From Sulfurisphaera javensis (GTDB taxonomy: Archaea > Thermoproteota > Thermoprotei_A > Sulfolobales > Sulfolobaceae), in the NCBI RefSeq assembly GCF_041154675.1, contig NZ_AP031322.1, positions 434,001 through 498,000 of the forward strand: 64,000 nt of DNA, read 5' to 3'. This document shows, one piece after another, positions 1 to 64,000 of the stretch. Positions within the stretch are counted from its first letter, which is position 1. Each line of letters begins with the position of its first letter. A model generated the notes under the pieces. It was not told the origin of the DNA. It did not search any database and saw only the letters and a program-made list of their open reading frames with translations. The position numbers and the translations under genes were made by a program.

Positions 1-61
1 TCAATGCCTCCTTTACGGCTTCTACTTTTGCCCTATTTGTTGACCCTACTGCAACAAACAT
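1..61 (-). CDS. Inosine/xanthosine triphosphatase-like (DUF84/YjjX), N-terminal fragment
   Basis: Only the first 20 codons lie in the window, from an ATG at 61 leftward. They read MFVAVGSTNRAKVEAVKEAL. A beta strand followed by GSTN, a basic residue and a helix is the usual N-terminus of the DUF84/YjjX family of non-canonical purine NTP phosphatases, which remove ITP and XTP from the nucleotide pool. The gene is divergent from the next one, and their promoters overlap around 61-90. The family call rests on this short stretch only; another Rossmann-like NTPase of the ITPase superfamily is possible. Confidence 0.55.
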   Translation of the reverse strand, partial: MFVAVGSTNRAKVEAVKEAL

Positions 62-90
62 TTTTATTATCACGCAATATACACTTTAGT

Positions 91-957
91 ATGGTAACAA
101 TAAAAGTTGGCCCATTAGCAGATTCTGGTGATTTGTACCCTTTTATTCCATTAATTGAAGGTATAATAAAACCGGAAGGTATTAATCTAGAATTTGAAGT
201 GATTTCTACAGTCCAAGATACTAATGAAAAAGTGTTAAAGAAAGAGGTTGATGTCGCAGTTCCATCTGCTGCTATGTACCCTTATATTCAAGATGATTAC
301 TACATACTAGGAAATGCAATAGCATCAGCAATAGATGGAATAACAGGGATGCCAATAATTTCTATATCTCCCCTTTCTATAGAAGACTTAAAGAATTCAA
401 GGATAATAGTACATGGTCATAATACCACTGCATTTACTTTATATAAACTCCTAATAGGTAAGTACAATAAACTAGTTATCGTAAAGAAAGTATTAGATGA
501 AATAAAAGCTTTAGGAAAAGAAGGTGATGCATTAGTAGCTGTTCATGAACTAAAGATGATGTATGCACTAGAGAAATTAGGAGTTAAAGTTCATAAGATA
601 ACTAGCATGTGGGAGATGTGGAAAAACTTGGCTGGAAATGTACCTATGCCTATGGGAACAGTGGTAATTAATAAAGATTTAGGAAAAGACGTGGCCTTAA
701 AGTTTAAGGAAGCATATGAGAAAAGTAAAAGATATGCAGAAAAGCACATAGATGAGATAATAAAGAAGGATGCTGAAATAATGAGAGAAGCACATAAAGA
801 AAATATAGACGAAGAAATAATAAGGAAAACAATATGGGCTGATATACAAGAATATAATGTGCCTTTAGAAGATGTTAAAAGAGGTATGGAAATATTTTAT
901 AATTTAACAGCAGAAAGAGGAATTTTACCTAAAGTGAAGAATATAGATATCATATAA
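91..957 (+). CDS. MqnA/MqnD-like periplasmic-binding-fold protein (possibly DUF3834)
   Basis: A 288-residue protein that begins with a strand and a DxGDLYPFIPL segment, as in type II periplasmic-binding-fold proteins such as the menaquinone enzymes MqnA and MqnD. There is no signal peptide, so it is probably cytosolic. The reading frame stays open upstream to position 4, but a TATA-like run at 61-70 lies about 25 bases before the ATG at 91, which favours this leaderless start. The 3' end overlaps the convergent gene by 8 bp. The exact function is unknown. A role in quinone (caldariellaquinone) side-reactions is only a guess from the fold resemblance. Confidence 0.6.
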   Translation: MVTIKVGPLADSGDLYPFIPLIEGIIKPEGINLEFEVISTVQDTNEKVLKKEVDVAVPSAAMYPYIQDDYYILGNAIASAIDGITGMPIISISPLSIEDLKNSRIIVHGHNTTAFTLYKLLIGKYNKLVIVKKVLDEIKALGKEGDALVAVHELKMMYALEKLGVKVHKITSMWEMWKNLAGNVPMPMGTVVINKDLGKDVALKFKEAYEKSKRYAEKHIDEIIKKDAEIMREAHKENIDEEIIRKTIWADIQEYNVPLEDVKRGMEIFYNLTAERGILPKVKNIDII

Positions 958-1654
958 TCCTTTTTGAAGAGAAGAAGCTATCTGTTGCGACAATTATTTG
1001 ACATTTATTTGCTTCACATATTTCCTTTACTGTTTTGATAACAACTTTAAAGTATCTTTCAGGTACAAATAGTTCTACTAAATAAAGTGGTAAGTCCTCC
1101 TCATTTATTAAAACGTATTCATATCGGATAAAAGGAATGTACTCTAAGACCTCAATTACTCCTAAATCATAAGTTAACACGTCTACATAAAAATCCCTTT
1201 TACCATAATCAACAATAAAACCTTTTATAACAGAAGATCTCACCATGCTCGCTAATGGTTCTTTTAAAGATAGATATTTAAGAGTAGAAACTGTTTCATG
1301 TCTCGCAAATTCATCTGGTAGAATACTTACATAGTTACCTCGTTTATCTAATGATAAATCCCAATCATCTGTTAGAATATTAAAAGCCTCAGCGACCCCT
1401 GAAAAATTTCTTATCTCCTTGACTTTAAGATTTCCTTGAATAGAAACTCCTTTGTTATTTTTTATACTTCTTCTTATCTTACCATCTTCCTTAATAGACA
1501 ACGAAGTTATTTTAGTTATCGGTGTAAATTCTAAATATGGAACTTTTTTCAGAAAATTAAATAAAAGTTTCTCATCGTGTTTAGTTAATACTGATAAAAG
1601 TCTAATATTAGGACCTATGATTCTAAGTATTTTTACTATTTCAGCAAAGTCCAC
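950..1654 (-). CDS. Hypothetical protein
   Basis: A 234-residue soluble protein that I do not recognise. It opens with a GTG codon at 1654; the only upstream ATG is in another frame. The sequence alternates short strands and helices, has no membrane segment and no metal-binding cluster, and ends in a Ser/Phe/Lys/Arg-rich tail. It converges on the preceding gene with an 8-bp overlap, so the two genes share a termination zone. Codon use resembles its neighbours. Probably a Sulfolobales-restricted conserved protein. Confidence 0.6.
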   Translation of the reverse strand: MDFAEIVKILRIIGPNIRLLSVLTKHDEKLLFNFLKKVPYLEFTPITKITSLSIKEDGKIRRSIKNNKGVSIQGNLKVKEIRNFSGVAEAFNILTDDWDLSLDKRGNYVSILPDEFARHETVSTLKYLSLKEPLASMVRSSVIKGFIVDYGKRDFYVDVLTYDLGVIEVLEYIPFIRYEYVLINEEDLPLYLVELFVPERYFKVVIKTVKEICEANKCQIIVATDSFFSSKRII

Positions 1655-1780
1655 ATAAGTTTATTGGGCTAAAGATTAATTAACTTTACAAAGCTCACAG
1701 AGTTTAATGGAGTTTTTATAAGATATTGGACAATAAATTTATTAATGATAAAAATAAGTATTTTTAGTTAGGTGAAAATT

Positions 1781-1936
1781 ATGGCTGAGAAGAAAAGTCA
1801 AGAATATGAAATTAACTCTTTCGGCGATTTAATTAAAGCTTTATTTAAATATGATAACTGGTACTTAGGAGGTTTTGTGATCCTTCTAATACTTTTCGTA
1901 ATATTTGATATAATAGCCTTCACTCCACATCATTGA
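1781..1936 (+). CDS. Small single-span membrane protein (51 aa)
   Basis: An ATG at 1781 opens a 51-codon frame. Residues 1-27 are polar (MAEKKSQEYEINSFGDL...), followed by one strongly hydrophobic helix (about residues 28-48, WYLGGFVILLILFVIFDI) and a short tail ending in His-His. A Shine-Dalgarno-like GGTGA at 1771-1775 sits six bases upstream, which supports translation. The frame fits between two other genes with no competing frame. Small one-helix proteins are common accessory subunits of Sulfolobales respiratory complexes, but no oxidase gene is nearby, so the function is unknown. Confidence 0.6.
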   Translation: MAEKKSQEYEINSFGDLIKALFKYDNWYLGGFVILLILFVIFDIIAFTPHH

Positions 1937-2003
1937 TTTTTTATAAATTAGGAAAGATAAGCTATTTAACATTCATTTTTTAATAGTATTTTGTGGTGTA
2001 AAT

Positions 2004-2597
2004 TTGCCGAGAGTGAATATTGCAGCAGACTCAGATATATTAGATGAACTTGAGCAAGAGGCTAAGAAAAAGGGTTATACTTTATATGCTATTACTAATC
2101 TTGCATTAAAAGCTGTAGCTGAAATACTAAAAGAAGGTGGAAATTCTGAAACTTTAGTATCATTAGTAGAATATTATAGGATAATTAGAGACTTAGAAAT
2201 AGTTCCAGTTACCGTATGGTACCTTGAAAATTTAATTAAAATAGCATATGAGAGCGATCAAAAGAAAGCAATAGAAATTTGTGAAACAACGGGAATGCAA
2301 GTAGCCTCTTATTTAAAAACAAAAGCGTCAACTCTTAGTGAACTTTTAGATATATATGATAAAATTAAAGAGATGTTGCCGATAAAGGATATTTCAGTAA
2401 AACAAAACGGAGATTCCATAGATTTTAGAATTACGGGAACTGGATTCGGATTAGAGTCAACTACTTGTGCTGCCCATATACTTAAGAAAATACTTGAAGA
2501 ATACGGATTTAATATATTATCAATAACTCCTTCTCCTGGCGGTATAATATTAGTTAAAGCTAAGGCCAACCTAGCTGTTGAAGACAGGAGGAAATAA
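2004..2597 (+). CDS. Ribbon-helix-helix-like N-terminus protein, function unknown
   Basis: A 197-residue protein. The start is TTG at 2004, preceded by GGTG at 1995-1998. Residues 1-45 have the pattern of a CopG/ribbon-helix-helix DNA-binding segment: a short strand (RVNIAA), helix, turn and second helix. The rest is alpha/beta with a compact C-terminal domain (about 125-190) containing GTGFGLESTTCAAHILKKIL, which I do not recognise. The role may be a ligand-sensing transcription factor, by inference from the N-terminus only. The last 38 bases overlap the end of nep1 on the other strand. Confidence 0.6.
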   Translation: MPRVNIAADSDILDELEQEAKKKGYTLYAITNLALKAVAEILKEGGNSETLVSLVEYYRIIRDLEIVPVTVWYLENLIKIAYESDQKKAIEICETTGMQVASYLKTKASTLSELLDIYDKIKEMLPIKDISVKQNGDSIDFRITGTGFGLESTTCAAHILKKILEEYGFNILSITPSPGGIILVKAKANLAVEDRRK

Positions 2598-3219
2598 GTC
2601 TACAAATGACTTGATGAGTCTCTAATTTATAATTGCTTATAGAGAAATATTCATCTGCTACTTCCTTAACTTCTTCAGAAAAATCACCATGAGGAAAGGC
2701 TCCAATTCCAAGCAACCATTTTTCACCTAAATTACATAGCTCTTCTGGCTTTACTCTTTTTCCGCCTTCACTAAGTACTCCTAATTTGTATTTTTGTTTT
2801 AAATCCTTTAATCTAATGTCTAATACTTTCATTAAACTTTCATTACTATTCAAAGGGACTTTACCATAAACTAAAAGTTGTTCTGCTAAACCAACAAATC
2901 TATTGTAGTTTTTTGGAGGCCTCATTTCATTGTTAACATATATGAGTTTACTATCTATAGTGTGAATATAAAAATCTCCTTTTATTGGAGCTTGTTCTGT
3001 TAAAAACATTAACATTGCTAAATGTACGATGTCTGGTCTTCCTCTTTTTTCTCTATTAGGTAAATCTTTCATAGCGTGGTAATGTAATGATATATCAAGA
3101 AGAGTATGTTCTGCCTTTTTATTTCTCTTTTTAGCATTTCTGATAACAGCTGGATGAGATATTATCTCTTTTGGTACAAGCTCTAGGGAGGAGTCAAGCA
3201 ATATAAGGTTAATTTTCAC
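2560..3219 (-). CDS. nep1: 16S rRNA pseudouridine N1-methyltransferase Nep1 (Emg1)
   Basis: Nep1/Emg1 is a SPOUT-class enzyme that methylates a pseudouridine in the small-subunit rRNA and assists 30S assembly. The protein carries the family block LLDISLHYHAMKDL followed by KRGRPDIVHLAML, and the late block GIGAFPHGDF, all typical of Nep1. I choose the GTG at 3219 (VKINLILLDSSLEL...) rather than the TTG at 3240, because homologues begin with this strand and the longer start would run into rnp4. Its likely promoter then lies inside rnp4 (T-rich, about 3243-3250). It neighbours RNase P and Nob1, which fits ribosome and tRNA maturation. Confidence 0.88.
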   Translation of the reverse strand: MKINLILLDSSLELVPKEIISHPAVIRNAKKRNKKAEHTLLDISLHYHAMKDLPNREKRGRPDIVHLAMLMFLTEQAPIKGDFYIHTIDSKLIYVNNEMRPPKNYNRFVGLAEQLLVYGKVPLNSNESLMKVLDIRLKDLKQKYKLGVLSEGGKRVKPEELCNLGEKWLLGIGAFPHGDFSEEVKEVADEYFSISNYKLETHQVICRLISSCLQQLGWP

Positions 3220-3233
3220 AGTAATAATGGATA

Positions 3234-3560
3234 ATGGCAAAAGTAAAAAATGTGAAGATTTACAAGAAAAGAGCGATACAGCTCATAAGGCTTGCTATTG
3301 AATTAGCAAAAAATAACGATGTTGAACTGGCTAGGATGTATATTAAGCTTGCTATACTTTATTCTAGGAAAATAAAATTTAAAATACCATTGGAATATAA
3401 AAGACTGTTCTGTCGGAAGTGTTTTACCCCACTCATTGTAGGATTGACAGAAAGAAGAAGAATAAAAAATAAAGTCTTAGTAAGAACTTGTTTATATTGT
3501 GGCTGGACAAGAAGATATAAATTACAATATCAAACAACTCATAAAAAAAGCAAAAGCTAA
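3234..3560 (+). CDS. rnp4: RNase P protein component 4 (Rpp21)
   Basis: A 108-residue basic protein of the Rpp21 family, a protein subunit of archaeal RNase P that binds the specificity domain with Rpp29 during 5' processing of pre-tRNA. Residues 1-45 form the two N-terminal helices. The zinc ribbon is visible as CRKC (about residues 60-63) and CLYCGW (about 87-92), and the C-terminus is Lys-rich. A TATA-like ATATAAGG at about 3200-3208 lies inside the start of divergent nep1, about 27 bases before this ATG. The next gene overlaps its end by 62 bp. Confidence 0.88.
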   Translation: MAKVKNVKIYKKRAIQLIRLAIELAKNNDVELARMYIKLAILYSRKIKFKIPLEYKRLFCRKCFTPLIVGLTERRRIKNKVLVRTCLYCGWTRRYKLQYQTTHKKSKS

Positions 3561-3780
3561 TCATGCTGATGTTAGAATAGGAAAGAAAGGAGTTACGGAT
3601 GAAGTCATTAATGAAATTAAAAAACGTTTAAAATCACACAAAGTAGTTAAAGTAAAAATAGGTATTGACGTAGATGATAGAAGAGAATTTGCTAGAAAAA
3701 TAGCTGAATTGGCTGAAGCTAAACTTATTGAAGTTAGAGGTTTTACATTTATATTAGCTAAGGAAGATGATAGCAATTGA
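3499..3780 (+). CDS. CRM/YhbY-domain RNA-binding protein
   Basis: A 93-residue single-domain CRM (YhbY) protein. The family signature is present: an N-terminal helix, then ADVRIGKKGVTDEVINEI (about residues 24-41) and KVVKVKIG. CRM domains bind structured RNA and associate with pre-ribosomal particles. The GTG start at 3499 overlaps rnp4 by 62 bp in another frame. No later ATG, GTG or TTG would keep the domain, so the overlap looks real. It is co-transcribed with rnp4 and with the following gene, which it overlaps by 14 bp. Confidence 0.8.
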   Translation: MAGQEDINYNIKQLIKKAKANHADVRIGKKGVTDEVINEIKKRLKSHKVVKVKIGIDVDDRREFARKIAELAEAKLIEVRGFTFILAKEDDSN

Positions 3781-4252
3781 TTTAATTAAAGCTTATGGGC
3801 ATCCAAATGTTAGAGGTACTCATAAGACAACATTAGAAATAACTAAAGATGATTATTTAACACCAAGAGGGGACTGCATAATAGGAATAAAGGCAAATAA
3901 AGGAGCATTTGACCTTTCTTCAGAGGTCAAACTTATGATTAAAAGCAATTCTTATGTTTATGTTGTAATAAAAGTAGACAACTTATTTGATATTATTCAT
4001 GGATATGGAGATGAAAAATTGAGCTTAATTGACGAAAACAAGATAATACTTCGAAAATCTACTTACATTTCAGATGCAACAATTATGATAAAAGCTGATA
4101 AATCAGCCAGAGATATTAAAAGAGAAATTTTAGATAAAATGAGAAATGAAAAGACAGAACTAAATGCTTTCATTATTGCATCTGACAAATCCCTTAAAGA
4201 TTCTGAGATCCTTAGAATAGTCATTAATAGGTATCCATCTATATCCACCTAA
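3767..4252 (+). CDS. DUF371 family protein
   Basis: A 161-residue protein with the strongly conserved DUF371 opening: AYGHPNVRGTHKTTLEITKDDYLTPRGDCIIGI across residues 9-41. DUF371 is an archaeal family of unknown function that is often found near translation and RNA genes. The ATG at 3767 lies inside the end of the CRM gene (14-bp overlap), so translation is probably coupled. The 3' end overlaps the convergent Trm5-like gene by 93 bp, which is long for two real genes, but both products are recognisable, so both are kept. Confidence 0.8.
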   Translation: MIAIDLIKAYGHPNVRGTHKTTLEITKDDYLTPRGDCIIGIKANKGAFDLSSEVKLMIKSNSYVYVVIKVDNLFDIIHGYGDEKLSLIDENKIILRKSTYISDATIMIKADKSARDIKREILDKMRNEKTELNAFIIASDKSLKDSEILRIVINRYPSIST

Positions 4253-5079
4253 TTTTTCTTTAGCTTCTTTTTCGTCTTTGGCAAGTACATAAAATAATAC
4301 TTCATGGTCACTAACCCTACATAGTTCTTCTTTAAAACTACTTATCACTGTTGGATTATCTGCTATAACTAAATAAAATGCCTTATCTCTAAAAGGGAGA
4401 AAGAAAGCATCATATTGCACTATGTCTACATACCCTGGCAACTTGTTTAATGATAAGGATTTTTTTAACATATAAAGTCCATCTAAGTTTAAGTCACCAG
4501 CTACTACATAACTACACTTCTTTAATAAATAGAGAGTAAATGCACCATAGCCACAAAAAGCATCCAAAATTATTCCTTTACATTCAATTTCGTCCGAAAG
4601 ATTTTTTCTTTCTGCTGATAAGCTAGGATTAACATAGACTTTACTTATATCAACGTAGAAATTAATACCATTTTCACGATATACAGTGGTTGTTTTATAT
4701 TCTCCACTAATAAACTCTAGTTCATTTATTCTTAATTCTCCTTTAACTTTTTTCCTCACGAAAATACTTTTCACTCTAGGATTTACTCTTAAGATTACTT
4801 GTCCCAAGAGTTGCTTGTCAATTTCCTTTTTTGGGGAAATTAGTAAAATATCTCCAAGCAGATAAAAACTCCTTATCCCTTCAAATATATCACTTAATTT
4901 AGGAGTCCTTTTCTTTATTTTGTCACAATTAACAATTTCATATCCTTTATTTTCAAGATCCTCTATTTTATCATTTAGTTCTATATAAATATTTTTTCCG
5001 TCTGTAAATATAGAAGAAATATTAGAAAGAAAATACCTAATTTCTTCTATTATTTTATTTTTATCTATTTTTACACATA

Positions 5080-5083
<4 letters not shown>
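4160..5083 (-). CDS. Trm5/Taw2-like class I SAM-dependent tRNA methyltransferase
   Basis: A 307-residue protein with the layout of the Trm5/Taw2 family, which modifies guanosine 37 of tRNA. The N-terminal part ends in a strand-rich block typical of Trm5 ([20 protein letters not shown], then [13 protein letters not shown] and [14 protein letters not shown]). The Rossmann domain follows, with the SAM motif [11 protein letters not shown] at about residues 175-185. In place of the catalytic NLP or DPP loop it has ADNPT, which is unusual. Whether it makes m1G37, a wyosine intermediate, or another product cannot be read from sequence. Its start ATGA overlaps the stop of the upstream reductase gene. 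Confidence 0.65.
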
Positions 5084-6078
<995 letters not shown>

Positions 6079-6149
6079 AATAATTCCCCATAATCACCTT
6101 TTGCTTATACTATTTAAACCTTAATGTCTATGTTTATATCGGACAAATA

Positions 6150-6494
6150 ATGAGCCTCTTCATATTTATCATTACAATTTATTTCCTTGGTTTTATATTA
6201 TTAATAAATATGTGGTTTAGATATTATAGAAAAGTAATAAGAGCTGGAATAGACTATGTTGGCAATAACCCCTCGCAAAAAATCATAATTTTAAAGCCTA
6301 GTGAAATCGTTAAAATCAATCTTAATGGTAAAGCGACTATAATTGTTTCTGGGGTAAATCCTTGGCTAACCATAAAATATAATGGAATAAAACAAAAAGT
6401 CTACAAAATAAGGTTATTAAACCATGTAGGCGAGATAGAGTTAATAAACGAAAGTAAAATATTTACCTTATCTGTAACTATTTTAACGGAATAG
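6150..6494 (+). CDS. Small N-terminally anchored membrane protein
   Basis: A 114-residue protein. One transmembrane helix (about residues 2-23, SLFIFIITIYFLGFILLINMW) is followed by a basic stretch and a predicted all-beta domain of about 70 residues (KIIILKPSEIVKI... ATIIVSGVNPWLTI). I do not recognise the family. A TATA-like CTATTTAAACC at about 6110-6120 could drive it. It lies 14 bases before nadK on the same strand and is probably in the same operon. Confidence 0.6.
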   Translation: MSLFIFIITIYFLGFILLINMWFRYYRKVIRAGIDYVGNNPSQKIIILKPSEIVKINLNGKATIIVSGVNPWLTIKYNGIKQKVYKIRLLNHVGEIELINESKIFTLSVTILTE

Positions 6495-6508
6495 AGGAGA
6501 AAGTACAA

Positions 6509-7255
6509 ATGAAATTAAAAATATTTACAAAAAACTCACCAGATGCAATTGAGTTTAGTAAGTATGTTAAAAACCTAGCTGAGGATTTAGGTTTTAAAAT
6601 AAGTGAAAATGACGCAGATGCAATCATTGTAATTGGTGGTGATGGAACTCTTTTAAGGGCAGTAAAGGAGGGTTTACCAGTTATCGGAGTAAAATTTGGA
6701 AGAAGATCTGCATTGTTAGATATTAGACCAGAAAATATAAAGGAAGCGTTAGATTTACTTTCCAAAAATAAATATGTAGTAGAAGAATATTCAATGTTAG
6801 AAGCAAAAAGTAATAATATAAATACAATAGCGTTTAATGAAATTGCTATACTATTCAATAACCCAGAAACGGTTTACGGCAGTGTATCTATAAAAGAAAG
6901 GAAAATACTCTTTGAAGGAGATGGAATTATGGTTTCTACCCCCCAGGGAAGCTGGGCATGGAGTTATTCAGCTACAAGAGTATTACTTCACAAGGACATA
7001 AATGGAATTGAAATAACGTTCGTAAATGCTATACTTCCAAGTATTAAAGCTATAATAATTCCTCAAAACGAGAAGATAAAAGTTAAACTAGAAGATAAGG
7101 GAAGAGTTCAAAACGTTAGAGTAATTAGTGATGGTGAAACAGTAGGTAATTTAATAAGCAGAGAAGATGAGGAACTTCTTATATCAATATCTGAAAAGAA
7201 AGCAAAAATATTAAGATTCTTTAACCTAATAGAGTTTGATGGATTACTCTCATAA
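6509..7255 (+). CDS. nadK: NAD kinase
   Basis: A 248-residue NAD(+)/NADH kinase that makes NADP(H). The diagnostic GGDGTLL is at residues 43-49, with the conserved NE pair near 111 (FNEIAI) and the ligand loop GDGIMVSTPQGSWAWSYSA. The canonical TPTGSTAY becomes TPQGSWAW, a modest variation. It follows the small membrane protein by 14 bases and overlaps the start of nob1 by 17 bp. Placing NADP synthesis near the ferredoxin-NADP reductase gene is suggestive, but that gene is on the opposite strand. Confidence 0.9.
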   Translation: MKLKIFTKNSPDAIEFSKYVKNLAEDLGFKISENDADAIIVIGGDGTLLRAVKEGLPVIGVKFGRRSALLDIRPENIKEALDLLSKNKYVVEEYSMLEAKSNNINTIAFNEIAILFNNPETVYGSVSIKERKILFEGDGIMVSTPQGSWAWSYSATRVLLHKDINGIEITFVNAILPSIKAIIIPQNEKIKVKLEDKGRVQNVRVISDGETVGNLISREDEELLISISEKKAKILRFFNLIEFDGLLS

Positions 7256-7721
7256 TATAATCTTTGATACGGCTGGGTTTCTTGCTGGTTTACAAAATTA
7301 CTACAACAAAATTTACACTACTTCATTTGTTGTAAATGAGGTAAAAGATCTCAAATCACGTGAGTTGCTAGATCTCGCAATTTATGCTGGTAAAGTTATT
7401 ATTATGGAACCACAGGAGAAGAGCTACAGTATAGTTAAAGACGTAGCTAAAAGATCATTGGCATTAAAGCTATCTGCAACAGATTTAAGTGTTGCATCTC
7501 TTGCTTATGAATTAAAACCTAGCCTGGTTTTTACTGATGATTTGATGCTACAGAATTTATTACTAAATTTAGGTATTGAATACAAATCTGTTAAACTCAA
7601 TATCAAAATAAAGAATAAGAAGATATATGAGTATGTTTGTACTGGATGTGGGAAGAAATTTACCAAATATGTTTCTATATGTCCTTATTGTGGAAATAAA
7701 ATTATAACTAGGAGTATATAG
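7239..7721 (+). CDS. nob1: rRNA maturation endonuclease Nob1
   Basis: A 160-residue Nob1: a PIN endonuclease domain followed by a zinc ribbon. It cuts the 3' end of 16S rRNA. PIN acidic residues are visible in IIFDTAGF (Asp10), VVNEV, SATDLSVASLA and VFTDDLML. The ribbon is CTGCGKKF and CPYCGNK near the C-terminus. The ATG at 7239 is preferred over the TTG directly before it (7236). The gene overlaps nadK by 17 bp. Together with nep1, rnp4 and the CRM protein it makes this end of the window rich in ribosome and tRNA maturation factors. Confidence 0.87.
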   Translation: MDYSHNIIFDTAGFLAGLQNYYNKIYTTSFVVNEVKDLKSRELLDLAIYAGKVIIMEPQEKSYSIVKDVAKRSLALKLSATDLSVASLAYELKPSLVFTDDLMLQNLLLNLGIEYKSVKLNIKIKNKKIYEYVCTGCGKKFTKYVSICPYCGNKIITRSI

Positions 7722-7862
7722 ATAAAAAACCCTGATTACATTGTATATATTCTTAACTAGAAAAATAAATATAATTCAAACCCTTCAATCTTTGAAATTA
7801 TGTTATTTTATTTTTATATATTCTATATAAGCTTATTTATTTTCTTTGTTAAGTACTTTATA

Positions 7863-8297
7863 ATGGAAGATGATAACTTTAAAAGGAAAATAATTAAGAA
7901 GATAAAAAGAGTAGGAGGAAATTTACATTACATTTCATATGTCACAGATATACCTATCTCAAAAATACAAAAATTATTTAAAGATCTTCTATTATTTCAT
8001 AAATTGTCTATTTTTCCGCTTATCGAGATGGAAAGAATAGGATTAAATAAAGCTGTTATATGGTGCAAAAAAACCTCGTTAAAATATGAAACAGCTAAAA
8101 GTCTTATGGGACCTCTAGCAAGTCTTTTTAGAGGAGACTTAGAAGAAAACAAGTTTTTATTAATGTTCTATACGAATACTTCAAATTATAAATACTATAA
8201 AGAGAACCTTGATACCTTATTTGAAAGAATCGGTTCTGAATGCGAGATTCTTTATATAAAGAAATATTATAGATATATAAATGATGAAGAATGTTAA
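7863..8297 (+). CDS. Helix-turn-helix protein, function unknown
   Basis: A 144-residue protein. Residues 5-45 look like a winged-helix reader (KRKIIKKIKRVGGNLHYISYVTDIPISKIQKLFKDLL), with no recognisable effector domain after it. The frame is open upstream to 7800, where it would encode an implausible Phe/Tyr-rich leader. The ATG at 7863 lies about 27 bases after the TATA-like CTTATTTA (7831-7838), so I take it as a leaderless start. The last 14 bases overlap the ATG (8284) of the next reading frame, suggesting an operon. Confidence 0.6.
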   Translation: MEDDNFKRKIIKKIKRVGGNLHYISYVTDIPISKIQKLFKDLLLFHKLSIFPLIEMERIGLNKAVIWCKKTSLKYETAKSLMGPLASLFRGDLEENKFLLMFYTNTSNYKYYKENLDTLFERIGSECEILYIKKYYRYINDEEC

Positions 8298-8354
8298 GAT
8301 TTTAGTAATAAGAGATGGATTTGTGATAATAAATCAGTTTATGTTTCATTTCCT

Positions 8355-8756
8355 TTGGATACATTAGTAAATTTACATAAACAAGATGTAGATTTATTAG
8401 TAAAAATCCAAGTGAACCCCTATTCACCATTTATGAGAGATCTTCACTACACTCACATAAAGAATTACGTTAAAGGATTTATGTATACACTAGGAAATTT
8501 AGATTACTTAGTTACAGTAAGAGGAAATTACTTTATTACTTCACCTTACTTAATGTGGACGATAGAACTAGATGATGGAACTTACATATCTGAATATCAT
8601 GTAGATAAGCAAAATTTAGTGAATTTAACCAAAGAAATTAATGAAGGAGATATAATTGTTTCAACAAAAGAGCTCACATTTGCTCATGGATTTAGTGTTC
8701 CTTATGAAGTATTTAAATCTAATAAATGGGAAATGCCTAAAATAGTGATAGAATAG
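8355..8756 (+). CDS. Hypothetical protein, N-terminus possibly frameshifted
   Basis: An unrecognised 133-residue soluble protein read from a TTG at 8355. The frame stays open back to 8298 without a good start codon, yet an ATG at 8284 in the next frame opens MKNVKILVIRDGFVII and stops at 8365. Joining the two frames by a -1 shift near 8326-8334 would give one smooth protein start (...GFVII, then [12 protein letters not shown]). So the gene probably begins at 8284 and carries a one-base frameshift, a sequencing error, or a recoding site. It ends one base before the acyl-CoA synthetase gene. Confidence 0.55.
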
Positions 8757-8757
8757 T

Positions 8758-10458
8758 ATGGATTATTTCAGCCTTTACCAATTCTCCATTGAAAAGCCGG
8801 AAGAATACTGGAATCAATACGCAAAAAGATTGTATTGGTTTTCTGAGTGGAACAAAACAATACAAAAAGATAGATATATTGCAAAATGGTTTGTAAATGG
8901 AAAAACTAATATAGCTTATAATGCCATTGATACTCACCAGGGTACTGCATTAATATGGTATGGAGAAAACGAAAAAAGAATAGAACTATCTTTTGATGAA
9001 CTAAAGAGGCTAAGTAGTTCTATTTCAAATTTGTTACTAAAAAAAGGAATATATAAAGGAAATAGAGTAGCAATATATTCTCCCAATTCAATTTTAACAA
9101 TAGCTTCAATTTTAGGATCTGCAAGAATAGGTGCAATCTACAGTCTTATTTTTGCTGGTCTAGGAATAGATGCAATAAAATCAAGATTAGATGATTTTAA
9201 ACCAGATATAATAATAAGTTCTACTAAAACATTTAGAAGAGGAAAAGAAATACCTCTTCTTATTCAAGGGGATATAATTTTTGATAGAAAAAATGACGAA
9301 GAGGAAATAAGAAAGCACTTAGATTCTGAGATTATTCCCCCTATTGAAGTTGAAGCTAATGAACCTCTCAAAGTCATGTATACGTCTGGCACCACAGGAA
9401 AACCTAAAGGTGTTATTTTATCTCACGGAGCCTGGATGGTTGGAGATTATACAGTTTTTGATCTACTATTTGATTTAAAACCCGGAGATAAAGTATTAAC
9501 TACAACAGATGTAGGCTGGATAACATTTTCTAGGATCATGTATGGTACATTACTTCATGGTTCAACTTTTATCTTTTTGGAAGGAGCACCAGATTATCCT
9601 AAAGATAGGTTGATTAAAATAATTGAAGAGGAACAACCAAAAGTATTATTTACATCTCCTACCTTAATTAGACTCCTTATGAAGTACGATATAAGACTAC
9701 CAAAGGTAGAATATATTGCAACTGCTGGAGAAATTTTTGATGAGAAAAGTTGGGAATATGCACTAAAAATTGCTGATAAAGTTACTGACGTTTATGGTCA
9801 AAGTGAGTTAGGCTATGTCGTAGGAATTCCTTATGCATTAGAAGGAGTAGAACCTAAAATAGGCTATGCAGGAGTTCCTTTACCCGGAGCAGTACTAGAT
9901 ACCTTGGATGATAATGGTAAACCTATAAGGAATAATCCCGGATATTTAATTGCTAAATCTCCTTTCCCAACACAATTTATAGGAATATTAAACAACGAGA
10001 AGAAGTTTTTAGAATACTTCGATAAATTTGGATATCATGACACGGGCGATTTAGCAATATTTGATGGCACTTATATTAAAATTGTAGGAAGATCTGATGA
10101 CATGATAAAAGTAGCGGGACATAGAATAACTAGCGGAGAAGTAGAGAGTGTAATTTCAAAAATAGATGGGGTAAAAGATGTAGCAGTTGTTGGTATTCCA
10201 GATGAAATCAGAGGAGAAAAGTTAGCTATATTTGTAGTAGGTAATGTGAACAAGGAAGAAATAAAGAAGAAAATAGTTGAAGCTTTAGGCCCTATTTACG
10301 TTATTCATGACGTATATTTAGTTGAAAGATTACCTAAGTCAAGAAGTGGAAAAACAGTGAGAAGGATACTGAGAGATATACTACTTGGAAAAGAATTTGA
10401 CCCTTCAATACTTGAAGACCCAGAAGTTGTAAAGGAGATAAAAAATGCAATTTCATGA
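8758..10458 (+). CDS. Acyl/acetyl-CoA synthetase (AMP-forming)
   Basis: A 566-residue enzyme of the ANL superfamily, which activates a carboxylic acid with ATP and loads it on CoA. The P-loop [11 protein letters not shown] is at about residues 208-218, YGQSE near 346, the hinge [14 protein letters not shown] near 441, and the C-terminal catalytic lysine motif SRSGKTVRR near 527. It is about 80-100 residues shorter than classical acetyl-CoA synthetase, mainly at the N-terminus. The substrate (acetate, 3-hydroxypropionate or another short acid) cannot be told from sequence. It overlaps the following aminotransferase gene by 14 bp. Confidence 0.85.
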
Positions 10459-11560
10459 AGAATTCAGAAGTCTAGTTCCTGTAGTTAATGAATATATATA
10501 TTTAAATCATGCAGCCATATCACCAACTCCTTTGCCTGTCCTTTATGAGAGTCTAAGATATCTACTTGACGTTGCTAAGTATGGTTCTTTACCAGTGAAT
10601 AATGAAGAAAATGATGATTTTTATCATCTGAGGGAGAAAGTTGGAAGACTTATAAATGCAGATCCAGATACAATTTCATTCATACCAAATACTAGTTTTG
10701 GAATTAATATTGTTGCTCATGGACTAGATTTGAAAGAAGGAGATAATATAGTTACTGATAGTTTAGAATTTCCTGCAGTTACATATCCTTTTTTAAAGTT
10801 AAAAAACAAAGGAGTTAATGTAAAGTTAGTAAAACCTAGAATAGAAAATTTCGAGGATGATATTCTTTCTGCATTAGATAATAGGACTAGATTAATTGCA
10901 ATAAGCCATGTAAGTTTCAATACTGGAATAAAAGTTGATCTAAAAAGAATTTCAAAGGAAGCAAAATCAATGGGAGCATATATGCTTGTTGATATTATAC
11001 AAAGTGCCGGTGCAACTGATATTGACGTTAGGAAAACAGACATTGACTTCGCTGTAGCTGGAGGATATAAGTGGTTGATGAGTCCTCAAGGTTCAGGCTT
11101 TATGTACGTTAAGAAAGGTTTATTACCAGATCCGCCATTTTACGGTTGGAAATCTTCATCAACTTATTTGGAATTTAATGCTGAAAAGTTTATCTTAGAG
11201 AACGGACCTAGAAGATTTGAAATAGGTACAATAGATGTTGCAGCAAATTTAGCTTTAGCAAAATCATGCGAAATCATTACACAACATAAAGAAGAAATAT
11301 TCAGCCGAATACAATATTTATCTGATTATACTATAAAATATGCAGAGGAAAATGGATTAGAAGTAATTACACCAAAAAACAAGAAAGCCGGTATTATAGT
11401 AATCAAAGTGAAAGAACCTAAATATATAAGTAAAGAACTGTTAAAGAACAAAATAGTAGTATCACCTAGAGGAGATGGCATTAGAATTTCTACTCATTTT
11501 TATAATACAGAAGACGAAATAAAAATAACTATAGATAGGATTAAGAAGTTAGCAACGTGA
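10445..11560 (+). CDS. Class V aminotransferase / cysteine desulfurase-like PLP enzyme
   Basis: A 371-residue fold-type I PLP enzyme of the class V family. It has the NHAAISPTP opening (residues 20-28), the cofactor-contact block [15 protein letters not shown] and the Schiff-base lysine in [18 protein letters not shown] (Lys at about 208). No conserved Cys in the usual SufS/IscS active loop was noticed, so desulfurase activity is uncertain. Kynureninase-like or aminotransferase chemistry is equally possible. It overlaps the acyl-CoA synthetase gene and probably shares its transcript. Its last 12 bases overlap the convergent helical-protein gene. Confidence 0.78.
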
Positions 11561-11893
11561 AGATATACTTATATAAAGTTCTTCTAAATCTTCCATAATT
11601 CTAACTAACATGCTATAAATTATACTATCATCAATTTCATCAATTTTATTAACTAATTCTATCACATCTATGAGTTCTTGAACAATATTAGGACTTATTA
11701 TCTTTAGTTTAGCTAACTCCCATATTGCCTCCTCTCCTTTCTTATTTACACATCTTTCAACTAATGCCATTACGTCAGTATAAAGACCTTTAATTCCCTT
11801 TTTGACCTTCTTTTTTAATTCCTCATTGCTTAAAAACTCATCAAGATTAACCTTTGTTCCTTGTTCAATTAATCTATAATGGTCCCAAAACAC
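11549..11893 (-). CDS. Small all-helical protein, function unknown
   Basis: A 114-residue helical protein, rich in Glu, Leu and Ile, with no recognised motif. The general layout recalls HepT/DUF86-type helical bundles, but the RxxxxH toxin motif is absent, so I do not assign that. The frame extends upstream to 11941, across the start of the divergent gene. A clear TATA-like TTTTATACT on the minus strand (11917-11925) puts the transcript start next to the GTG at 11893, so I choose that start. Confidence 0.6.
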   Translation of the reverse strand: MFWDHYRLIEQGTKVNLDEFLSNEELKKKVKKGIKGLYTDVMALVERCVNKKGEEAIWELAKLKIISPNIVQELIDVIELVNKIDEIDDSIIYSMLVRIMEDLEELYISISSRC

Positions 11894-11933
11894 ACATTTC
11901 AACTTTAAAATAAAGAGTATAAAATTACCCCCG

Positions 11934-12962
11934 ATGGACATAAAAACATTTAACGGAGATTTCTTTATACCTAGTAACGCTAAAACTGCGTTTGTTTTAG
12001 TTATAGCTACAACAGATGTAAGTTTAATCCCTGGAATAACCGTTGCTGGTGCTACACCGGAATTAACTCATTTTACTCCTGCAGCAGATGCAGAGTTTCT
12101 TATAAAGGGGAAATGTTTCGTAATAAATACTGTTCCAGTTACTCCTACTGGTATACCTACTCCAGCAATAATATCTAGAGCCTCATTAGAACTAGTCAAG
12201 ATACCTAAATTTGTGGTTAATGCTGGTAGTAGAGTAAAGCCAAATTTGCCTTTTATTGATCTTGGCGGTGAGCCAGGAAAAGATATTAGAAGAGGTAGTA
12301 TGGAGAGAGAAACTGCCGATAGATTAATTAAAAATGGAATAACTTTAGGAGAAGAATTATCAAATGCTTTTGATTTCTTAATAATTGGGGAATCTATACC
12401 TGCTGGTACGACTACAGCTATGGCAGTGTTAGTGGGCTTAGGTTATGATGCATTAGATAAAGTAAGTTCTGCATCACCAGAAAACCCTAAAGATCTTAAA
12501 CGTAGAGTTGTTTTAGAAGCAATAAAAGATCTTCCTTCAGAACTGTTATTAAAGTTAGCTAAATTATCCGACCCCATGCTATTGGGAGTTGCAGGAATAG
12601 CACTTGGATTTAAGGGAAAAATAATGCTAGCTGGAGGAACTCAAATGACAGCTGCAGCAGCAATTATTAAAGAATTTGATAAAGAAAAACTAAAGAACAT
12701 AGTCATAGGAACAACTAAATGGATAATTAATGATCCTTCCTCTGATATTCTCTCTTTAGCAAAAGATATAGGCATTCCCATATTAGCGGCATGGTTAGAT
12801 TTTAGTAACTCAAGGTTTGAGGGTTTAAAAGTTTACGAGAGAGGTTATGTAAAGGAAGGCGTTGGTGCAGGAGGATCTTCGATTTATGCAATTAGCAAAG
12901 GATATACTGCCACTCAAATACTTCAAAAAGTTGAAGAAATATATGAGAGTATAACTAAATAG
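11934..12962 (+). CDS. CobT-like nicotinate-nucleotide phosphoribosyltransferase family protein (UPF0284)
   Basis: A 342-residue member of the archaeal CobT-like family (UPF0284). Family blocks include GSRVKPNLPFIDLGGEPG (about residues 101-118), GESIPAGTTTAMAVLVGLG (near 151) and MLAGGTQMTAAAAI (near 232). Bacterial CobT activates the lower base of cobalamin; the archaeal paralogue probably acts on a related nucleobase in cobamide synthesis or salvage. A TATA-like TTTAAAATA at about 11905-11913 lies about 25 bases before the ATG, giving a leaderless transcript. A PduO-type cobalamin adenosyltransferase gene is also in this window, near 48.5 kb. Confidence 0.82.
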   Translation: MDIKTFNGDFFIPSNAKTAFVLVIATTDVSLIPGITVAGATPELTHFTPAADAEFLIKGKCFVINTVPVTPTGIPTPAIISRASLELVKIPKFVVNAGSRVKPNLPFIDLGGEPGKDIRRGSMERETADRLIKNGITLGEELSNAFDFLIIGESIPAGTTTAMAVLVGLGYDALDKVSSASPENPKDLKRRVVLEAIKDLPSELLLKLAKLSDPMLLGVAGIALGFKGKIMLAGGTQMTAAAAIIKEFDKEKLKNIVIGTTKWIINDPSSDILSLAKDIGIPILAAWLDFSNSRFEGLKVYERGYVKEGVGAGGSSIYAISKGYTATQILQKVEEIYESITK

Positions 12963-12971
12963 TTTAATATA

Positions 12972-13286
12972 ATGCAAACAGACTTCGATTTTTTATCGGT
13001 GAGAGAGAAGATAGTGATATTACTGAAATATTCTGAGAAGCCTCTAACCGCAAAAGATATAAAGAAAAATCTCGGTATTAAAAGAGAAAAAGAAGTGTAT
13101 GAACATTTATATCACATTGCAAAATCATCTAAGCATAAAAATTATCAATTAGTTGTTTATTTACCTTACTGTAGGGATTGTGGATATGTTTTTAACTTAG
13201 ATATACCAAAAAAACCGAGTAAGTGTCCTAGATGTAAAAGTGAAAACATTGAACCACCTAAATTCCTCATACGGGATAAAAGATGA
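12972..13286 (+). CDS. Winged-helix plus zinc-ribbon transcriptional regulator
   Basis: A 104-residue protein. Residues 8-55 form a winged helix-turn-helix (SVREKIVILLKYSEKPLTAKDI...), and residues 64-92 hold a rubredoxin-like zinc ribbon with Cys67, Cys70, Cys85 and Cys88 (CRDCGY and CPRCKS). This pairing is the known archaeal family of predicted HTH/Zn-ribbon regulators (COG3357-like). The start lies nine bases after the CobT-like gene, and the end overlaps the HAD gene by 4 bp, so it sits in an operon with both. The regulatory target is unknown. Confidence 0.75.
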   Translation: MQTDFDFLSVREKIVILLKYSEKPLTAKDIKKNLGIKREKEVYEHLYHIAKSSKHKNYQLVVYLPYCRDCGYVFNLDIPKKPSKCPRCKSENIEPPKFLIRDKR

Positions 13287-13942
13287 GAAGAGTTATCTTT
13301 GTAGATATGGGAGAAACTCTTGTTAGCTTCACACCCAAGTTTCATCAACCTATTTACTATTTTCTAGTAAAAAAAGGGTATAATGTGACTGAGAAGAAAG
13401 TATTCAGAGCAGTCTACAAAATTCTTGGAAGAGATCATTTTCCGGATCCTATATTAGGGGGATTAAGTGTATTAGATTATAAAGAGCTTTTATCAGAATT
13501 AAAGATAAATCCCAAACAATGTTTAATAAAAGAATTAGAAAAAGTTCCTTTACTTTCAAATAAATGGGATCTTTTTAAGGACGTAGAACTTTTTCTTAAA
13601 GAATTGAAGAAAGAGAACTTTAAAATAGTGATGATAACAAATGCTACAAGATCTGTTTACAAAATTATTCAAGATCTAGGATTAGATAAATATATAGATG
13701 ATGTTATAGCCTCATGTGATTATGGAATAATGAAACCACATCCAAGAATATTTAGAATAGCAATAGAAAAATATGGAACTCCAATATTTCATATTGGCGA
13801 TGTTTATGAGATTGACTACTTAGGAGCTTTGAGAGCTAACATAACTCCTCTACTTTTAGATAGATTTAATTTTTATGAAGATCTTAATATAAATAAGGTG
13901 AATAATCTATTTCAAGCCCTAAAATTAATAAAAAATCCTTAG
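13283..13942 (+). CDS. HAD-superfamily protein with altered motif I
   Basis: A 219-residue haloacid-dehalogenase-fold protein. Motif I reads VDMGETL (Asp8 nucleophile, but Gly10 where phosphatases have the second Asp). Motif II is MITNAT (about 118-123). Motif III and IV elements are in GIMKPHPRIF and HIGDVYEIDYLGA. The missing general acid/base Asp means it may not be an ordinary phosphohydrolase. Similar DxG variants occur in HAD proteins of unknown function. The ATG overlaps the regulator gene by 4 bp, so translation is probably coupled. Confidence 0.78.
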   Translation: MRRVIFVDMGETLVSFTPKFHQPIYYFLVKKGYNVTEKKVFRAVYKILGRDHFPDPILGGLSVLDYKELLSELKINPKQCLIKELEKVPLLSNKWDLFKDVELFLKELKKENFKIVMITNATRSVYKIIQDLGLDKYIDDVIASCDYGIMKPHPRIFRIAIEKYGTPIFHIGDVYEIDYLGALRANITPLLLDRFNFYEDLNINKVNNLFQALKLIKNP

Positions 13943-13950
13943 AGATTTTC

Positions 13951-14535
13951 TTGGAAAAAATACCTTTACATCCTAATCCAAATTATGAATTAGAACAATA
14001 TTTAACACCTTCTGATTTAGCTTCAGAAATAATTTGGACCGCTTTCTTAAGAGGAGACGTAAAAAATAAAGTGGTCGTGGATTTAGGTTGCGGAACTGGA
14101 AGACTTTGTGCTGGAATATCACTCTTAGGTGGTTATTGTATTTGTGTTGACATAGATTATGAAAGCTTAAAAGTTGCAAAAGAATTTTTTGAAAACGAAA
14201 ATATAATTGCAGAATTTGTAAATGCAGATGTAAATAACTTAGAAATTAGAGCCGATACTGTAATCCAAAATCCTCCATTCGGAGTAGTAAGAAAAGGTGC
14301 TGATCTAATTTTTTTAGATAAGGCACTTAGTATAGCTAAGACAGTTTACAGCATACACAAATCTAATCCCGAGACATTACAGTTAATAACTAAATTAGCT
14401 ACATCTAAAGGATTTCAAGTTGAATATTTAACCCACAAGTTTAGAATGAAAGCATACTATCCATGGCATAGAAAAAAGATTCATGAGTTTTTAATCGACA
14501 TATACCTATTTACTAAACCTTTTAATAGGCAATGA
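13951..14535 (+). CDS. METTL5-like N6-adenine RNA methyltransferase
   Basis: A 194-residue class I methyltransferase. The SAM motif VVDLGCGTGRL is at residues 42-52 and the adenine-N6 catalytic tetrad NPPF at 107-110, as in METTL5-type enzymes that methylate small-subunit rRNA. The N-terminal LEQYLTPSDLASEI is typical of that family. The start is TTG at 13951, eight bases after the HAD gene, in the same transcription unit. The substrate is inferred from family resemblance. The last 30 bases overlap the convergent phosphoglycolate phosphatase gene. Confidence 0.8.
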   Translation: MEKIPLHPNPNYELEQYLTPSDLASEIIWTAFLRGDVKNKVVVDLGCGTGRLCAGISLLGGYCICVDIDYESLKVAKEFFENENIIAEFVNADVNNLEIRADTVIQNPPFGVVRKGADLIFLDKALSIAKTVYSIHKSNPETLQLITKLATSKGFQVEYLTHKFRMKAYYPWHRKKIHEFLIDIYLFTKPFNRQ

Positions 14536-15201
14536 ATCTATGTTAATCTCTCCATTAAGAATTCTTAATAAAAAATCCTTAACTCCTTCTCCATCCTCTT
14601 TATCTAAAACGATATCTGCCATACTTTTTATCTCTGGTAATGCATTTGCAACAGCAACTTTTAAATCAACTACATTAAAAAGAGGAATATCGTTTTGGCT
14701 ATCACCTATTCCTATAGTTTTTCCTTTAAATCCGAGATAGCTCTTTAGAAAGAGTACCGCATTACCTTTACTAACATTATGTGGCATAATCATAGCATCA
14801 TTTCTATTCCACTCTACTTTCGCCTCAACTATTTCTTCTAATTTCCTCTTATTTTCAAAAGCAGAATTAACATAAATTATTACTTCTCCTACGGAATAAG
14901 GTATTCCTTCTTTATCTAATTTCTTTATTATTTTTTCTCTTATAGAATACCAATTTTCGTCAGTGAGCTTTATTTCTTTATCTTTAATTAATATTATTCC
15001 TCCGTTTTCGATTATCCAACCAGTAGGTGAAAGGCCCCTAGCTAATATATTTATATATTTCCTTTCTCTACCAGTTACTACAAAGAATAAATATTTTGCT
15101 GAAAAGTAATTTACTATCTTAGCTACATCCTCCCTTAATATGAAACTTTCCCTATCGCTAGAAAGCGTTCTATCAAAATCAGATAATACCATTAAGCTCA
15201 A
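14506..15201 (-). CDS. Phosphoglycolate phosphatase-like HAD hydrolase (Cof/IIB type)
   Basis: A 231-residue HAD enzyme with an intact motif I, LSDFDRTLS (Asp8 and Asp10), VVTGRE near 42, a type IIB cap between about 85 and 150, lysine in VSKGNAV, and motif IV IGIGDSQNDIPLF. This is the layout of archaeal phosphoglycolate phosphatase, which removes 2-phosphoglycolate left from DNA repair or metabolism. It is followed on the other strand by the METTL5-like gene (30-bp 3' overlap) and is preceded by endonuclease IV, with a 4-bp start/stop overlap, so the two are co-transcribed. Confidence 0.8.
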   Translation of the reverse strand: MSLMVLSDFDRTLSSDRESFILREDVAKIVNYFSAKYLFFVVTGRERKYINILARGLSPTGWIIENGGIILIKDKEIKLTDENWYSIREKIIKKLDKEGIPYSVGEVIIYVNSAFENKRKLEEIVEAKVEWNRNDAMIMPHNVSKGNAVLFLKSYLGFKGKTIGIGDSQNDIPLFNVVDLKVAVANALPEIKSMADIVLDKEDGEGVKDFLLRILNGEINIDSLPIKRFSK

Positions 15202-16025
15202 AATTTATACCCCAAATCCTCTAATATTTTCTTCATTTTTAATGCGTCCCTTTCTAACTCAGGACTCTCACATATAAGTGTTATAGATATATCTCGTTTT
15301 AATATCTCTCTTGCTAAAGGTTCAAAAGGTGGAGAGTTATTATCTATAGGTAAATGCTCATCTACATATTTGCCGTTTCTGTAAACTAAAGACTCAAAAT
15401 GAGAGTTTATGTGAGAAAGGCCTAACTCTTTTATAAGCCTATCAATTATTTCACCATAATCTATTTTACCACCTTGTCTTGCAAAAGTATGAGCCCAGTC
15501 AATGTAAGGAACAACTCCTTTTATCTCCTTAGATATAGAGATAACCTCATCCAAAGTTCCAAAAGCTGAATCTTTTGCCATAGTTTCAACCCCAAATTTT
15601 ACGTTTTTAATTCCCATAGATCTAGCCGTGTCAACAGTAGCTCCTAATTCTGATTTTACTATTTGATAACATTCCTCTGGCGATTTTTTACCATAAAAGG
15701 CTATATGAATAGCTATTGTGTCAGCCCCCATTCTTTCAGCTCTATCAGCAGCGTCTAGGAGTCTTTTTTTAGATGCTTCTACTTTTTCTCTCTCTTCAGA
15801 ACATAAGTTTATAAAGTAAGGTGCATGAACTGATAATCTGACACCTAATTCTTTAGCAACTTTTCCGGCTTCCTCAGCACTCTCTGGACTCATTCGTACT
15901 CCTTGAACAAATTCTACTTCCATAGCATTTAAACCAAGCTCTTTTACTGTCCTTATTCCATCAATAGTATTCCTTTTCTTTGAAGAATGAGGAACTCCAG
16001 CAGGTCCAAGGTAAATTTTAGGCAT
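15198..16025 (-). CDS. nfo: Endonuclease IV (AP endonuclease)
   Basis: A 275-residue TIM-barrel protein of the endonuclease IV family, which nicks DNA at abasic sites. Metal ligands are visible in LSVHAPYFINLC, GADTIAIHIAFYG, FGVETMAKDSAFGTLDEV, IDWAHTFARQGG and HINSHFES, in the family order. The start ATG at 16025 follows a short AT-rich gap. Endonuclease IV action can lead to phosphoglycolate ends, so the coupled phosphoglycolate phosphatase gene makes metabolic sense; that link is an inference from the operon. Confidence 0.82.
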   Translation of the reverse strand: MPKIYLGPAGVPHSSKKRNTIDGIRTVKELGLNAMEVEFVQGVRMSPESAEEAGKVAKELGVRLSVHAPYFINLCSEEREKVEASKKRLLDAADRAERMGADTIAIHIAFYGKKSPEECYQIVKSELGATVDTARSMGIKNVKFGVETMAKDSAFGTLDEVISISKEIKGVVPYIDWAHTFARQGGKIDYGEIIDRLIKELGLSHINSHFESLVYRNGKYVDEHLPIDNNSPPFEPLAREILKRDISITLICESPELERDALKMKKILEDLGYKF

Positions 16026-16068
16026 AATTATAGTTTACGTTTAAAAATTAATAAAAGGATTGAGCTTA

Positions 16069-19068
16069 TTAAACGTTAATTACCTTGACGCTCTTCTCCT
16101 TTAGCATTTGCTCATTATCCCGTATTAAGAATATTAAGGAAGACTTAAGTACAGAAGCATCAAACTCTTCAGTACTTTGCCTTTTTACTTGTTCTACGAT
16201 TCCGTCAACAACAGTGTCAAGTTGAATTGTTGAAACTATAGCATTTAATTCCTTAGTTAAACTTCCTAGATAAGCAATTAGATCTTCATATTTCATCCCG
16301 TTCTTTTTCTTTTCCTCAACCAAAGATGAAATATAATTGCTAATTTGTAAAGTTGCCTCTTCAATTGCTTCTTTGACTAATGGTTCTATGATTTTCTTAT
16401 ATTCATCTACTCCACTTGATGTAAATGTTACAGTATCAACAATTAAGCTAATACGTTTTGTTAATGCACTTACTATTGAGTTTAATATGGTAGCTTGTAA
16501 CGCATTTTTTTCAGTTGCAGAGAGCTCTATTTTAGTAACCTTAATTTCTGTAGGTACAGCTATTTTGAGCTTTTCAGCTAAGAATTCAACTAATGTTTTT
16601 GCTAGAACACCACTTTCTCTAAACTTAGCAGCAGCTAGCGGACATAAAGTTATTAACATAGGATATTTAGAACCTAAAGCTCTTGCCATCATATCTGCTC
16701 TTTTACCTATATTCTTTTCTAATACAGCGCCAGAACATCCTTCAACTTTTCTTACTCTAAATCCCATTTCAGTCAATCTTCTTATAATTTCATTAGCATA
16801 AGAGGTTGAGAAGCATGCCACATGAAGATAAATTTCCTCTCCTTTTCCATCTAATTGAATAGACTTTAATACTCTAATTTCAATTGGAGACACTTCATAG
16901 CTAATCCTTAAACCAAGCATATTTGAATAATCTCTATATACTTCTGATAGTACTTTATAATCCTCTGGAGCTATTGTAATGACTTCTAAAGAAGTATTAA
17001 GAAGTTCCTCATTTTTCTTAATATGTTGTTGAAGCCTTTCTCCCCCACTTATATAACTCATAAATCCACTATCATAGGTAGTTCCAGCTAATCTCACTTT
17101 TAGACCAAGCATCTTTATAATTTTTAATGCAGTTATTGCTACTGTAGGATTGTCGGTAAGATATTTACCTACCCATAAAACTATATCACTATTATTATTA
17201 ACAACACTTGCTACATCTGGGTCTTGTGTTAAAGGTATATCTACTGGTGGTTCTTCTGGAACTTTCTTTGCAACTATACTATTTAATTTTACTAAAAGAG
17301 ATGATATCGGAATCTTTGCTGGACAAACACCATCACATAAACCACACTTATGACAACCAGAAATTTCAGCAATAGCTGAATCTGGGATATCAACACTACC
17401 ATTTAAGTGATAATAAGAGATAGCACCCTTTACAAAGTCAAACATACCCTTTGGTGCATAAGGCGCTTGAGGAATTAACTTAAACTGTGGACATACTGTA
17501 ACACACATAGCACAATCTATACATTCCAGCGAGTAATCTGTGAAAATATCAAGAAATCTTTTAACTGCTGTAAATCCGCTAATTTCTCCCCCAGGAACTA
17601 TCGCTTTTACAAAACCAATCCCAAACCTAAATTGTAAAGCTTCTTGTTGCCTTTTAACTATCTCAAATACTATTCTTCCTCTTTTTCTAGGCTCTAACAC
17701 TTTTCCCGGATTAAATAATTCATCTGGATCCATTTCCTCTTTGTATTTCTTAATTACCTCGTATCTGTCAATACCTAATTGTTGGAAAGTTTTGCCCATT
17801 GCTGATAATCTATTTCTAGAATATTTATGCCCAAACATTCCAATAGAGAGTAAGGAACCTCCAACTTTTATGAACGAGTCCATCATTAGCGTGTTTTTAG
17901 CTAGATCATAAATCAGCTTCTTATCGTTAGGTTTTAAAGATACTTCTGTAAAAGCATTAACTAACAGGACCTCTCTCTTTTCTAGGTCTATATCCAAATC
18001 GAACCCTTGATTAGGAGATAATTCACCTAATTGACCTAAGAAGTTTTTTAGTTCATTTACAAGTTCATTAATCTTAGTATAATGAATTAATCCGTGCTGA
18101 TGAATTAACAACCCTTTAGTTCTTAGGGCAGCCACAACTCCATGATTAAATGACCACCAGCCAGTCCACTCTCCTTCATTTATAGTAGCTCCAAATGCTT
18201 GTGCTATTCTATAGAGTTTAGGTTCAACTAAGGATGAACGTAAAGAAGGATAAAGTACTATCATATTCCATTTGCCTGGTGATAACTTCGCATTAAACTT
18301 TTGAGCTATATAGGAGGAAATTGCAGGACCTCTAACTTGAACATGCCAGGCTGGTATTACCTCTCTATAAAATTCACCAACAGCCCTCATTGCTGTGTCG
18401 AATGAATCAAAGGAAAGAACCAAAGCCTCTGTTGGAGAATATTTTCTAAGTCTTATTCCGGCTTTAACTATAAAACCTGTTATTCCTTCAGCACCAGACA
18501 CTAAAGCTAAGTTACCTCCTTCAAGGTGAACTAATTCTCCTTTTGGATTAACCATGTCAACAAAACTTACATTATCAGAAATGAAACCATATTCATAAGA
18601 ACCTATTCCTAATGCGTCACCAGCTATTCCTCCACCGACAGTAGAATCATACGATGAAGGGAAAGTCCTTAACTGTAAACCTTTACTTTGAGCTGCTAAA
18701 TCAACTAATTTCCAAGTAGCCCCTGGTTCTGCAATAGCAACCATATTGTTTTCATCTACATCAACTTTATCCATCTTAGAGAAATCTAATAATATTCCTC
18801 CTTCTGTAGTTAATGCATTACCATATCTATTAGTACCTCTACCATATGGTGTAATAGGAACCTTATATTTTAAAGCAATCTTAACAGCATCAATTACGTC
18901 CTCTACAGATGTGGGATAAATAACATAATCCGGAATGATATTAATTTTAATATTTGCCCAAACTAATTGAGGTAAAAATCCCATATCAGCCGAATGTGAA
19001 AGACGTTCTACAAGGCTATCTGAAAAGTTATTGCCAAATCTAGCTTCTAATTCTTCTTTTAGCCCCAC
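16069..19068 (-). CDS. FAD-linked oxidase / Fe-S / CCG-domain fusion oxidoreductase (GlcD-GlcF type)
   Basis: A 999-residue fusion. Residues 1-470 are a PCMH-type FAD domain plus oxidase C-terminal domain (GRGTNRYGNALT near 77, STVGGGIAGDALG near 142). Two 4Fe-4S motifs follow (CIDCAMCVTVCP near 515 and CHKCGLCDGVCP near 568). A CCG-like region begins near 748 (HVACFSTSYAN, then EGCSGA and TLCPLAAAKF). This is the glycolate or D-lactate dehydrogenase arrangement in one chain, passing electrons to quinone or another acceptor. Residues from about 855 to the end are an extra helical region that such fusions do not usually have. It overlaps the HIT gene by 10 bp. Confidence 0.82.
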   Translation of the reverse strand: MGLKEELEARFGNNFSDSLVERLSHSADMGFLPQLVWANIKINIIPDYVIYPTSVEDVIDAVKIALKYKVPITPYGRGTNRYGNALTTEGGILLDFSKMDKVDVDENNMVAIAEPGATWKLVDLAAQSKGLQLRTFPSSYDSTVGGGIAGDALGIGSYEYGFISDNVSFVDMVNPKGELVHLEGGNLALVSGAEGITGFIVKAGIRLRKYSPTEALVLSFDSFDTAMRAVGEFYREVIPAWHVQVRGPAISSYIAQKFNAKLSPGKWNMIVLYPSLRSSLVEPKLYRIAQAFGATINEGEWTGWWSFNHGVVAALRTKGLLIHQHGLIHYTKINELVNELKNFLGQLGELSPNQGFDLDIDLEKREVLLVNAFTEVSLKPNDKKLIYDLAKNTLMMDSFIKVGGSLLSIGMFGHKYSRNRLSAMGKTFQQLGIDRYEVIKKYKEEMDPDELFNPGKVLEPRKRGRIVFEIVKRQQEALQFRFGIGFVKAIVPGGEISGFTAVKRFLDIFTDYSLECIDCAMCVTVCPQFKLIPQAPYAPKGMFDFVKGAISYYHLNGSVDIPDSAIAEISGCHKCGLCDGVCPAKIPISSLLVKLNSIVAKKVPEEPPVDIPLTQDPDVASVVNNNSDIVLWVGKYLTDNPTVAITALKIIKMLGLKVRLAGTTYDSGFMSYISGGERLQQHIKKNEELLNTSLEVITIAPEDYKVLSEVYRDYSNMLGLRISYEVSPIEIRVLKSIQLDGKGEEIYLHVACFSTSYANEIIRRLTEMGFRVRKVEGCSGAVLEKNIGKRADMMARALGSKYPMLITLCPLAAAKFRESGVLAKTLVEFLAEKLKIAVPTEIKVTKIELSATEKNALQATILNSIVSALTKRISLIVDTVTFTSSGVDEYKKIIEPLVKEAIEEATLQISNYISSLVEEKKKNGMKYEDLIAYLGSLTKELNAIVSTIQLDTVVDGIVEQVKRQSTEEFDASVLKSSLIFLIRDNEQMLKEKSVKVINV

Positions 19069-19511
19069 TTATCATCACCAGTTTTTCTTTTTAACTTTTC
19101 GATTGACTCCCTAATAATCTTTTGCAATAATTCATAATATTCCTTACTCTGTTCTCTTCTAGGTTTGAATGACTTAAAAAGTTCTGGGTAATCTCCTTCC
19201 CATGTGGGAATAACATGAATATGAAGATGAAAAATTACTTGCCCAGCACTTTCTCCTATATTAGTTAGTATTCTTAACCCATCGGCTTTTACTGCATCTT
19301 TAACCCCCAAAGAGACTATTTTAACAACTTTAGCTAACTCAGAGAGTGTATTATCATCAGCGTCTAAATAGTTTTCAAAATGCTTTTTTGGTATAACTAA
19401 GGTATGTCCAGGGGAAATTGGATACTTGTCCAAAATAGCTACATAATTATTATCCTCATAAATAAAGAAACCTTCCAATTCTTTATTTATAATACCACAA
19501 AATAAACACAT
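19059..19511 (-). CDS. HIT-family nucleotide hydrolase
   Basis: A 150-residue histidine-triad protein. The catalytic motif HLHIHVIP carries His95, His97 and His99, with the earlier DKYPISPGHTLVIPKKH block. An N-terminal CLFC and a His may bind zinc as in other HIT proteins. Members hydrolyse dinucleoside polyphosphates or AMP-lysine type adducts in the cytosol. The gene ends inside the start of the large FAD/Fe-S gene (10-bp overlap), so the pair is transcribed together. A biological link between them is not evident. Confidence 0.88.
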   Translation of the reverse strand: MCLFCGIINKELEGFFIYEDNNYVAILDKYPISPGHTLVIPKKHFENYLDADDNTLSELAKVVKIVSLGVKDAVKADGLRILTNIGESAGQVIFHLHIHVIPTWEGDYPELFKSFKPRREQSKEYYELLQKIIRESIEKLKRKTGDDKWG

Positions 19512-19554
19512 ATGGATTAATTATATAACATTTTGCTTATGAATTTTTATTTAT

Positions 19555-20154
19555 ATGAGTATCCCTTTAGCAGTACTATTACTTATATTTAGTATAAGCT
19601 TTATTACTAACATATTGCCATTTGCCGGAGCACCATATACTTTAATTGCTACAGACTTTCTACTAGCTTATGGAAAAAACATAGAAAATATTCTAATCGT
19701 AGTTTTAATTTCTGGAATAGGGGCAGCTTTAGCTAAAACTTTAACATATGTTTTAGGAATTGCTTTGAAAAAACCCTTAAGAGACAACAAGAACATACCA
19801 TTAATACATAAGTTTATTAAAAGTAAATACTTTCCTTTAGCTCTTTTTATTACTGCCATACTTCCTGGATTACCACTCGACGACTATTTATACATTGGCG
19901 GAGGAATAGTTAGGGAATCTCTTAAAAAGATGTTAATTATTACTATTCCATCAAAAATTCTAAAAAGTATGATAGAAATTCCCCTAGAACTTTTTGGTAT
20001 TATAAAAATAAGTGATTTAGCAGATATAAATCCCTTATATCTTTCTATCGCACTCACTGTTATTTTCATTATTTTAGGTATTCTATTAATTAAAATTGAT
20101 TGGTATAGCTTATACGAGAAAGTTAATGAAAAATATTTAAATAAGAGATTGTAG
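19555..20154 (+). CDS. Integral membrane protein, VTT/DedA-like
   Basis: A 199-residue protein with about four to five transmembrane helices (around residues 3-22, 38-60, 90-112, 118-140 and 158-180). The central segment LFITAILPGLPLDDYLYIGGGI recalls the re-entrant region of the VTT/DedA (SNARE-associated) family, implicated in lipid scrambling and envelope homeostasis. The match is partial; a small-multidrug export-like protein is an alternative. It is divergent from the HIT gene and lies eight bases before the Nudix gene, probably in one transcript. Confidence 0.6.
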   Translation: MSIPLAVLLLIFSISFITNILPFAGAPYTLIATDFLLAYGKNIENILIVVLISGIGAALAKTLTYVLGIALKKPLRDNKNIPLIHKFIKSKYFPLALFITAILPGLPLDDYLYIGGGIVRESLKKMLIITIPSKILKSMIEIPLELFGIIKISDLADINPLYLSIALTVIFIILGILLIKIDWYSLYEKVNEKYLNKRL

Positions 20155-20162
20155 GTTTAACT

Positions 20163-20690
20163 ATGCGAATTTTCTCATCACAGAAGTTTGATGTGATTAT
20201 AGATAAATTTTCATTACCTAATGGAAAAGAAGTAGAAAAAGCTTATGTGAAACATAGAGGTTCTGTGGTAATTGTTCCTTTCCTAGACAAAGAGACAATA
20301 ATAATGATAAAACAATATAGGCCAATAGTTGGAAAATGGCTATATGAATTACCAGCTGGAACTATTGAGGAAAATGAAATTGAAGAAAACACTGCCAAAA
20401 GAGAGCTCGAAGAGGAAATAGGATATAAAGCTAATAATTTGAAGAAGCTATTTTCATTTTATGTTTCTCCAGGTGTTACTACAGAGATAATGCACGTTTA
20501 TATAGCAAAAGATCTAGTGAAAACTTCCCAACACCTGGAGGAATATGAGATTATAGAGCCTTTCGAAATAAAACTTGGTGATGCTATAAAAATGGTTTTA
20601 GACGGAAAAATAGAGGATGGTAAGACTATGTTAACTCTACTATTTATTTCACAAAAATATCAAGAGCTCCTAACTCTCCAACTAATATAG
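20163..20690 (+). CDS. Nudix hydrolase (ADP-ribose pyrophosphatase-like)
   Basis: A 175-residue Nudix protein. The full Nudix box runs from AGTIEE to EIGY at residues 65-88, with REL and EE placed as required for metal-dependent cleavage of a nucleoside diphosphate linked to X. The upstream QYRPIVGKWLYELPAG block and the downstream YVSPGVTTEIMHVY are typical of ADP-ribose pyrophosphatases. It follows the membrane protein gene by eight bases. Its last 47 bases overlap the convergent HemQ-like gene. Confidence 0.87.
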   Translation: MRIFSSQKFDVIIDKFSLPNGKEVEKAYVKHRGSVVIVPFLDKETIIMIKQYRPIVGKWLYELPAGTIEENEIEENTAKRELEEEIGYKANNLKKLFSFYVSPGVTTEIMHVYIAKDLVKTSQHLEEYEIIEPFEIKLGDAIKMVLDGKIEDGKTMLTLLFISQKYQELLTLQLI

Positions 20691-21306
20691 GCTCTTCTAA
20701 AGTAATCCATTTTCTTGCTTTTGCTTCTCTTAATTTTTCAACAACATTTGTCCATCTATATAAATCTGGAATTTCATAAATAACAACAAATTCATAATCT
20801 CCTATTCCAAAAGAATAAGTAGTATAAGATCTTATCCCTTCATTATCTGGATGCGTTCTAGCAATCTTTATATGCTCAGCCATTATATCTTTTCTCTCGT
20901 TGAAGGGTAATAAATACCAGTCTGGTGATTTTTTCATAGGATAAGCAACAAAATACTTTAAAGGAGGTATTTTTAAGAAAGATGACAAATCTTTATTTCC
21001 TCCCATAGTATAAGGAGATTCCTTAAAGACAGAAAATAGAGATATTTTCTCTTCGAGATAAGAAGTTGAAAGCAAATCGTATCTAAATTCATTTAATGGT
21101 GTAGTATTAAAATCTGAAAGCCAATAGATTATATCACCATCATATCTTAATGAGATAAACCTCTTTAATGAAATTATTTTCTTTTCATAATCTTTTTCCA
21201 TTTCGTCTATTTTTGAAATTATTTTCTTTTTCTCTTCTTTACCTAATTTCCACCATTCATGAGAAAATTTAAACATATTAACAGTCATATAAACATAATT
21301 CGACAT
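20644..21306 (-). CDS. Chlorite dismutase-family / HemQ-like heme protein
   Basis: A 220-residue protein of the chlorite dismutase fold. The C-terminal half has the family block YPMKKSPDWYLLPFNERKDI, followed by AEHIKIARTHPD with the proximal heme-ligand histidine, then TYSFGIGDYEFVVIYEIPDL. In bacteria this group (HemQ) decarboxylates coproheme to heme b; in aerobic archaea the role is less certain. The distal Arg of true chlorite dismutases is not evident, so perchlorate metabolism is unlikely. It converges on the Nudix gene with a 47-bp overlap. Confidence 0.82.
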   Translation of the reverse strand: MSNYVYMTVNMFKFSHEWWKLGKEEKKKIISKIDEMEKDYEKKIISLKRFISLRYDGDIIYWLSDFNTTPLNEFRYDLLSTSYLEEKISLFSVFKESPYTMGGNKDLSSFLKIPPLKYFVAYPMKKSPDWYLLPFNERKDIMAEHIKIARTHPDNEGIRSYTTYSFGIGDYEFVVIYEIPDLYRWTNVVEKLREAKARKWITLEEPILVGELGALDIFVK

Positions 21307-21350
21307 TCATTTCACAAAACTATATAATGACAGCTAAATAAATAAACCTA

Positions 21351-22103
21351 ATGAAACTAATCGGTGTAATTCATTTACCACCTTTGCCTGGGTCTTTCTT
21401 TTATAATGAAAACTTTGAAGATATAATTAATTTTACCTTGGAAGAGACTAGAAAGCTTGAAGAAGGAGGTTTTGACTCATTAATTTTAGAAAATTTTAAC
21501 GATAAACCGTTTAGAAAAAAAGTGAGAAGAGAAACTGCAATTGCGATGGGTATAATAGCTAGGGAAGTAAAAAAATCAACGAACTTACTTGTGGGCATTA
21601 ATTTATTACGTAACTCAGCTTATGATTCAGCAGTTATTGCGAGTTTAACTGGGGACTTTATTAGAGTAAATGCATTATGCGAAACAATTTCTTCACCAGA
21701 AGGAATAATTGAACCAGCAGCAATTGAAGTTCAAGAAGCATTGTACTATACTAAGAGGAAAATAAAAATATTAGCTGACATTCATGTAAAACATGCGAGC
21801 CCTTTACATCAAATGGATATATATAATATCATAAATGATTGTAAAGAAAGAGGTTTAGCAGATTATATTATTATCACAGGAGAAAGAACTGGTAAAAGTC
21901 CTAATGTGAACTCTTTTAATAAAATAAAAGAGATCTCCCCTTTACCAATATGTGTAGGAAGTGGAATAACGCCACAGAATATCAAAGATTATAAAGCTGA
22001 TTGCTACATTATCGGAACATACTTAAAAGATGAGAATGGAAGAATTAATATTGAAAGAGTGAAAGAAATTGTCAGAGCGTTTAAGAGTATACATAACTGG
22101 TGA
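21351..22103 (+). CDS. BtpA/SgcQ family TIM-barrel protein
   Basis: A 250-residue BtpA-family protein with the characteristic opening GVIHLPPLPGS (residues 5-15), then GGFDSLILENFNDKPF, MGIIAREVKK and NALCETISSPEGIIEP. BtpA affects photosystem I stability in cyanobacteria; archaeal members are thought to be TIM-barrel enzymes of unknown substrate. A TATA-like segment lies about 25-30 bases before the ATG (ACTATATAATG near 21322-21332). Its 3' end overlaps the THEP1 gene by 35 bp. Confidence 0.83.
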   Translation: MKLIGVIHLPPLPGSFFYNENFEDIINFTLEETRKLEEGGFDSLILENFNDKPFRKKVRRETAIAMGIIAREVKKSTNLLVGINLLRNSAYDSAVIASLTGDFIRVNALCETISSPEGIIEPAAIEVQEALYYTKRKIKILADIHVKHASPLHQMDIYNIINDCKERGLADYIIITGERTGKSPNVNSFNKIKEISPLPICVGSGITPQNIKDYKADCYIIGTYLKDENGRINIERVKEIVRAFKSIHNW

Positions 22104-22587
22104 ACCTGGGGTAGGGAAAACTACTTTATTTTTAAAAGTAGTTAAAGAACTTGAAAATAAAGGATTTAAAATATCTGGATTTTATTGTCCAGAAGTAAGA
22201 GAAAAAGGAATAAGAATCGGCTTTAAGATAAAAAGTCTAGATAATGAGATTGAGGATTGGCTAGCTAGCGTTAATTTAAGAAGTAACATTAGAGTTGGGA
22301 AATATTACGTAATAATTAATGATTCTACAATAAAGAAATTATACGAAAAAATCGAAAAGGCTAATATAATAGGAATTGACGAAATAGGTCCTATGGAGTT
22401 TTCAATACCGAGTTTAAAGTATTTAATAAATTATGTATTAAAAGAGAAAAAATACGTTATTGCTGTAGTTCATAGAAAAATATCTTTCAAAGATGGTAAA
22501 AATTTTGTAGTAACTCGTGATAACAGAGATCAATTACCTTATCAAATACTTAACTACATAATATCTTCCTTGAATTCTCTTGATTAG
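22069..22587 (+). CDS. Nucleoside-triphosphatase THEP1
   Basis: A 172-residue P-loop NTPase of the THEP1 family (human cancer-related NTPase homologue). Walker A GEPGVGKT is at residues 11-18, and Walker B GIDEIGPMEF near 101-110. The family phrase GFYCPEVREKGIRIGFKI is also present. The TTG start at 22069 places the P-loop strand directly at the N-terminus, as in homologues, and makes a 35-bp overlap with btpA. It hydrolyses NTPs slowly in vitro; the cellular role is not known. Confidence 0.88.
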   Translation: MSERLRVYITGEPGVGKTTLFLKVVKELENKGFKISGFYCPEVREKGIRIGFKIKSLDNEIEDWLASVNLRSNIRVGKYYVIINDSTIKKLYEKIEKANIIGIDEIGPMEFSIPSLKYLINYVLKEKKYVIAVVHRKISFKDGKNFVVTRDNRDQLPYQILNYIISSLNSLD

Positions 22588-22617
22588 TTATTTATATTCT
22601 ATTTCTGTTATTAATAT

Positions 22618-24198
22618 GTGGACAACCAATTAAGACACAAGATTGTTTACTTAATATTAGCTTCAGTAATGCTTTACACACTCTATTTTATTAATTACAA
22701 ATTCAGTGTCTTAAGTAATCCTGTTTCTGCTGCAATAGTTTCTATCTCTTTTTTCTCAGTAATATCTATAATTATAATATCTATTTACCCAGAATTACTT
22801 AACCCTAATAGAAATCTATCAAAAGTTGATGATTACGTTGTATTTATAGCGACTTCAACTTTTCTTATAGTTAGTATTTCTTTAATAACTAGTTTTGGTA
22901 CGGATGACATGGAATATATTTATCAAGCTTTAAATTATCTCTTTAGCGGAAAAGACCCTTACACTATGATATATCATCCGGTGTCTGTAAGTCCTACATA
23001 TTTAATATCAGGAAACATAGCCACTAATTATATTTATCCTCCTCTTTCATTTCTAATTTATATTCCGTTTTACTTTTTAGCTAAACTAGTAAATGCTCCA
23101 GGATATTATATTAATGTTATAAATGTTATATTTGATGTTATCCTTGTTATAATGATTTACATAGAGGGAAGAAAAAAACAAGATCCATTTGCTGTTTTAC
23201 CAGTTATTTTTCTTTATTTATTAAGTGCAGTAGCAATTCCTCCATTCTATGGAGTAAATGCGGTCATACCAGCAACTTTTTTACTTATCGCCTATTTACG
23301 CAATGATAAATGGGGAGGAATAAGCTTAGCGTTAGCTACTTCCTTTAATCAAATAAGCTGGTTGGCTTTACCATTCATTTTAATCTATAAAATAAAAGAT
23401 AAAATATCATCTTTTAATTCCTTTATACTCTATTTCATAATTACCATATCAATATTAAATATTCCATTTTTACTAATGAATTTTAAAGATTTTGTAACCA
23501 ATATATTTACAACTGATATAAATACCATTCCGGTTGGTGATTTAGGTTTAACAGTCATAAATTATTCTGGTTTATTTCAACTTCAGCCCTGGTTCTTTAC
23601 TTTTTCTGAAATTGCAGTATCTTTATTTCTTATTTATATCTATTATAAATTCTTTGACATTATAAAAAATACTTTGTGGATTTTTCCTATGATTATTAGT
23701 TGGTTTTTATGGAGAACGCTTACAGAATATTTCTTTTTATGGATTCCTTTGCTTTTTGTTGTAATCTATAAAATGGATTATAAACTTTCTAGTATACATG
23801 TAAATGTTAGAAGGGACATTGGACTCCCATTTTTAATGCTTTTTGTAGTGTTATTTTCAGTAGGAGCATATGCACATGAATCATACATCACATCAAATCC
23901 AATTAGAATTTTAAACGTACAACCTCTTGGTAAAGAACCAATTTCCTCAATTCTTATTGAAGTAAAAAACATAGGAAATAAACCACTTAATATAACCCTT
24001 GTAAGAGTTTCTTTACCAGATAACTTGAATATGATATGGAATTTTACATATGCTTATGTTCCACCGAATTCAACCTCTGTGTTTTATGCCTATGCACCTT
24101 ACTATAATGAATCAATAAATTCAACAGTTTTTACTGTAGAAGTTTACTCTTACTATTACTTCGCAACATATAAGGTTAATGTTAGTAACATAACTTAG
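22618..24198 (+). CDS. Polytopic membrane protein, GT-C glycosyltransferase-like
   Basis: A 526-residue protein with about ten transmembrane helices in residues 10-420 and an outside-facing all-beta domain after the last helix (about 430-526), rich in NxS/T sites. The first large loop carries FGTDDMEYIYQALNYLFSGKDPYT, and an acidic pair in the first loop is typical of GT-C mannosyl-type transferases that use lipid-linked sugars. This fits S-layer N-glycosylation, but the family match is from topology only. The start is GTG at 22618, about 25 bases after TATTTATATT (22589-22598). Confidence 0.6.
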   Translation: MDNQLRHKIVYLILASVMLYTLYFINYKFSVLSNPVSAAIVSISFFSVISIIIISIYPELLNPNRNLSKVDDYVVFIATSTFLIVSISLITSFGTDDMEYIYQALNYLFSGKDPYTMIYHPVSVSPTYLISGNIATNYIYPPLSFLIYIPFYFLAKLVNAPGYYINVINVIFDVILVIMIYIEGRKKQDPFAVLPVIFLYLLSAVAIPPFYGVNAVIPATFLLIAYLRNDKWGGISLALATSFNQISWLALPFILIYKIKDKISSFNSFILYFIITISILNIPFLLMNFKDFVTNIFTTDINTIPVGDLGLTVINYSGLFQLQPWFFTFSEIAVSLFLIYIYYKFFDIIKNTLWIFPMIISWFLWRTLTEYFFLWIPLLFVVIYKMDYKLSSIHVNVRRDIGLPFLMLFVVLFSVGAYAHESYITSNPIRILNVQPLGKEPISSILIEVKNIGNKPLNITLVRVSLPDNLNMIWNFTYAYVPPNSTSVFYAYAPYYNESINSTVFTVEVYSYYYFATYKVNVSNIT

Positions 24199-24199
24199 T

Positions 24200-25039
24200 A
24201 TGATGCCAGAATATGTTAGACAAAAGCTTACGTTAGATTTTGGACAAGTATCTTACTATCTTGTAAAGAGAATAAGAGAATATATTGAGGAAAGTAAAAA
24301 AGATGGAGGAATAATTGGATTAAGTGGGGGAATAGACTCATCAGTTACAAGTATTCTTCTTTCCAAGGCTACTTCTAATTTTCATATATTACTTATGCCT
24401 TCTTCTTCTACAACAAAAAAAGATATGGAAGATGCAATGAAAATAATAAAACTAACAAAAGCAGAAGATAAATACACTTTAGTAAATATTGATGAAATTG
24501 TAAACAAATTTTCTTCAGCTGTAAATACTTCAAATAATGTAATTATCGGTAATATAAAAGCTAGAGTTAGAATGATTTTGTTATATGCATTTGCTCAAAA
24601 AATGAACTATTTAGTTGTTGGTACTGGAGATAAAAGTGAAATTATGTTAGGTTATTTTACTAAGTATGGCGATGGTGGAGTAGATGTTCTACCCATAGGG
24701 GACTTGTATAAAACTCAAGTAAGGATGTTAGGTAGTTACCTAGGTGTTCCAGAAGAGATCGTTGAAAAACCTCCTTCACCTGCATTATGGGAAGGACAAA
24801 CAGCCGAAGGTGAAATAGGCTTAGACTATGAAACCATTGATTCAATCCTATACTTAAAATTCGAAGAGATGAGAGAACCAGAAGAAATAGCTGAGTTAAC
24901 GAAAGCAAGTTTAGATAAAGTAATGAAAATAATTAACATGGTTAAAACTTCACAACATAAGAGACTTCCACCAGAAATTTTTAGATTAAGTGGAAGAGCA
25001 ATAAACTCTGATTGGAGGTATCCTAGACAATGGGGCTAA
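24200..25039 (+). CDS. nadE: NAD+ synthetase (ammonia/adenylation subunit)
   Basis: A 279-residue NAD+ synthetase. The ATP-pyrophosphatase P-loop LSGGIDSS is at residues 41-48, with VVGTGDKSEIMLGYFTKYGDGGVDVLPIGDLYKTQV, the classic NaAD-binding stretch, in the middle. It amidates deamido-NAD at the last step of NAD synthesis. No glutaminase domain is attached; the next gene, overlapping by 10 bp, encodes one. The gene starts one base after the stop of the membrane protein gene. Confidence 0.92.
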   Translation: MMPEYVRQKLTLDFGQVSYYLVKRIREYIEESKKDGGIIGLSGGIDSSVTSILLSKATSNFHILLMPSSSTTKKDMEDAMKIIKLTKAEDKYTLVNIDEIVNKFSSAVNTSNNVIIGNIKARVRMILLYAFAQKMNYLVVGTGDKSEIMLGYFTKYGDGGVDVLPIGDLYKTQVRMLGSYLGVPEEIVEKPPSPALWEGQTAEGEIGLDYETIDSILYLKFEEMREPEEIAELTKASLDKVMKIINMVKTSQHKRLPPEIFRLSGRAINSDWRYPRQWG

Positions 25040-25839
25040 AAGTGGAATTAGCACAAATAAGACCTAAGTTAGGAGATGTTAAACGTAATTTAGAAAAACA
25101 CCAGGAGATAATTCAAACATCAACCGCTGATTGTATAATATTCCCAGAATTATCCTTAACTGGTTATGTACTAAGAGATTTAGTTTATGAAGTATTTAAA
25201 GAAAGTGAAAGAGCAATAGATAAATTATCTGAGGAAAACAAATGTATTATAGCAGGATTAATAAAGGAAGTTAGGCCTGGAATACTTAGGAATAGTTCGG
25301 CTATAATCATAAATCATCAGGTTAATTTTACATATAAATTTTATTTACCAACTTATGGTTTATTTGAAGAAAGAAGATATTTTCAACCCGGAGATCCTAA
25401 AAAAGATCTTAAAATATTTGAATATAACGGAATAAAATTTGGTGTTATTATATGCGAAGATGCATGGCACTATGAACCTATTGAAGCCCTAACACTAATG
25501 GGTGCCGATGCTATTTTCATTCCTTCAGCATCTCCAATGAGAAGAATGACTACAAAACTAGGTATTCAGGATAATTGGGAGGCATTATTAAAAGCTCATT
25601 CTATAATTAATGGTATTTGGACTGTATTCGTTAATAATGTAGGTAGTCAAGAAGAGGAATTCTTTTGGGGAGGTTCTATGGTTGTTTCTCCCTTTGGAGA
25701 AGTAGTAAGCAGAGCTAAATTGTTTGAAGAAGATCTGATAATATCTGAAATTAGGCTAGATGAAGTTAGGAAAAATAGATTTTTCAGCAGTTTCAGAGAA
25801 CATAATAGGGATTTTCACGGAGTATTAATGAGCCTCTAA
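25030..25839 (+). CDS. Nitrilase-superfamily amidase, probable glutaminase partner of NadE
   Basis: A 269-residue carbon-nitrogen hydrolase with the complete Glu-Lys-Cys triad: Glu40 in FPELSLTGY, Lys103 in TYKFYLPTYGLFEERRYF and Cys142 in GVIICEDAWH. The FEERRYFQPG phrase after the lysine is the one found in the glutaminase domain of bacterial two-domain NAD synthetases. The start overlaps nadE by 10 bp, so both are probably made together and form a split glutamine-dependent NAD synthetase; this pairing is an inference from gene order and motif. Confidence 0.85.
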   Translation: MGLKVELAQIRPKLGDVKRNLEKHQEIIQTSTADCIIFPELSLTGYVLRDLVYEVFKESERAIDKLSEENKCIIAGLIKEVRPGILRNSSAIIINHQVNFTYKFYLPTYGLFEERRYFQPGDPKKDLKIFEYNGIKFGVIICEDAWHYEPIEALTLMGADAIFIPSASPMRRMTTKLGIQDNWEALLKAHSIINGIWTVFVNNVGSQEEEFFWGGSMVVSPFGEVVSRAKLFEEDLIISEIRLDEVRKNRFFSSFREHNRDFHGVLMSL

Positions 25840-25873
25840 ATTTATTTCCTCTTATGCAAAAATATATTTAGTC

Positions 25874-26158
25874 ATGATAACTCAGAGAGTAAATATCTTA
25901 GAATTATTAATTCTTGTAGTATTAATAATACTTCTTATAGCCTCACTAATTAACCCCCTCTTACTATTTCCTGCTATAGGAGTTTCAATGTTACAAGCAG
26001 GATTCAATAAAGGTTTTTTACCAATACCTTTCTCCTTAATCTTACTGCTTTTATTAGGCTTAAGAGGGGATTATTACTCAATAGCAATAATGACAATTCT
26101 TGCATTTCTATTGCTATTACTTATTACAGATAGGATAAAGTATTATCCTTTTAGATAA
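25874..26158 (+). CDS. Small hydrophobic membrane protein
   Basis: A 94-residue protein of three closely packed hydrophobic segments (about residues 10-30, 37-62 and 66-88). There is no recognised motif and few charged residues. It lies 34 bases after the nitrilase gene. A TATA-like AAATATATTT (25859-25868) is too close to the ATG for a leaderless start, so read-through from the NAD operon may also express it. Function unknown. Confidence 0.5.
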   Translation: MITQRVNILELLILVVLIILLIASLINPLLLFPAIGVSMLQAGFNKGFLPIPFSLILLLLLGLRGDYYSIAIMTILAFLLLLLITDRIKYYPFR

Positions 26159-26194
26159 GCATATTTTAATAAACGTCCTTTTTAAAAATTACAT

Positions 26195-26344
26195 ATGAAT
26201 AGGCTAATGTTTATTCTAGTCATAATAGATATAATTTTTACATTAACATTGTCTAATCTTTTTGTATTTAATCTCACTTTTCCTGCAATAAAAATAATTT
26301 TAAGCATTAACAAAAGAGAAAAATTGAAGCAAAAAAGAGCTTAG
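26195..26344 (+). CDS. Micro-protein with one membrane segment (49 aa)
   Basis: An ATG at 26195 opens 49 codons: an N-terminal hydrophobic helix (about residues 4-27) and a short basic tail ending KRREKLKQKRA-like (residues 40-49). A TATA-like ATATTTTAATAA (26161-26172) lies about 26 bases upstream of the ATG, as expected for a leaderless gene. There is no overlap with other genes. The charge pattern (positive tail inside) suggests a real inner-facing single-span peptide, but a chance frame cannot be excluded. Confidence 0.4.
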   Translation: MNRLMFILVIIDIIFTLTLSNLFVFNLTFPAIKIILSINKREKLKQKRA

Positions 26345-26376
26345 ATTTAATCAATATTTAGGACAAGTAATAACAC

Positions 26377-26628
26377 ATGAGCATACTAAAAATCGATGAT
26401 ATATTTGAACTCCCTGGCTGGGATACAAGAAAAAGAATAATGGAAGAATTAAGAAGCGGTCCAAAGAATGCGTATGAATTAGCAAAGATATTAGAGCTTA
26501 ATTACTCTACAGTGAGATACCATTTAGAACTCCTACAAAAATTTGGTTTAGTAAATGTTAAGAAGGGTAAAAAATATTACTACGAACTAACTAAAACAGC
26601 CTTACAAATACTAAATGAGGAAAAGTAA
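26377..26628 (+). CDS. ArsR-type winged-helix regulator
   Basis: An 83-residue protein consisting of one winged helix-turn-helix: helix (TRKRIMEELRSG), helix and recognition helix (NAYELAKILELNYSTVRYHLELLQKFGLV), and beta wing (VKKGKKYYYEL). This is the ArsR/MarR-like minimal domain that is very common in Sulfolobales. No metal-binding Cys is present, so it does not sense metals in the classical way. It sits between small membrane-protein genes and two unknown genes; its targets are unknown. Confidence 0.78.
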   Translation: MSILKIDDIFELPGWDTRKRIMEELRSGPKNAYELAKILELNYSTVRYHLELLQKFGLVNVKKGKKYYYELTKTALQILNEEK

Positions 26629-26672
26629 TACACCCATTTGATTTTTAAATACTCTTTTTCAAACATTAAATT

Positions 26673-27389
26673 ATGAAATGTAGTACTGAAGGAAATAGGG
26701 ATATTAGAGGTTTTAATTTTCTTTTAGATAATTGTAATAAAGAATATTTAAGCAATAAATTTCAAGAATTTAGAAAATTATCGAATGATAGTAATAAAAC
26801 TTATATAATAAGACTTGCAGATAGTAACTATTATAGATTTGAAGTAATTATGATACCTAATTCTGTTACCTTGCTCTCAATAGCAACAGCTAGAGGTGTA
26901 AATAATATAAACCTTAGGGATTTTTCAGCATTAGAAGAATTAGCAACATTAAGCTGTTGTGCATACCAAAACGAGAAATTAAAAGAATTAGCAACCCAAT
27001 TTTTAGGAGAACAAAGAGAATATGAATCTGAAATCGTTGATTTAGAGGAGAAAAAGATTGAACTTGAGATAAATCCAGATTGTAATAAAGTTGAATGGAA
27101 TGAATTAAAATTACCCGAACAAATAGAAGGAAAATGGACTACCTCAGAATTAGCCTATACAGATAGATTAATACTTAAGGCTTTGGTTGGGCAAGGAAAA
27201 TTTATAACAATATCAACAGAAAGACCTCAAAATTCAATAAAGTTCAATTCATTTGAAAGACTTGGCAGTCTTTGCTGTTTTGTAAACATAATTCTTCAGA
27301 AACTAAAGGAATGTAACGGGTTAATAGAAGCATTAACACCATTATTGCAACAAGAAACTGGAAAAAGGAAAAGGAGAAAAAATGAGTGA
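26673..27389 (+). CDS. Hypothetical protein
   Basis: A 238-residue soluble protein that I do not recognise. It has several Cys (Cys3, Cys22, the pair in LSCCAYQ near 94, Cys135 and the pair in SLCCFV near 209), which is a high number for a protein of this AT-rich genome, and a Lys/Arg-rich C-terminus (GKRKRRKNE). The Cys pairs do not make a standard zinc finger. It overlaps the next gene by 8 bp and is probably co-transcribed with it. A TATA-like TTTTTAAATA lies at 26642-26651. Confidence 0.6.
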   Translation: MKCSTEGNRDIRGFNFLLDNCNKEYLSNKFQEFRKLSNDSNKTYIIRLADSNYYRFEVIMIPNSVTLLSIATARGVNNINLRDFSALEELATLSCCAYQNEKLKELATQFLGEQREYESEIVDLEEKKIELEINPDCNKVEWNELKLPEQIEGKWTTSELAYTDRLILKALVGQGKFITISTERPQNSIKFNSFERLGSLCCFVNIILQKLKECNGLIEALTPLLQQETGKRKRRKNE

Positions 27390-27888
27390 AAATATAAAAC
27401 CAATTTACGCTAGAGGCTTTTTTAATATGAATAATTTGGGAGAAACTAATCAATTGGTTATTTTTTATTATTATGATAAGGATTCTTACTATGCTTCTCT
27501 TAAAAAAGACGAAATAAAAAATGAGCTAAACAAATTAAAAGATAATATGCAATATTACTTAGATAGAGAAATAATTAAGGTAAATGGCAAAAGAGTAAAA
27601 GCAAAAGTTCTTTTTACAAGATTAGGTTTACTTGATGTAACTCATCCTTATGTCGAATTTATTATAAGATTTTACGGAGAATTAAATCAAGGTGAAAATC
27701 TATATGAAGATATATATGAAGAGGAGATTGCTGAATACCCCTATGAAGCAATCTGGGTTTTACCAGGTAAAATTATTTCATACTCGTTATCTGGGAGAGT
27801 TAAAATAAAGAATAATATTCTTTTTGTAAAGGTTAAAAAAGGTACAAAAATTAAAGGGAATGAAAAAATAGTGTTCTTTATAGAGTAA
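27382..27888 (+). CDS. Hypothetical protein
   Basis: A 168-residue soluble protein of predicted mixed strands and helices with many Tyr and acidic residues (ENLYEDIYEEEIAEYPYEAIW near 121-141). I do not recognise the family. The ATG overlaps the end of the previous unknown gene by 8 bp, making a two-gene unit behind an ArsR-like regulator. The 3' end overlaps the pterin dehydratase gene on the other strand by 11 bp. Confidence 0.6.
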   Translation: MSENIKPIYARGFFNMNNLGETNQLVIFYYYDKDSYYASLKKDEIKNELNKLKDNMQYYLDREIIKVNGKRVKAKVLFTRLGLLDVTHPYVEFIIRFYGELNQGENLYEDIYEEEIAEYPYEAIWVLPGKIISYSLSGRVKIKNNILFVKVKKGTKIKGNEKIVFFIE

Positions 27889-28159
27889 TTTCATCAATTT
27901 TTTTAGCCAGCTCTATATCTAAATCTGTAAGTCCACCTACATCATGGGTAGTTAATTGAACAATAACCTTGTTATAGTATATACATACATCAGGATGATG
28001 ATCCATAGAATCCGCTATTGGTTGTATTTTTAAAACAAAAGATACCGATTCCTTAAAATCATTAAATTGAAACGTTTTTTCTATTGTATTTCCTTTTAAA
28101 ATCCATCCTTTTAATTCCTTTAAAGCTTGGTATACTTCAGAATCTGATAGCTTTTTCAT
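27878..28159 (-). CDS. Pterin-4a-carbinolamine dehydratase-like protein
   Basis: A 93-residue protein of the PCD/DCoH family. The family core is present: FKESVSFVLKIQPIADSMDHHPDVCIYYNKVIVQLTTHDVGGLTDLD, including the His-His-Pro active loop (DHHPDV) and the THxxGGLT segment. Family members dehydrate 4a-hydroxytetrahydrobiopterin, and in archaea may act in molybdopterin or pterin recycling. It converges on the hypothetical gene by 11 bp. The upstream side holds the C/D box sRNA candidate. Confidence 0.88.
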   Translation of the reverse strand: MKKLSDSEVYQALKELKGWILKGNTIEKTFQFNDFKESVSFVLKIQPIADSMDHHPDVCIYYNKVIVQLTTHDVGGLTDLDIELAKKIDEITL

Positions 28160-28190
28160 AGTTTAACATATTGTTTTAAAGGTATAAAAA

Positions 28191-28245
28191 AATCAGCACT
28201 TAAAGGACTCTTCACTATTCAGTCTGGGGAGTTTTCATCCTCATT
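28191..28245 (-). ncRNA. C/D box guide sRNA candidate (dual guide)
   Basis: Read on the minus strand: C box AGGATGA (28241-28235), a 12-nt spacer AAACTCCCCAGA, D' box CTGA (28222-28219), a 4-nt gap, C' box TGAAGA (28214-28209), a 12-nt spacer GTCCTTTAAGTG, D box CTGA (28196-28193), then a run of T. The order and the two 12-nt spacers are what archaeal box C/D sRNAs show. The complements CTGGGGAGT and ACTTAAAGGA resemble two nearby conserved stretches of archaeal 16S rRNA (around E. coli 883-891 and 909-918, from memory). The C box starts at the stop codon of the upstream membrane-protein gene. Confidence 0.72.
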
Positions 28246-29053
28246 TTAACTCTGCTGACATCCTCTTAATAAGTGTATATATTAATGGTACTAAAAGTAT
28301 TGCAAAAGCAATAGCTAAACCCCAAGCTAAAGTTTGTAAAATTGACAAAACTGAACTAAATGGTTGAACAATTATTGCAATAGCTATTATAAGAAATATT
28401 GTATATAGTAGAAATCTTCCATATGTCGAGATATATGAAGCATTAGGATCTGTTTTTGCTATACTATCTATTGCTTTATCTATTATCGTAAAGCTAAATA
28501 GTAGCACTATTGAACCAATAATAATATCATAGAAAAGATATGGACTTATAAAAGGTATCCAGTAAAATATAGCCAATGTAGCTGCTAAAGTTATAATTAT
28601 AGCATATAATCCAAATTTAAGGACACTAAATATTGTTGTCATAAATGGATCATTAGTAATCATTTGTTTACCCATATAATCTATAAGGACATTTACTAAT
28701 GTTATCCCTAATGTTAGTAATAAAATGGCTCCGGCAAGATAAGGTAAATATCTTGCCACATCCTCTATATAAACACTAGCTGGACCTAAACTAACAACAG
28801 TCAAACCTATTGATAATGATATAAGAATTATTAAAGCCTTTACAGTTCCAGCAACTAAGCTGGCACTAATTTGAATAGTAGAGTGAGAGAATAATCTTAC
28901 AAGAACTCTTTGAATAACAGAACTAACTATCTCCGCTATTACGTACCCTACAAAAACTATAATAAGAAATAATATAATTGATGGAATTGCATCTATAATT
29001 TCTGTCGCTAACGTTGTTAAAGCTTGTGAAATTGTTTCATCAATTACTATCAT
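28241..29053 (-). CDS. Membrane protein related to mechanosensitive-channel transmembrane domains
   Basis: About 270 residues with five to six transmembrane helices and a pattern of repeated AxxVxxLI helices like the N-terminal TM region of MscS/CmpX-type proteins (AIPSIILFLIIVFVGYVIAEIV near residues 20-41). The soluble MscS beta domain is missing, so it may be a TM-only relative. The frame is open to a TTG at 29077, but a TATA box CTTATAAATT (29077-29086, minus strand) sits about 27 bases before the ATG at 29053, so that start is used. The stop codon overlaps the C box of the downstream sRNA candidate. Confidence 0.62.
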   Translation of the reverse strand: MIVIDETISQALTTLATEIIDAIPSIILFLIIVFVGYVIAEIVSSVIQRVLVRLFSHSTIQISASLVAGTVKALIILISLSIGLTVVSLGPASVYIEDVARYLPYLAGAILLLTLGITLVNVLIDYMGKQMITNDPFMTTIFSVLKFGLYAIIITLAATLAIFYWIPFISPYLFYDIIIGSIVLLFSFTIIDKAIDSIAKTDPNASYISTYGRFLLYTIFLIIAIAIIVQPFSSVLSILQTLAWGLAIAFAILLVPLIYTLIKRMSAELK

Positions 29054-29087
29054 GGTTGTAGTACTATCACATTTCAAATTTATAAGA

Positions 29088-29417
29088 TTAGCTATTATTA
29101 TTTTCCTCTACAATTTTAGAAATTCTATATAGAATTCTATCAATTTTCTCTTTTTCCTGCTTTAAAGCTGAAAGTTTGCTCCTATATTCTATTGCTTTTT
29201 TAAGCTTATCTTCAATTTGGCTCGGATCCTTACCTATATATTTGCTTTTTAGCCTACCATCCTCCCAGTAACGAAGATAATAATATTTCTTCCCATTAAT
29301 TTCCTTAACTTCTAAATGTCCTGTAGGTAAAGATTGAAGAGCTTTCTCTAGTTCTTGAATTTGGTCCAAAAGAACTTTTTGCCTATCTTCAAGTTCCCTA
29401 ATCTTTTCCCATATCAT
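29088..29417 (-). CDS. Coiled-coil protein downstream of cdc6-3
   Basis: A protein of about 109 residues with helical coiled-coil segments at both ends (residues 3-35 and 68-105) around a short strand-rich centre, GHLEVKEINGKKYYYLRYWEDGRLKSKYIG. That centre resembles the small DUF6788-like module often seen in archaeal and phage proteins. Possible starts are ATG 29417, GTG 29426 and TTG 29429; I use the ATG. It lies about 30 bases after cdc6-3 on the same strand and may be co-transcribed. Function unknown; DNA or RNA contact is conceivable from the YYLRYW patch. Confidence 0.62.
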   Translation of the reverse strand: MIWEKIRELEDRQKVLLDQIQELEKALQSLPTGHLEVKEINGKKYYYLRYWEDGRLKSKYIGKDPSQIEDKLKKAIEYRSKLSALKQEKEKIDRILYRISKIVEENNNS

Positions 29418-29447
29418 GAAAAACACCAATACAGTATATAAGCAGAG

Positions 29448-30608
29448 TTACATTTGATCTTCATACCCTAAATCCATTGTATCTTCAATAGCTTTTCTTA
29501 TTTTTTCTTTATCAGTTACTTCTATATATTTTCTTATACCACCAGCTCTTCCTTTATTTATGATTTTAACTTTTATTATTCCAAACATATCTAACTCTGA
29601 TATTATATCAGAAAATCTTCTATATGATAACGGTTTTTGCTTATATTGGTTACATAAATCAGTATAAATTTTATGTGCTGTAACTACATCTTCAGCTTCC
29701 ATAGTAGCCATTAAAGCTAGTTTGTAATGAAATGGAAGTGCCTTAATCGCCTCAATTAATCTTTCTTGTTCATATTCTATTATTGCTCTATCCACATGTT
29801 CCTTTCTTATAAAACCTTCTCCAGAAGCTAATTGTGCAGCTCTGAACAATAAGTTAACTGCTTTTCTTGCATCTCCATGTTCTTTAGCCGAAATAGCTGC
29901 AATATAAGATAGAATATTATCATCATAAGTACCTCTATAAAGACCGTATTCAGCGTAAATTGATAATATGTGCTTTAATTGTTCTGCATCATAAGGTTTA
30001 AAGAATACCGTAGGACCTAAAGAAGAGAGAACTCTTGGTTCCATGTAATCTCTTATATTTATATCATTACTGACCATTATTACTGATATATCTGCATCAG
30101 CTCTCAATAGTTGATAAAGTACAATATCTCCTCCTCTTCTTTTTATTAAAGTATCAACCTCATCTAAGTAAACTAAAGCTTTCTTATTAGCTAATTCTTC
30201 TTTAATTTTCTCTAAATATTCGCCAAGATTGATCCCATGTTTAGGCACCTCATCATTAGTTAGCCTCTCTGTTAAAGCAGATAAAACAGCTTGAGGAGTA
30301 CCTCCAACTTCTCTACAATTTACATAAGCTTGTTTCACTTTACTATAATCTTGATCTTCATGCTTTACCTCTTCAATCTCATTTAGCATATATCTAGCTA
30401 CAAATGTTTTCCCTGTACCAGTTAATCCTAAAAATAGAGTAGAAAAACGAACATCAGACTTTACAAAATATCTAACTGCGATAGCAACCTCTCTCAATAT
30501 ATCTTCTCTAAAAGGAATATCTTTAAATACAGTTAAAGGATCAATGAAAACCCTAGGATCCTTAATAACCTCTCCTTTTCCACCTTTCAAGGCATCTCTA
30601 ATTGACAC
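29448..30608 (-). CDS. cdc6-3: Replication initiator Orc1/Cdc6-3
   Basis: A 386-residue AAA+ Orc1/Cdc6 protein that marks and fires a replication origin. Walker A GLTGTGKT is at residues 61-68, Walker [10 protein letters not shown] near 146-154, the AAA+ sensor regions follow, and the winged-helix domain lies at about 290-380 with [15 protein letters not shown] as its recognition part. The N-terminus [24 protein letters not shown] closely matches my memory of Sulfolobus Cdc6-3, not Cdc6-1. The GTG start at 30608 faces an AT-rich intergenic region with origin-like repeats, as expected for oriC2. A weak TATA-like segment at about 30632-30642 lies among initiator-site look-alikes, so it may autoregulate. 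Confidence 0.9.
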
Positions 30609-30696
30609 ATTTACTTCTTTGTTTCCTACGTTATTTTAGTTATCAATTATTTCTCATGGTGTTACCGCGTCATATGAAACGAAAAGATTACTTTTG

Positions 30697-30736
30697 TTTA
30701 ACTCCCCAGTTTTACAGTAAATTTCCTTCGTTTCCA
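30697..30736. repeat. Left 40-bp inverted repeat of the origin
   Basis: This arm pairs with 31006-31045 as an inverted copy, with two mismatches in 40. From the outside inward it reads TTTAACTCCCCAGT, then TTACAGTAAATT, then CCTTCGTTTCCA. The inner part is a mini-ORB-like box (minus-strand TGGAAACGAAGG); the outer part is a second conserved motif and probably the binding site of another initiator subunit. Confidence 0.85.
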
Positions 30737-31005
30737 TAGTATTATATTCTCTAAAAAATGAAAATTAATTATATTCGTATTATTTTTTCGATATATTGTT
30801 TTAATTCTATATATTAAAAATACCATCTCTAACAGTTTATATAATATAGGTCAACAGAGAGTGTGAATTTCCAATGTTTCTATACCACTTATTATAATAT
30901 ATACTAGTAAAATGTTTGTATAAAGTATAATAAGGTTGATAGAAAGAAAATAAAAAACATTTGAAATTCTGAGTCAGTCTCTTTTGATTAGGGAACGGAA
31001 GACAA

Positions 31006-31040
31006 TGGAAACAAATGAAATTTACTGTAAAACTGGGGAG

Positions 31041-31045
<5 letters not shown>
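31006..31045. repeat. Right 40-bp inverted repeat of the origin
   Basis: Inverted copy of 30697-30736, beginning TGGAAACAAATG and ending CTGGGGAGTTAAA. The last five bases cover the stop codon (31041-31043) and part of the last codon of icd, so origin and coding sequence overlap slightly. The mORB-like part differs from the left arm at two bases. Confidence 0.85.
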
Positions 31046-32270
<1,225 letters not shown>

Positions 32271-32701
32271 TTGTATTTAACGTAGTCGTATAACCTATTA
32301 TATCTTACTTAACTCAAAAACATTCTTGTCCAAATGTTTCTCGCAATAGTGAATTTTAATTTATGGATACTGTTTTAAATTCTATTAATCTCATGCAAAT
32401 ATAGCTGGTTAATTTTTAAAAGATGACTAGATCAAATTATCATTACTCCAACTCTGTTAAGATAAACTAAGATATAAATTTATCCTACTAATATTAATTT
32501 AGTAAAATCATAAACCTAAAACTATTCAGTGATACTCAATACTGATGGAATAAATGGAATAATTAGTCTTTACCTTTCTTGTTAACTTGAAAAAGATTGT
32601 TATTAGTAATCGAAAATGATATCAAATTATATTGTGTGTGTTTCTTTAAGTTTTAAGTATATGGAAAAGTTATAAAATATGTGTTCAAGTAATACTACTT
32701 G
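32271..32701. other. 431-bp gene-free region between icd and the S53 protease gene
   Basis: No gene of convincing length was found. The left end holds the icd promoter (TATA-like box near 32291-32299 on the minus strand). The right end holds the protease promoter: GTTATAAAATAT at 32669-32680, about 27 bases before the ATG at 32702. A short hairpin (AAACATT and AATGTTT arms) is at about 32318-32339. The remainder is AT-rich and otherwise unremarkable. Confidence 0.6.
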
Positions 32702-35700
32702 ATGTGGTCCTTATTATTCTTAATTTTAATAGCATCATCAGTTGTTCTTCCTTTATATCTTCAGCCTAATGTTTCTGAAATTTCTAGTAATCAGATTGTA
32801 AATGTTTCTATTGTAATTCCGCCAAAGAACCTAGAATTATTACAGTTATATGTAGAGGAACATCATATAGTCAATTCATCTGAACTAGAGACCTTATTCA
32901 TTCCTAATTCTACAATTAATAAAATTGTCAACATGTTAGTAAATAATGGGATTCAGCCCGAGGTCACTTTAAACGTTATATCATTTCAAGCAAAAGCTGG
33001 AATAGTTGAAAAGTTATTTCATGGTCAATTTATTACCACAGAAATTTTAGGAAAGAAAATATATTATTTTATTAGCAGTAGTACTTCTTTCCCAGGAATT
33101 ATATTAGCAACTAATTTGACTTATCTATTTTTGTCTAAACCAAATAATCTAGTTAACATTACACAAGCTATAGCCTATAATATGATAACGCCAAGCGAAT
33201 TACAATCAGCGTATAATATAACCTTTTTAATAAAGCATGGAATTAACGGAAGTGGAGTAAATATTGGAATCCTTGATTTTGAAGGTGATCCATATATTTA
33301 TCAGCAATTACAAGATTTTGACTCTCAATACAATTTGCCAAATCCTCCAATATTTAAAGTAGTGCCAATAGGTCCTTATAATCCAAATGATGGTATCCCT
33401 AGTGGATGGGCTTTAGAAATTTCATTAGACGTTGAATATGCTCATGCTGCAGCTCCAGGTGCAGGTATAATACTTTATGTCGCGAATCCATCAATATCAA
33501 TCCCTCAAGCTATAGCATATATTGATCAGCAAGATCAAGTAAGCGTTGTTTCACAAAGCTGGGGAATTCCTGAAATTTACTTTCTATTAGGTCTTTTACC
33601 AATTTCTTATTTACAATCTATGATTTATGAATATTGGCTTGGAGAGGCAGAAGGGATTACTTTTATAGCAGCTTCTGGTGATGCAGGAGGAAATGGTTAT
33701 AATTTCTTTCTAAGTCCCTTAGGCTCCACTATTGTTCCAGCATCAATTCCTTATGTTCTAGCAGTCGGAGGTACAACGCTATATGTATCTGAAAATTCAA
33801 CCTATCAAACAGCATGGAGTGGTGAAAGTATAATAGGATCTACGACTGGTGGCTACAGTGCAATATTTCCTTCTCCACCTTATCAAGGATTAGAAGGATT
33901 TAGAATTACTCCAGATGTTGTAGCTGACGCAAATCCATATACGGGAGTACCAGTAGTTTACTATTATAATACAACTTATCTGGTTGGAGGTACATCTTTA
34001 GCTACTCCAATAGTTGCTGGAATAATAGCTCTAGCAGATCAAGTTCATGGGAAATTAGGGTTTATTAATCCTTTAATTTACTCGTTAAATGGAACGAAAG
34101 CTATAGTTCCAGTAAGCTTAGGGTATAATACACCTTATATAGCAAATAATAGTTTAAATCCCGTAACTGGATTAGGATATATAAATGCAGGATATTTTGT
34201 GTCCTTATTAAGGATTCCTACTGCTTCTTTATCATTAGCTGTTCAAAATACTACATATTTGCCTGGACAAGCTATAAAAGTAATAGGCTATCTTAATGGA
34301 GTTTCATCTCCGCCTGTAACCTTGACAGCCTACGTATATAATGGTTCTGCTATAGTTTCAACTTTTACACTTTCATATAATGGTTCTGCTTATATAGGAG
34401 ATATTACATTATCTAAATCTGGAATTTATGAAATTTATAGTAAGTTTAATAATATTTATGGGTTTACTTACGTTACTGTTGGTTATCAAGCAGTATTTGT
34501 TTTTCCAATAGTAGCTATTTATCCTATACCCTCAAATATTCCAGTAATAGTCATGATAACATATCCAAACGGGACTCTTGTTTCTTCGTTTAATACTACT
34601 AATTTGACAGTGTATAAAGAAAATCAATTAAACGGAAAGATACAAGAAGTTACTCAAGTGAAACTTAATAATTTACCAATTATTAATATATCTCAGCTCG
34701 GCATATATATCAAGTTTAAATCTGGGATATTAGAAGGTTATATTAATTTAACTAGCAAAGAATTCGGAGGAGTATATGTTTTAAGTGTGAACAATACTAT
34801 AGGTCTAGATGAAATAGTATTAGGAATGTACGTTGTACCAGCAGTAATTCCAAATTCATTTAGTGAGCCAACTTCATTGTATTCTGGTGAAAACGTAACA
34901 TTAGAAGTTTTAGTTGAGAGTCTAGGAATGCCTAATGTAACTGTATCATTTATAAAGGATGGTAAGATCTATTATTCAACGCCAGTTAATTCTATAACAG
35001 TTGGTTCATCATCCTATTACATTGCTCAAGTAAATATCCCAAGGCTACCTAGTGGATATTATACCATAGAAGCTTACGCAGATTACAGTAATGGAACTTA
35101 TATTGCTTATGGAGTTGGTTACACACAGATTTACATTTCTAACGAGAGTTTAGTTTTGCATGCAAAAGTAAATTCAGTAACGTTTGAGAACGATACAATA
35201 ACTATTTCAGCAAATATTTACTATCCGAATGGAACTCCAGTAAAATATGGTGTATTTAGTGCAATATTTGTGCCAAGCTACTTACTAAGTGATATAGATT
35301 CTTTGCAAATATCATATTCTGTCCCTTTAACATATAAAAATGGAATTTGGATAGGTAATTTCACTGTACCTGCTGGTAGTTATAGTAACTCTGGAGTTAC
35401 TGTTGGAGAAATAGCTGGGACTTGGAATGTTTATATAGTTGGTTTATCAGCTAATGGAATCCCACTTCCATTTGATTCAACTATTAATTATAATACTTTA
35501 AATATAGAACCTACATCAACAGAACTATCATTTTTAGTTTTACCATTCAATTATATTCCAACTTTTACTGGTAGCTATGCTTATCATATATATACTCCAA
35601 ATGCTATAATATCCAATAAAACGGTTGTCTTAGTTAATTCGATCATAGATAATTTAACAGCAATTAACTCTGTGATTTACTCCTATAATTCTGAGATATA

Positions 35701-35944
35701 TCATGTAACTTTAATTAATTCTAAGATCGTTAATATCTCAAACATTTCTAACATCTCTAATAATATAAAAGTAATAAATGATACAATCATTTCTACTTCA
35801 ACTTCTATTAGTACTTCAAATAATATAACTGCAAGTCAATTATTAGGATTTGGAGATTTATTCATGATAGAATTAGTTATAGCCTTAATAATAAACAGCA
35901 TAGTAGTTATGATCTTTGTTATTGGTGATAAAAATAAACGGTAA
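32702..35944 (+). CDS. Secreted, membrane-anchored S53 (sedolisin-type) acid protease
   Basis: About 1080 residues. A signal peptide (residues 1-20) and a pro-kumamolisin-like activation region (30-165) precede the sedolisin catalytic domain (about 165-495). The Glu/Asp pair is in ALEISLDVEYAHA (near 235-245), the oxyanion Asp in AASGDAGGNG (near 325) and the nucleophile Ser in VGGTSLATPIVAG (near 430). About 550 residues of Asn/Ser/Thr-rich beta repeats follow, and a C-terminal helix (about 1050-1075, LFMIELVIALIINSIVVMIFVI) anchors it. It should act outside the cell at acid pH, degrading peptides. A TATA box at 32669-32680 gives a leaderless start at ATG 32702. Confidence 0.87.
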   Translation: MWSLLFLILIASSVVLPLYLQPNVSEISSNQIVNVSIVIPPKNLELLQLYVEEHHIVNSSELETLFIPNSTINKIVNMLVNNGIQPEVTLNVISFQAKAGIVEKLFHGQFITTEILGKKIYYFISSSTSFPGIILATNLTYLFLSKPNNLVNITQAIAYNMITPSELQSAYNITFLIKHGINGSGVNIGILDFEGDPYIYQQLQDFDSQYNLPNPPIFKVVPIGPYNPNDGIPSGWALEISLDVEYAHAAAPGAGIILYVANPSISIPQAIAYIDQQDQVSVVSQSWGIPEIYFLLGLLPISYLQSMIYEYWLGEAEGITFIAASGDAGGNGYNFFLSPLGSTIVPASIPYVLAVGGTTLYVSENSTYQTAWSGESIIGSTTGGYSAIFPSPPYQGLEGFRITPDVVADANPYTGVPVVYYYNTTYLVGGTSLATPIVAGIIALADQVHGKLGFINPLIYSLNGTKAIVPVSLGYNTPYIANNSLNPVTGLGYINAGYFVSLLRIPTASLSLAVQNTTYLPGQAIKVIGYLNGVSSPPVTLTAYVYNGSAIVSTFTLSYNGSAYIGDITLSKSGIYEIYSKFNNIYGFTYVTVGYQAVFVFPIVAIYPIPSNIPVIVMITYPNGTLVSSFNTTNLTVYKENQLNGKIQEVTQVKLNNLPIINISQLGIYIKFKSGILEGYINLTSKEFGGVYVLSVNNTIGLDEIVLGMYVVPAVIPNSFSEPTSLYSGENVTLEVLVESLGMPNVTVSFIKDGKIYYSTPVNSITVGSSSYYIAQVNIPRLPSGYYTIEAYADYSNGTYIAYGVGYTQIYISNESLVLHAKVNSVTFENDTITISANIYYPNGTPVKYGVFSAIFVPSYLLSDIDSLQISYSVPLTYKNGIWIGNFTVPAGSYSNSGVTVGEIAGTWNVYIVGLSANGIPLPFDSTINYNTLNIEPTSTELSFLVLPFNYIPTFTGSYAYHIYTPNAIISNKTVVLVNSIIDNLTAINSVIYSYNSEIYHVTLINSKIVNISNISNISNNIKVINDTIISTSTSISTSNNITASQLLGFGDLFMIELVIALIINSIVVMIFVIGDKNKR

Positions 35945-35945
35945 A

Positions 35946-36290
35946 CTATTTTACATCAGTTATTATTCCCATCCAAGCATTTTCATCATAAATTAAATAT
36001 TCAACTTCTAGGTAAATTTTTTTGATTCCATGTTTAGTCTTTATTTTTAAAGGATAGACAAAGTAATATACATCTCCTTCGACGTCTTTCTTTGCTCTTT
36101 CTGGGAACTCTACTTCATATCCGTAGCTTTCTATTATTTCTTGAATTTTAGTTGTTAGCTTTGCAGCAATTTCCTTTAAAGTCTCGCCATAAATGGGTTC
36201 AAAAGTTAAAGCCCTTAATTCTTTTTTAAGTGCTGCAATGCTTTCAGACGCTCTTTTACGTCCTTTTTGCTTTGATTTGTTCTTTTCCAC
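35946..36290 (-). CDS. Hypothetical basic protein
   Basis: A 114-residue protein with a Lys/Arg-rich N-terminus (MEKNKSKQKGRKRASES), a long helix (about residues 18-60) and a C-terminal strand region (DVYYFVYPLKIKTKHGIKKIYLEVEYLI). I do not recognise it. It lies one base from the stop of the convergent protease gene, with the coiled-coil gene 40 bases upstream on the same strand. The positive N-terminus may bind nucleic acid. Confidence 0.58.
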   Translation of the reverse strand: MEKNKSKQKGRKRASESIAALKKELRALTFEPIYGETLKEIAAKLTTKIQEIIESYGYEVEFPERAKKDVEGDVYYFVYPLKIKTKHGIKKIYLEVEYLIYDENAWMGIITDVK

Positions 36291-36329
36291 AAATAAAAGA
36301 TGTGAAACAATGCTTTAAAAAGAATTGTG

Positions 36330-37700
36330 TTAAACGTAATATTCGTTCAAAGTTCTTCTGACCCCCCATCCTTCATTATATAACTCCTCGAGACCCTGTT
36401 CTATTAGTGGCTTAATTGCGGGATTTCTTAAGTTATCCTCAATTCCACCATATTTAGTTGCTAATATATTTAAAAATGTATTTAAGTTAATTTTCATATT
36501 ATCAGTCATTTCTGACGGATCCCTCTTAAAGAAACCGAAGAAAGAAGATTTTTTAGTATTATTGTAAATTTGAGGTGGAACTATTATAATATTGTTATTC
36601 ATATCGACAACAAGTAAAAATGGTAAAATTACTTCTACTTTATCTTTATCAAATGGAGCTCTTCTATAAAAGGATTTAATTTTCTCCAACTCATCATTAC
36701 AAATTGCCTTTATGCTTTCTAACTGATTTATGATGCTTTTCTGTAATTCATCTAGTTCTCTTATTTTAGAATCAATGCTTTCTAATTCCTTTTGTTTTTG
36801 AGTGTTGAGTGATTCAATTTCATGAACAATATTTCTTATCTCTATTCTATATTTGTTCTTAATCTCAGCTATCTTGCTTTGTATTTCACTAAGATACTTC
36901 GATCTTAACGAAATTAAATTATCTAAATCTTTTTGTAAAGATGGATTTGCTTCATAATCAAGCTCAGCTTTTCCAATTAAAACTTCAATATCTCCCATTT
37001 TAGAGTAAAGCTTGGACGCTTCATTAAGTATTTCTGTTTCAAGATTCTTTTTAGAAGTTGAAAGACTTTTCTTCAATAATTCACTCTTTTCTTGAATTAG
37101 TAAATTATACTTGTCTTCTATTTGCTTTCTTTCTTCTGCTCTTTTTCCCTTAATTATGGTTAAGATCGTATTTATTTTTCCTTCTACATCGTTTATTTTA
37201 TTGATGTTTTCATTAATTAAGTATTCTCTATTATTAAGGTCGTTAATAGTAGTTTCGACATCCAATTGAGTGAGAGACTTTTCCAATATTCTTAATGGTA
37301 ACTCCGGGCTTCCATAAGAAAGAATGGGAGCTAAATCATCAATAACTACTCCTTTAAAAATTTCTTCTTCTTTGCCTTTAACGTCTTTCCATCTATAAGA
37401 CTTTAGAGTTGCTAACACTTCTGTCTCGTTTTTATTATTCTCCAGATTATCTATAATTCTTTTATAGTCTTGTAAAACTACAAATTGAAGCTTAGTTTCT
37501 ATATTAATAGTTTCATCAAATATTATATATCCACCGGATTTTTCATGTTTAACTAATAATAGTGGCCAGCCTATTAGAGTGGCTTTTTTAATTCGTGTAT
37601 TCCTTAAAGTTGCCTTAACTAGTGCAACAGCTAATTGCTTACTTACGGGTAAAGGTTGATATGCAGAGTCAACGGCTAATGGTAAGTATACACTACTCAC
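36330..37700 (-). CDS. Large coiled-coil protein, function unknown
   Basis: A 456-residue protein. The globular N-terminus (residues 1-140) is followed by a long predicted coiled coil (about 150-335, with segments such as KAEERKQIEDKYNLLIQEKSELL and KQKELESIDSKIRELDELQKS) and a C-terminal domain (340-456). There is no Walker motif, so it is not an SMC or Rad50. It is probably in the same unit as the following basic protein. The coiled coil suggests a structural or tethering role, but the family is not known to me. Confidence 0.62.
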   Translation of the reverse strand: MSSVYLPLAVDSAYQPLPVSKQLAVALVKATLRNTRIKKATLIGWPLLLVKHEKSGGYIIFDETINIETKLQFVVLQDYKRIIDNLENNKNETEVLATLKSYRWKDVKGKEEEIFKGVVIDDLAPILSYGSPELPLRILEKSLTQLDVETTINDLNNREYLINENINKINDVEGKINTILTIIKGKRAEERKQIEDKYNLLIQEKSELLKKSLSTSKKNLETEILNEASKLYSKMGDIEVLIGKAELDYEANPSLQKDLDNLISLRSKYLSEIQSKIAEIKNKYRIEIRNIVHEIESLNTQKQKELESIDSKIRELDELQKSIINQLESIKAICNDELEKIKSFYRRAPFDKDKVEVILPFLLVVDMNNNIIIVPPQIYNNTKKSSFFGFFKRDPSEMTDNMKINLNTFLNILATKYGGIEDNLRNPAIKPLIEQGLEELYNEGWGVRRTLNEYYV

Positions 37701-37752
37701 AAAATAAATTTAGATCAGTAAAATATATGTGTTTTTATTTGACCATATAATT

Positions 37753-38700
37753 ATGAGCTTTAAAGTACTTATAACATTTAAGTTCTTCCAGAATTGGATA
37801 GAAAAAATAAAAGAGCACGCCGAAGTAATAACATGGAACGAAGAGAGAGCACCAGATAAAAAGTGGATAATAGATAATATTAAAGATGTCGATGGACTAT
37901 TATGTACTTTAATAAATAAGATTGATAAAGAAATAATTGATTCAGCGAAAAAATTGAAAGTAATTAGTACTTATAGTGTAGGGTATGATCATATTGATGT
38001 AAAATATGCTAAGAGTAAAAATATTAAAATTGGTTACACACCAGAGGTATTAACTGAAACTACTGCAGATTTAATATTTGGATTGTTATTAGCTGTTTCA
38101 AGGAGAATAGTTGAAGGTGACAAATTAATTAGAGAAGGGAAGTGGAATATTCCTTGGCAACCCGACTTTTTATTAGGTTATGATGTCTATGGTAAAACTT
38201 TAGGAATCATTGGTATGGGAAGGATAGGTAAGGCTGTAGCTAGAAGAGCTAAAGGATTTAATATGAGAATTATTTACAATAGTAGGACTCCTAAAAATGA
38301 TGTTGAGGCCGAATTTGTTACGTTAGATCAATTACTTAAGGAAGCAGACTTTGTAGTAGTTACAGTTGATTTAAATGAGAGTACTTATCACTTAATTAAT
38401 GAAGAAAGACTAAGATTAATGAAACCAACCTCGTTCTTAATAAATGCATCTAGAGGAAAAGTAGTTGACGAGAATGCGTTAATAAAAGCGTTAAAAGAAA
38501 AGTGGATAGCCGGAGCAGCAGTTGATGTATTTGAAAATGAGCCTATTAGCTCTAACCATCCCTTAGTAAGATTTAATAACGTTGTTCTTACTCCTCATAT
38601 TGGAAGTGCTACAATAGAAACTAGAAATAAAATGGCGGAAATAGCTGTTAATAATTTATTAAATGGTCTTTTAGGTAAAAAGCTTATTTACGAAGTTTAA
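37753..38700 (+). CDS. D-2-hydroxyacid dehydrogenase (glyoxylate/hydroxypyruvate reductase-like)
   Basis: A 315-residue NAD(P)-dependent enzyme. The dinucleotide motif LGIIGMGRIGKAVARRA is near residue 149, the catalytic Arg in INASRGKVVDE near 232, the Glu in VFENEP near 261, and the His in TPHIGSAT near 282. It reduces glyoxylate or a related 2-keto acid; the exact substrate is not visible. The frame starts at 37729, but the ATG at 37753 lies about 27 bases after TATATG (37724-37729) and matches the usual start of the family. The 3' end overlaps the convergent gene by 4 bp. Confidence 0.84.
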   Translation: MSFKVLITFKFFQNWIEKIKEHAEVITWNEERAPDKKWIIDNIKDVDGLLCTLINKIDKEIIDSAKKLKVISTYSVGYDHIDVKYAKSKNIKIGYTPEVLTETTADLIFGLLLAVSRRIVEGDKLIREGKWNIPWQPDFLLGYDVYGKTLGIIGMGRIGKAVARRAKGFNMRIIYNSRTPKNDVEAEFVTLDQLLKEADFVVVTVDLNESTYHLINEERLRLMKPTSFLINASRGKVVDENALIKALKEKWIAGAAVDVFENEPISSNHPLVRFNNVVLTPHIGSATIETRNKMAEIAVNNLLNGLLGKKLIYEV

Positions 38701-39479
38701 AAATAATTTAAATCATTATTTATTTGTGAATAAAGTTTTTCAATTTCTTCTTTTAATTCTTCGTTTTTCAATTCTCTTATATCATTAATTGTCTCATTAA
38801 TTCCTTTTTCTAATAAAAGTTTGTCGAATATTAAGGTTTTAGATGCGATTAGATATCTTAGTTTAATTTTCTCTTCTTCTAGAAAATCTATAAGTTTATT
38901 TTCTAAGTAAAGTGCTTTAAGTATATTCTCTCTATTAATAACTCTAATCCAATCTTTTTCCCCTTTTATTTTAGTTAAATAATCGCTTTCATACGCCATT
39001 TCTCCTAGTATCGTGTATATATCAGATTTTATCTCATTCTCTCTCCTATTTAGAATATCTTTAACAAAGTCTGTAACAAGAGATTCATTCAATTTTAAGT
39101 CAATTCTTTGTGGATAATTAGAAAATCCTAATCTTGATGCAGTAGAGGAAATTTCGGTAAAGACAAAATCTATATCTTGATTTATTTTATCACTTTCACT
39201 TCTTCTTGATAATAAAATAGAAGAAACTGAATGAATTACTTTAACATCTAACGTAATAAAGAGCGAGATGATTTCATCTATTGCTGAATCAAAATGAGAA
39301 TTGTACCATATTATAAATTTTTTAGAAAGGTATTTCTTTGGCCAATTGTCTAACGAATAAAGAATCGGATATTTTGCATAATATAGAGAAATATAATATC
39401 CACCAGAAATTTTCTTATATATATTAACAACAAGACTTTTATCAAATCCTAGACTTTCAGCTACTTTAATGTAATCCAA
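38697..39479 (-). CDS. Hypothetical protein
   Basis: A 260-residue protein, mostly helical, that I do not recognise. The start is TTG at 39479, right after the T-rich end of the sRNA candidate, so expression may depend on the same upstream region. There is no membrane helix or metal cluster. It carries a region DVKVIHSVSSILLSRRSESDK near 78-98, and a tail of charged helices. It converges on the glyoxylate reductase gene by 4 bp. Confidence 0.58.
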   Translation of the reverse strand: MDYIKVAESLGFDKSLVVNIYKKISGGYYISLYYAKYPILYSLDNWPKKYLSKKFIIWYNSHFDSAIDEIISLFITLDVKVIHSVSSILLSRRSESDKINQDIDFVFTEISSTASRLGFSNYPQRIDLKLNESLVTDFVKDILNRRENEIKSDIYTILGEMAYESDYLTKIKGEKDWIRVINRENILKALYLENKLIDFLEEEKIKLRYLIASKTLIFDKLLLEKGINETINDIRELKNEELKEEIEKLYSQINNDLNYF

Positions 39480-39482
39480 AAA

Positions 39483-39537
39483 TAATCAGCCCTGCCACTT
39501 TATTCATCAAATCATAAAAGGGTGAGTTCATCAGAAA
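39483..39537 (-). ncRNA. C/D box guide sRNA candidate
   Basis: On the minus strand: C box CTGATGA (39534-39528), a 12-nt spacer ACTCACCCTTTT, D'-like box ATGA (39515-39512), a 2-nt gap, C' box TGATGA (39509-39504), a 14-nt spacer ATAAAGTGGCAGGG, D box CTGA (39489-39486), then T-rich sequence. C, C' and D are near-perfect, D' is a variant, and the second spacer is two bases longer than the usual 12. It lies between malonyl-CoA reductase and the TTG start of the next gene. Targets were not identified; complements are AAAAGGGTGAGT and CCCTGCCACTTTAT. Confidence 0.62.
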
Positions 39538-39564
39538 AAAGAAAGAAAAGATGAAATAAAAAAT

Positions 39565-40693
<1,129 letters not shown>

Positions 40694-40713
40694 TACAATT
40701 TAGTAAAATACAA

Positions 40714-42396
40714 TTAAGTTAAAAGTACAGCACCCATTGATGACGATGACACTAATTTAGCATATTGTGCAAGTAGTCCGCTTTTATATCTGGGTGGTGG
40801 TGGTGTCCATTCGTCAGCTCTCTTCTTTAGCTCTTCTTGTGATAACTCTACATCTAATTTTCCTTTGTTGGCATCAATAATTATAGTATCGCCATCTCTT
40901 AGTAATGCTATAGGACCTCCAACTGCAGCCTCTGGGGCAACATGTCCTACCATAATTCCTCTAGTAGCTCCAGAAAATCTTCCATCAGTTATTAGTGCTA
41001 CTTTTTCTCCTAATCCTTGACCTACAATTGCACTTGTAACTGCTAACATCTCTCTCATACCGGGACCTCCTTTAGGTCCCTCATATCTTATTACTACTAC
41101 GTCATTTTCCTGGATTTTACCTTCTAATACTGCTTTAAATGCCTCCTCTTCTGAATTGAAGACTTTTGCAGGTCCCTTATGATATCTTACTTTTGTGGCA
41201 GAAACTTTTATTACAGCACCTTCTGGTGCTAGGGATCCTTTAAGTATTCTAATACCACCGGTTGGATTGAAAGGATTAGAAACATCCTTTACGATGTGAT
41301 CATGTGGTACATTTGGTAATTTATATTCCTCTAAGTTTTGTTTTAGTGTTTTACCAGTTACTGTAATTACGTCTCCGTGTAGTAATCCAGCTTCAAGGAG
41401 TTTTTTCATTATTAGAGGAGCTCCACCAACTCTATGTAAATCATACATTGCATAATCTCCACCAGGTTTCATGTTTACTATTTCCGGCGTTCTCATACTT
41501 ATTCTGTCAAAATCATCCAATGTTAGTTTTACACCGGCTTCATGTGCAATAGCTAGTAAGTGAAGTACAGCATTTGTTGATCCTCCACTAGCCATTAACA
41601 CAGTTATAGCGTTTTCAAAAGCTTCAAAAGTCATTATGTCTCTAGGTTTTAGTCCTATTTCGATTAAGTTCATTAACGCTTTGCCAGTCTCATAAGCATA
41701 CTTAGTTCTTGCTGAGTCTACAGCTGGTGGAGAGGCACTACCCGGTAAAGCTACGCCTAGAGCTTCAGTAATTAATCCCATTGTATTTGCTGTATATAAT
41801 CCTCCACATGTTCCTGGTCCAGGAATAGCGTTATCTTCCATTAATCTAAGGTCTTCTGCTGTTATTTTGCCTTTTGAATAGGCACCAACTGCTTCATAAA
41901 CATCTTGAATAGTTATTGGTTTACCCTTAAAATTACCTGGAAGAGTAGTTCCTCCGTACATAATTATTGAAGGAATGTTTAATCTAGCCATTGCCATCAT
42001 CATTCCCGGAGGTGTTTTATCACATCCTGCTAAGGCTACAAAACCATCATATCCATGAGCGTTTACAACTAACTCTACAGTATTAGCTACAATCTCTCTA
42101 CTAACTAGGGAGTATTTCATTCCTTCACTTCCCATCGCAATTCCATCTATAACTACAGGGGCAGTAAATACTCTTGGAGTTCCTCCACCACTCCTTATTC
42201 CTTCTTTAACTACATTGGATAACCCTAAGAGATGTATATTGCAAGGCCCAGCCTCATTCCATGCTACTGCTACTCCCACTATAGGTTTTGCAATGTCTTC
42301 ATCTGTTAATCCCATAGCTTTTAAGAAAGCTCTGTTAGGAGCTTTTTCGTATCCTCCATAAACTAAATTTGACCTTTTTTTCTTTTCAGAGCTCAT
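40714..42396 (-). CDS. ilvD: Dihydroxy-acid dehydratase
   Basis: A 560-residue IlvD/Edd-family enzyme that dehydrates 2,3-dihydroxy acids in valine, isoleucine and leucine synthesis; related archaeal enzymes also accept sugar acids. Fe-S and metal ligands are visible in [11 protein letters not shown] (near 119) and [17 protein letters not shown] (near 190), with the C-terminal [28 protein letters not shown] and the [19 protein letters not shown] tail. The length suits the family. The gene precedes malonyl-CoA reductase on the same strand with its own promoter between; ATG 42396. Confidence 0.92.
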
Positions 42397-42509
42397 TTCA
42401 AAGATTTATACAGTATAAGCAAATTAAAAGGTTTGTAGCATGTTTGTTTATTTATTTTGAAATAAAAGTCTAAAAAATTTTAAATAGAAAACAAACTGAT
42501 TTATATTTG

Positions 42510-43319
42510 ATGATTGAAAAAGAAATAACATTTACGCTTAATGTTAAAAAACAAGACTTTATGACACTTATTGCCAGTCCTTTAAATTTACCTCAGTTTT
42601 GGATGTTCCTTAAAGATATAAGGATAATTAATGAAACTGAATATATAGCAAAATTCAAAGTTTTTATGAATTTTAATTTTAAAATGAAGAGAGTTATCTT
42701 ACCTAATCAAATCATTCATGAAGGTATAATGGATTTTCCAAAGGCTTTCTTTAGATTTACTGTTACTCTATTGGAAGGGAGAAAAGAATTAGTAGTTAAT
42801 GTTAAGGGTGAGTATCAAGGTCCTTTTGAGTTTTTAGCCAAATCTCCTATGAAATCTTTTCTCGAAAACTTTAGAGATAAAGTTATAACATATTACGAAA
42901 AAAGACAGCAAGCTTTTACAGTACAAGAATTATTTAAGAAATTAAGTGAAGATAGCAAAGATAAAATCATAATGGCTACGATAGAATTTAACTCGAAACC
43001 TTATGATTTAGTCTTTAAAAAGGGAAAGTTAGAAAGAGTAGAGGGAGAAGATTATAATACTTTCTTAACACAAATACTAACTTATACTGGATTTATTAAA
43101 CTTTTAAAGGAAGAAGAAATATATGAGGAGGAGTTTAACAGTTTAGATGAACTTTTAGAAAAATTAAAAAGTGAAAGTGAAAATAAAGAGATAGTTGCTA
43201 TAGTTGAGATTAAAGACAAAAAATATACTGTAATAGTTAAAAATGGACGCGTTATATACAGCGAGATTGACCCTAAGTATATTGGGAAAATAAGGTTAGT
43301 TGAAGTAAATGAAAAATAA
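42510..43319 (+). CDS. DUF3211/SRPBCC-like two-domain protein
   Basis: A 269-residue protein. The N-terminal 135 residues have the START/SRPBCC-like pattern of the Sulfolobales DUF3211 family (FTLNVKKQDFMTLIASPLNLPQFWMFLKDI...), with a hydrophobic helix and antiparallel strands. The C-terminal part has two short repeated units, IEFNSKPYDLVFKKGKLERVEG and VEIKDKKYTVIVKNGRVIYSE. A TATA-like AAATTTTAAATAG lies about 28 bases before the ATG at 42510; TTG 42507 is an alternative. The function is unknown; binding of a lipid or quinone is conceivable. It overlaps the radical SAM gene by 11 bp. Confidence 0.62.
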   Translation: MIEKEITFTLNVKKQDFMTLIASPLNLPQFWMFLKDIRIINETEYIAKFKVFMNFNFKMKRVILPNQIIHEGIMDFPKAFFRFTVTLLEGRKELVVNVKGEYQGPFEFLAKSPMKSFLENFRDKVITYYEKRQQAFTVQELFKKLSEDSKDKIIMATIEFNSKPYDLVFKKGKLERVEGEDYNTFLTQILTYTGFIKLLKEEEIYEEEFNSLDELLEKLKSESENKEIVAIVEIKDKKYTVIVKNGRVIYSEIDPKYIGKIRLVEVNEK

Positions 43320-44316
43320 ATTTTTTAAAACCTTAGTTTTCTTTGTGCGATTAGAAAAAGTTACAGAGCCTATTCCTCTTATTGGGCATATAGCTTTTGG
43401 AATAATTGATCGTGGAACTAATATGCTTCAAGTTAGACCTTTTAGTAATTGTCCTATGTCTTGTATATTCTGTTCTGTTGATGCTGGCCCTAAATCAAGA
43501 TCAAGAGTTACTGAATATATTGTTGATGCAGATTATCTGATTGAATGGGTTAACTATGTAGTTCAAAAGAAAATTCATCAAGTGTCTATTCTAATTGATG
43601 GGGTCGGCGAACCGATTTTACATCCAGACATTATAAAAATAGTTAAAGGGATAAGAGAAAACAAAAAAGTTTTTGAAATAGCTGTAGAAACTCATGGTCT
43701 TCCTTTGACAGAGAGATTGGTTAAAGGTTTAGCTAACGCTGGCTTAGATAGAATAAACTTATCTTTGGATTCATTAGATGAAAGCAAAGCTAAGTATTTA
43801 TCTGGGCATCAAGGTTATAATGTTTCTAACATTCTGCGAATAGTAGACATAGCTTTAAATGAAGGAATAAAAATTATGCTTACTCCGGTGTGGATTAAAG
43901 GGATCAACGATGAGGATATAATAAACATTGTAAAATATGGGAAAGAAAAAGGGCTATTTTTTGGAATACAAAAATACGTTGAACATCCTAGAGGTAGAAA
44001 AATAGGAAAAGAGGTTAGCTGGAAAGAGTTTAGCGAATTTCTATCTGAAATAGAAAAAATGCTAGATGTAAATCTTTTTCTTTCTCCTTCTCAATTTAAG
44101 ATTTACCCGGATGTAAGATTAGGCCCTGTGTTTGAAATTGGGGAAAAAGTTATTGGAGAGATAGTGCTTGATGGATGGATGAAAAATGAGGTAATAATTT
44201 CAGCTAGGAATAGGGTAATAACAGTAGTTGGCGTTAATAATATTCCTAAAGGTGTTTCAATGAAAGTTAGAATAACAAGAAATAAAGATGAAATATATTT
44301 AGCTAAAATCAGTTAG
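43309..44316 (+). CDS. Radical SAM protein (archaeal, MoaA-like)
   Basis: A 335-residue radical SAM enzyme. The cluster motif is Cys48-x3-Cys52-x2-Cys55 in SNCPMSCIFCSVDAG. The GGE-like element is ILIDGVGEPILHPDI near 93-107. A C-terminal small beta domain (about 270-335) looks TRAM-like. The opening IPLIGHIAFGIIDRGTN is typical of a crenarchaeal family whose substrate is not known. The true start may be the GTG at 43345. It overlaps the DUF3211-like gene by 11 bp, so the two are co-expressed. Confidence 0.77.
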   Translation: MKNKFFKTLVFFVRLEKVTEPIPLIGHIAFGIIDRGTNMLQVRPFSNCPMSCIFCSVDAGPKSRSRVTEYIVDADYLIEWVNYVVQKKIHQVSILIDGVGEPILHPDIIKIVKGIRENKKVFEIAVETHGLPLTERLVKGLANAGLDRINLSLDSLDESKAKYLSGHQGYNVSNILRIVDIALNEGIKIMLTPVWIKGINDEDIINIVKYGKEKGLFFGIQKYVEHPRGRKIGKEVSWKEFSEFLSEIEKMLDVNLFLSPSQFKIYPDVRLGPVFEIGEKVIGEIVLDGWMKNEVIISARNRVITVVGVNNIPKGVSMKVRITRNKDEIYLAKIS

Positions 44317-45046
44317 GTTTAGCAATAATAGTCATTTGTGGATCATTTATTTCGAAATTCTTCCACGAATAGCCACTAAACACGTCTAATATTTTAAATC
44401 CTGCTTTTTTCATCAAATTAACTATTTCATGAAGGCTATAATATCTTTGTGAAAACTCTATTTTTTCTATTTCTTTTCCATCTTTAATATAGGTTCTAAT
44501 TACGTAAAGCCTTGAAGTATATGGGTCAAATCTATTTTGATCAATTATTAGAAATGGTGGAACAAAGGAGTGGAGTATTTCTGGCTTATTATAAATCATA
44601 AAATCTCTATTTTCTAAGTTTACTATTACTATTCCATCTTGTGAAGTTACTTCTCTTAATTCCCTAAGAATTTTTAAGTCGTCTTCTTCTTCATAATAAC
44701 CAAGGCTATTAAAGATATTTATCACAATATCAAATTTCTCTTTTACTACTTCGCTTAATTTTCTCATATCTCCTCTAATGAAAATTCCTTGTTTTACATT
44801 TTCTTTCGCTTTATTTATCATCTTTTCAGATATATCTACGCCAGTTATATTATATCCTAGTTTATTTAAGTAATAAGAAACTCTTCCAATACCACATGGA
44901 ACATCTAGAACTTTATTTCCTTTTACATTGTATTTTTTTGTCACTTCATTAATCCATTTAGCCCACTTTTCTCCTTCCTCCCAAATCTTTAGCATCTCAC
45001 TAATGTAAAGGTCTGACTCAAATATCTTTAGCCAATACTCTTCCAT
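44309..45046 (-). CDS. Class I SAM-dependent methyltransferase
   Basis: A 245-residue methyltransferase. The SAM loop VLDVPCGIGRVSYYL is at residues 46-60, followed by GVDISEKMINKA (73-84) and a central FDIVINIFNSLGYYEEEDDL. The C-terminal PQMTIIAKPN closes the fold. Small-molecule or tRNA methylation is possible; the family suggests a ubiquinone/menaquinone-type or sugar methylase but no clear class. It converges on the radical SAM gene by 8 bp and is divergent from the next small membrane protein. Confidence 0.8.
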   Translation of the reverse strand: MEEYWLKIFESDLYISEMLKIWEEGEKWAKWINEVTKKYNVKGNKVLDVPCGIGRVSYYLNKLGYNITGVDISEKMINKAKENVKQGIFIRGDMRKLSEVVKEKFDIVINIFNSLGYYEEEDDLKILRELREVTSQDGIVIVNLENRDFMIYNKPEILHSFVPPFLIIDQNRFDPYTSRLYVIRTYIKDGKEIEKIEFSQRYYSLHEIVNLMKKAGFKILDVFSGYSWKNFEINDPQMTIIAKPN

Positions 45047-45091
45047 TAAACTCTTTTAGGAAGAAGACATAAATAAAATTGATGATGAAAA

Positions 45092-45658
45092 GTGAAACCA
45101 TTAATCATTCTTCTTCTTTTCTTGTTAATGTCACTAGCTTTCCCTTTAACCTCTAATGAGGTTTTAGTATATCAAGTTGTAGTAACTCATGGAAATGAAG
45201 TCAATGTTTATAACTATACGTTTATTATAAATTCTATTAAAAATAATTTCGTTAATTTCACTATGATTGTTACAAATGAAAATAATGGTAGCGTAATTGT
45301 TAATAATACTTATGTTTATCCAGAGGATAATCTGAAAGTACTACCAGTTAATGGCATAGTCTTTAACGGAGAGAACTTCTCATTTATAGGTTATTCCAAG
45401 TATAATGGACAAAACGCTACAATGTACAAAGGTTATTTCGTTATAAATAGCATAAAAATACCATCAACAGCATTCTTTGTAAACAATACACTATACTATT
45501 TAAATGGAAGTTATGATGGATATTCAGTAAGTGTCTCTTTAACTTCAAAATATAGCTTAATATCTTCTCCAGGTTTTGGAGACTACTTAATAATAGGGAT
45601 TATAGTAGCTTTTATAGTAATTGGTGTAATACTATTAATAAAAATAGGGAAAATATAA
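45092..45658 (+). CDS. Secreted membrane-anchored protein
   Basis: A 188-residue protein with a signal-like hydrophobic start (KPLIILLLFLLMSLAFPLTS, residues 2-21), a beta-rich Asn/Thr-rich domain with eight or so NxS/T sites, and a C-terminal transmembrane helix (about 165-186, DYLIIGIIVAFIVIGVILLIKI). It is therefore anchored with its body outside. The start is GTG at 45092, about 25 bases after ATAAATAAAATT (45069-45080). Function unknown. The stop abuts the convergent metallo-beta-lactamase gene. Confidence 0.65.
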   Translation: MKPLIILLLFLLMSLAFPLTSNEVLVYQVVVTHGNEVNVYNYTFIINSIKNNFVNFTMIVTNENNGSVIVNNTYVYPEDNLKVLPVNGIVFNGENFSFIGYSKYNGQNATMYKGYFVINSIKIPSTAFFVNNTLYYLNGSYDGYSVSVSLTSKYSLISSPGFGDYLIIGIIVAFIVIGVILLIKIGKI

Positions 45659-46399
45659 CTAACTCATTAAATCTACTCCTACCTTATCTAAACTCTTCAG
45701 CCAATTAATGAATTTCTTTACGTTTTCTCCTTCAAACACTGAACCATGTTGAGGAGCGATCACATTTATTTCTAATCCTTCAATTTTCTTTAACCAAGCA
45801 TCAATTGCCTTTTTTGACGCAATGTATCTTCTGTGAAATGGTTCCATAAGTTTTACATGAGAATCGAAATCCTCTACAATTAGATACCATTTATCTTTAA
45901 ATATTGCTGCACCTAAATCACCAGAAAAGTAAATTTTTGAGTATGTGTCATAATAATGGAAGTTTCCTGGAGAATGCATGAAGTGTGCTGGAATAGCTTT
46001 TATAAAATCTATCACCATACCTTCGTCTGGGATATCTACAATTCTGTTTTTTAGTTCAGCTCCTAAATGTGGTAAAAATCTTTCCCATAATGCAGAGACA
46101 TAAAAAGTTGCATTAGGAGCAACATCAACCCAAAGGTTTAAACTACCTATCACATCCGGATCCTGATGGCTGAAAAGTATTGCTGTAATTTTTTCTGGTT
46201 TAACGTATTTAACTGTATTTTCATAAACTCTTTCAAATACAAAATATCCTCCAGGGTCTAGCAAGTAACCTTTATCATTATGGACTATTAAATACTGATT
46301 AGTAAGTATGCCTTTCTCATTTTCACTTTCATCTAAGCCTAACCAAATAAACTTATGTTTTTCGTCTTCAAATAAAATATATGGTTCATGCACCTTCAT
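45659..46399 (-). CDS. Metallo-beta-lactamase-fold oxygen/diiron-type protein (ODP-like)
   Basis: A 246-residue metallo-beta-lactamase protein of the flavodiiron/ODP kind. The metal-site motifs are FSHQDPDVIGS (near 81), with His and Asp ligands, then HFMHSPGNFHYYD (near 138) and FSGDLGAAI (near 158), ending with APQHGSVF (near 222). These are the ligands of a non-heme diiron site that binds O2 or NO. There is no flavodoxin domain, so a partner is needed. The reading end overlaps the SRPBCC-like gene by 14 bp on the same strand. A role in O2 or NO detoxification is likely but not proven. Confidence 0.75.
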   Translation of the reverse strand: MKVHEPYILFEDEKHKFIWLGLDESENEKGILTNQYLIVHNDKGYLLDPGGYFVFERVYENTVKYVKPEKITAILFSHQDPDVIGSLNLWVDVAPNATFYVSALWERFLPHLGAELKNRIVDIPDEGMVIDFIKAIPAHFMHSPGNFHYYDTYSKIYFSGDLGAAIFKDKWYLIVEDFDSHVKLMEPFHRRYIASKKAIDAWLKKIEGLEINVIAPQHGSVFEGENVKKFINWLKSLDKVGVDLMS

Positions 46400-47174
46400 T
46401 TATAACACCTTTTAAAATCTCTTCTGGCATTAGAGAAACGTAAATGTTAATCTTAAAATGACCTTCTAACTCATTTAATTCTTTTTCGTCAAAACTTTCT
46501 TTTCCTTCAATATTAACATAAACTCCCTTTTCTTCTCCATTTATGAAAATTAATCTAAACGAAGAACTTACAGATGTGCCAGAGACATAGATTATCTGAT
46601 ATCGTAAAAATTCTTGAATTATATTTAAAATTGAAGAAACAAGTTGTCCTTTTCCTACTGTTATTTCATCTGTTTTTACTAACCTTGATTTCATAAGAAG
46701 TTTTGTAAGGAAACTTAGCTTACTAAGGTTTTCTGAGAAGTTAGTTGAAATTGTTATACTCTCTGCTCTTTTGCTTTCTTCTTTTATTCCATGAGATATC
46801 GAAGATGCAATTTCATGTAAGAATTTGCCTACTATCCATTCTTTCTCTCCATCATATTTAATGGCAATGTTAACATTAGTCTGATTAGGCTTTTCTTCTT
46901 TAATAGAAATAAATATTTCTAAAATGTCTCCTTTGCTTGATTTCAAAACGTAAGTAACCATAGATTTAGTATCAATTTTATTTTCTAGTTTAAACGTCTG
47001 CTTATAACTAAATAAAAGAAATCTTGTAAAGCGTAAAGTTATTTCATTGTATCCTCTTTCTACTTGATATGGTATATATGATAATATATTATCAAAGTTT
47101 TTAATAATTGAGATTATTAAATTAGAATTTCCGCTAATTTTTTCTTCTACTATATAAGTTTTCACATTCTTCAT
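46386..47174 (-). CDS. SRPBCC-like protein, function unknown
   Basis: A 262-residue protein without membrane spans. Residues 1-130 have a START/SRPBCC-like pattern (VKTYIVEEKISGNSNLIISIIKNFDNILSYIPYQVERGYNEITLRF), and residues 185-262 form a second module (SSSFRLIFINGEEKGVYVNIEGKES). The two-part layout is like the DUF3211-like gene at 42.5 kb, so they may be paralogues, though the sequence likeness is low. It precedes the diiron protein gene on the same strand, overlapping by 14 bp, and may bind a hydrophobic ligand for it. Confidence 0.55.
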   Translation of the reverse strand: MKNVKTYIVEEKISGNSNLIISIIKNFDNILSYIPYQVERGYNEITLRFTRFLLFSYKQTFKLENKIDTKSMVTYVLKSSKGDILEIFISIKEEKPNQTNVNIAIKYDGEKEWIVGKFLHEIASSISHGIKEESKRAESITISTNFSENLSKLSFLTKLLMKSRLVKTDEITVGKGQLVSSILNIIQEFLRYQIIYVSGTSVSSSFRLIFINGEEKGVYVNIEGKESFDEKELNELEGHFKINIYVSLMPEEILKGVINEGA

Positions 47175-47254
47175 TTCTCAATGGTCTAATATAACACTAT
47201 CTTAGTAAAATGTAATGATAAAATCTTTAACAGAGTTAATTCATAAAAAATAAT

Positions 47255-48181
47255 ATGATTATATTAAATTCAAAGGATTTAGAGGAAGTTCTGACACCAG
47301 AAGTAAGTATAAACGCTATAAAAGATGCTTTTTCCTTTTATTCGTCCGGAAAGATTATTCAGCCTCAAAGGCAAGTATTAACGATAAAAGGGAATTGGTG
47401 GGGAATTATGCCATCCTATACGGATTTTTCTTTTGTAACAAAAATAGTAAATGTAATTCCGTCGAATAAAGAAAGAAATTTACCATCAGTTCAAGGTGTA
47501 GTAATATTAATGTCACCAGATACAGGTGAGCCATTAGCAATTATCGAAGGTTCAACATTAACTGCCATAAGAACTGCTTCAGCTAGTGTTTTATCTACAG
47601 AATTAGCGTTAAAAAGAAGAAGTATAGGTACTTTAGGAGTAATAGGTGCTGGAATGGAAGCAAGATATCATTTAAAGATAGCCTTAAAATATTTTTCAGT
47701 TTCTAAAGTTTTAATTTCAGCAAGGAAAAATCATTATCAACTAGCTAAAGAGTTTGGAGGAGAGGCAGTAGAACTAGAGAAATTGTTAAGAGAATCAGAG
47801 GTGATTTATGCTACTACATCTTCAGATAAACCAGTAGTTTTAGGTAAATTTCTAAGTGAAGACTTTCATGTATCAAGCATAGGAGCACATACACCTAACG
47901 CCAGGGAAATTGATGATGAGACAATTAAGAAAGCTAAAACATATTTTGTTGATTCAATTCAAGCTGTTTTAAATGAGACTGGAGATTTTATTCAACCAAA
48001 AAATTTAGGCATATTACCAAAAAACGTTTATGAGATTGGTGAAATAATAAACAAGGGGATATCTATAGAAAGACCCTCAATATTTAAAACAGTTGGTATA
48101 GCGTCACAAGATAACTTGACAGCTTATGTAGCTTATAATGAAGCAATAAAGAAGGGCATAGGTATACAAGTTTTCTTATGA
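47255..48181 (+). CDS. Ornithine cyclodeaminase / mu-crystallin family dehydrogenase
   Basis: A 308-residue NAD(P)-binding protein of the ornithine cyclodeaminase/alanine dehydrogenase family. Blocks: [21 protein letters not shown] near 38-58, [24 protein letters not shown] near 90-113, and the dinucleotide motif [20 protein letters not shown] near 127-146. Substrate choice among ornithine, alanine, proline-type imines or similar cannot be read. It is expressed rightward, and its last 6 bases overlap the convergent cobalamin adenosyltransferase gene. Confidence 0.83.
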
Positions 48182-48697
48182 GCCTTTACCTTTCCATATT
48201 ACATTTGGATTGTTAGTTCTTTTATTAACAACTAAAGCCATTACGAAAAGTAATGAAGAAAGTCTATTTAGATATCTTACATGTTCTTGTTTGCATTTAT
48301 TTTCCTTAAGGAGAGAAACTACACTTCTCTCTGCTCTTCTGCATATAGCTCTTGCTAAATGTAGAAAGGATGAAGCTATATGTCCTCCTGGCAATACAAA
48401 GTTCCTTAAAGGTTCAAGCTCCTTACTTAATTCGTTTATTAAAAATTCTAAGTAAGTTATTTTACTTTCATCAAACTTCATATCAAATCCAGCTATTTCT
48501 GATGAGATCTCAAAAACATCACTCTGTAACTGTTTTATTATTTCTGAAAATTCAGGATACAGAGATGACACAACACCTAATACAGAGTTTAACTCATCTA
48601 AATTGCCCAATGCTTCAGTGATTAGACTATCCTTCCATACTTCTCCTACTGAAGGTACCTTAGTTTTTCCCGAATCACCAGTACCAGTATACCACAT
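48176..48697 (-). CDS. Cob(I)alamin adenosyltransferase, PduO type
   Basis: A 173-residue PduO-type adenosyltransferase, which converts cob(I)alamin to adenosylcobalamin. The ATP-binding [15 protein letters not shown] is at residues 2-16, with [12 protein letters not shown] near 30 and the signature [14 protein letters not shown] near 116. The frame extends upstream to 48799, but the ATG at 48697 gives the usual N-terminus. Adenosylcobalamin is needed for methylmalonyl-CoA mutase in the autotrophic cycle, and a CobT-like gene is also present in this window. It is divergent from the transporter gene. Confidence 0.88.
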
Positions 48698-48717
48698 TAC
48701 TAGTTGATTTTTAATTA

Positions 48718-49563
48718 TTGGATAATAATATAGGTTTCGCATTGAGGCAATATTTACCCATTTTAGGAGTTGTTTTAGTATGGAGTTCAGCATACCCACT
48801 AATTAAGATTGCTTTAATGTACATGTCTCCAATTATTTTAGCAATAATTAGGCTTACTATAGGTGGCCTTATCTTACTAATTTATGGTAAAGGTTTAATT
48901 TATGGTATTAAAGAGTTTATAGGAGCTTTACTAAATGTAGCTATTTTCATGATATTTCTAAATCTAGGCGTGCTTCTATCAACTAATCCAGCCTTATCAG
49001 CAACTTTAATTTATACACAACCAGTATTTGTAGCAATATTTAACTACTTTCTTTTTAAAGAGAGAATTGGAAAACTCAGATTTTTAGGTATTATAATAGC
49101 AATTAGTGGAGCTATTTATGCCTCTGGAAATATTTCTATAAATATAGGAGCTCTAATTTCATTATTAGGAGGATTTTTGTGGGCTATAGGTACAGTATAT
49201 TATAGAAAATATTTACTTGACAAAGATGTGATCAAGCTTAACTCTTTTTTCGCTTTAGTTTCCGTTCCAGTATTACTTCCATTGGTTCCTTACCAAAATT
49301 ACTTTAGATTTTCATTGTTAGGCATTTTTACGGCTATTATAATAGGTTTAACTGCACAAGCCATGGGTTTCATTTTGTGGTTTACTTCTGTGAAAACTTT
49401 AGGAGCGTTTAAATCAAGTAGCTTATCATTGCTAGTTCCAGCATTATCTTACTTTTTCTCTTATCTAATTCTAGGTGACATACCAACAATAACTGAAATT
49501 CTAGGTTCTTCTTTAGTTTTAATAGGTGTTATTCTAACAAATTTGGCAAGTATAAAGCATTAA
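48718..49563 (+). CDS. EamA/DMT-family transporter
   Basis: A 281-residue membrane protein with ten helices in two EamA repeats (about 10-130 and 135-278). The opening [35 protein letters not shown] is a typical first-repeat pattern. It probably exports or imports a small metabolite; the cargo is unknown. The start is TTG at 48718, about 27 bases after AGTATACC (48686-48693), which lies inside the divergent adenosyltransferase gene. The 3' end overlaps the GlmU-like gene by 4 bp. Confidence 0.82.
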
Positions 49564-50630
49564 ATTTTCGCTCCAACTTTTAGTATTTCTCCATGCTTTA
49601 TTTCAGTTTCTGGAGAAATCAAAGCACCTAATTTATTTACCTTTCCTCTCACAACCTTTGCAGGATAGCTTGAAGTTATAACATTAGCACCTATTTTAGC
49701 TTTTTCACCAACAATGGTGTAAGTTAAATAGGATTTAGAGCCAATTTCAGCTTCAGGTTGGATTAAACTATGTGTAATTTCACAATATGCACCTACTTTA
49801 GCTCCTCTCTCTATAGAAGAATAATCTCTTATTAATGAGAAATTACCTATATAAACGTTTTTACCTATATACGCTGGACCTTTAATTATTGTATAATCAT
49901 CTATAATAGCATTATCATCTATTATAACTCCTTTACCTATGATTGCTGTTTTTGAGATTTCTGCAGAGTCTGAAATTATAGATTTTTTATTATCTAAAAG
50001 AAGTTCTACTGCATTTATTAAATCTTCTGGATAACCTATATCAATCCATTTCTCACTCCAGACGAAGTATTTTAACTTATCTTTCCTAGAATTAAGATAT
50101 TCAAGAAAATCGTCAAATGGTTCATTCTTTATTACATAAGCTCCAGCTAAAGCTAAAGTTGAATCGCTTTCTGTAATTTCTATTTTATCCCCCTCAATTC
50201 TTGCCAAACCATAAGTTGATACTCCTTCACTAACTGGCACTAATGGGACAACGTAATCAGCTCCTGTAGTTAAATAAGTATTAATTAGACTAACGTAAAA
50301 CTCCTCCGGAGCAACAATGTCACCAAAAGCTATAACTACATTATTATCAGAAACTTTTTCTAACCCATCTTTTATCGCTCCATTTATTCCTTCCCTTTTC
50401 TGTATTATAACTTCAGCAGAAACGCTTAATTTTGATAATTCTTCTTCTATCTTATTTTTCCCTTTATTTGAGGTAACAATTACAAAATCGTTTATCCCAG
50501 CTTTCTTTAACCCATTGATACTATAAGATATAATAAGATTGCCTAGAAGACTAATTGTTTCTTTTTGATATTTTTCAGTATAAGGTAATAATCCCTCTCC
50601 TTTTCCTCCAGCTAAAATAACAGCTTGCAC
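49560..50630 (-). CDS. GlmU-like sugar-1-phosphate nucleotidylyltransferase/acyltransferase with changed motif
   Basis: A 356-residue protein. The N-terminal 220 residues are a nucleotidyltransferase fold (MQAVILAGGKG) and the rest is a left-handed beta-helix of hexapeptide repeats (IIGKGVIIDDNAIIDDYTIIKG, 240-345). The conserved GxGxRLxPLT motif reads GKGEGLLPYT, with Gly in place of the Arg that contacts the nucleotide phosphate, and the usual RPK is YQKE. It may thus be an inactive or altered paralogue of GlmU. It lies divergent from mevalonate kinase (30 bases apart) and near glmS. Confidence 0.72.
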   Translation of the reverse strand: MQAVILAGGKGEGLLPYTEKYQKETISLLGNLIISYSINGLKKAGINDFVIVTSNKGKNKIEEELSKLSVSAEVIIQKREGINGAIKDGLEKVSDNNVVIAFGDIVAPEEFYVSLINTYLTTGADYVVPLVPVSEGVSTYGLARIEGDKIEITESDSTLALAGAYVIKNEPFDDFLEYLNSRKDKLKYFVWSEKWIDIGYPEDLINAVELLLDNKKSIISDSAEISKTAIIGKGVIIDDNAIIDDYTIIKGPAYIGKNVYIGNFSLIRDYSSIERGAKVGAYCEITHSLIQPEAEIGSKSYLTYTIVGEKAKIGANVITSSYPAKVVRGKVNKLGALISPETEIKHGEILKVGAKI

Positions 50631-50660
50631 ATTTAATTCTCTTCCGAAGTCTTATTAAAT

Positions 50661-51599
50661 GTGATAGAAGTTAAAGTTCCCCTGAAACTTACACTTTTTG
50701 GAGAGCATGCAGTAGTTTATGGTAGACCAGCAATAGCTTATACTATTTCAGAATATTTAACGATAAGATTTAAAGAAAGTAATAAGTTTTATATTAAGTC
50801 AGATAATTTGCAAATAAAAGGTGTGAAAGTAAATATAGATGAATTCAAGGTAGAAAATGAGAACATAAAGAGAGTCTTATCATACATTATTGAGGCAATA
50901 AATTACTTTGAAGCTAAAAAACCGGTAGAAATTGAAATCGAATCACCTGTTGAACCTTCAGTAGGTTTAGGTACAAGTGCTGGAGTAGTTGTTGGTACAG
51001 TAGCTGGGTATTCTGCATATTTAGGAATAGAGTTAACTAACGAGGAAATAGCTAAAATATCTCATGAAATAGAATTAAAAGTTCAAGGAATAGCTAGTAG
51101 AATGGATACTTATACAGAAACATTCGGTGGTTTTATTTTTATACAGGGAGATAAGTTTGAGAAAATAGAGAGTAATTTATCATTTTCTGGAGGGTACTTC
51201 AAGAGAATAATGACGACCGCTGAAATGTTACGAAGAGTTAAAGAAATGAAAGAAAAGAGAAAGGAACTCTTTGAAACGATATTAGATACGATAGGAAAAG
51301 TCACAGTAGAAGCTAAAGACGCTCTTTCAAGTAATGACAAAAAATCTGTGGGAGAGTTAATGTATATAAATCATGGTCTTTTATTCTCTTTAGGAATAAC
51401 AGTACCTCAAATAGATGAGTTTATCTCGACGGCTAGAATGGCTGGAACTGATGGTTGTAAAATAAGTGGAGGAGGTGCTGGTGGAGCTGTAGTTTGTACT
51501 AAAGATGAAAGGGCTGAACTTTTAATGAATGCAATGGGTGGAAAAGTAATAAATGCTACACCCTCATTTGGGGGTGTTAGAGTAAAACACTTAGGATAA
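50661..51599 (+). CDS. mvk: Mevalonate kinase
   Basis: A 312-residue GHMP kinase that phosphorylates mevalonate in isoprenoid (archaeal lipid) synthesis. The start PLKLTLFGEHAVVYGRPAIAYTI matches mevalonate kinases, the ATP loop is SPVEPSVGLGTSAGVVVGTV (near 94-113), and the last motif KISGGGAGGAVVCTKD is near 267. The length is that of the archaeal type. It is transcribed rightward toward glmS with a 31-base gap. Confidence 0.9.
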   Translation: MIEVKVPLKLTLFGEHAVVYGRPAIAYTISEYLTIRFKESNKFYIKSDNLQIKGVKVNIDEFKVENENIKRVLSYIIEAINYFEAKKPVEIEIESPVEPSVGLGTSAGVVVGTVAGYSAYLGIELTNEEIAKISHEIELKVQGIASRMDTYTETFGGFIFIQGDKFEKIESNLSFSGGYFKRIMTTAEMLRRVKEMKEKRKELFETILDTIGKVTVEAKDALSSNDKKSVGELMYINHGLLFSLGITVPQIDEFISTARMAGTDGCKISGGGAGGAVVCTKDERAELLMNAMGGKVINATPSFGGVRVKHLG

Positions 51600-51630
51600 A
51601 ATTAATTTTAATGTAAACTGATTATTTAAT

Positions 51631-53400
51631 GTGTGCGGAATAATAGGAATAGTATCACTTAACGAAAGTAAAAAACTTGCTGAAATGACTGTTTCCGCTT
51701 TGAAGAGACTAGAATATAGAGGATATGATAGTGTGGGAGTTGCATCTTTAAGTGCTTCTGGTTTAGAGGTAAGAAAAGCAAAAGGAAAAGTGGAAGAAGT
51801 AGTTTATCAGAAAAAAGTAGAAGACATGAAAGGTTATGTATTTCTCGGCCATACTAGATGGGCAACTCACGGCCCACCAACAGACTATAATGCCCATCCT
51901 CACATAGATTGCAGTGGTAACATAGCTGTAGTTCATAATGGTACAATAAAAAATTACAAAGAATTAAGAGAAGAACTAGAGAGTTTAGGTCATAAATTTA
52001 AGAGCGAAACCGATACAGAAGTTATTCCTCATTTAATTGAAGAGTTTATGAAAAGAGGCATGGAACCATTTCAAGCATTTAAGAGTGCAATCAAGAGTAT
52101 TGACGGTAGTTACGCGGTTTTAGCAATTATAAATGGTGAAAGGAGAATTTTCTTTGCTAAGAGAGACAATCCATTAGTCATTGGTTTAGGAGAAGGGCAA
52201 AATTACATAGCAAGTGATATTCCAGCATTTTTACCTTATACTAGAAGAGTAGTTATAATTAAAGACGGTGAAATAGGCTTTATAACACCAGAAACGGTTT
52301 ACATTGAAGACCAAGAAGGAAATGTAGTAAACGTAAAGGAAAGAGTGAGGGTAATAGATTGGGACATAGAAACAGCTACTAAAGAAGGATACCCACACTT
52401 TATGATAAAAGAAATTCATGAATCTCCAAAAGCTGTAAAGGATACAATTGAAGGTTTTATCTCAGAAATTGACTTAATAAAGGAAGTTGCTGACGAGATA
52501 AAAAATGCTAATAGAATAATTGTAATTGGAGCTGGAACAAGTTATCATGCTGGTTTATACTTCTCTCTTCAGCTACAAAGGCTAGGATATACTTCAATAC
52601 CCATTATAGCATCTGAGTATTACAACTTAAAAGCGAAAAAAGGAGATATAGCATTAGCAATTAGCCAAAGCGGAGAGACAATAGATGTCCTTCAAGGAAT
52701 AAGGAAAATGAAAAATGAGGGGGCAAAGATAATTTCTTTGACCAACGTTATCGAAAGTGCTATAGCTAGAGAAAGTGATTATAAGCTTTATATGAAAGCT
52801 GGTCCTGAAATAGGAGTAGCTGCTACTAAAACTTTTACCACGCAGTTAGCTTCCCTATTGTTTTTGACTGAAGTCTTACAAGGTGGTAATATAAACAAAC
52901 TAGAGAAATTGCATCAAGAAATTAGGGATACAATAACTAAAGTAGAAGGTATTACAAAGAGAATTGGAGAAAAGCTCTCTAAAAAGGCAAATATTTATTA
53001 CTTAGGGAGAGGTCTATCGTTACCATTAGCTATGGAAGGAGCATTAAAAATTAAGGAAATAGCTTATGTACATGCTGAAGCTTATCCTGCTGGCGAAAGC
53101 AAACATGGTCCAATCTCATTGGTAGAAAAAGGTTTCCCTGTTGTGATCATAAATGATGGAGAATTAACTGATCTCTTGCAGAACAACTTAATGGAAATGA
53201 AAGCTAGAGGTGCAGAAATTTATACAGTGAGCGTAAATAAAAAAATGAAGGATTCAGACATAGAAATATACTTAGAGTCTGAATTTCCAGCGATAGTAAT
53301 TTCTCCAGTAATTCAGTTAATAGCCTATTATGCATCAGTCTCAAAGGGTTACGATCCCGATAAACCAAGGAATTTAGCAAAAACAGTTACTGTGGAGTAA
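51631..53400 (+). CDS. glmS: Glutamine-fructose-6-phosphate aminotransferase
   Basis: A 589-residue GlmS that makes glucosamine-6-phosphate for S-layer and surface glycans. The N-terminal Cys2 nucleophile lies in MCGIIGIVSL. The glutaminase domain shows GHTRWATHGPPTDYNAHPH near 73, and the two SIS domains hold GTSYHAGLYFS (near 306), SQSGETIDV (near 350) and ESKHGPISL (near 488). The start GTG at 51631 puts Cys at position 2, as catalysis requires. A TATA-like TTTTAATGTAA lies 25 bases upstream. It may be coordinated with the GlmU-like gene nearby. Confidence 0.93.
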   Translation: MCGIIGIVSLNESKKLAEMTVSALKRLEYRGYDSVGVASLSASGLEVRKAKGKVEEVVYQKKVEDMKGYVFLGHTRWATHGPPTDYNAHPHIDCSGNIAVVHNGTIKNYKELREELESLGHKFKSETDTEVIPHLIEEFMKRGMEPFQAFKSAIKSIDGSYAVLAIINGERRIFFAKRDNPLVIGLGEGQNYIASDIPAFLPYTRRVVIIKDGEIGFITPETVYIEDQEGNVVNVKERVRVIDWDIETATKEGYPHFMIKEIHESPKAVKDTIEGFISEIDLIKEVADEIKNANRIIVIGAGTSYHAGLYFSLQLQRLGYTSIPIIASEYYNLKAKKGDIALAISQSGETIDVLQGIRKMKNEGAKIISLTNVIESAIARESDYKLYMKAGPEIGVAATKTFTTQLASLLFLTEVLQGGNINKLEKLHQEIRDTITKVEGITKRIGEKLSKKANIYYLGRGLSLPLAMEGALKIKEIAYVHAEAYPAGESKHGPISLVEKGFPVVIINDGELTDLLQNNLMEMKARGAEIYTVSVNKKMKDSDIEIYLESEFPAIVISPVIQLIAYYASVSKGYDPDKPRNLAKTVTVE

Positions 53401-53502
53401 AAAGACGAAAAATCTTTTCTAGAAGAAATTTATTAAACTCTTCCCCTCGTTAAAAACACAAGTATAAATGAGAAAACTTAAATTCACTTAAACAATTTGT
53501 TA

Positions 53503-54663
53503 TCATTTTAATGTTTGATATTTCTTATTTCTTCTAGATAACATTAACGGTAAATTACTCTTTAATCTTAATGTATCTTCACTTTCAATTTCTCTATTCA
53601 ATTCATCAATAGTATAACTTCTTTGCTCACTCCTCTTTCTTACCTTTACTGTTAAAGAAAGAGTTTTTACTTCTCTTTCTCCTAAAACAATGACATAAGG
53701 TACCCATTCCTTACCAGCCCTAGCTATCTTTCCTCCTAAACCATCTTGTAAATCATCAATATCAACTCTTGCGTTAAGCTTTTCAGCTATTGAAATAGCA
53801 TCATTCACAAATTCGGACTTTACTGGGACAATCCTGACTTGAATTGGAGAAAGCCATAGAGGAAGAACAGGTGGTGATTCCTTTTGCGAAGATAAAATAA
53901 AATAGTAAGTCAGAAGATTTACATCATATTCAAAATAACCTTTTCCCTCCTTCACGATCTGATAAATATTCTTTGAGTCAGAAAAAGAATCTGGTATTCC
54001 CTCAATTTTATTTTTAACTCTAACTAGAATATGAGGAGACTCATTAATACAAGGTAATCTTCTGCCTAAAGGTTCCTTATAAATTACTGAAATTTCACTC
54101 TCTCCAAACTCCTCATCTTGGGTAATTGATAGAGCATTACTTTTCATTCTTAAAAACTCAAGGACAGCATTCCTCATAAAATAAGCGTGAGGAGAAGAGG
54201 GAAAACCAAACTTTTCGCAAATTGAAAGTTCATCACTTTTTTGATATTCAATCTCGTGTCTAATTCGTTTACTTAACTCACTTAGTGGATGGCCATAACA
54301 GTTAATCATAAACTGTTTATACCAACCAAATGGAGTTCTATAAACTTCAACGTTACTCTCCTTTATCTTTTTCTCCATCCTTTCTAAAATAGAAATTGCT
54401 AAAGAGGGAGATTCCAAATTATCTGAAAGATGCGCGTAAGGATAAATAACTATTGATGAGGCCTTCACTTGCGAATAAACATTAAGAATTTCCTTAACGG
54501 CCCTTTCAACTATTTCCTCATCATCACCTTTTTCAACAGTAGTAAAAGCAACAAGAACATTCTGTTTTTGTAAAGATTGAAGTTTAGGTTCCTCCGGATT
54601 TTTTATAGCTTTTTCCTTTATAGAAAAGGAGAAATCAGATGCATGAATCAAAAGAATTATCAT
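53503..54663 (-). CDS. Stand-alone threonyl-tRNA synthetase editing protein (ThrRS-ed)
   Basis: A 386-residue protein with the archaeal ThrRS editing domain at the N-terminus (IILLIHASDFSFSIKEKAIKNP... and VYPYAHLSDNLESPSLA; a D-aminoacyl-deacylase-like fold that removes mischarged serine) and an anticodon-binding domain at the C-terminus (WLSPIQVRIVPVKSEFV and ARVDIDDLQDGLGGKIARAGKEWVPYVIVLGEREV). The catalytic class II motifs are missing from the middle. Sulfolobales split ThrRS into a catalytic and an editing protein, and this is the latter; the catalytic gene is elsewhere. It overlaps or abuts aCPSF2 within six bases. Confidence 0.88.
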   Translation of the reverse strand: MIILLIHASDFSFSIKEKAIKNPEEPKLQSLQKQNVLVAFTTVEKGDDEEIVERAVKEILNVYSQVKASSIVIYPYAHLSDNLESPSLAISILERMEKKIKESNVEVYRTPFGWYKQFMINCYGHPLSELSKRIRHEIEYQKSDELSICEKFGFPSSPHAYFMRNAVLEFLRMKSNALSITQDEEFGESEISVIYKEPLGRRLPCINESPHILVRVKNKIEGIPDSFSDSKNIYQIVKEGKGYFEYDVNLLTYYFILSSQKESPPVLPLWLSPIQVRIVPVKSEFVNDAISIAEKLNARVDIDDLQDGLGGKIARAGKEWVPYVIVLGEREVKTLSLTVKVRKRSEQRSYTIDELNREIESEDTLRLKSNLPLMLSRRNKKYQTLK

Positions 54664-54669
54664 CTTTAA

Positions 54670-55935
54670 TCACAACTTGATCTCCTGTCCATTTTCAGCA
54701 ATTATAACTTCTACTCCGATCTCTCTTTTTAACTCTTCTGCCAAAACTGATGAACTGTCCGGTGAACCATGAACTAAAATAACTCTTTCAAGGTTTTTAG
54801 CACTCTTTATCATTTCTTTAAGTTGATTCTTTCCAGCATGACTTGAAAAATCAAATATTTGAAATCTAGCTTTTAGCATTGGCGAGTATTCATCAAATTT
54901 TCCAGTCTCCAAAAGTCTTCTTCCTGGTGTATTTTCAGCTTGATAACTTACTAAAAACACTGCATTTTTAGGATTATCTGAAATCTTTTTAAAATAATAA
55001 ACAGCAGGACCACCTTTTAGCATACCTGCACTACTTACTATAACTCCTTCCCCTTTAGTTGCTTTATTCCTATCGTTCCAGCCATTTACGTACTTGAAAT
55101 AATTGTAAGCCTTCTTCAACGACTCATAATCATTAATAAACTCTGGGTTTTGAATCATCAATTCTGTAATTTCTTTAACCATACCGTCGTAATATACTGG
55201 ATAGTCAAAGTTTCTACTTGATAAAACAGAAAGAATTTCTTGGCTCCTTGATAAGCTAAAGGCTGGAACTAACACAGTTCCTCCTCCTTCGACAACCTCT
55301 TTAATAGCTTCAAAGAACTCATCCTCTACGACTTTTCTTTCTGGGTGATTAAATCTTCCGTATGTACTTTCTATAACTAAAGTGTTGGCATCTCTTAAAA
55401 AATCAACCTCAGCAGACTTTACTAGATGAGTATTAATTACATTAGTATCACCAGTATAGACAATATTACCTTTTTCAGTCTTTACTTTTATCATAGCACT
55501 TCCTGGGATATGGCCAGCATCTCCTAACTCAATTTTAAAAGTTGATAATTCAAATTCTTCATGATAGTTTACTGACCTAAAATTATCCATTACTTTCCTA
55601 ACTTCAGTCCACTCAAATGGAACCTTTGGACCAGAAAGCTTTAGAAAGTCCTTTAGCATTAATTCTGTTATAAGCCTAGTTAATCTAGTTCCATAAACTG
55701 GATAATTGCCAGAAATTTGATATAAGGGTAAAGCTCCTACATGATCTAAATGAGAGTGAGAGACAATAAACCCCCTAACCTTGCTAGGAACTTCTTGTAA
55801 AGGCAAATTTGGATTATCATTTGGATCAAAGTTAACCCCATAATCAAGGATAATACTATCTGTAGATGTAGAAACCTCTATAGCAGATCTTCCTACCTCT
55901 TTGCCTCCTCCTAAGATCTTAATATAATACTCCAT
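54670..55935 (-). CDS. aCPSF2-type metallo-beta-lactamase/beta-CASP ribonuclease
   Basis: A 421-residue beta-CASP RNase. [11 protein letters not shown] gives the zinc ligands (residues 60-65), [12 protein letters not shown] and YTGDTNV the next, with the CASP motifs ESTYGR (near 188), [15 protein letters not shown] and HAGKNQL near 380. It lacks the N-terminal KH domains of aCPSF1, which matches aCPSF2, a 5'-3' exoribonuclease in Sulfolobus (RNase J-like). It is co-transcribed with ThrRS-ed six bases downstream. Confidence 0.87.
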
Positions 55936-55989
55936 TATGCTTTAAAAATTAAACAACAAACTATTAAGTTTGTTTTATAATATTAACTT

Positions 55990-56334
55990 GTGAAACCAAA
56001 ACCTAACCAGTTCAAAAACTTAGAAAGAATGTTAGGTTTAAAGACAGAACAACTTGACGCTGTTAAAGTTACAATCGAATTAAAAGATAAAGTATTAGTC
56101 ATTGAAAATCCTACAGTAGTCAAAATGATTGCTCAAGGACAAGAAGTTTATTCAGTTATTGGCTCAGCTAGAGAAGAGGCAAAAGAACAACCAAAAGTTG
56201 AAATAAAAGATGAGGACGTAAAGTTTGTAATGGAGCAAACCGGTAAAAGCGAAAAAGAAGTAAGAGAAGCACTTGAAAAAAGTAATGGTGATATAGCAAA
56301 AGCTATACTTTTACTGACTGGGCAAGAGACCTAA
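55990..56334 (+). CDS. nac: Nascent polypeptide-associated complex protein (archaeal NAC)
   Basis: A 114-residue archaeal NAC alpha-type protein. Residues 12-60 form the NAC dimerisation barrel ([32 protein letters not shown]) and residues 75-112 a UBA-like domain ([37 protein letters not shown]). It binds ribosomes and growing polypeptides. The start is GTG at 55990, close after a TATA-like TTTTATAATA. It is divergent from aCPSF2 and overlaps the convergent regulator by 32 bp. Confidence 0.9.
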
Positions 56335-57013
56335 TCCTTTTTACTATTTCCTTTTCGTCTTTGGAAGTTGAAATAATTATTGCCATATTATCCTTTTCTG
56401 CTAAGTAAAGGGCCAAAGGATCAAACTTAACTGGCCTATGAAAAACAACTAAAGGAGGCTTAATTGGTGCAATCTTTAAAGCAATCATTGGAGATCTACC
56501 AGAAGTGACGTTAGTGAAAACTACTACTCTTCCTATCATAAAGTTCAAAAGTTGATAAAACTCCATTCCCTTTAAACTCGTTATAGCCTTAATACTATCA
56601 GTAACCAACCAACCGTAAATCTTAACGTCAGGAATTGAAGAGTTAGGAATAAAACCGTTTACAGCAGTCACGATTTCATCAACACTAACAGGGGTAGGGA
56701 AATCGCCTATGTCATCTATGTAAGGTAACATCAAAGTATAACCCTTCAAAAGTTCATTAACTATTTTATAACCTCTCGAAGCATCAATCTCTAGTAATGC
56801 TTGAACATATTTTCTGAGAAACTCAACTCCAGGCTTCCTTCTACCTCTCTCATAATCTGCAATAACTGACTGAGTAATTCCTAAGTATTTTGCTAATTCT
56901 CCTTGGCTAATCTGAAAAGCCTCCCTCCATTTTTTCATAACTTGTCCTGGTGAAGGACTCCAACTAATATCACCAAGAATTCTCTTAGCTAAACTTTCAA
57001 TTAGATAATCCAC
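56303..57013 (-). CDS. XRE-type transcriptional regulator (COG1709-like)
   Basis: A 236-residue protein with a Cro/C1-type helix-turn-helix at about residues 25-70 ([37 protein letters not shown]) and a larger C-terminal domain of unknown ligand. Archaeal COG1709-type regulators have this plan. It is transcribed from an ATG at 57013 just beside the tRNA promoter, and converges on nac by 32 bp. The target genes are not known; its position near the S-layer operon and tRNAs is only positional. Confidence 0.83.
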
Positions 57014-57019
57014 AGAAAA

Positions 57020-57049
57020 AGCTATAAAATCGAAAGAAAAATAATTTAT
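57020..57049 (+). promoter_or_regulatory. Promoter of the tandem tRNA genes
   Basis: GCTATAAAATCG at 57021-57032 is a good TATA box with its centre about 25 bases before the first base of tRNA-Pro (57050). The box sits just after the start codon side of the divergent XRE gene (57013), so both transcripts begin in this short gap. Confidence 0.6.
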
Positions 57050-57125
57050 GGGCCCGTGGTCTAGCCTGGACTAGGATGCAGCGCTCGGGCCGCTGTGGTC
57101 CCGGGTTCAAATCCCGGCGGGCCCA
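57050..57125 (+). tRNA. tRNA-Pro (CGG)
   Basis: The sequence folds as a 76-nt cloverleaf: acceptor GGGCCCG with CGGGCCC, anticodon stem CAGCG/CGCTG, loop CTCGGGC with anticodon CGG, T-stem CCGGG/CCCGG with loop TTCAAAT, discriminator A at 57125. CCA is not encoded. There is no intron. Spacing to the next tRNA is one base. Confidence 0.93.
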
Positions 57126-57126
57126 A

Positions 57127-57202
<76 letters not shown>

Positions 57203-57239
57203 AATAACATAGTATTGCCATCAGCTAATAAGTGATTTT

Positions 57240-57332
57240 TATATAGTGCTTTTCATAGTAAATGCAACGCCAGAGTGAGAGGTCGTATGATAGAAATTTA
57301 TCCGTTGCATTTTCAATGAAAATGACTATATA
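57240..57332. repeat. Long imperfect hairpin between tRNA-Ala and the surface-protein gene
   Basis: The arms 57240-57269 and 57303-57332 are inverted copies (26 of 30 bases match), separated by 33 bases. Each outer end carries a TATA-like TATATAG element, and the inner ends carry the paired AAATGCAACG and CGTTGCATTT. It may be a stable RNA hairpin, a small palindromic element, or the remnant of a mobile sequence. No tRNA or C/D box pattern fits its loop. It is 40 bases beyond tRNA-Ala and 100 bases from the stop of the surface-protein gene. Confidence 0.7.
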
Positions 57333-57434
57333 GCTCTTATCCTTTGGTCTCTTTATAGAGATAACTACTGCACTTAATACATCCTTATATGTAATAGTTT
57401 AAGTAAATAAGACGAAGAATAAAAAAGAATTAAA

Positions 57435-59270
57435 TTATCTTCTTAACACAATTACAGCTGCTATAGCTGCTATTATTATAACAACTACTACAATTATAAT
57501 ATCTGTCAAAGGTAAGCTACTTGTTGTTGTAGAAGGAACTGGAACAGATGTACTTGTTGTTGTACTAGTTGTAGTGGGACTTGTTGTAGTTGTTGATGAC
57601 GAAGTAGTTGTTGTTAATGTGCTAGTTGTAGTAGTTGGAACTGTTGTACTAGTTGTTGTAGTAACAACTGGCTTTACATTTATCGTTATCGTTCTATTTG
57701 TACTAACACTATTATATTCAGCAGTTATTGTTAAAGTGTAAATTCCGGGAGAACTAAATGTGTAACTTATCTCATACTCATTCTTGCTTATCTCTGTTAC
57801 ACTTACTGGCATACCATTAACTTTCACAGTGACATTTGGAGTTATGTTAGAATTAGTATTTACTGTAAAAGTTATAACAAGTTTAGTATTTACAGTAGTA
57901 TTTACTATTGGAGTTATAGCAGATCCATTTACTTCTATATTACTAATTGTTATTTGTATTGGCGTTAAATAAATCTTTACTAATGTTGAAGAGGAAACTG
58001 TAACTGTTGTTGAATTTGACAAATAGCCTAAAGCAGAAGCGTATATTTTAACTTCTTCTCCAATAGGTAAAGTAAGAGTTACCATTCCAGAAGAATTAGT
58101 AGTTAACTTACTTATCAATGAATTAGTAGTTACATTATAAATACTAACAACAGCATTTGGAATTGCCACTCCTTGCTGGTTTACTACTTCAACATTAAGC
58201 TTTCCTAAGGTTACCTTTGGTGGAATAGAAACAGATATTGTTCCAGTAGGTGTTGAGATGGTTATAGATGCAATTCCAAATTGAGGTAATTTCACTATTA
58301 TACCGTTAGGACTTATTGCAAAAGGAACAGAAGAACCATAGAATAATGCATAATATCCTGGACTACCTCCTCCATATGCATAATTCGTTGCAGTCATATT
58401 TCCAATAGTATAAGTTTTAGAACCTACAGTTATCGTATAACTATTCTCATAGGAGAATGGGTATTTAATATATAAGTAAGTAAAACCGCTGATGTTTTGC
58501 ATACTTATTGTTACTCCATTTTCCGTTAAACTTACTGGAGAGGATAGTTGTGAGATTCCATAAGAAACATTTAATATAATGACACCTAAAGAATAGCCTA
58601 AAACTTGATTAACATTAGTATAATTAGTATACTCTAGATACACATATGCAAAGTAAACTCCTTGAGGGATTCCTTGAGGAACTTGAACCTCAATATAACC
58701 ATTTTCATAAGTTGCGCTAACTAATGGATAATATGTAGGATTTACGTGGAAAAAGCCTAAATCACCAGTTACCATGCTAAATCCAGGTGTTGTGTTAGGA
58801 GGCATTTGAAAAGTAACATTAAAGTAGTAGATCCCTCCAGGCTTTACATTAGCCACAAAAACGTTCTGAGTTCCATTAATATATACTGGAATTTCTCCGT
58901 AAGGTGCTTTGATTACATTAACTAAGAGATAATTGCCGTTTACAGAGACATTATAAATACCTAAACCTAACTGCAGTTGTTCATCAACATAACTATATGG
59001 TGAAATTGTAACAACAGTACGTTCACTTCCATTTACATATATTGGTACCGACTCTGAGACAAATGTCGGGTTAAAAAGATATAGATTTAATATAGCTTGT
59101 GATTGAGTAGTAGTTAATGTCATTTCTTCTAAAGATAAATATGAATGTTGATACATTAATGGTGCAGTAGTAACTATAACATTAGAGTTAGTCTGCGCAT
59201 TTACTATAAAAAATCCCTCTAATATAAAGATTCCTAAAAGTATTATTGGCAGAAATTTTCTTAACATCAT
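57435..59270 (-). CDS. Membrane-anchored surface protein with Ser/Thr-rich stalk (SlaB-like or S-layer-associated)
   Basis: About 611 residues: a signal peptide (1-25, cleaved after VNAQ-like), a long beta-sandwich ectodomain with many NxS/T sites (30-530), including a carboxypeptidase-regulatory-like stretch (VVNQQGVAIPNAVVSIYN), then a Ser/Thr-rich low-complexity stalk (about 535-586) and one C-terminal transmembrane helix (588-609) ending LRR. This is a wall-spanning anchor. SlaB has a similar plan but usually a coiled coil as stalk, so identity with SlaB is not certain; slaB normally follows slaA, which lies beyond the window. ATG 59270 is used: it lies about 20-25 bases after CTTATACAAA (59284-59293). 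Confidence 0.72.
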   Translation of the reverse strand: MMLRKFLPIILLGIFILEGFFIVNAQTNSNVIVTTAPLMYQHSYLSLEEMTLTTTQSQAILNLYLFNPTFVSESVPIYVNGSERTVVTISPYSYVDEQLQLGLGIYNVSVNGNYLLVNVIKAPYGEIPVYINGTQNVFVANVKPGGIYYFNVTFQMPPNTTPGFSMVTGDLGFFHVNPTYYPLVSATYENGYIEVQVPQGIPQGVYFAYVYLEYTNYTNVNQVLGYSLGVIILNVSYGISQLSSPVSLTENGVTISMQNISGFTYLYIKYPFSYENSYTITVGSKTYTIGNMTATNYAYGGGSPGYYALFYGSSVPFAISPNGIIVKLPQFGIASITISTPTGTISVSIPPKVTLGKLNVEVVNQQGVAIPNAVVSIYNVTTNSLISKLTTNSSGMVTLTLPIGEEVKIYASALGYLSNSTTVTVSSSTLVKIYLTPIQITISNIEVNGSAITPIVNTTVNTKLVITFTVNTNSNITPNVTVKVNGMPVSVTEISKNEYEISYTFSSPGIYTLTITAEYNSVSTNRTITINVKPVVTTTTSTTVPTTTTSTLTTTTSSSTTTTSPTTTSTTTSTSVPVPSTTTSSLPLTDIIIVVVVIIIAAIAAVIVLRR

Positions 59271-59354
59271 GTTGTAAAACTTGTTTGTATAAGGGTAATT
59301 AAGTCTTTTGGCAATAGAAAAGATCTTTAAACAAAGTCGTTTACAGTTCCACAA

Positions 59355-59995
59355 TGAATTGTAAAATTACAACCAACAAGGAAAATTTTAAATGTGATAT
59401 TTTTAAGGCTACGTGCTTTTACTCAATTTTTGAATTTAATTATCCGATATGACTAACAATTTTGTTTTTATAAAGTTTATTAAAAATAAGATAGTTACGT
59501 TACTTGATTTTTTCCTATTTTTATAATTATTTTTTCACGTTTTATGATTCGGGCCGAGAACATAGTTTTACAACTTTCTATCGCAATAATAAAATTATTA
59601 TACAAACTCATATCGTCTTTAAAGTATAAATTCAAGGCGTTACTGATCTCTATGTAAAGACGAGAATGTTTATATACACTAAAAGAATATATTGAAAAGT
59701 TATAGAAATAATTTGTACCTTTATAATAACGCTATGGACACATTCATAGAGTAATTAAAAAATTGAAACAAAAAATTTTTGCTTTCATTAAGCAATTTAA
59801 AGTTTGTCATTTTTCATTAAAAATTATAATGACTTAATTTCAGCCTATAAACCCTTCGCTTCAATATAAGGTTTATGATAAAAAGTAGCATATTTAAGTA
59901 CTTGGTGCGTTAAACTCAAAAGAAAACTAAAACTTGTATACAATTGTATAACCAATTTTTTAAACCCATTCTCTTTCTTTGATTTTAGAAGTGTC
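59355..59995. promoter_or_regulatory. 641-bp divergent control region of slaA and the surface-protein gene
   Basis: No gene is visible. It holds the promoters of two highly expressed divergent genes. On the right, a perfect 14-bp palindrome TATACAATTGTATA (59937-59950) lies directly before the TATA-like TTTTTTAAA (59957-59965) of slaA; the transcript would start about 59985-59990, giving a very short leader. At 59669-59677 there is another strong TATA-like TTTATATAC, 320 bases upstream, which could produce an extra small RNA or a long leader. Confidence 0.6.
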
Positions 59996-62900
59996 ATGAA
60001 TAAGACCCTAGGTTTAATTCTATCTATACTATTTGTATTTGAAGTATTTCTATTTGGAATACCATTAACAACACAAGCAGCGTTACCACCAATACCACAA
60101 GGAGGAGTAGTAGCAATATATCTGCCACAATACAGTAGTGTAGCATTTATTTTTAACGTATCCAAAATACCAGTAACACCTAATAATATATCCACATTAT
60201 TAAATGATCTAATGTCTGACTTCTATGTGTTACTAACATTTGACAGCAGCACTTATAATTTAATATTCCCACCAACGTATGGATATTATTCAACTCAATT
60301 AAAAAGCGTAATAATTGTAACTACTGTACTAGGCAATGATGTGGTTACTACATCCAATCAAGTTCCAATTTCTTATTTGCAAGAATATACTGGACCTTTA
60401 GGAGCAGTGTATAATTATTCTGGTATAGCTGTAACAAATTTAACCTCTCCTGGTGTTGGAACTCTGAAGTGTCCTAATGGAAAAACATTACCATCTCAGG
60501 TTATCACCTATTTAAGCAATCCTGCTGGCAAGAGCTTTTATGAATATGTTCAAGGCCAAATAATTAACACTATTACAATAAGTGGTGTTACAATAACTCC
60601 AACATTATCTAACCAGTTATTAGTATTTGCTCCATTCTCATTTGTTTCACCCTTATTTATACCAACTCCAGAAGCAACTGGATTCTTTAACACTATGCAA
60701 TTGAATGGTTTCTTAGGTGCTACATTACAATCTGAAGCATCAACTAAACCATATATTTGGGGTAGAGCGTTAGTTAATGTCAGTATAGTAGATCCATTTG
60801 CCGTGAGCGGAAATTATGATAACATATCATTCCAGTTAAACTATTCTACTCCAGGACCATTACAAATTAATTTAGCACAAATGGGATATGTCGCTGCAAT
60901 AAATAATTATCCAGCTAAATTCTCATATCAGTCCTATAAGTTTGTATCTGGATATTATAGTTTCTTAGGATTCATAACTGATGGTGATAATCTAACAATA
61001 AATGAAGTGCCTGCTCCTGAAAGCGGTAACTTTACTTTACCTGCTTTATCTGGAGATCCATCTTTCTATGTTACATTGATAGCGATTTTACCATTAACTT
61101 CAACTAGTCCTCCAAATGGCACTGTGTTAGAGTACTTTAGTAATTTAACAATTTATTACCTTAACCTTAGCAGTGGAAAACCTGTTCCTGTTAATGTAAC
61201 TCACTTCAAAGCTAAGAATTATACACTACCAGTTTATGTGTATTCTTACCCAGTTGGATCAACATTAACAATAACTGGTTACTTTAATGGTCAACCATAT
61301 ACTACAACTATAGTTGTTAGTAGCACTCCAACTTTAGTATCTTATACTGCATTGACAACTTTATCCGCTACAGCATACGAAGCTGGTAATATTACCGGCG
61401 CTTCATATTATCTAACATCTGGAATTATGTCAACACCACCATCAGAAGTAGCTATAAAGGGTCAAACTCAATTTACTGCAGAAGGTACATTTAATTCACA
61501 AGAAGCAACAGCGAACGTAACATTATTAACAAATGCAACATTATTATTTGAAAATGTTCCATTACCAGGATATTCATTTTCTGGAATTATTGTAACTCCA
61601 GAATATCCAATAATTAATGGTAGTATAGCAATGCAATATATGGGAACAGCACAGTACTTTACTGTTGGTAGTGAATATGAGTTAGCAATATTAGGTTCTG
61701 AATTACCAATGCAAATATCTACATTTAATGGAGAACTTAACTTCATATTATCTGCTCCAAGTTATCTAAGCATGCCGTTCTCATTAACATTAACAGTTCC
61801 AACTGTACCTGCTGTAGAAACTGGTACTGGTCCATTATTAATAGTCTTCGAGACTATTCCACAATATACTTATATAACTCTAGTTGACTTTGGATTATGG
61901 GGAAATGAGACAGCAGTTGTAGTAACTGGATATTCTCTTAAAGGTGGTATAACAACAGTTAATAAAGGATATTTCTATGGTATTGTTATACCTCCTCAAA
62001 TAACTACATTACCTACACAAATAACTGCACAAGACTTTGAGTGTTACAATGCACCTGATGTGGTATTATATGATCCTGATGCAGTTCTAGTACCAGGTTA
62101 TCCAAATGGTCAATACACTTATGCTGTAAATAATAGTGACATTAACTTTAGTAATACGCATTTCACTGGAGCTATAATATTCTATGGTGGTAATGTATAT
62201 AAAATAAGTGGAACATTCGGAAATAAAGGATTTTCAAAGACTTCAGTAGGCACTTTCAGTTATGAGCTAGAACCAATTCCTAATTCTAAATTCTCAGCAT
62301 ATCAATTAACATTTAATGGAAAGACTATAATGCCAATGCCAAATGCTCCAGATGGACAAACTAATGTTACAGCATTGCAATACTATGCTGATAATAATCC
62401 AACTGATAACATGTATTTTGAAGAGTCATTTATTACTGCTAATGGTAATGAGATTGAACCAGCATATGTTGCAGGATTAAATGTAACAAGTGGAAATAAC
62501 ATATTGTCTCCATTTATGCAAATTGGATATGAAGAAATAATTCCAGCGCCAGCACCAATAACTACATTGATACCTGGCTCTTCTGAGCCATATTATGATA
62601 TTGCTAATTATGTAACATTCAAAATAGTATCTACTCCATCTACACCCTCAGTACCAGCTGGACTATATCCAGCAGATGAAAATACGTTTGTAACTGTAAC
62701 AACTAATTCCACATTTGTTGGTACTACTGATAATTATAAGTACGTATCAACTGACTATGCAGTATACTATTACTTCTTACTAACTAAGATGTATAAGGTA
62801 GAATTAACTGTACAAGTTCCTAATATAACTACATCATTATACTTCTCCTCTTCAGTAACACCATTATATGCACCATATGCTACATTATACTTCAATGAAT

Positions 62901-64000
62901 CATACTATGGAACTAACTTACCAGATTACTTAAGCATTGGAACTAATGGATTATTAGTCTGGAATGCACCATTATATCAATTATTAGGTGTCTCTGCTAC
63001 AAGCCAGTTATTATCAAAGATGATGTATGTAAATGTTACATTACCATCTGGTACAAAGTACAGTATAATGCTAACAACTAAGAACTTAACCACCTTATTC
63101 CCACAATTAGTTGCACAGCAGTTACAGTACTGTAATGGTACATATGAGTTTGAGTTAAGCATTTCCGGTTTAGAGTCAATATTACATCTAACTGTAACTC
63201 AATTAAATGGTTCGATATTAACTGTTGGTGTATATGATTATGTAACTCATGAATTAGATGTTGCAACTACTAAATTAGTTGCACTAAAGACATTAGCATT
63301 GGTGCAAACTCAACCAGGCTTAGTATTCTACTTCTTAACATTCAAGCCATCACCAGTAACGATAACTGGTGAAATTCCATGGTTTATTGCCTCTGCAATG
63401 TATAAACAACCCTTCATGAGCTTCAGTGATGAAGAATATGCTCATACAAATCCAACATCAATATTGCATCTAAATGTGTTAAACATAACTATATATCATA
63501 ACGGAAATAAGGCTATGATATACTATAATGCAACTGCTAAGGAAACTGTAATAGTTAATGTATATGGGCAGATGATTACTATACCTGGTAATGTTTTACC
63601 AACAATACCAGAAACTGCCCCATTAAGTGGATTATTCAACGGAACATTACCATTAACTATTATACAAAATAATACTTTAACTACATTAACGTTCAAAGGT
63701 GAGCCAGTATATACAAATGGAACATTAGCTTTTATATTGCCAAATGGTACTCCTGTTCCATTAGGTCCTGCTGGTCTCTTCGTTTTGCCAGAAGTTGAAG
63801 CATATCCAAATATAACTGTAGGTTATAATGCTAATGTAAGTGTAACTGTAACTGATTCAGTCACTACATTAACAGTATCTACATACATATCCTCAGCTAA
63901 TATAACACCAATAAGATTAGCTCCAATTCCAATTATTCCACCATTATCTAAGAGCTTATTAACACCAGAGGATACATATATTGATAATCAAACAATAGTT
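59996..64000 (+). CDS. slaA: S-layer protein SlaA (truncated by window end)
   Basis: An ATG at 59996 opens a frame that stays open for 1335 codons to the window end, with no stop. It has a signal peptide (residues 1-31, MNKTLGLILSILFVFEVF... TTQAA) and a long secreted beta-rich body with many NxS/T sites, few charged residues and abundant Ser, Thr, Asn, Tyr, Pro. It aligns from memory with S. acidocaldarius SlaA in several places: YVAAINNYPAKFSYQSYKF, IIVTPEYPIINGS, DFGLWGNETAV, YFYGIVIPP and NPTDNMYF. SlaA forms the outer lattice of the S-layer. About 1400-1450 residues are expected, so the C-terminal part and probably slaB lie outside. The local frame was checked at several points and no frameshift was seen. 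Confidence 0.9.
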   Translation, partial: MNKTLGLILSILFVFEVFLFGIPLTTQAALPPIPQGGVVAIYLPQYSSVAFIFNVSKIPVTPNNISTLLNDLMSDFYVLLTFDSSTYNLIFPPTYGYYSTQLKSVIIVTTVLGNDVVTTSNQVPISYLQEYTGPLGAVYNYSGIAVTNLTSPGVGTLKCPNGKTLPSQVITYLSNPAGKSFYEYVQGQIINTITISGVTITPTLSNQLLVFAPFSFVSPLFIPTPEATGFFNTMQLNGFLGATLQSEASTKPYIWGRALVNVSIVDPFAVSGNYDNISFQLNYSTPGPLQINLAQMGYVAAINNYPAKFSYQSYKFVSGYYSFLGFITDGDNLTINEVPAPESGNFTLPALSGDPSFYVTLIAILPLTSTSPPNGTVLEYFSNLTIYYLNLSSGKPVPVNVTHFKAKNYTLPVYVYSYPVGSTLTITGYFNGQPYTTTIVVSSTPTLVSYTALTTLSATAYEAGNITGASYYLTSGIMSTPPSEVAIKGQTQFTAEGTFNSQEATANVTLLTNATLLFENVPLPGYSFSGIIVTPEYPIINGSIAMQYMGTAQYFTVGSEYELAILGSELPMQISTFNGELNFILSAPSYLSMPFSLTLTVPTVPAVETGTGPLLIVFETIPQYTYITLVDFGLWGNETAVVVTGYSLKGGITTVNKGYFYGIVIPPQITTLPTQITAQDFECYNAPDVVLYDPDAVLVPGYPNGQYTYAVNNSDINFSNTHFTGAIIFYGGNVYKISGTFGNKGFSKTSVGTFSYELEPIPNSKFSAYQLTFNGKTIMPMPNAPDGQTNVTALQYYADNNPTDNMYFEESFITANGNEIEPAYVAGLNVTSGNNILSPFMQIGYEEIIPAPAPITTLIPGSSEPYYDIANYVTFKIVSTPSTPSVPAGLYPADENTFVTVTTNSTFVGTTDNYKYVSTDYAVYYYFLLTKMYKVELTVQVPNITTSLYFSSSVTPLYAPYATLYFNESYYGTNLPDYLSIGTNGLLVWNAPLYQLLGVSATSQLLSKMMYVNVTLPSGTKYSIMLTTKNLTTLFPQLVAQQLQYCNGTYEFELSISGLESILHLTVTQLNGSILTVGVYDYVTHELDVATTKLVALKTLALVQTQPGLVFYFLTFKPSPVTITGEIPWFIASAMYKQPFMSFSDEEYAHTNPTSILHLNVLNITIYHNGNKAMIYYNATAKETVIVNVYGQMITIPGNVLPTIPETAPLSGLFNGTLPLTIIQNNTLTTLTFKGEPVYTNGTLAFILPNGTPVPLGPAGLFVLPEVEAYPNITVGYNANVSVTVTDSVTTLTVSTYISSANITPIRLAPIPIIPPLSKSLLTPEDTYIDNQTIV

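Follow-up and report, generated by a model that had tools for sequence, protein, structure and literature searches.

Between a membrane protein gene and a pterin dehydratase gene of Sulfurisphaera javensis, in the window analysed here (the whole stretch of 64 kb), lies a short minus-strand segment laid out like a C/D box sRNA. Does this segment encode a guide RNA, and which rRNA nucleotides would it modify? Our analysis indicates that it is almost certainly a canonical C/D box sRNA of the archaeal dual-guide type, from a Sulfurisphaera-like member of the Sulfolobaceae, and it is predicted to guide methylation of G847 and U873 on the two strands of 16S rRNA helix 27.

Anatomy and surroundings of the sRNA locus

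Direct reading of the minus strand from 28241 to 28193 gave box C, guide 1, box D', the trinucleotide ATA, box C', guide 2 and box D, followed by seven T (Table 1). This agrees with the original prediction, which had listed the four boxes in order, two spacers of exactly 12 nt and the T run; both guides are within the 10-12 nt range of the class. The layout was also scanned for, allowing up to one mismatch in box C and two in box C'; the D boxes had to match exactly and the spacers to measure 10-13 nt. It occurs a single time in the window and in none of 20 dinucleotide shuffles. The TGA stop codon of the upstream gene is at 28243-28241, and its last A is therefore the first base of box C. Thus the proposed start of the sRNA at this stop codon was borne out, with one base shared between the two elements. 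The mature RNA probably covers approximately 28191-28245. The T run may be a T-rich terminator or one half of a weak A/U terminal stem. Only weak A-U pairing is allowed between the A-rich 5' side and this run, and the stem is absent from the minimum-energy fold, which ignores the non-standard pairs of k-turns. There is little or no T run in some orthologs (G026, G011 and G005).

Table 1. Features of the sRNA locus and of the two genes that flank it
Feature	Position	Strand	Evidence and remarks
Upstream gene, membrane protein with mechanosensitive-channel TM-helix domain (PF05552)	28241..29077	-	Pfam
C/D box sRNA core, box C to box D	28193..28241	-	sequence; unique layout in the window; orthologs in 22/31 Sulfolobaceae genomes
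Box C, AGGATGA	28235..28241	-	sequence, layout scan; one mismatch to consensus RUGAUGA
D' guide (guide 1), AAACTCCCCAGA	28223..28234	-	pairs over 9 bp with nt 844-852 of own 16S; Gm847 predicted (E. coli G886)
Box D', CTGA	28219..28222	-	sequence, layout scan; exact
D'-C' loop, ATA	28216..28218	-	sequence; 3 nt
Box C', GTGAAGA	28209..28215	-	sequence, layout scan; one mismatch to consensus
D guide (guide 2), GTCCTTTAAGTG	28197..28208	-	pairs over 10 bp with nt 870-879 of own 16S; Um873 predicted (E. coli U912)
Box D, CTGA	28193..28196	-	sequence, layout scan; exact
Seven-T run 3' of box D	28186..28192	-	sequence
Downstream gene, pterin-4a-carbinolamine dehydratase (PF01329)	27878..28159	-	Pfam

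Other genes were found around the locus. A Cdc6/Orc1 gene (29448-30608, minus strand) is followed by a gene of 113 aa without a Pfam family, and the order Cdc6, 113-aa gene, channel gene, sRNA is common to four genera. Facing the dehydratase gene are two overlapping conserved genes of 238 and 168 aa, both without a Pfam family (26673-27888, plus strand), whose relatives occupy the same place in several genera. Further along, two tRNA genes identified by Rfam are separated by one base (57050-57200, plus strand).

Targets in 16S rRNA

Targets were mapped on the single 16S gene of the genome itself. For guide 1, contiguous Watson-Crick pairing extends over 9 bp at nt 844-852 (CTGGGGAGT), and for guide 2 over 10 bp at nt 870-879 (ACTTAAAGGA), with duplex energies of -18.7 and -12.9 kcal/mol, respectively. 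Three positions of guide 1 are unpaired in this species, which leaves it only the 9 contiguous pairs, and a single shuffled guide reaches 9 bp somewhere in 16S about 1% of the time. For the two guides together, none of 20,000 shuffled guide pairs gave 9+9 bp within 40 nt. Inside 23S rRNA, the best uninterrupted Watson-Crick matches are of 8 bp or less for guide 1 and 7 bp or less for guide 2, while the top matches of this search fell in the 16S part of the rRNA locus; 23S rRNA was rejected as a target because its matches are weaker.

The box+5 rule places the predicted modifications at G847 (Gm) and U873 (Um). In E. coli rrsH, CTGGGGAG is found at 883 and CTC at 910, and the predicted sites therefore correspond to E. 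coli G886 and U912. Positions 885-912 of E. coli 16S rRNA form helix 27, and G886 and U912 lie on its opposite strands, in adjacent base pairs. Much of this had been anticipated for the conserved archaeal 16S rRNA, and it proved true of the organism's own gene. Alignment of the spacers, which had been proposed as a check and could have exposed poor complementarity, showed that both guides pair; the target stretches, expected about 25 nt apart, start 26 nt apart with 17 nt between them; the location at the helix 27 core is upheld by the rrsH mapping; and the expected bases, a G of the GGGG run and the second U of ACUU, coincide with G847 and U873. As far as sequence goes, the original prediction is confirmed in what it observed and supported in its interpretation as a dual-guide sRNA.

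Conservation in Sulfolobaceae

With a model of sequence alone, made from four copies, convincing orthologs were identified in 22 of the 31 Sulfolobaceae genomes (this one included), with E values from 3e-18 to 2e-8. One of these is at C1:2501-2551 of genome G023, which we take to be S. acidocaldarius DSM 639. No ortholog reached a convincing score in the other 9 of the 31 genomes, so either the family as a whole does not depend on the sRNA, or the sRNA has diverged there. The D guide measures 12 nt in all 25 parsed relatives and the D' guide in 23 of them. The RNA varies least in its guide cores; boxes, D'-C' loop and flanks vary. Box C is GTGATGA, GTGAAGA or ATGATGA in other genera, all still C/D-like, and the D'-C' loop is mostly of 3 nt.

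Copies in genera g1, g8, g10 and g11 share one neighbourhood, made up of Cdc6, the 113-aa gene, the channel gene, the sRNA and the dehydratase gene, the last being absent in g10. The g5 and g7 copies are located elsewhere, and the g6 copy has the dehydratase and/or the Cdc6 gene nearby in a different arrangement. These differences in surroundings show that the sRNA and the channel gene move independently of each other.

The D' guide core CTCCCCA is shared by sRNAs from genomes of the order that belong to other families (G047, G033, G076 and G060; loci L011, L012, L013 and L014). Their D guide, AATTCCTTTA, is shifted along the rRNA, so that the first target is the same and the second has moved. 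For G047, the site predicted for the shifted guide corresponds to E. coli A915.

Guides follow changes in their target

The 16S region was recovered from 11 of 35 genomes, and the search for compensatory changes therefore covers 8 sRNA/16S pairs. In all 8, the pair at the predicted site is Watson-Crick for both guides; outside the predicted site, guide 1 has a single G-U in the g6 and g11 pairs. The 16S rRNA of genus g11 reads CTGGGGAATAC in place of the CTGGGGAGTAC of the other genera, and TATTC in its guide 1 replaces their AACTC or TACTC. Here a G-to-A change in 16S is offset in the guide by C-to-U, which restores the Watson-Crick pair (two genomes with readable 16S, G025 and G027). Since the change is confined to one genus, it was probably one event. 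This compensatory change adds support to a guide function.

A second sRNA directed to helix 27

The genome has another dual-guide C/D sRNA outside the window, near G000:C1:1503165-1503188 on the minus strand (locus L088), which was found through a weak model match. With the pattern used, this sRNA is present in the same genome, three congeners and seven g7 genomes, that is, only in genera g1 and g7. It has the same C/D layout as the window sRNA. One guide, GAGCGACCGTAT, is complementary to TACGGTCGC in the distal part of helix 27, and the D guide, AATTCCTTTAAG, to CTTAAAGGAATT in the same 16S region. The box+5 rule predicts G855 and A875 as its sites (E. coli G894 and A914). The D guides of the two sRNAs overlap on 16S rRNA, their predicted sites U873 and A875 being two nt apart, and the two sRNAs therefore cannot bind together. 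Helix 27 is the region of the debated 885/912 switch. It is conceivable, but we consider it doubtful, that the two sRNAs, which between them span helix 27 in this lineage, form an ordered chaperone pair that would bind sequentially, holding and then releasing the strands of helix 27.

Comparison with known archaeal C/D box sRNAs

Archaeal C/D sRNAs are described, in passages of PMC7994747 and PMC3608112, as having RUGAUGA and CUGA boxes, guides of 10-12 nt and the box+5 rule. The same passages report dual guides to closely linked sites as well as sRNA genes that overlap gene 3' ends, box C being the commonest place for the stop codon. Among 489 archaeal sRNAs surveyed in PMC4644070, double guides are predicted to make up about half, and the hotspots in 16S rRNA are helices 3, 18 and 27. 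Set beside the archaeal double-guide C/D sRNAs (Omer et al. 2000; Dennis et al. 2015, PMC4644070; PMC7994747), as far as passages of these sources describe them, the window sRNA has the same size of ~50-55 nt, the same C-guide-D'-C'-guide-D order and the same 12-nt guides. It likewise has two targets within 100 nt of one rRNA, a box+5 site, overlap with a gene 3' end, a stop codon touching box C and a helix 27 target. No difference in kind was found. Dual guides to nearby sites, the helix 27 hotspot and the stop codon in box C are all published archaeal features, and the window sRNA is a standard, very well conserved member of a well-known class.

Rfam gave no match at the locus at gathering score. 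Below threshold, there were C/D matches to snoPyro_CD (RF00095; E=5e-4, 28.9 bits against a gathering score of 45) and sR41 (RF01126; E=5e-3). Both have the same box architecture, but their guides differ from those of the window sRNA, which makes them structural relatives and not orthologs. The window sRNA by name and its two sites were not found in the main-text passages of PMC4644070, PMC7994747, PMC11698992, PMC10516650, PMC7005279 and PMC3608112. Since G023 carries an ortholog, the sRNA may already be among those catalogued in S. acidocaldarius, which number 61 in passages of PMC4644070. If an S. acidocaldarius sRNA with guides CTCCCCAG and CCTTTAAG, or Gm and Um at both sites, has been catalogued, the finding is already known.

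Proposed function and alternative explanations

The genes for fibrillarin and Nop5 adjoin in the same genome (G000:C1:2068995-2070487), which also encodes L7Ae. We propose that the sRNA is released, probably, from the 3' end of the upstream transcript and that L7Ae, Nop5 and fibrillarin would assemble on its C/D and C'/D' motifs. Each of the two 12-nt guides would pair with one strand of 16S helix 27, and fibrillarin would then 2'-O-methylate G847 and U873. The bound RNP would hold both strands open and thus may also time the folding of the helix.

The last step could be the main one. An RNA that is made and binds helix 27, but acts mainly as a folding chaperone, with one or neither site methylated efficiently, would fit the placement of the two guides, one on each strand of a single local helix. 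Proposals that dual-guide sRNAs act as chaperones are found in PMC4644070 and PMC7994747, and modifications in the S. solfataricus 30S structure are few (25 in all, from passages of PMC11698992). On the other hand, the predicted-site pair is Watson-Crick at both guides in every checkable genome and the 12-nt guide-box spacing, which catalysis needs, has been retained, and we regard a mainly chaperoning RNA as unlikely. The overlap of box C with the channel-gene stop codon could instead point to a k-turn at the 3' end of the channel mRNA, bound by L7Ae for mRNA regulation, with the rRNA complementarity being secondary; L7Ae is able to regulate mRNAs through k-turns, according to the abstract of PMC5539422. 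Other genera, however, have the sRNA without the channel gene and keep both guides, and the guides are its best conserved part and follow changes in 16S rRNA. This very improbable explanation was rejected, as the locus changes place from one genus to another.

Words such as CTGA and GATGA are common in AT-rich DNA, and a chance arrangement of such words with no RNA product would need no further explanation. The shuffled windows and shuffled guide pairs never reproduced the arrangement (0/20 and 0/20,000), and orthologs exist in 22 genomes; the conservation already refutes chance, which retains practically no probability. Methylation of G847 and U873 by a dual-guide RNP is our preferred reading.

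Knowledge of the class is not changed by this sRNA. It offers a clean comparative case, in which a guide RNA has been kept across several genera and has its predicted targets in a functionally central rRNA helix, and in which a change in the guide tracks a change in the rRNA. With this case, the modification of helix 27 in Sulfolobaceae becomes directly testable.
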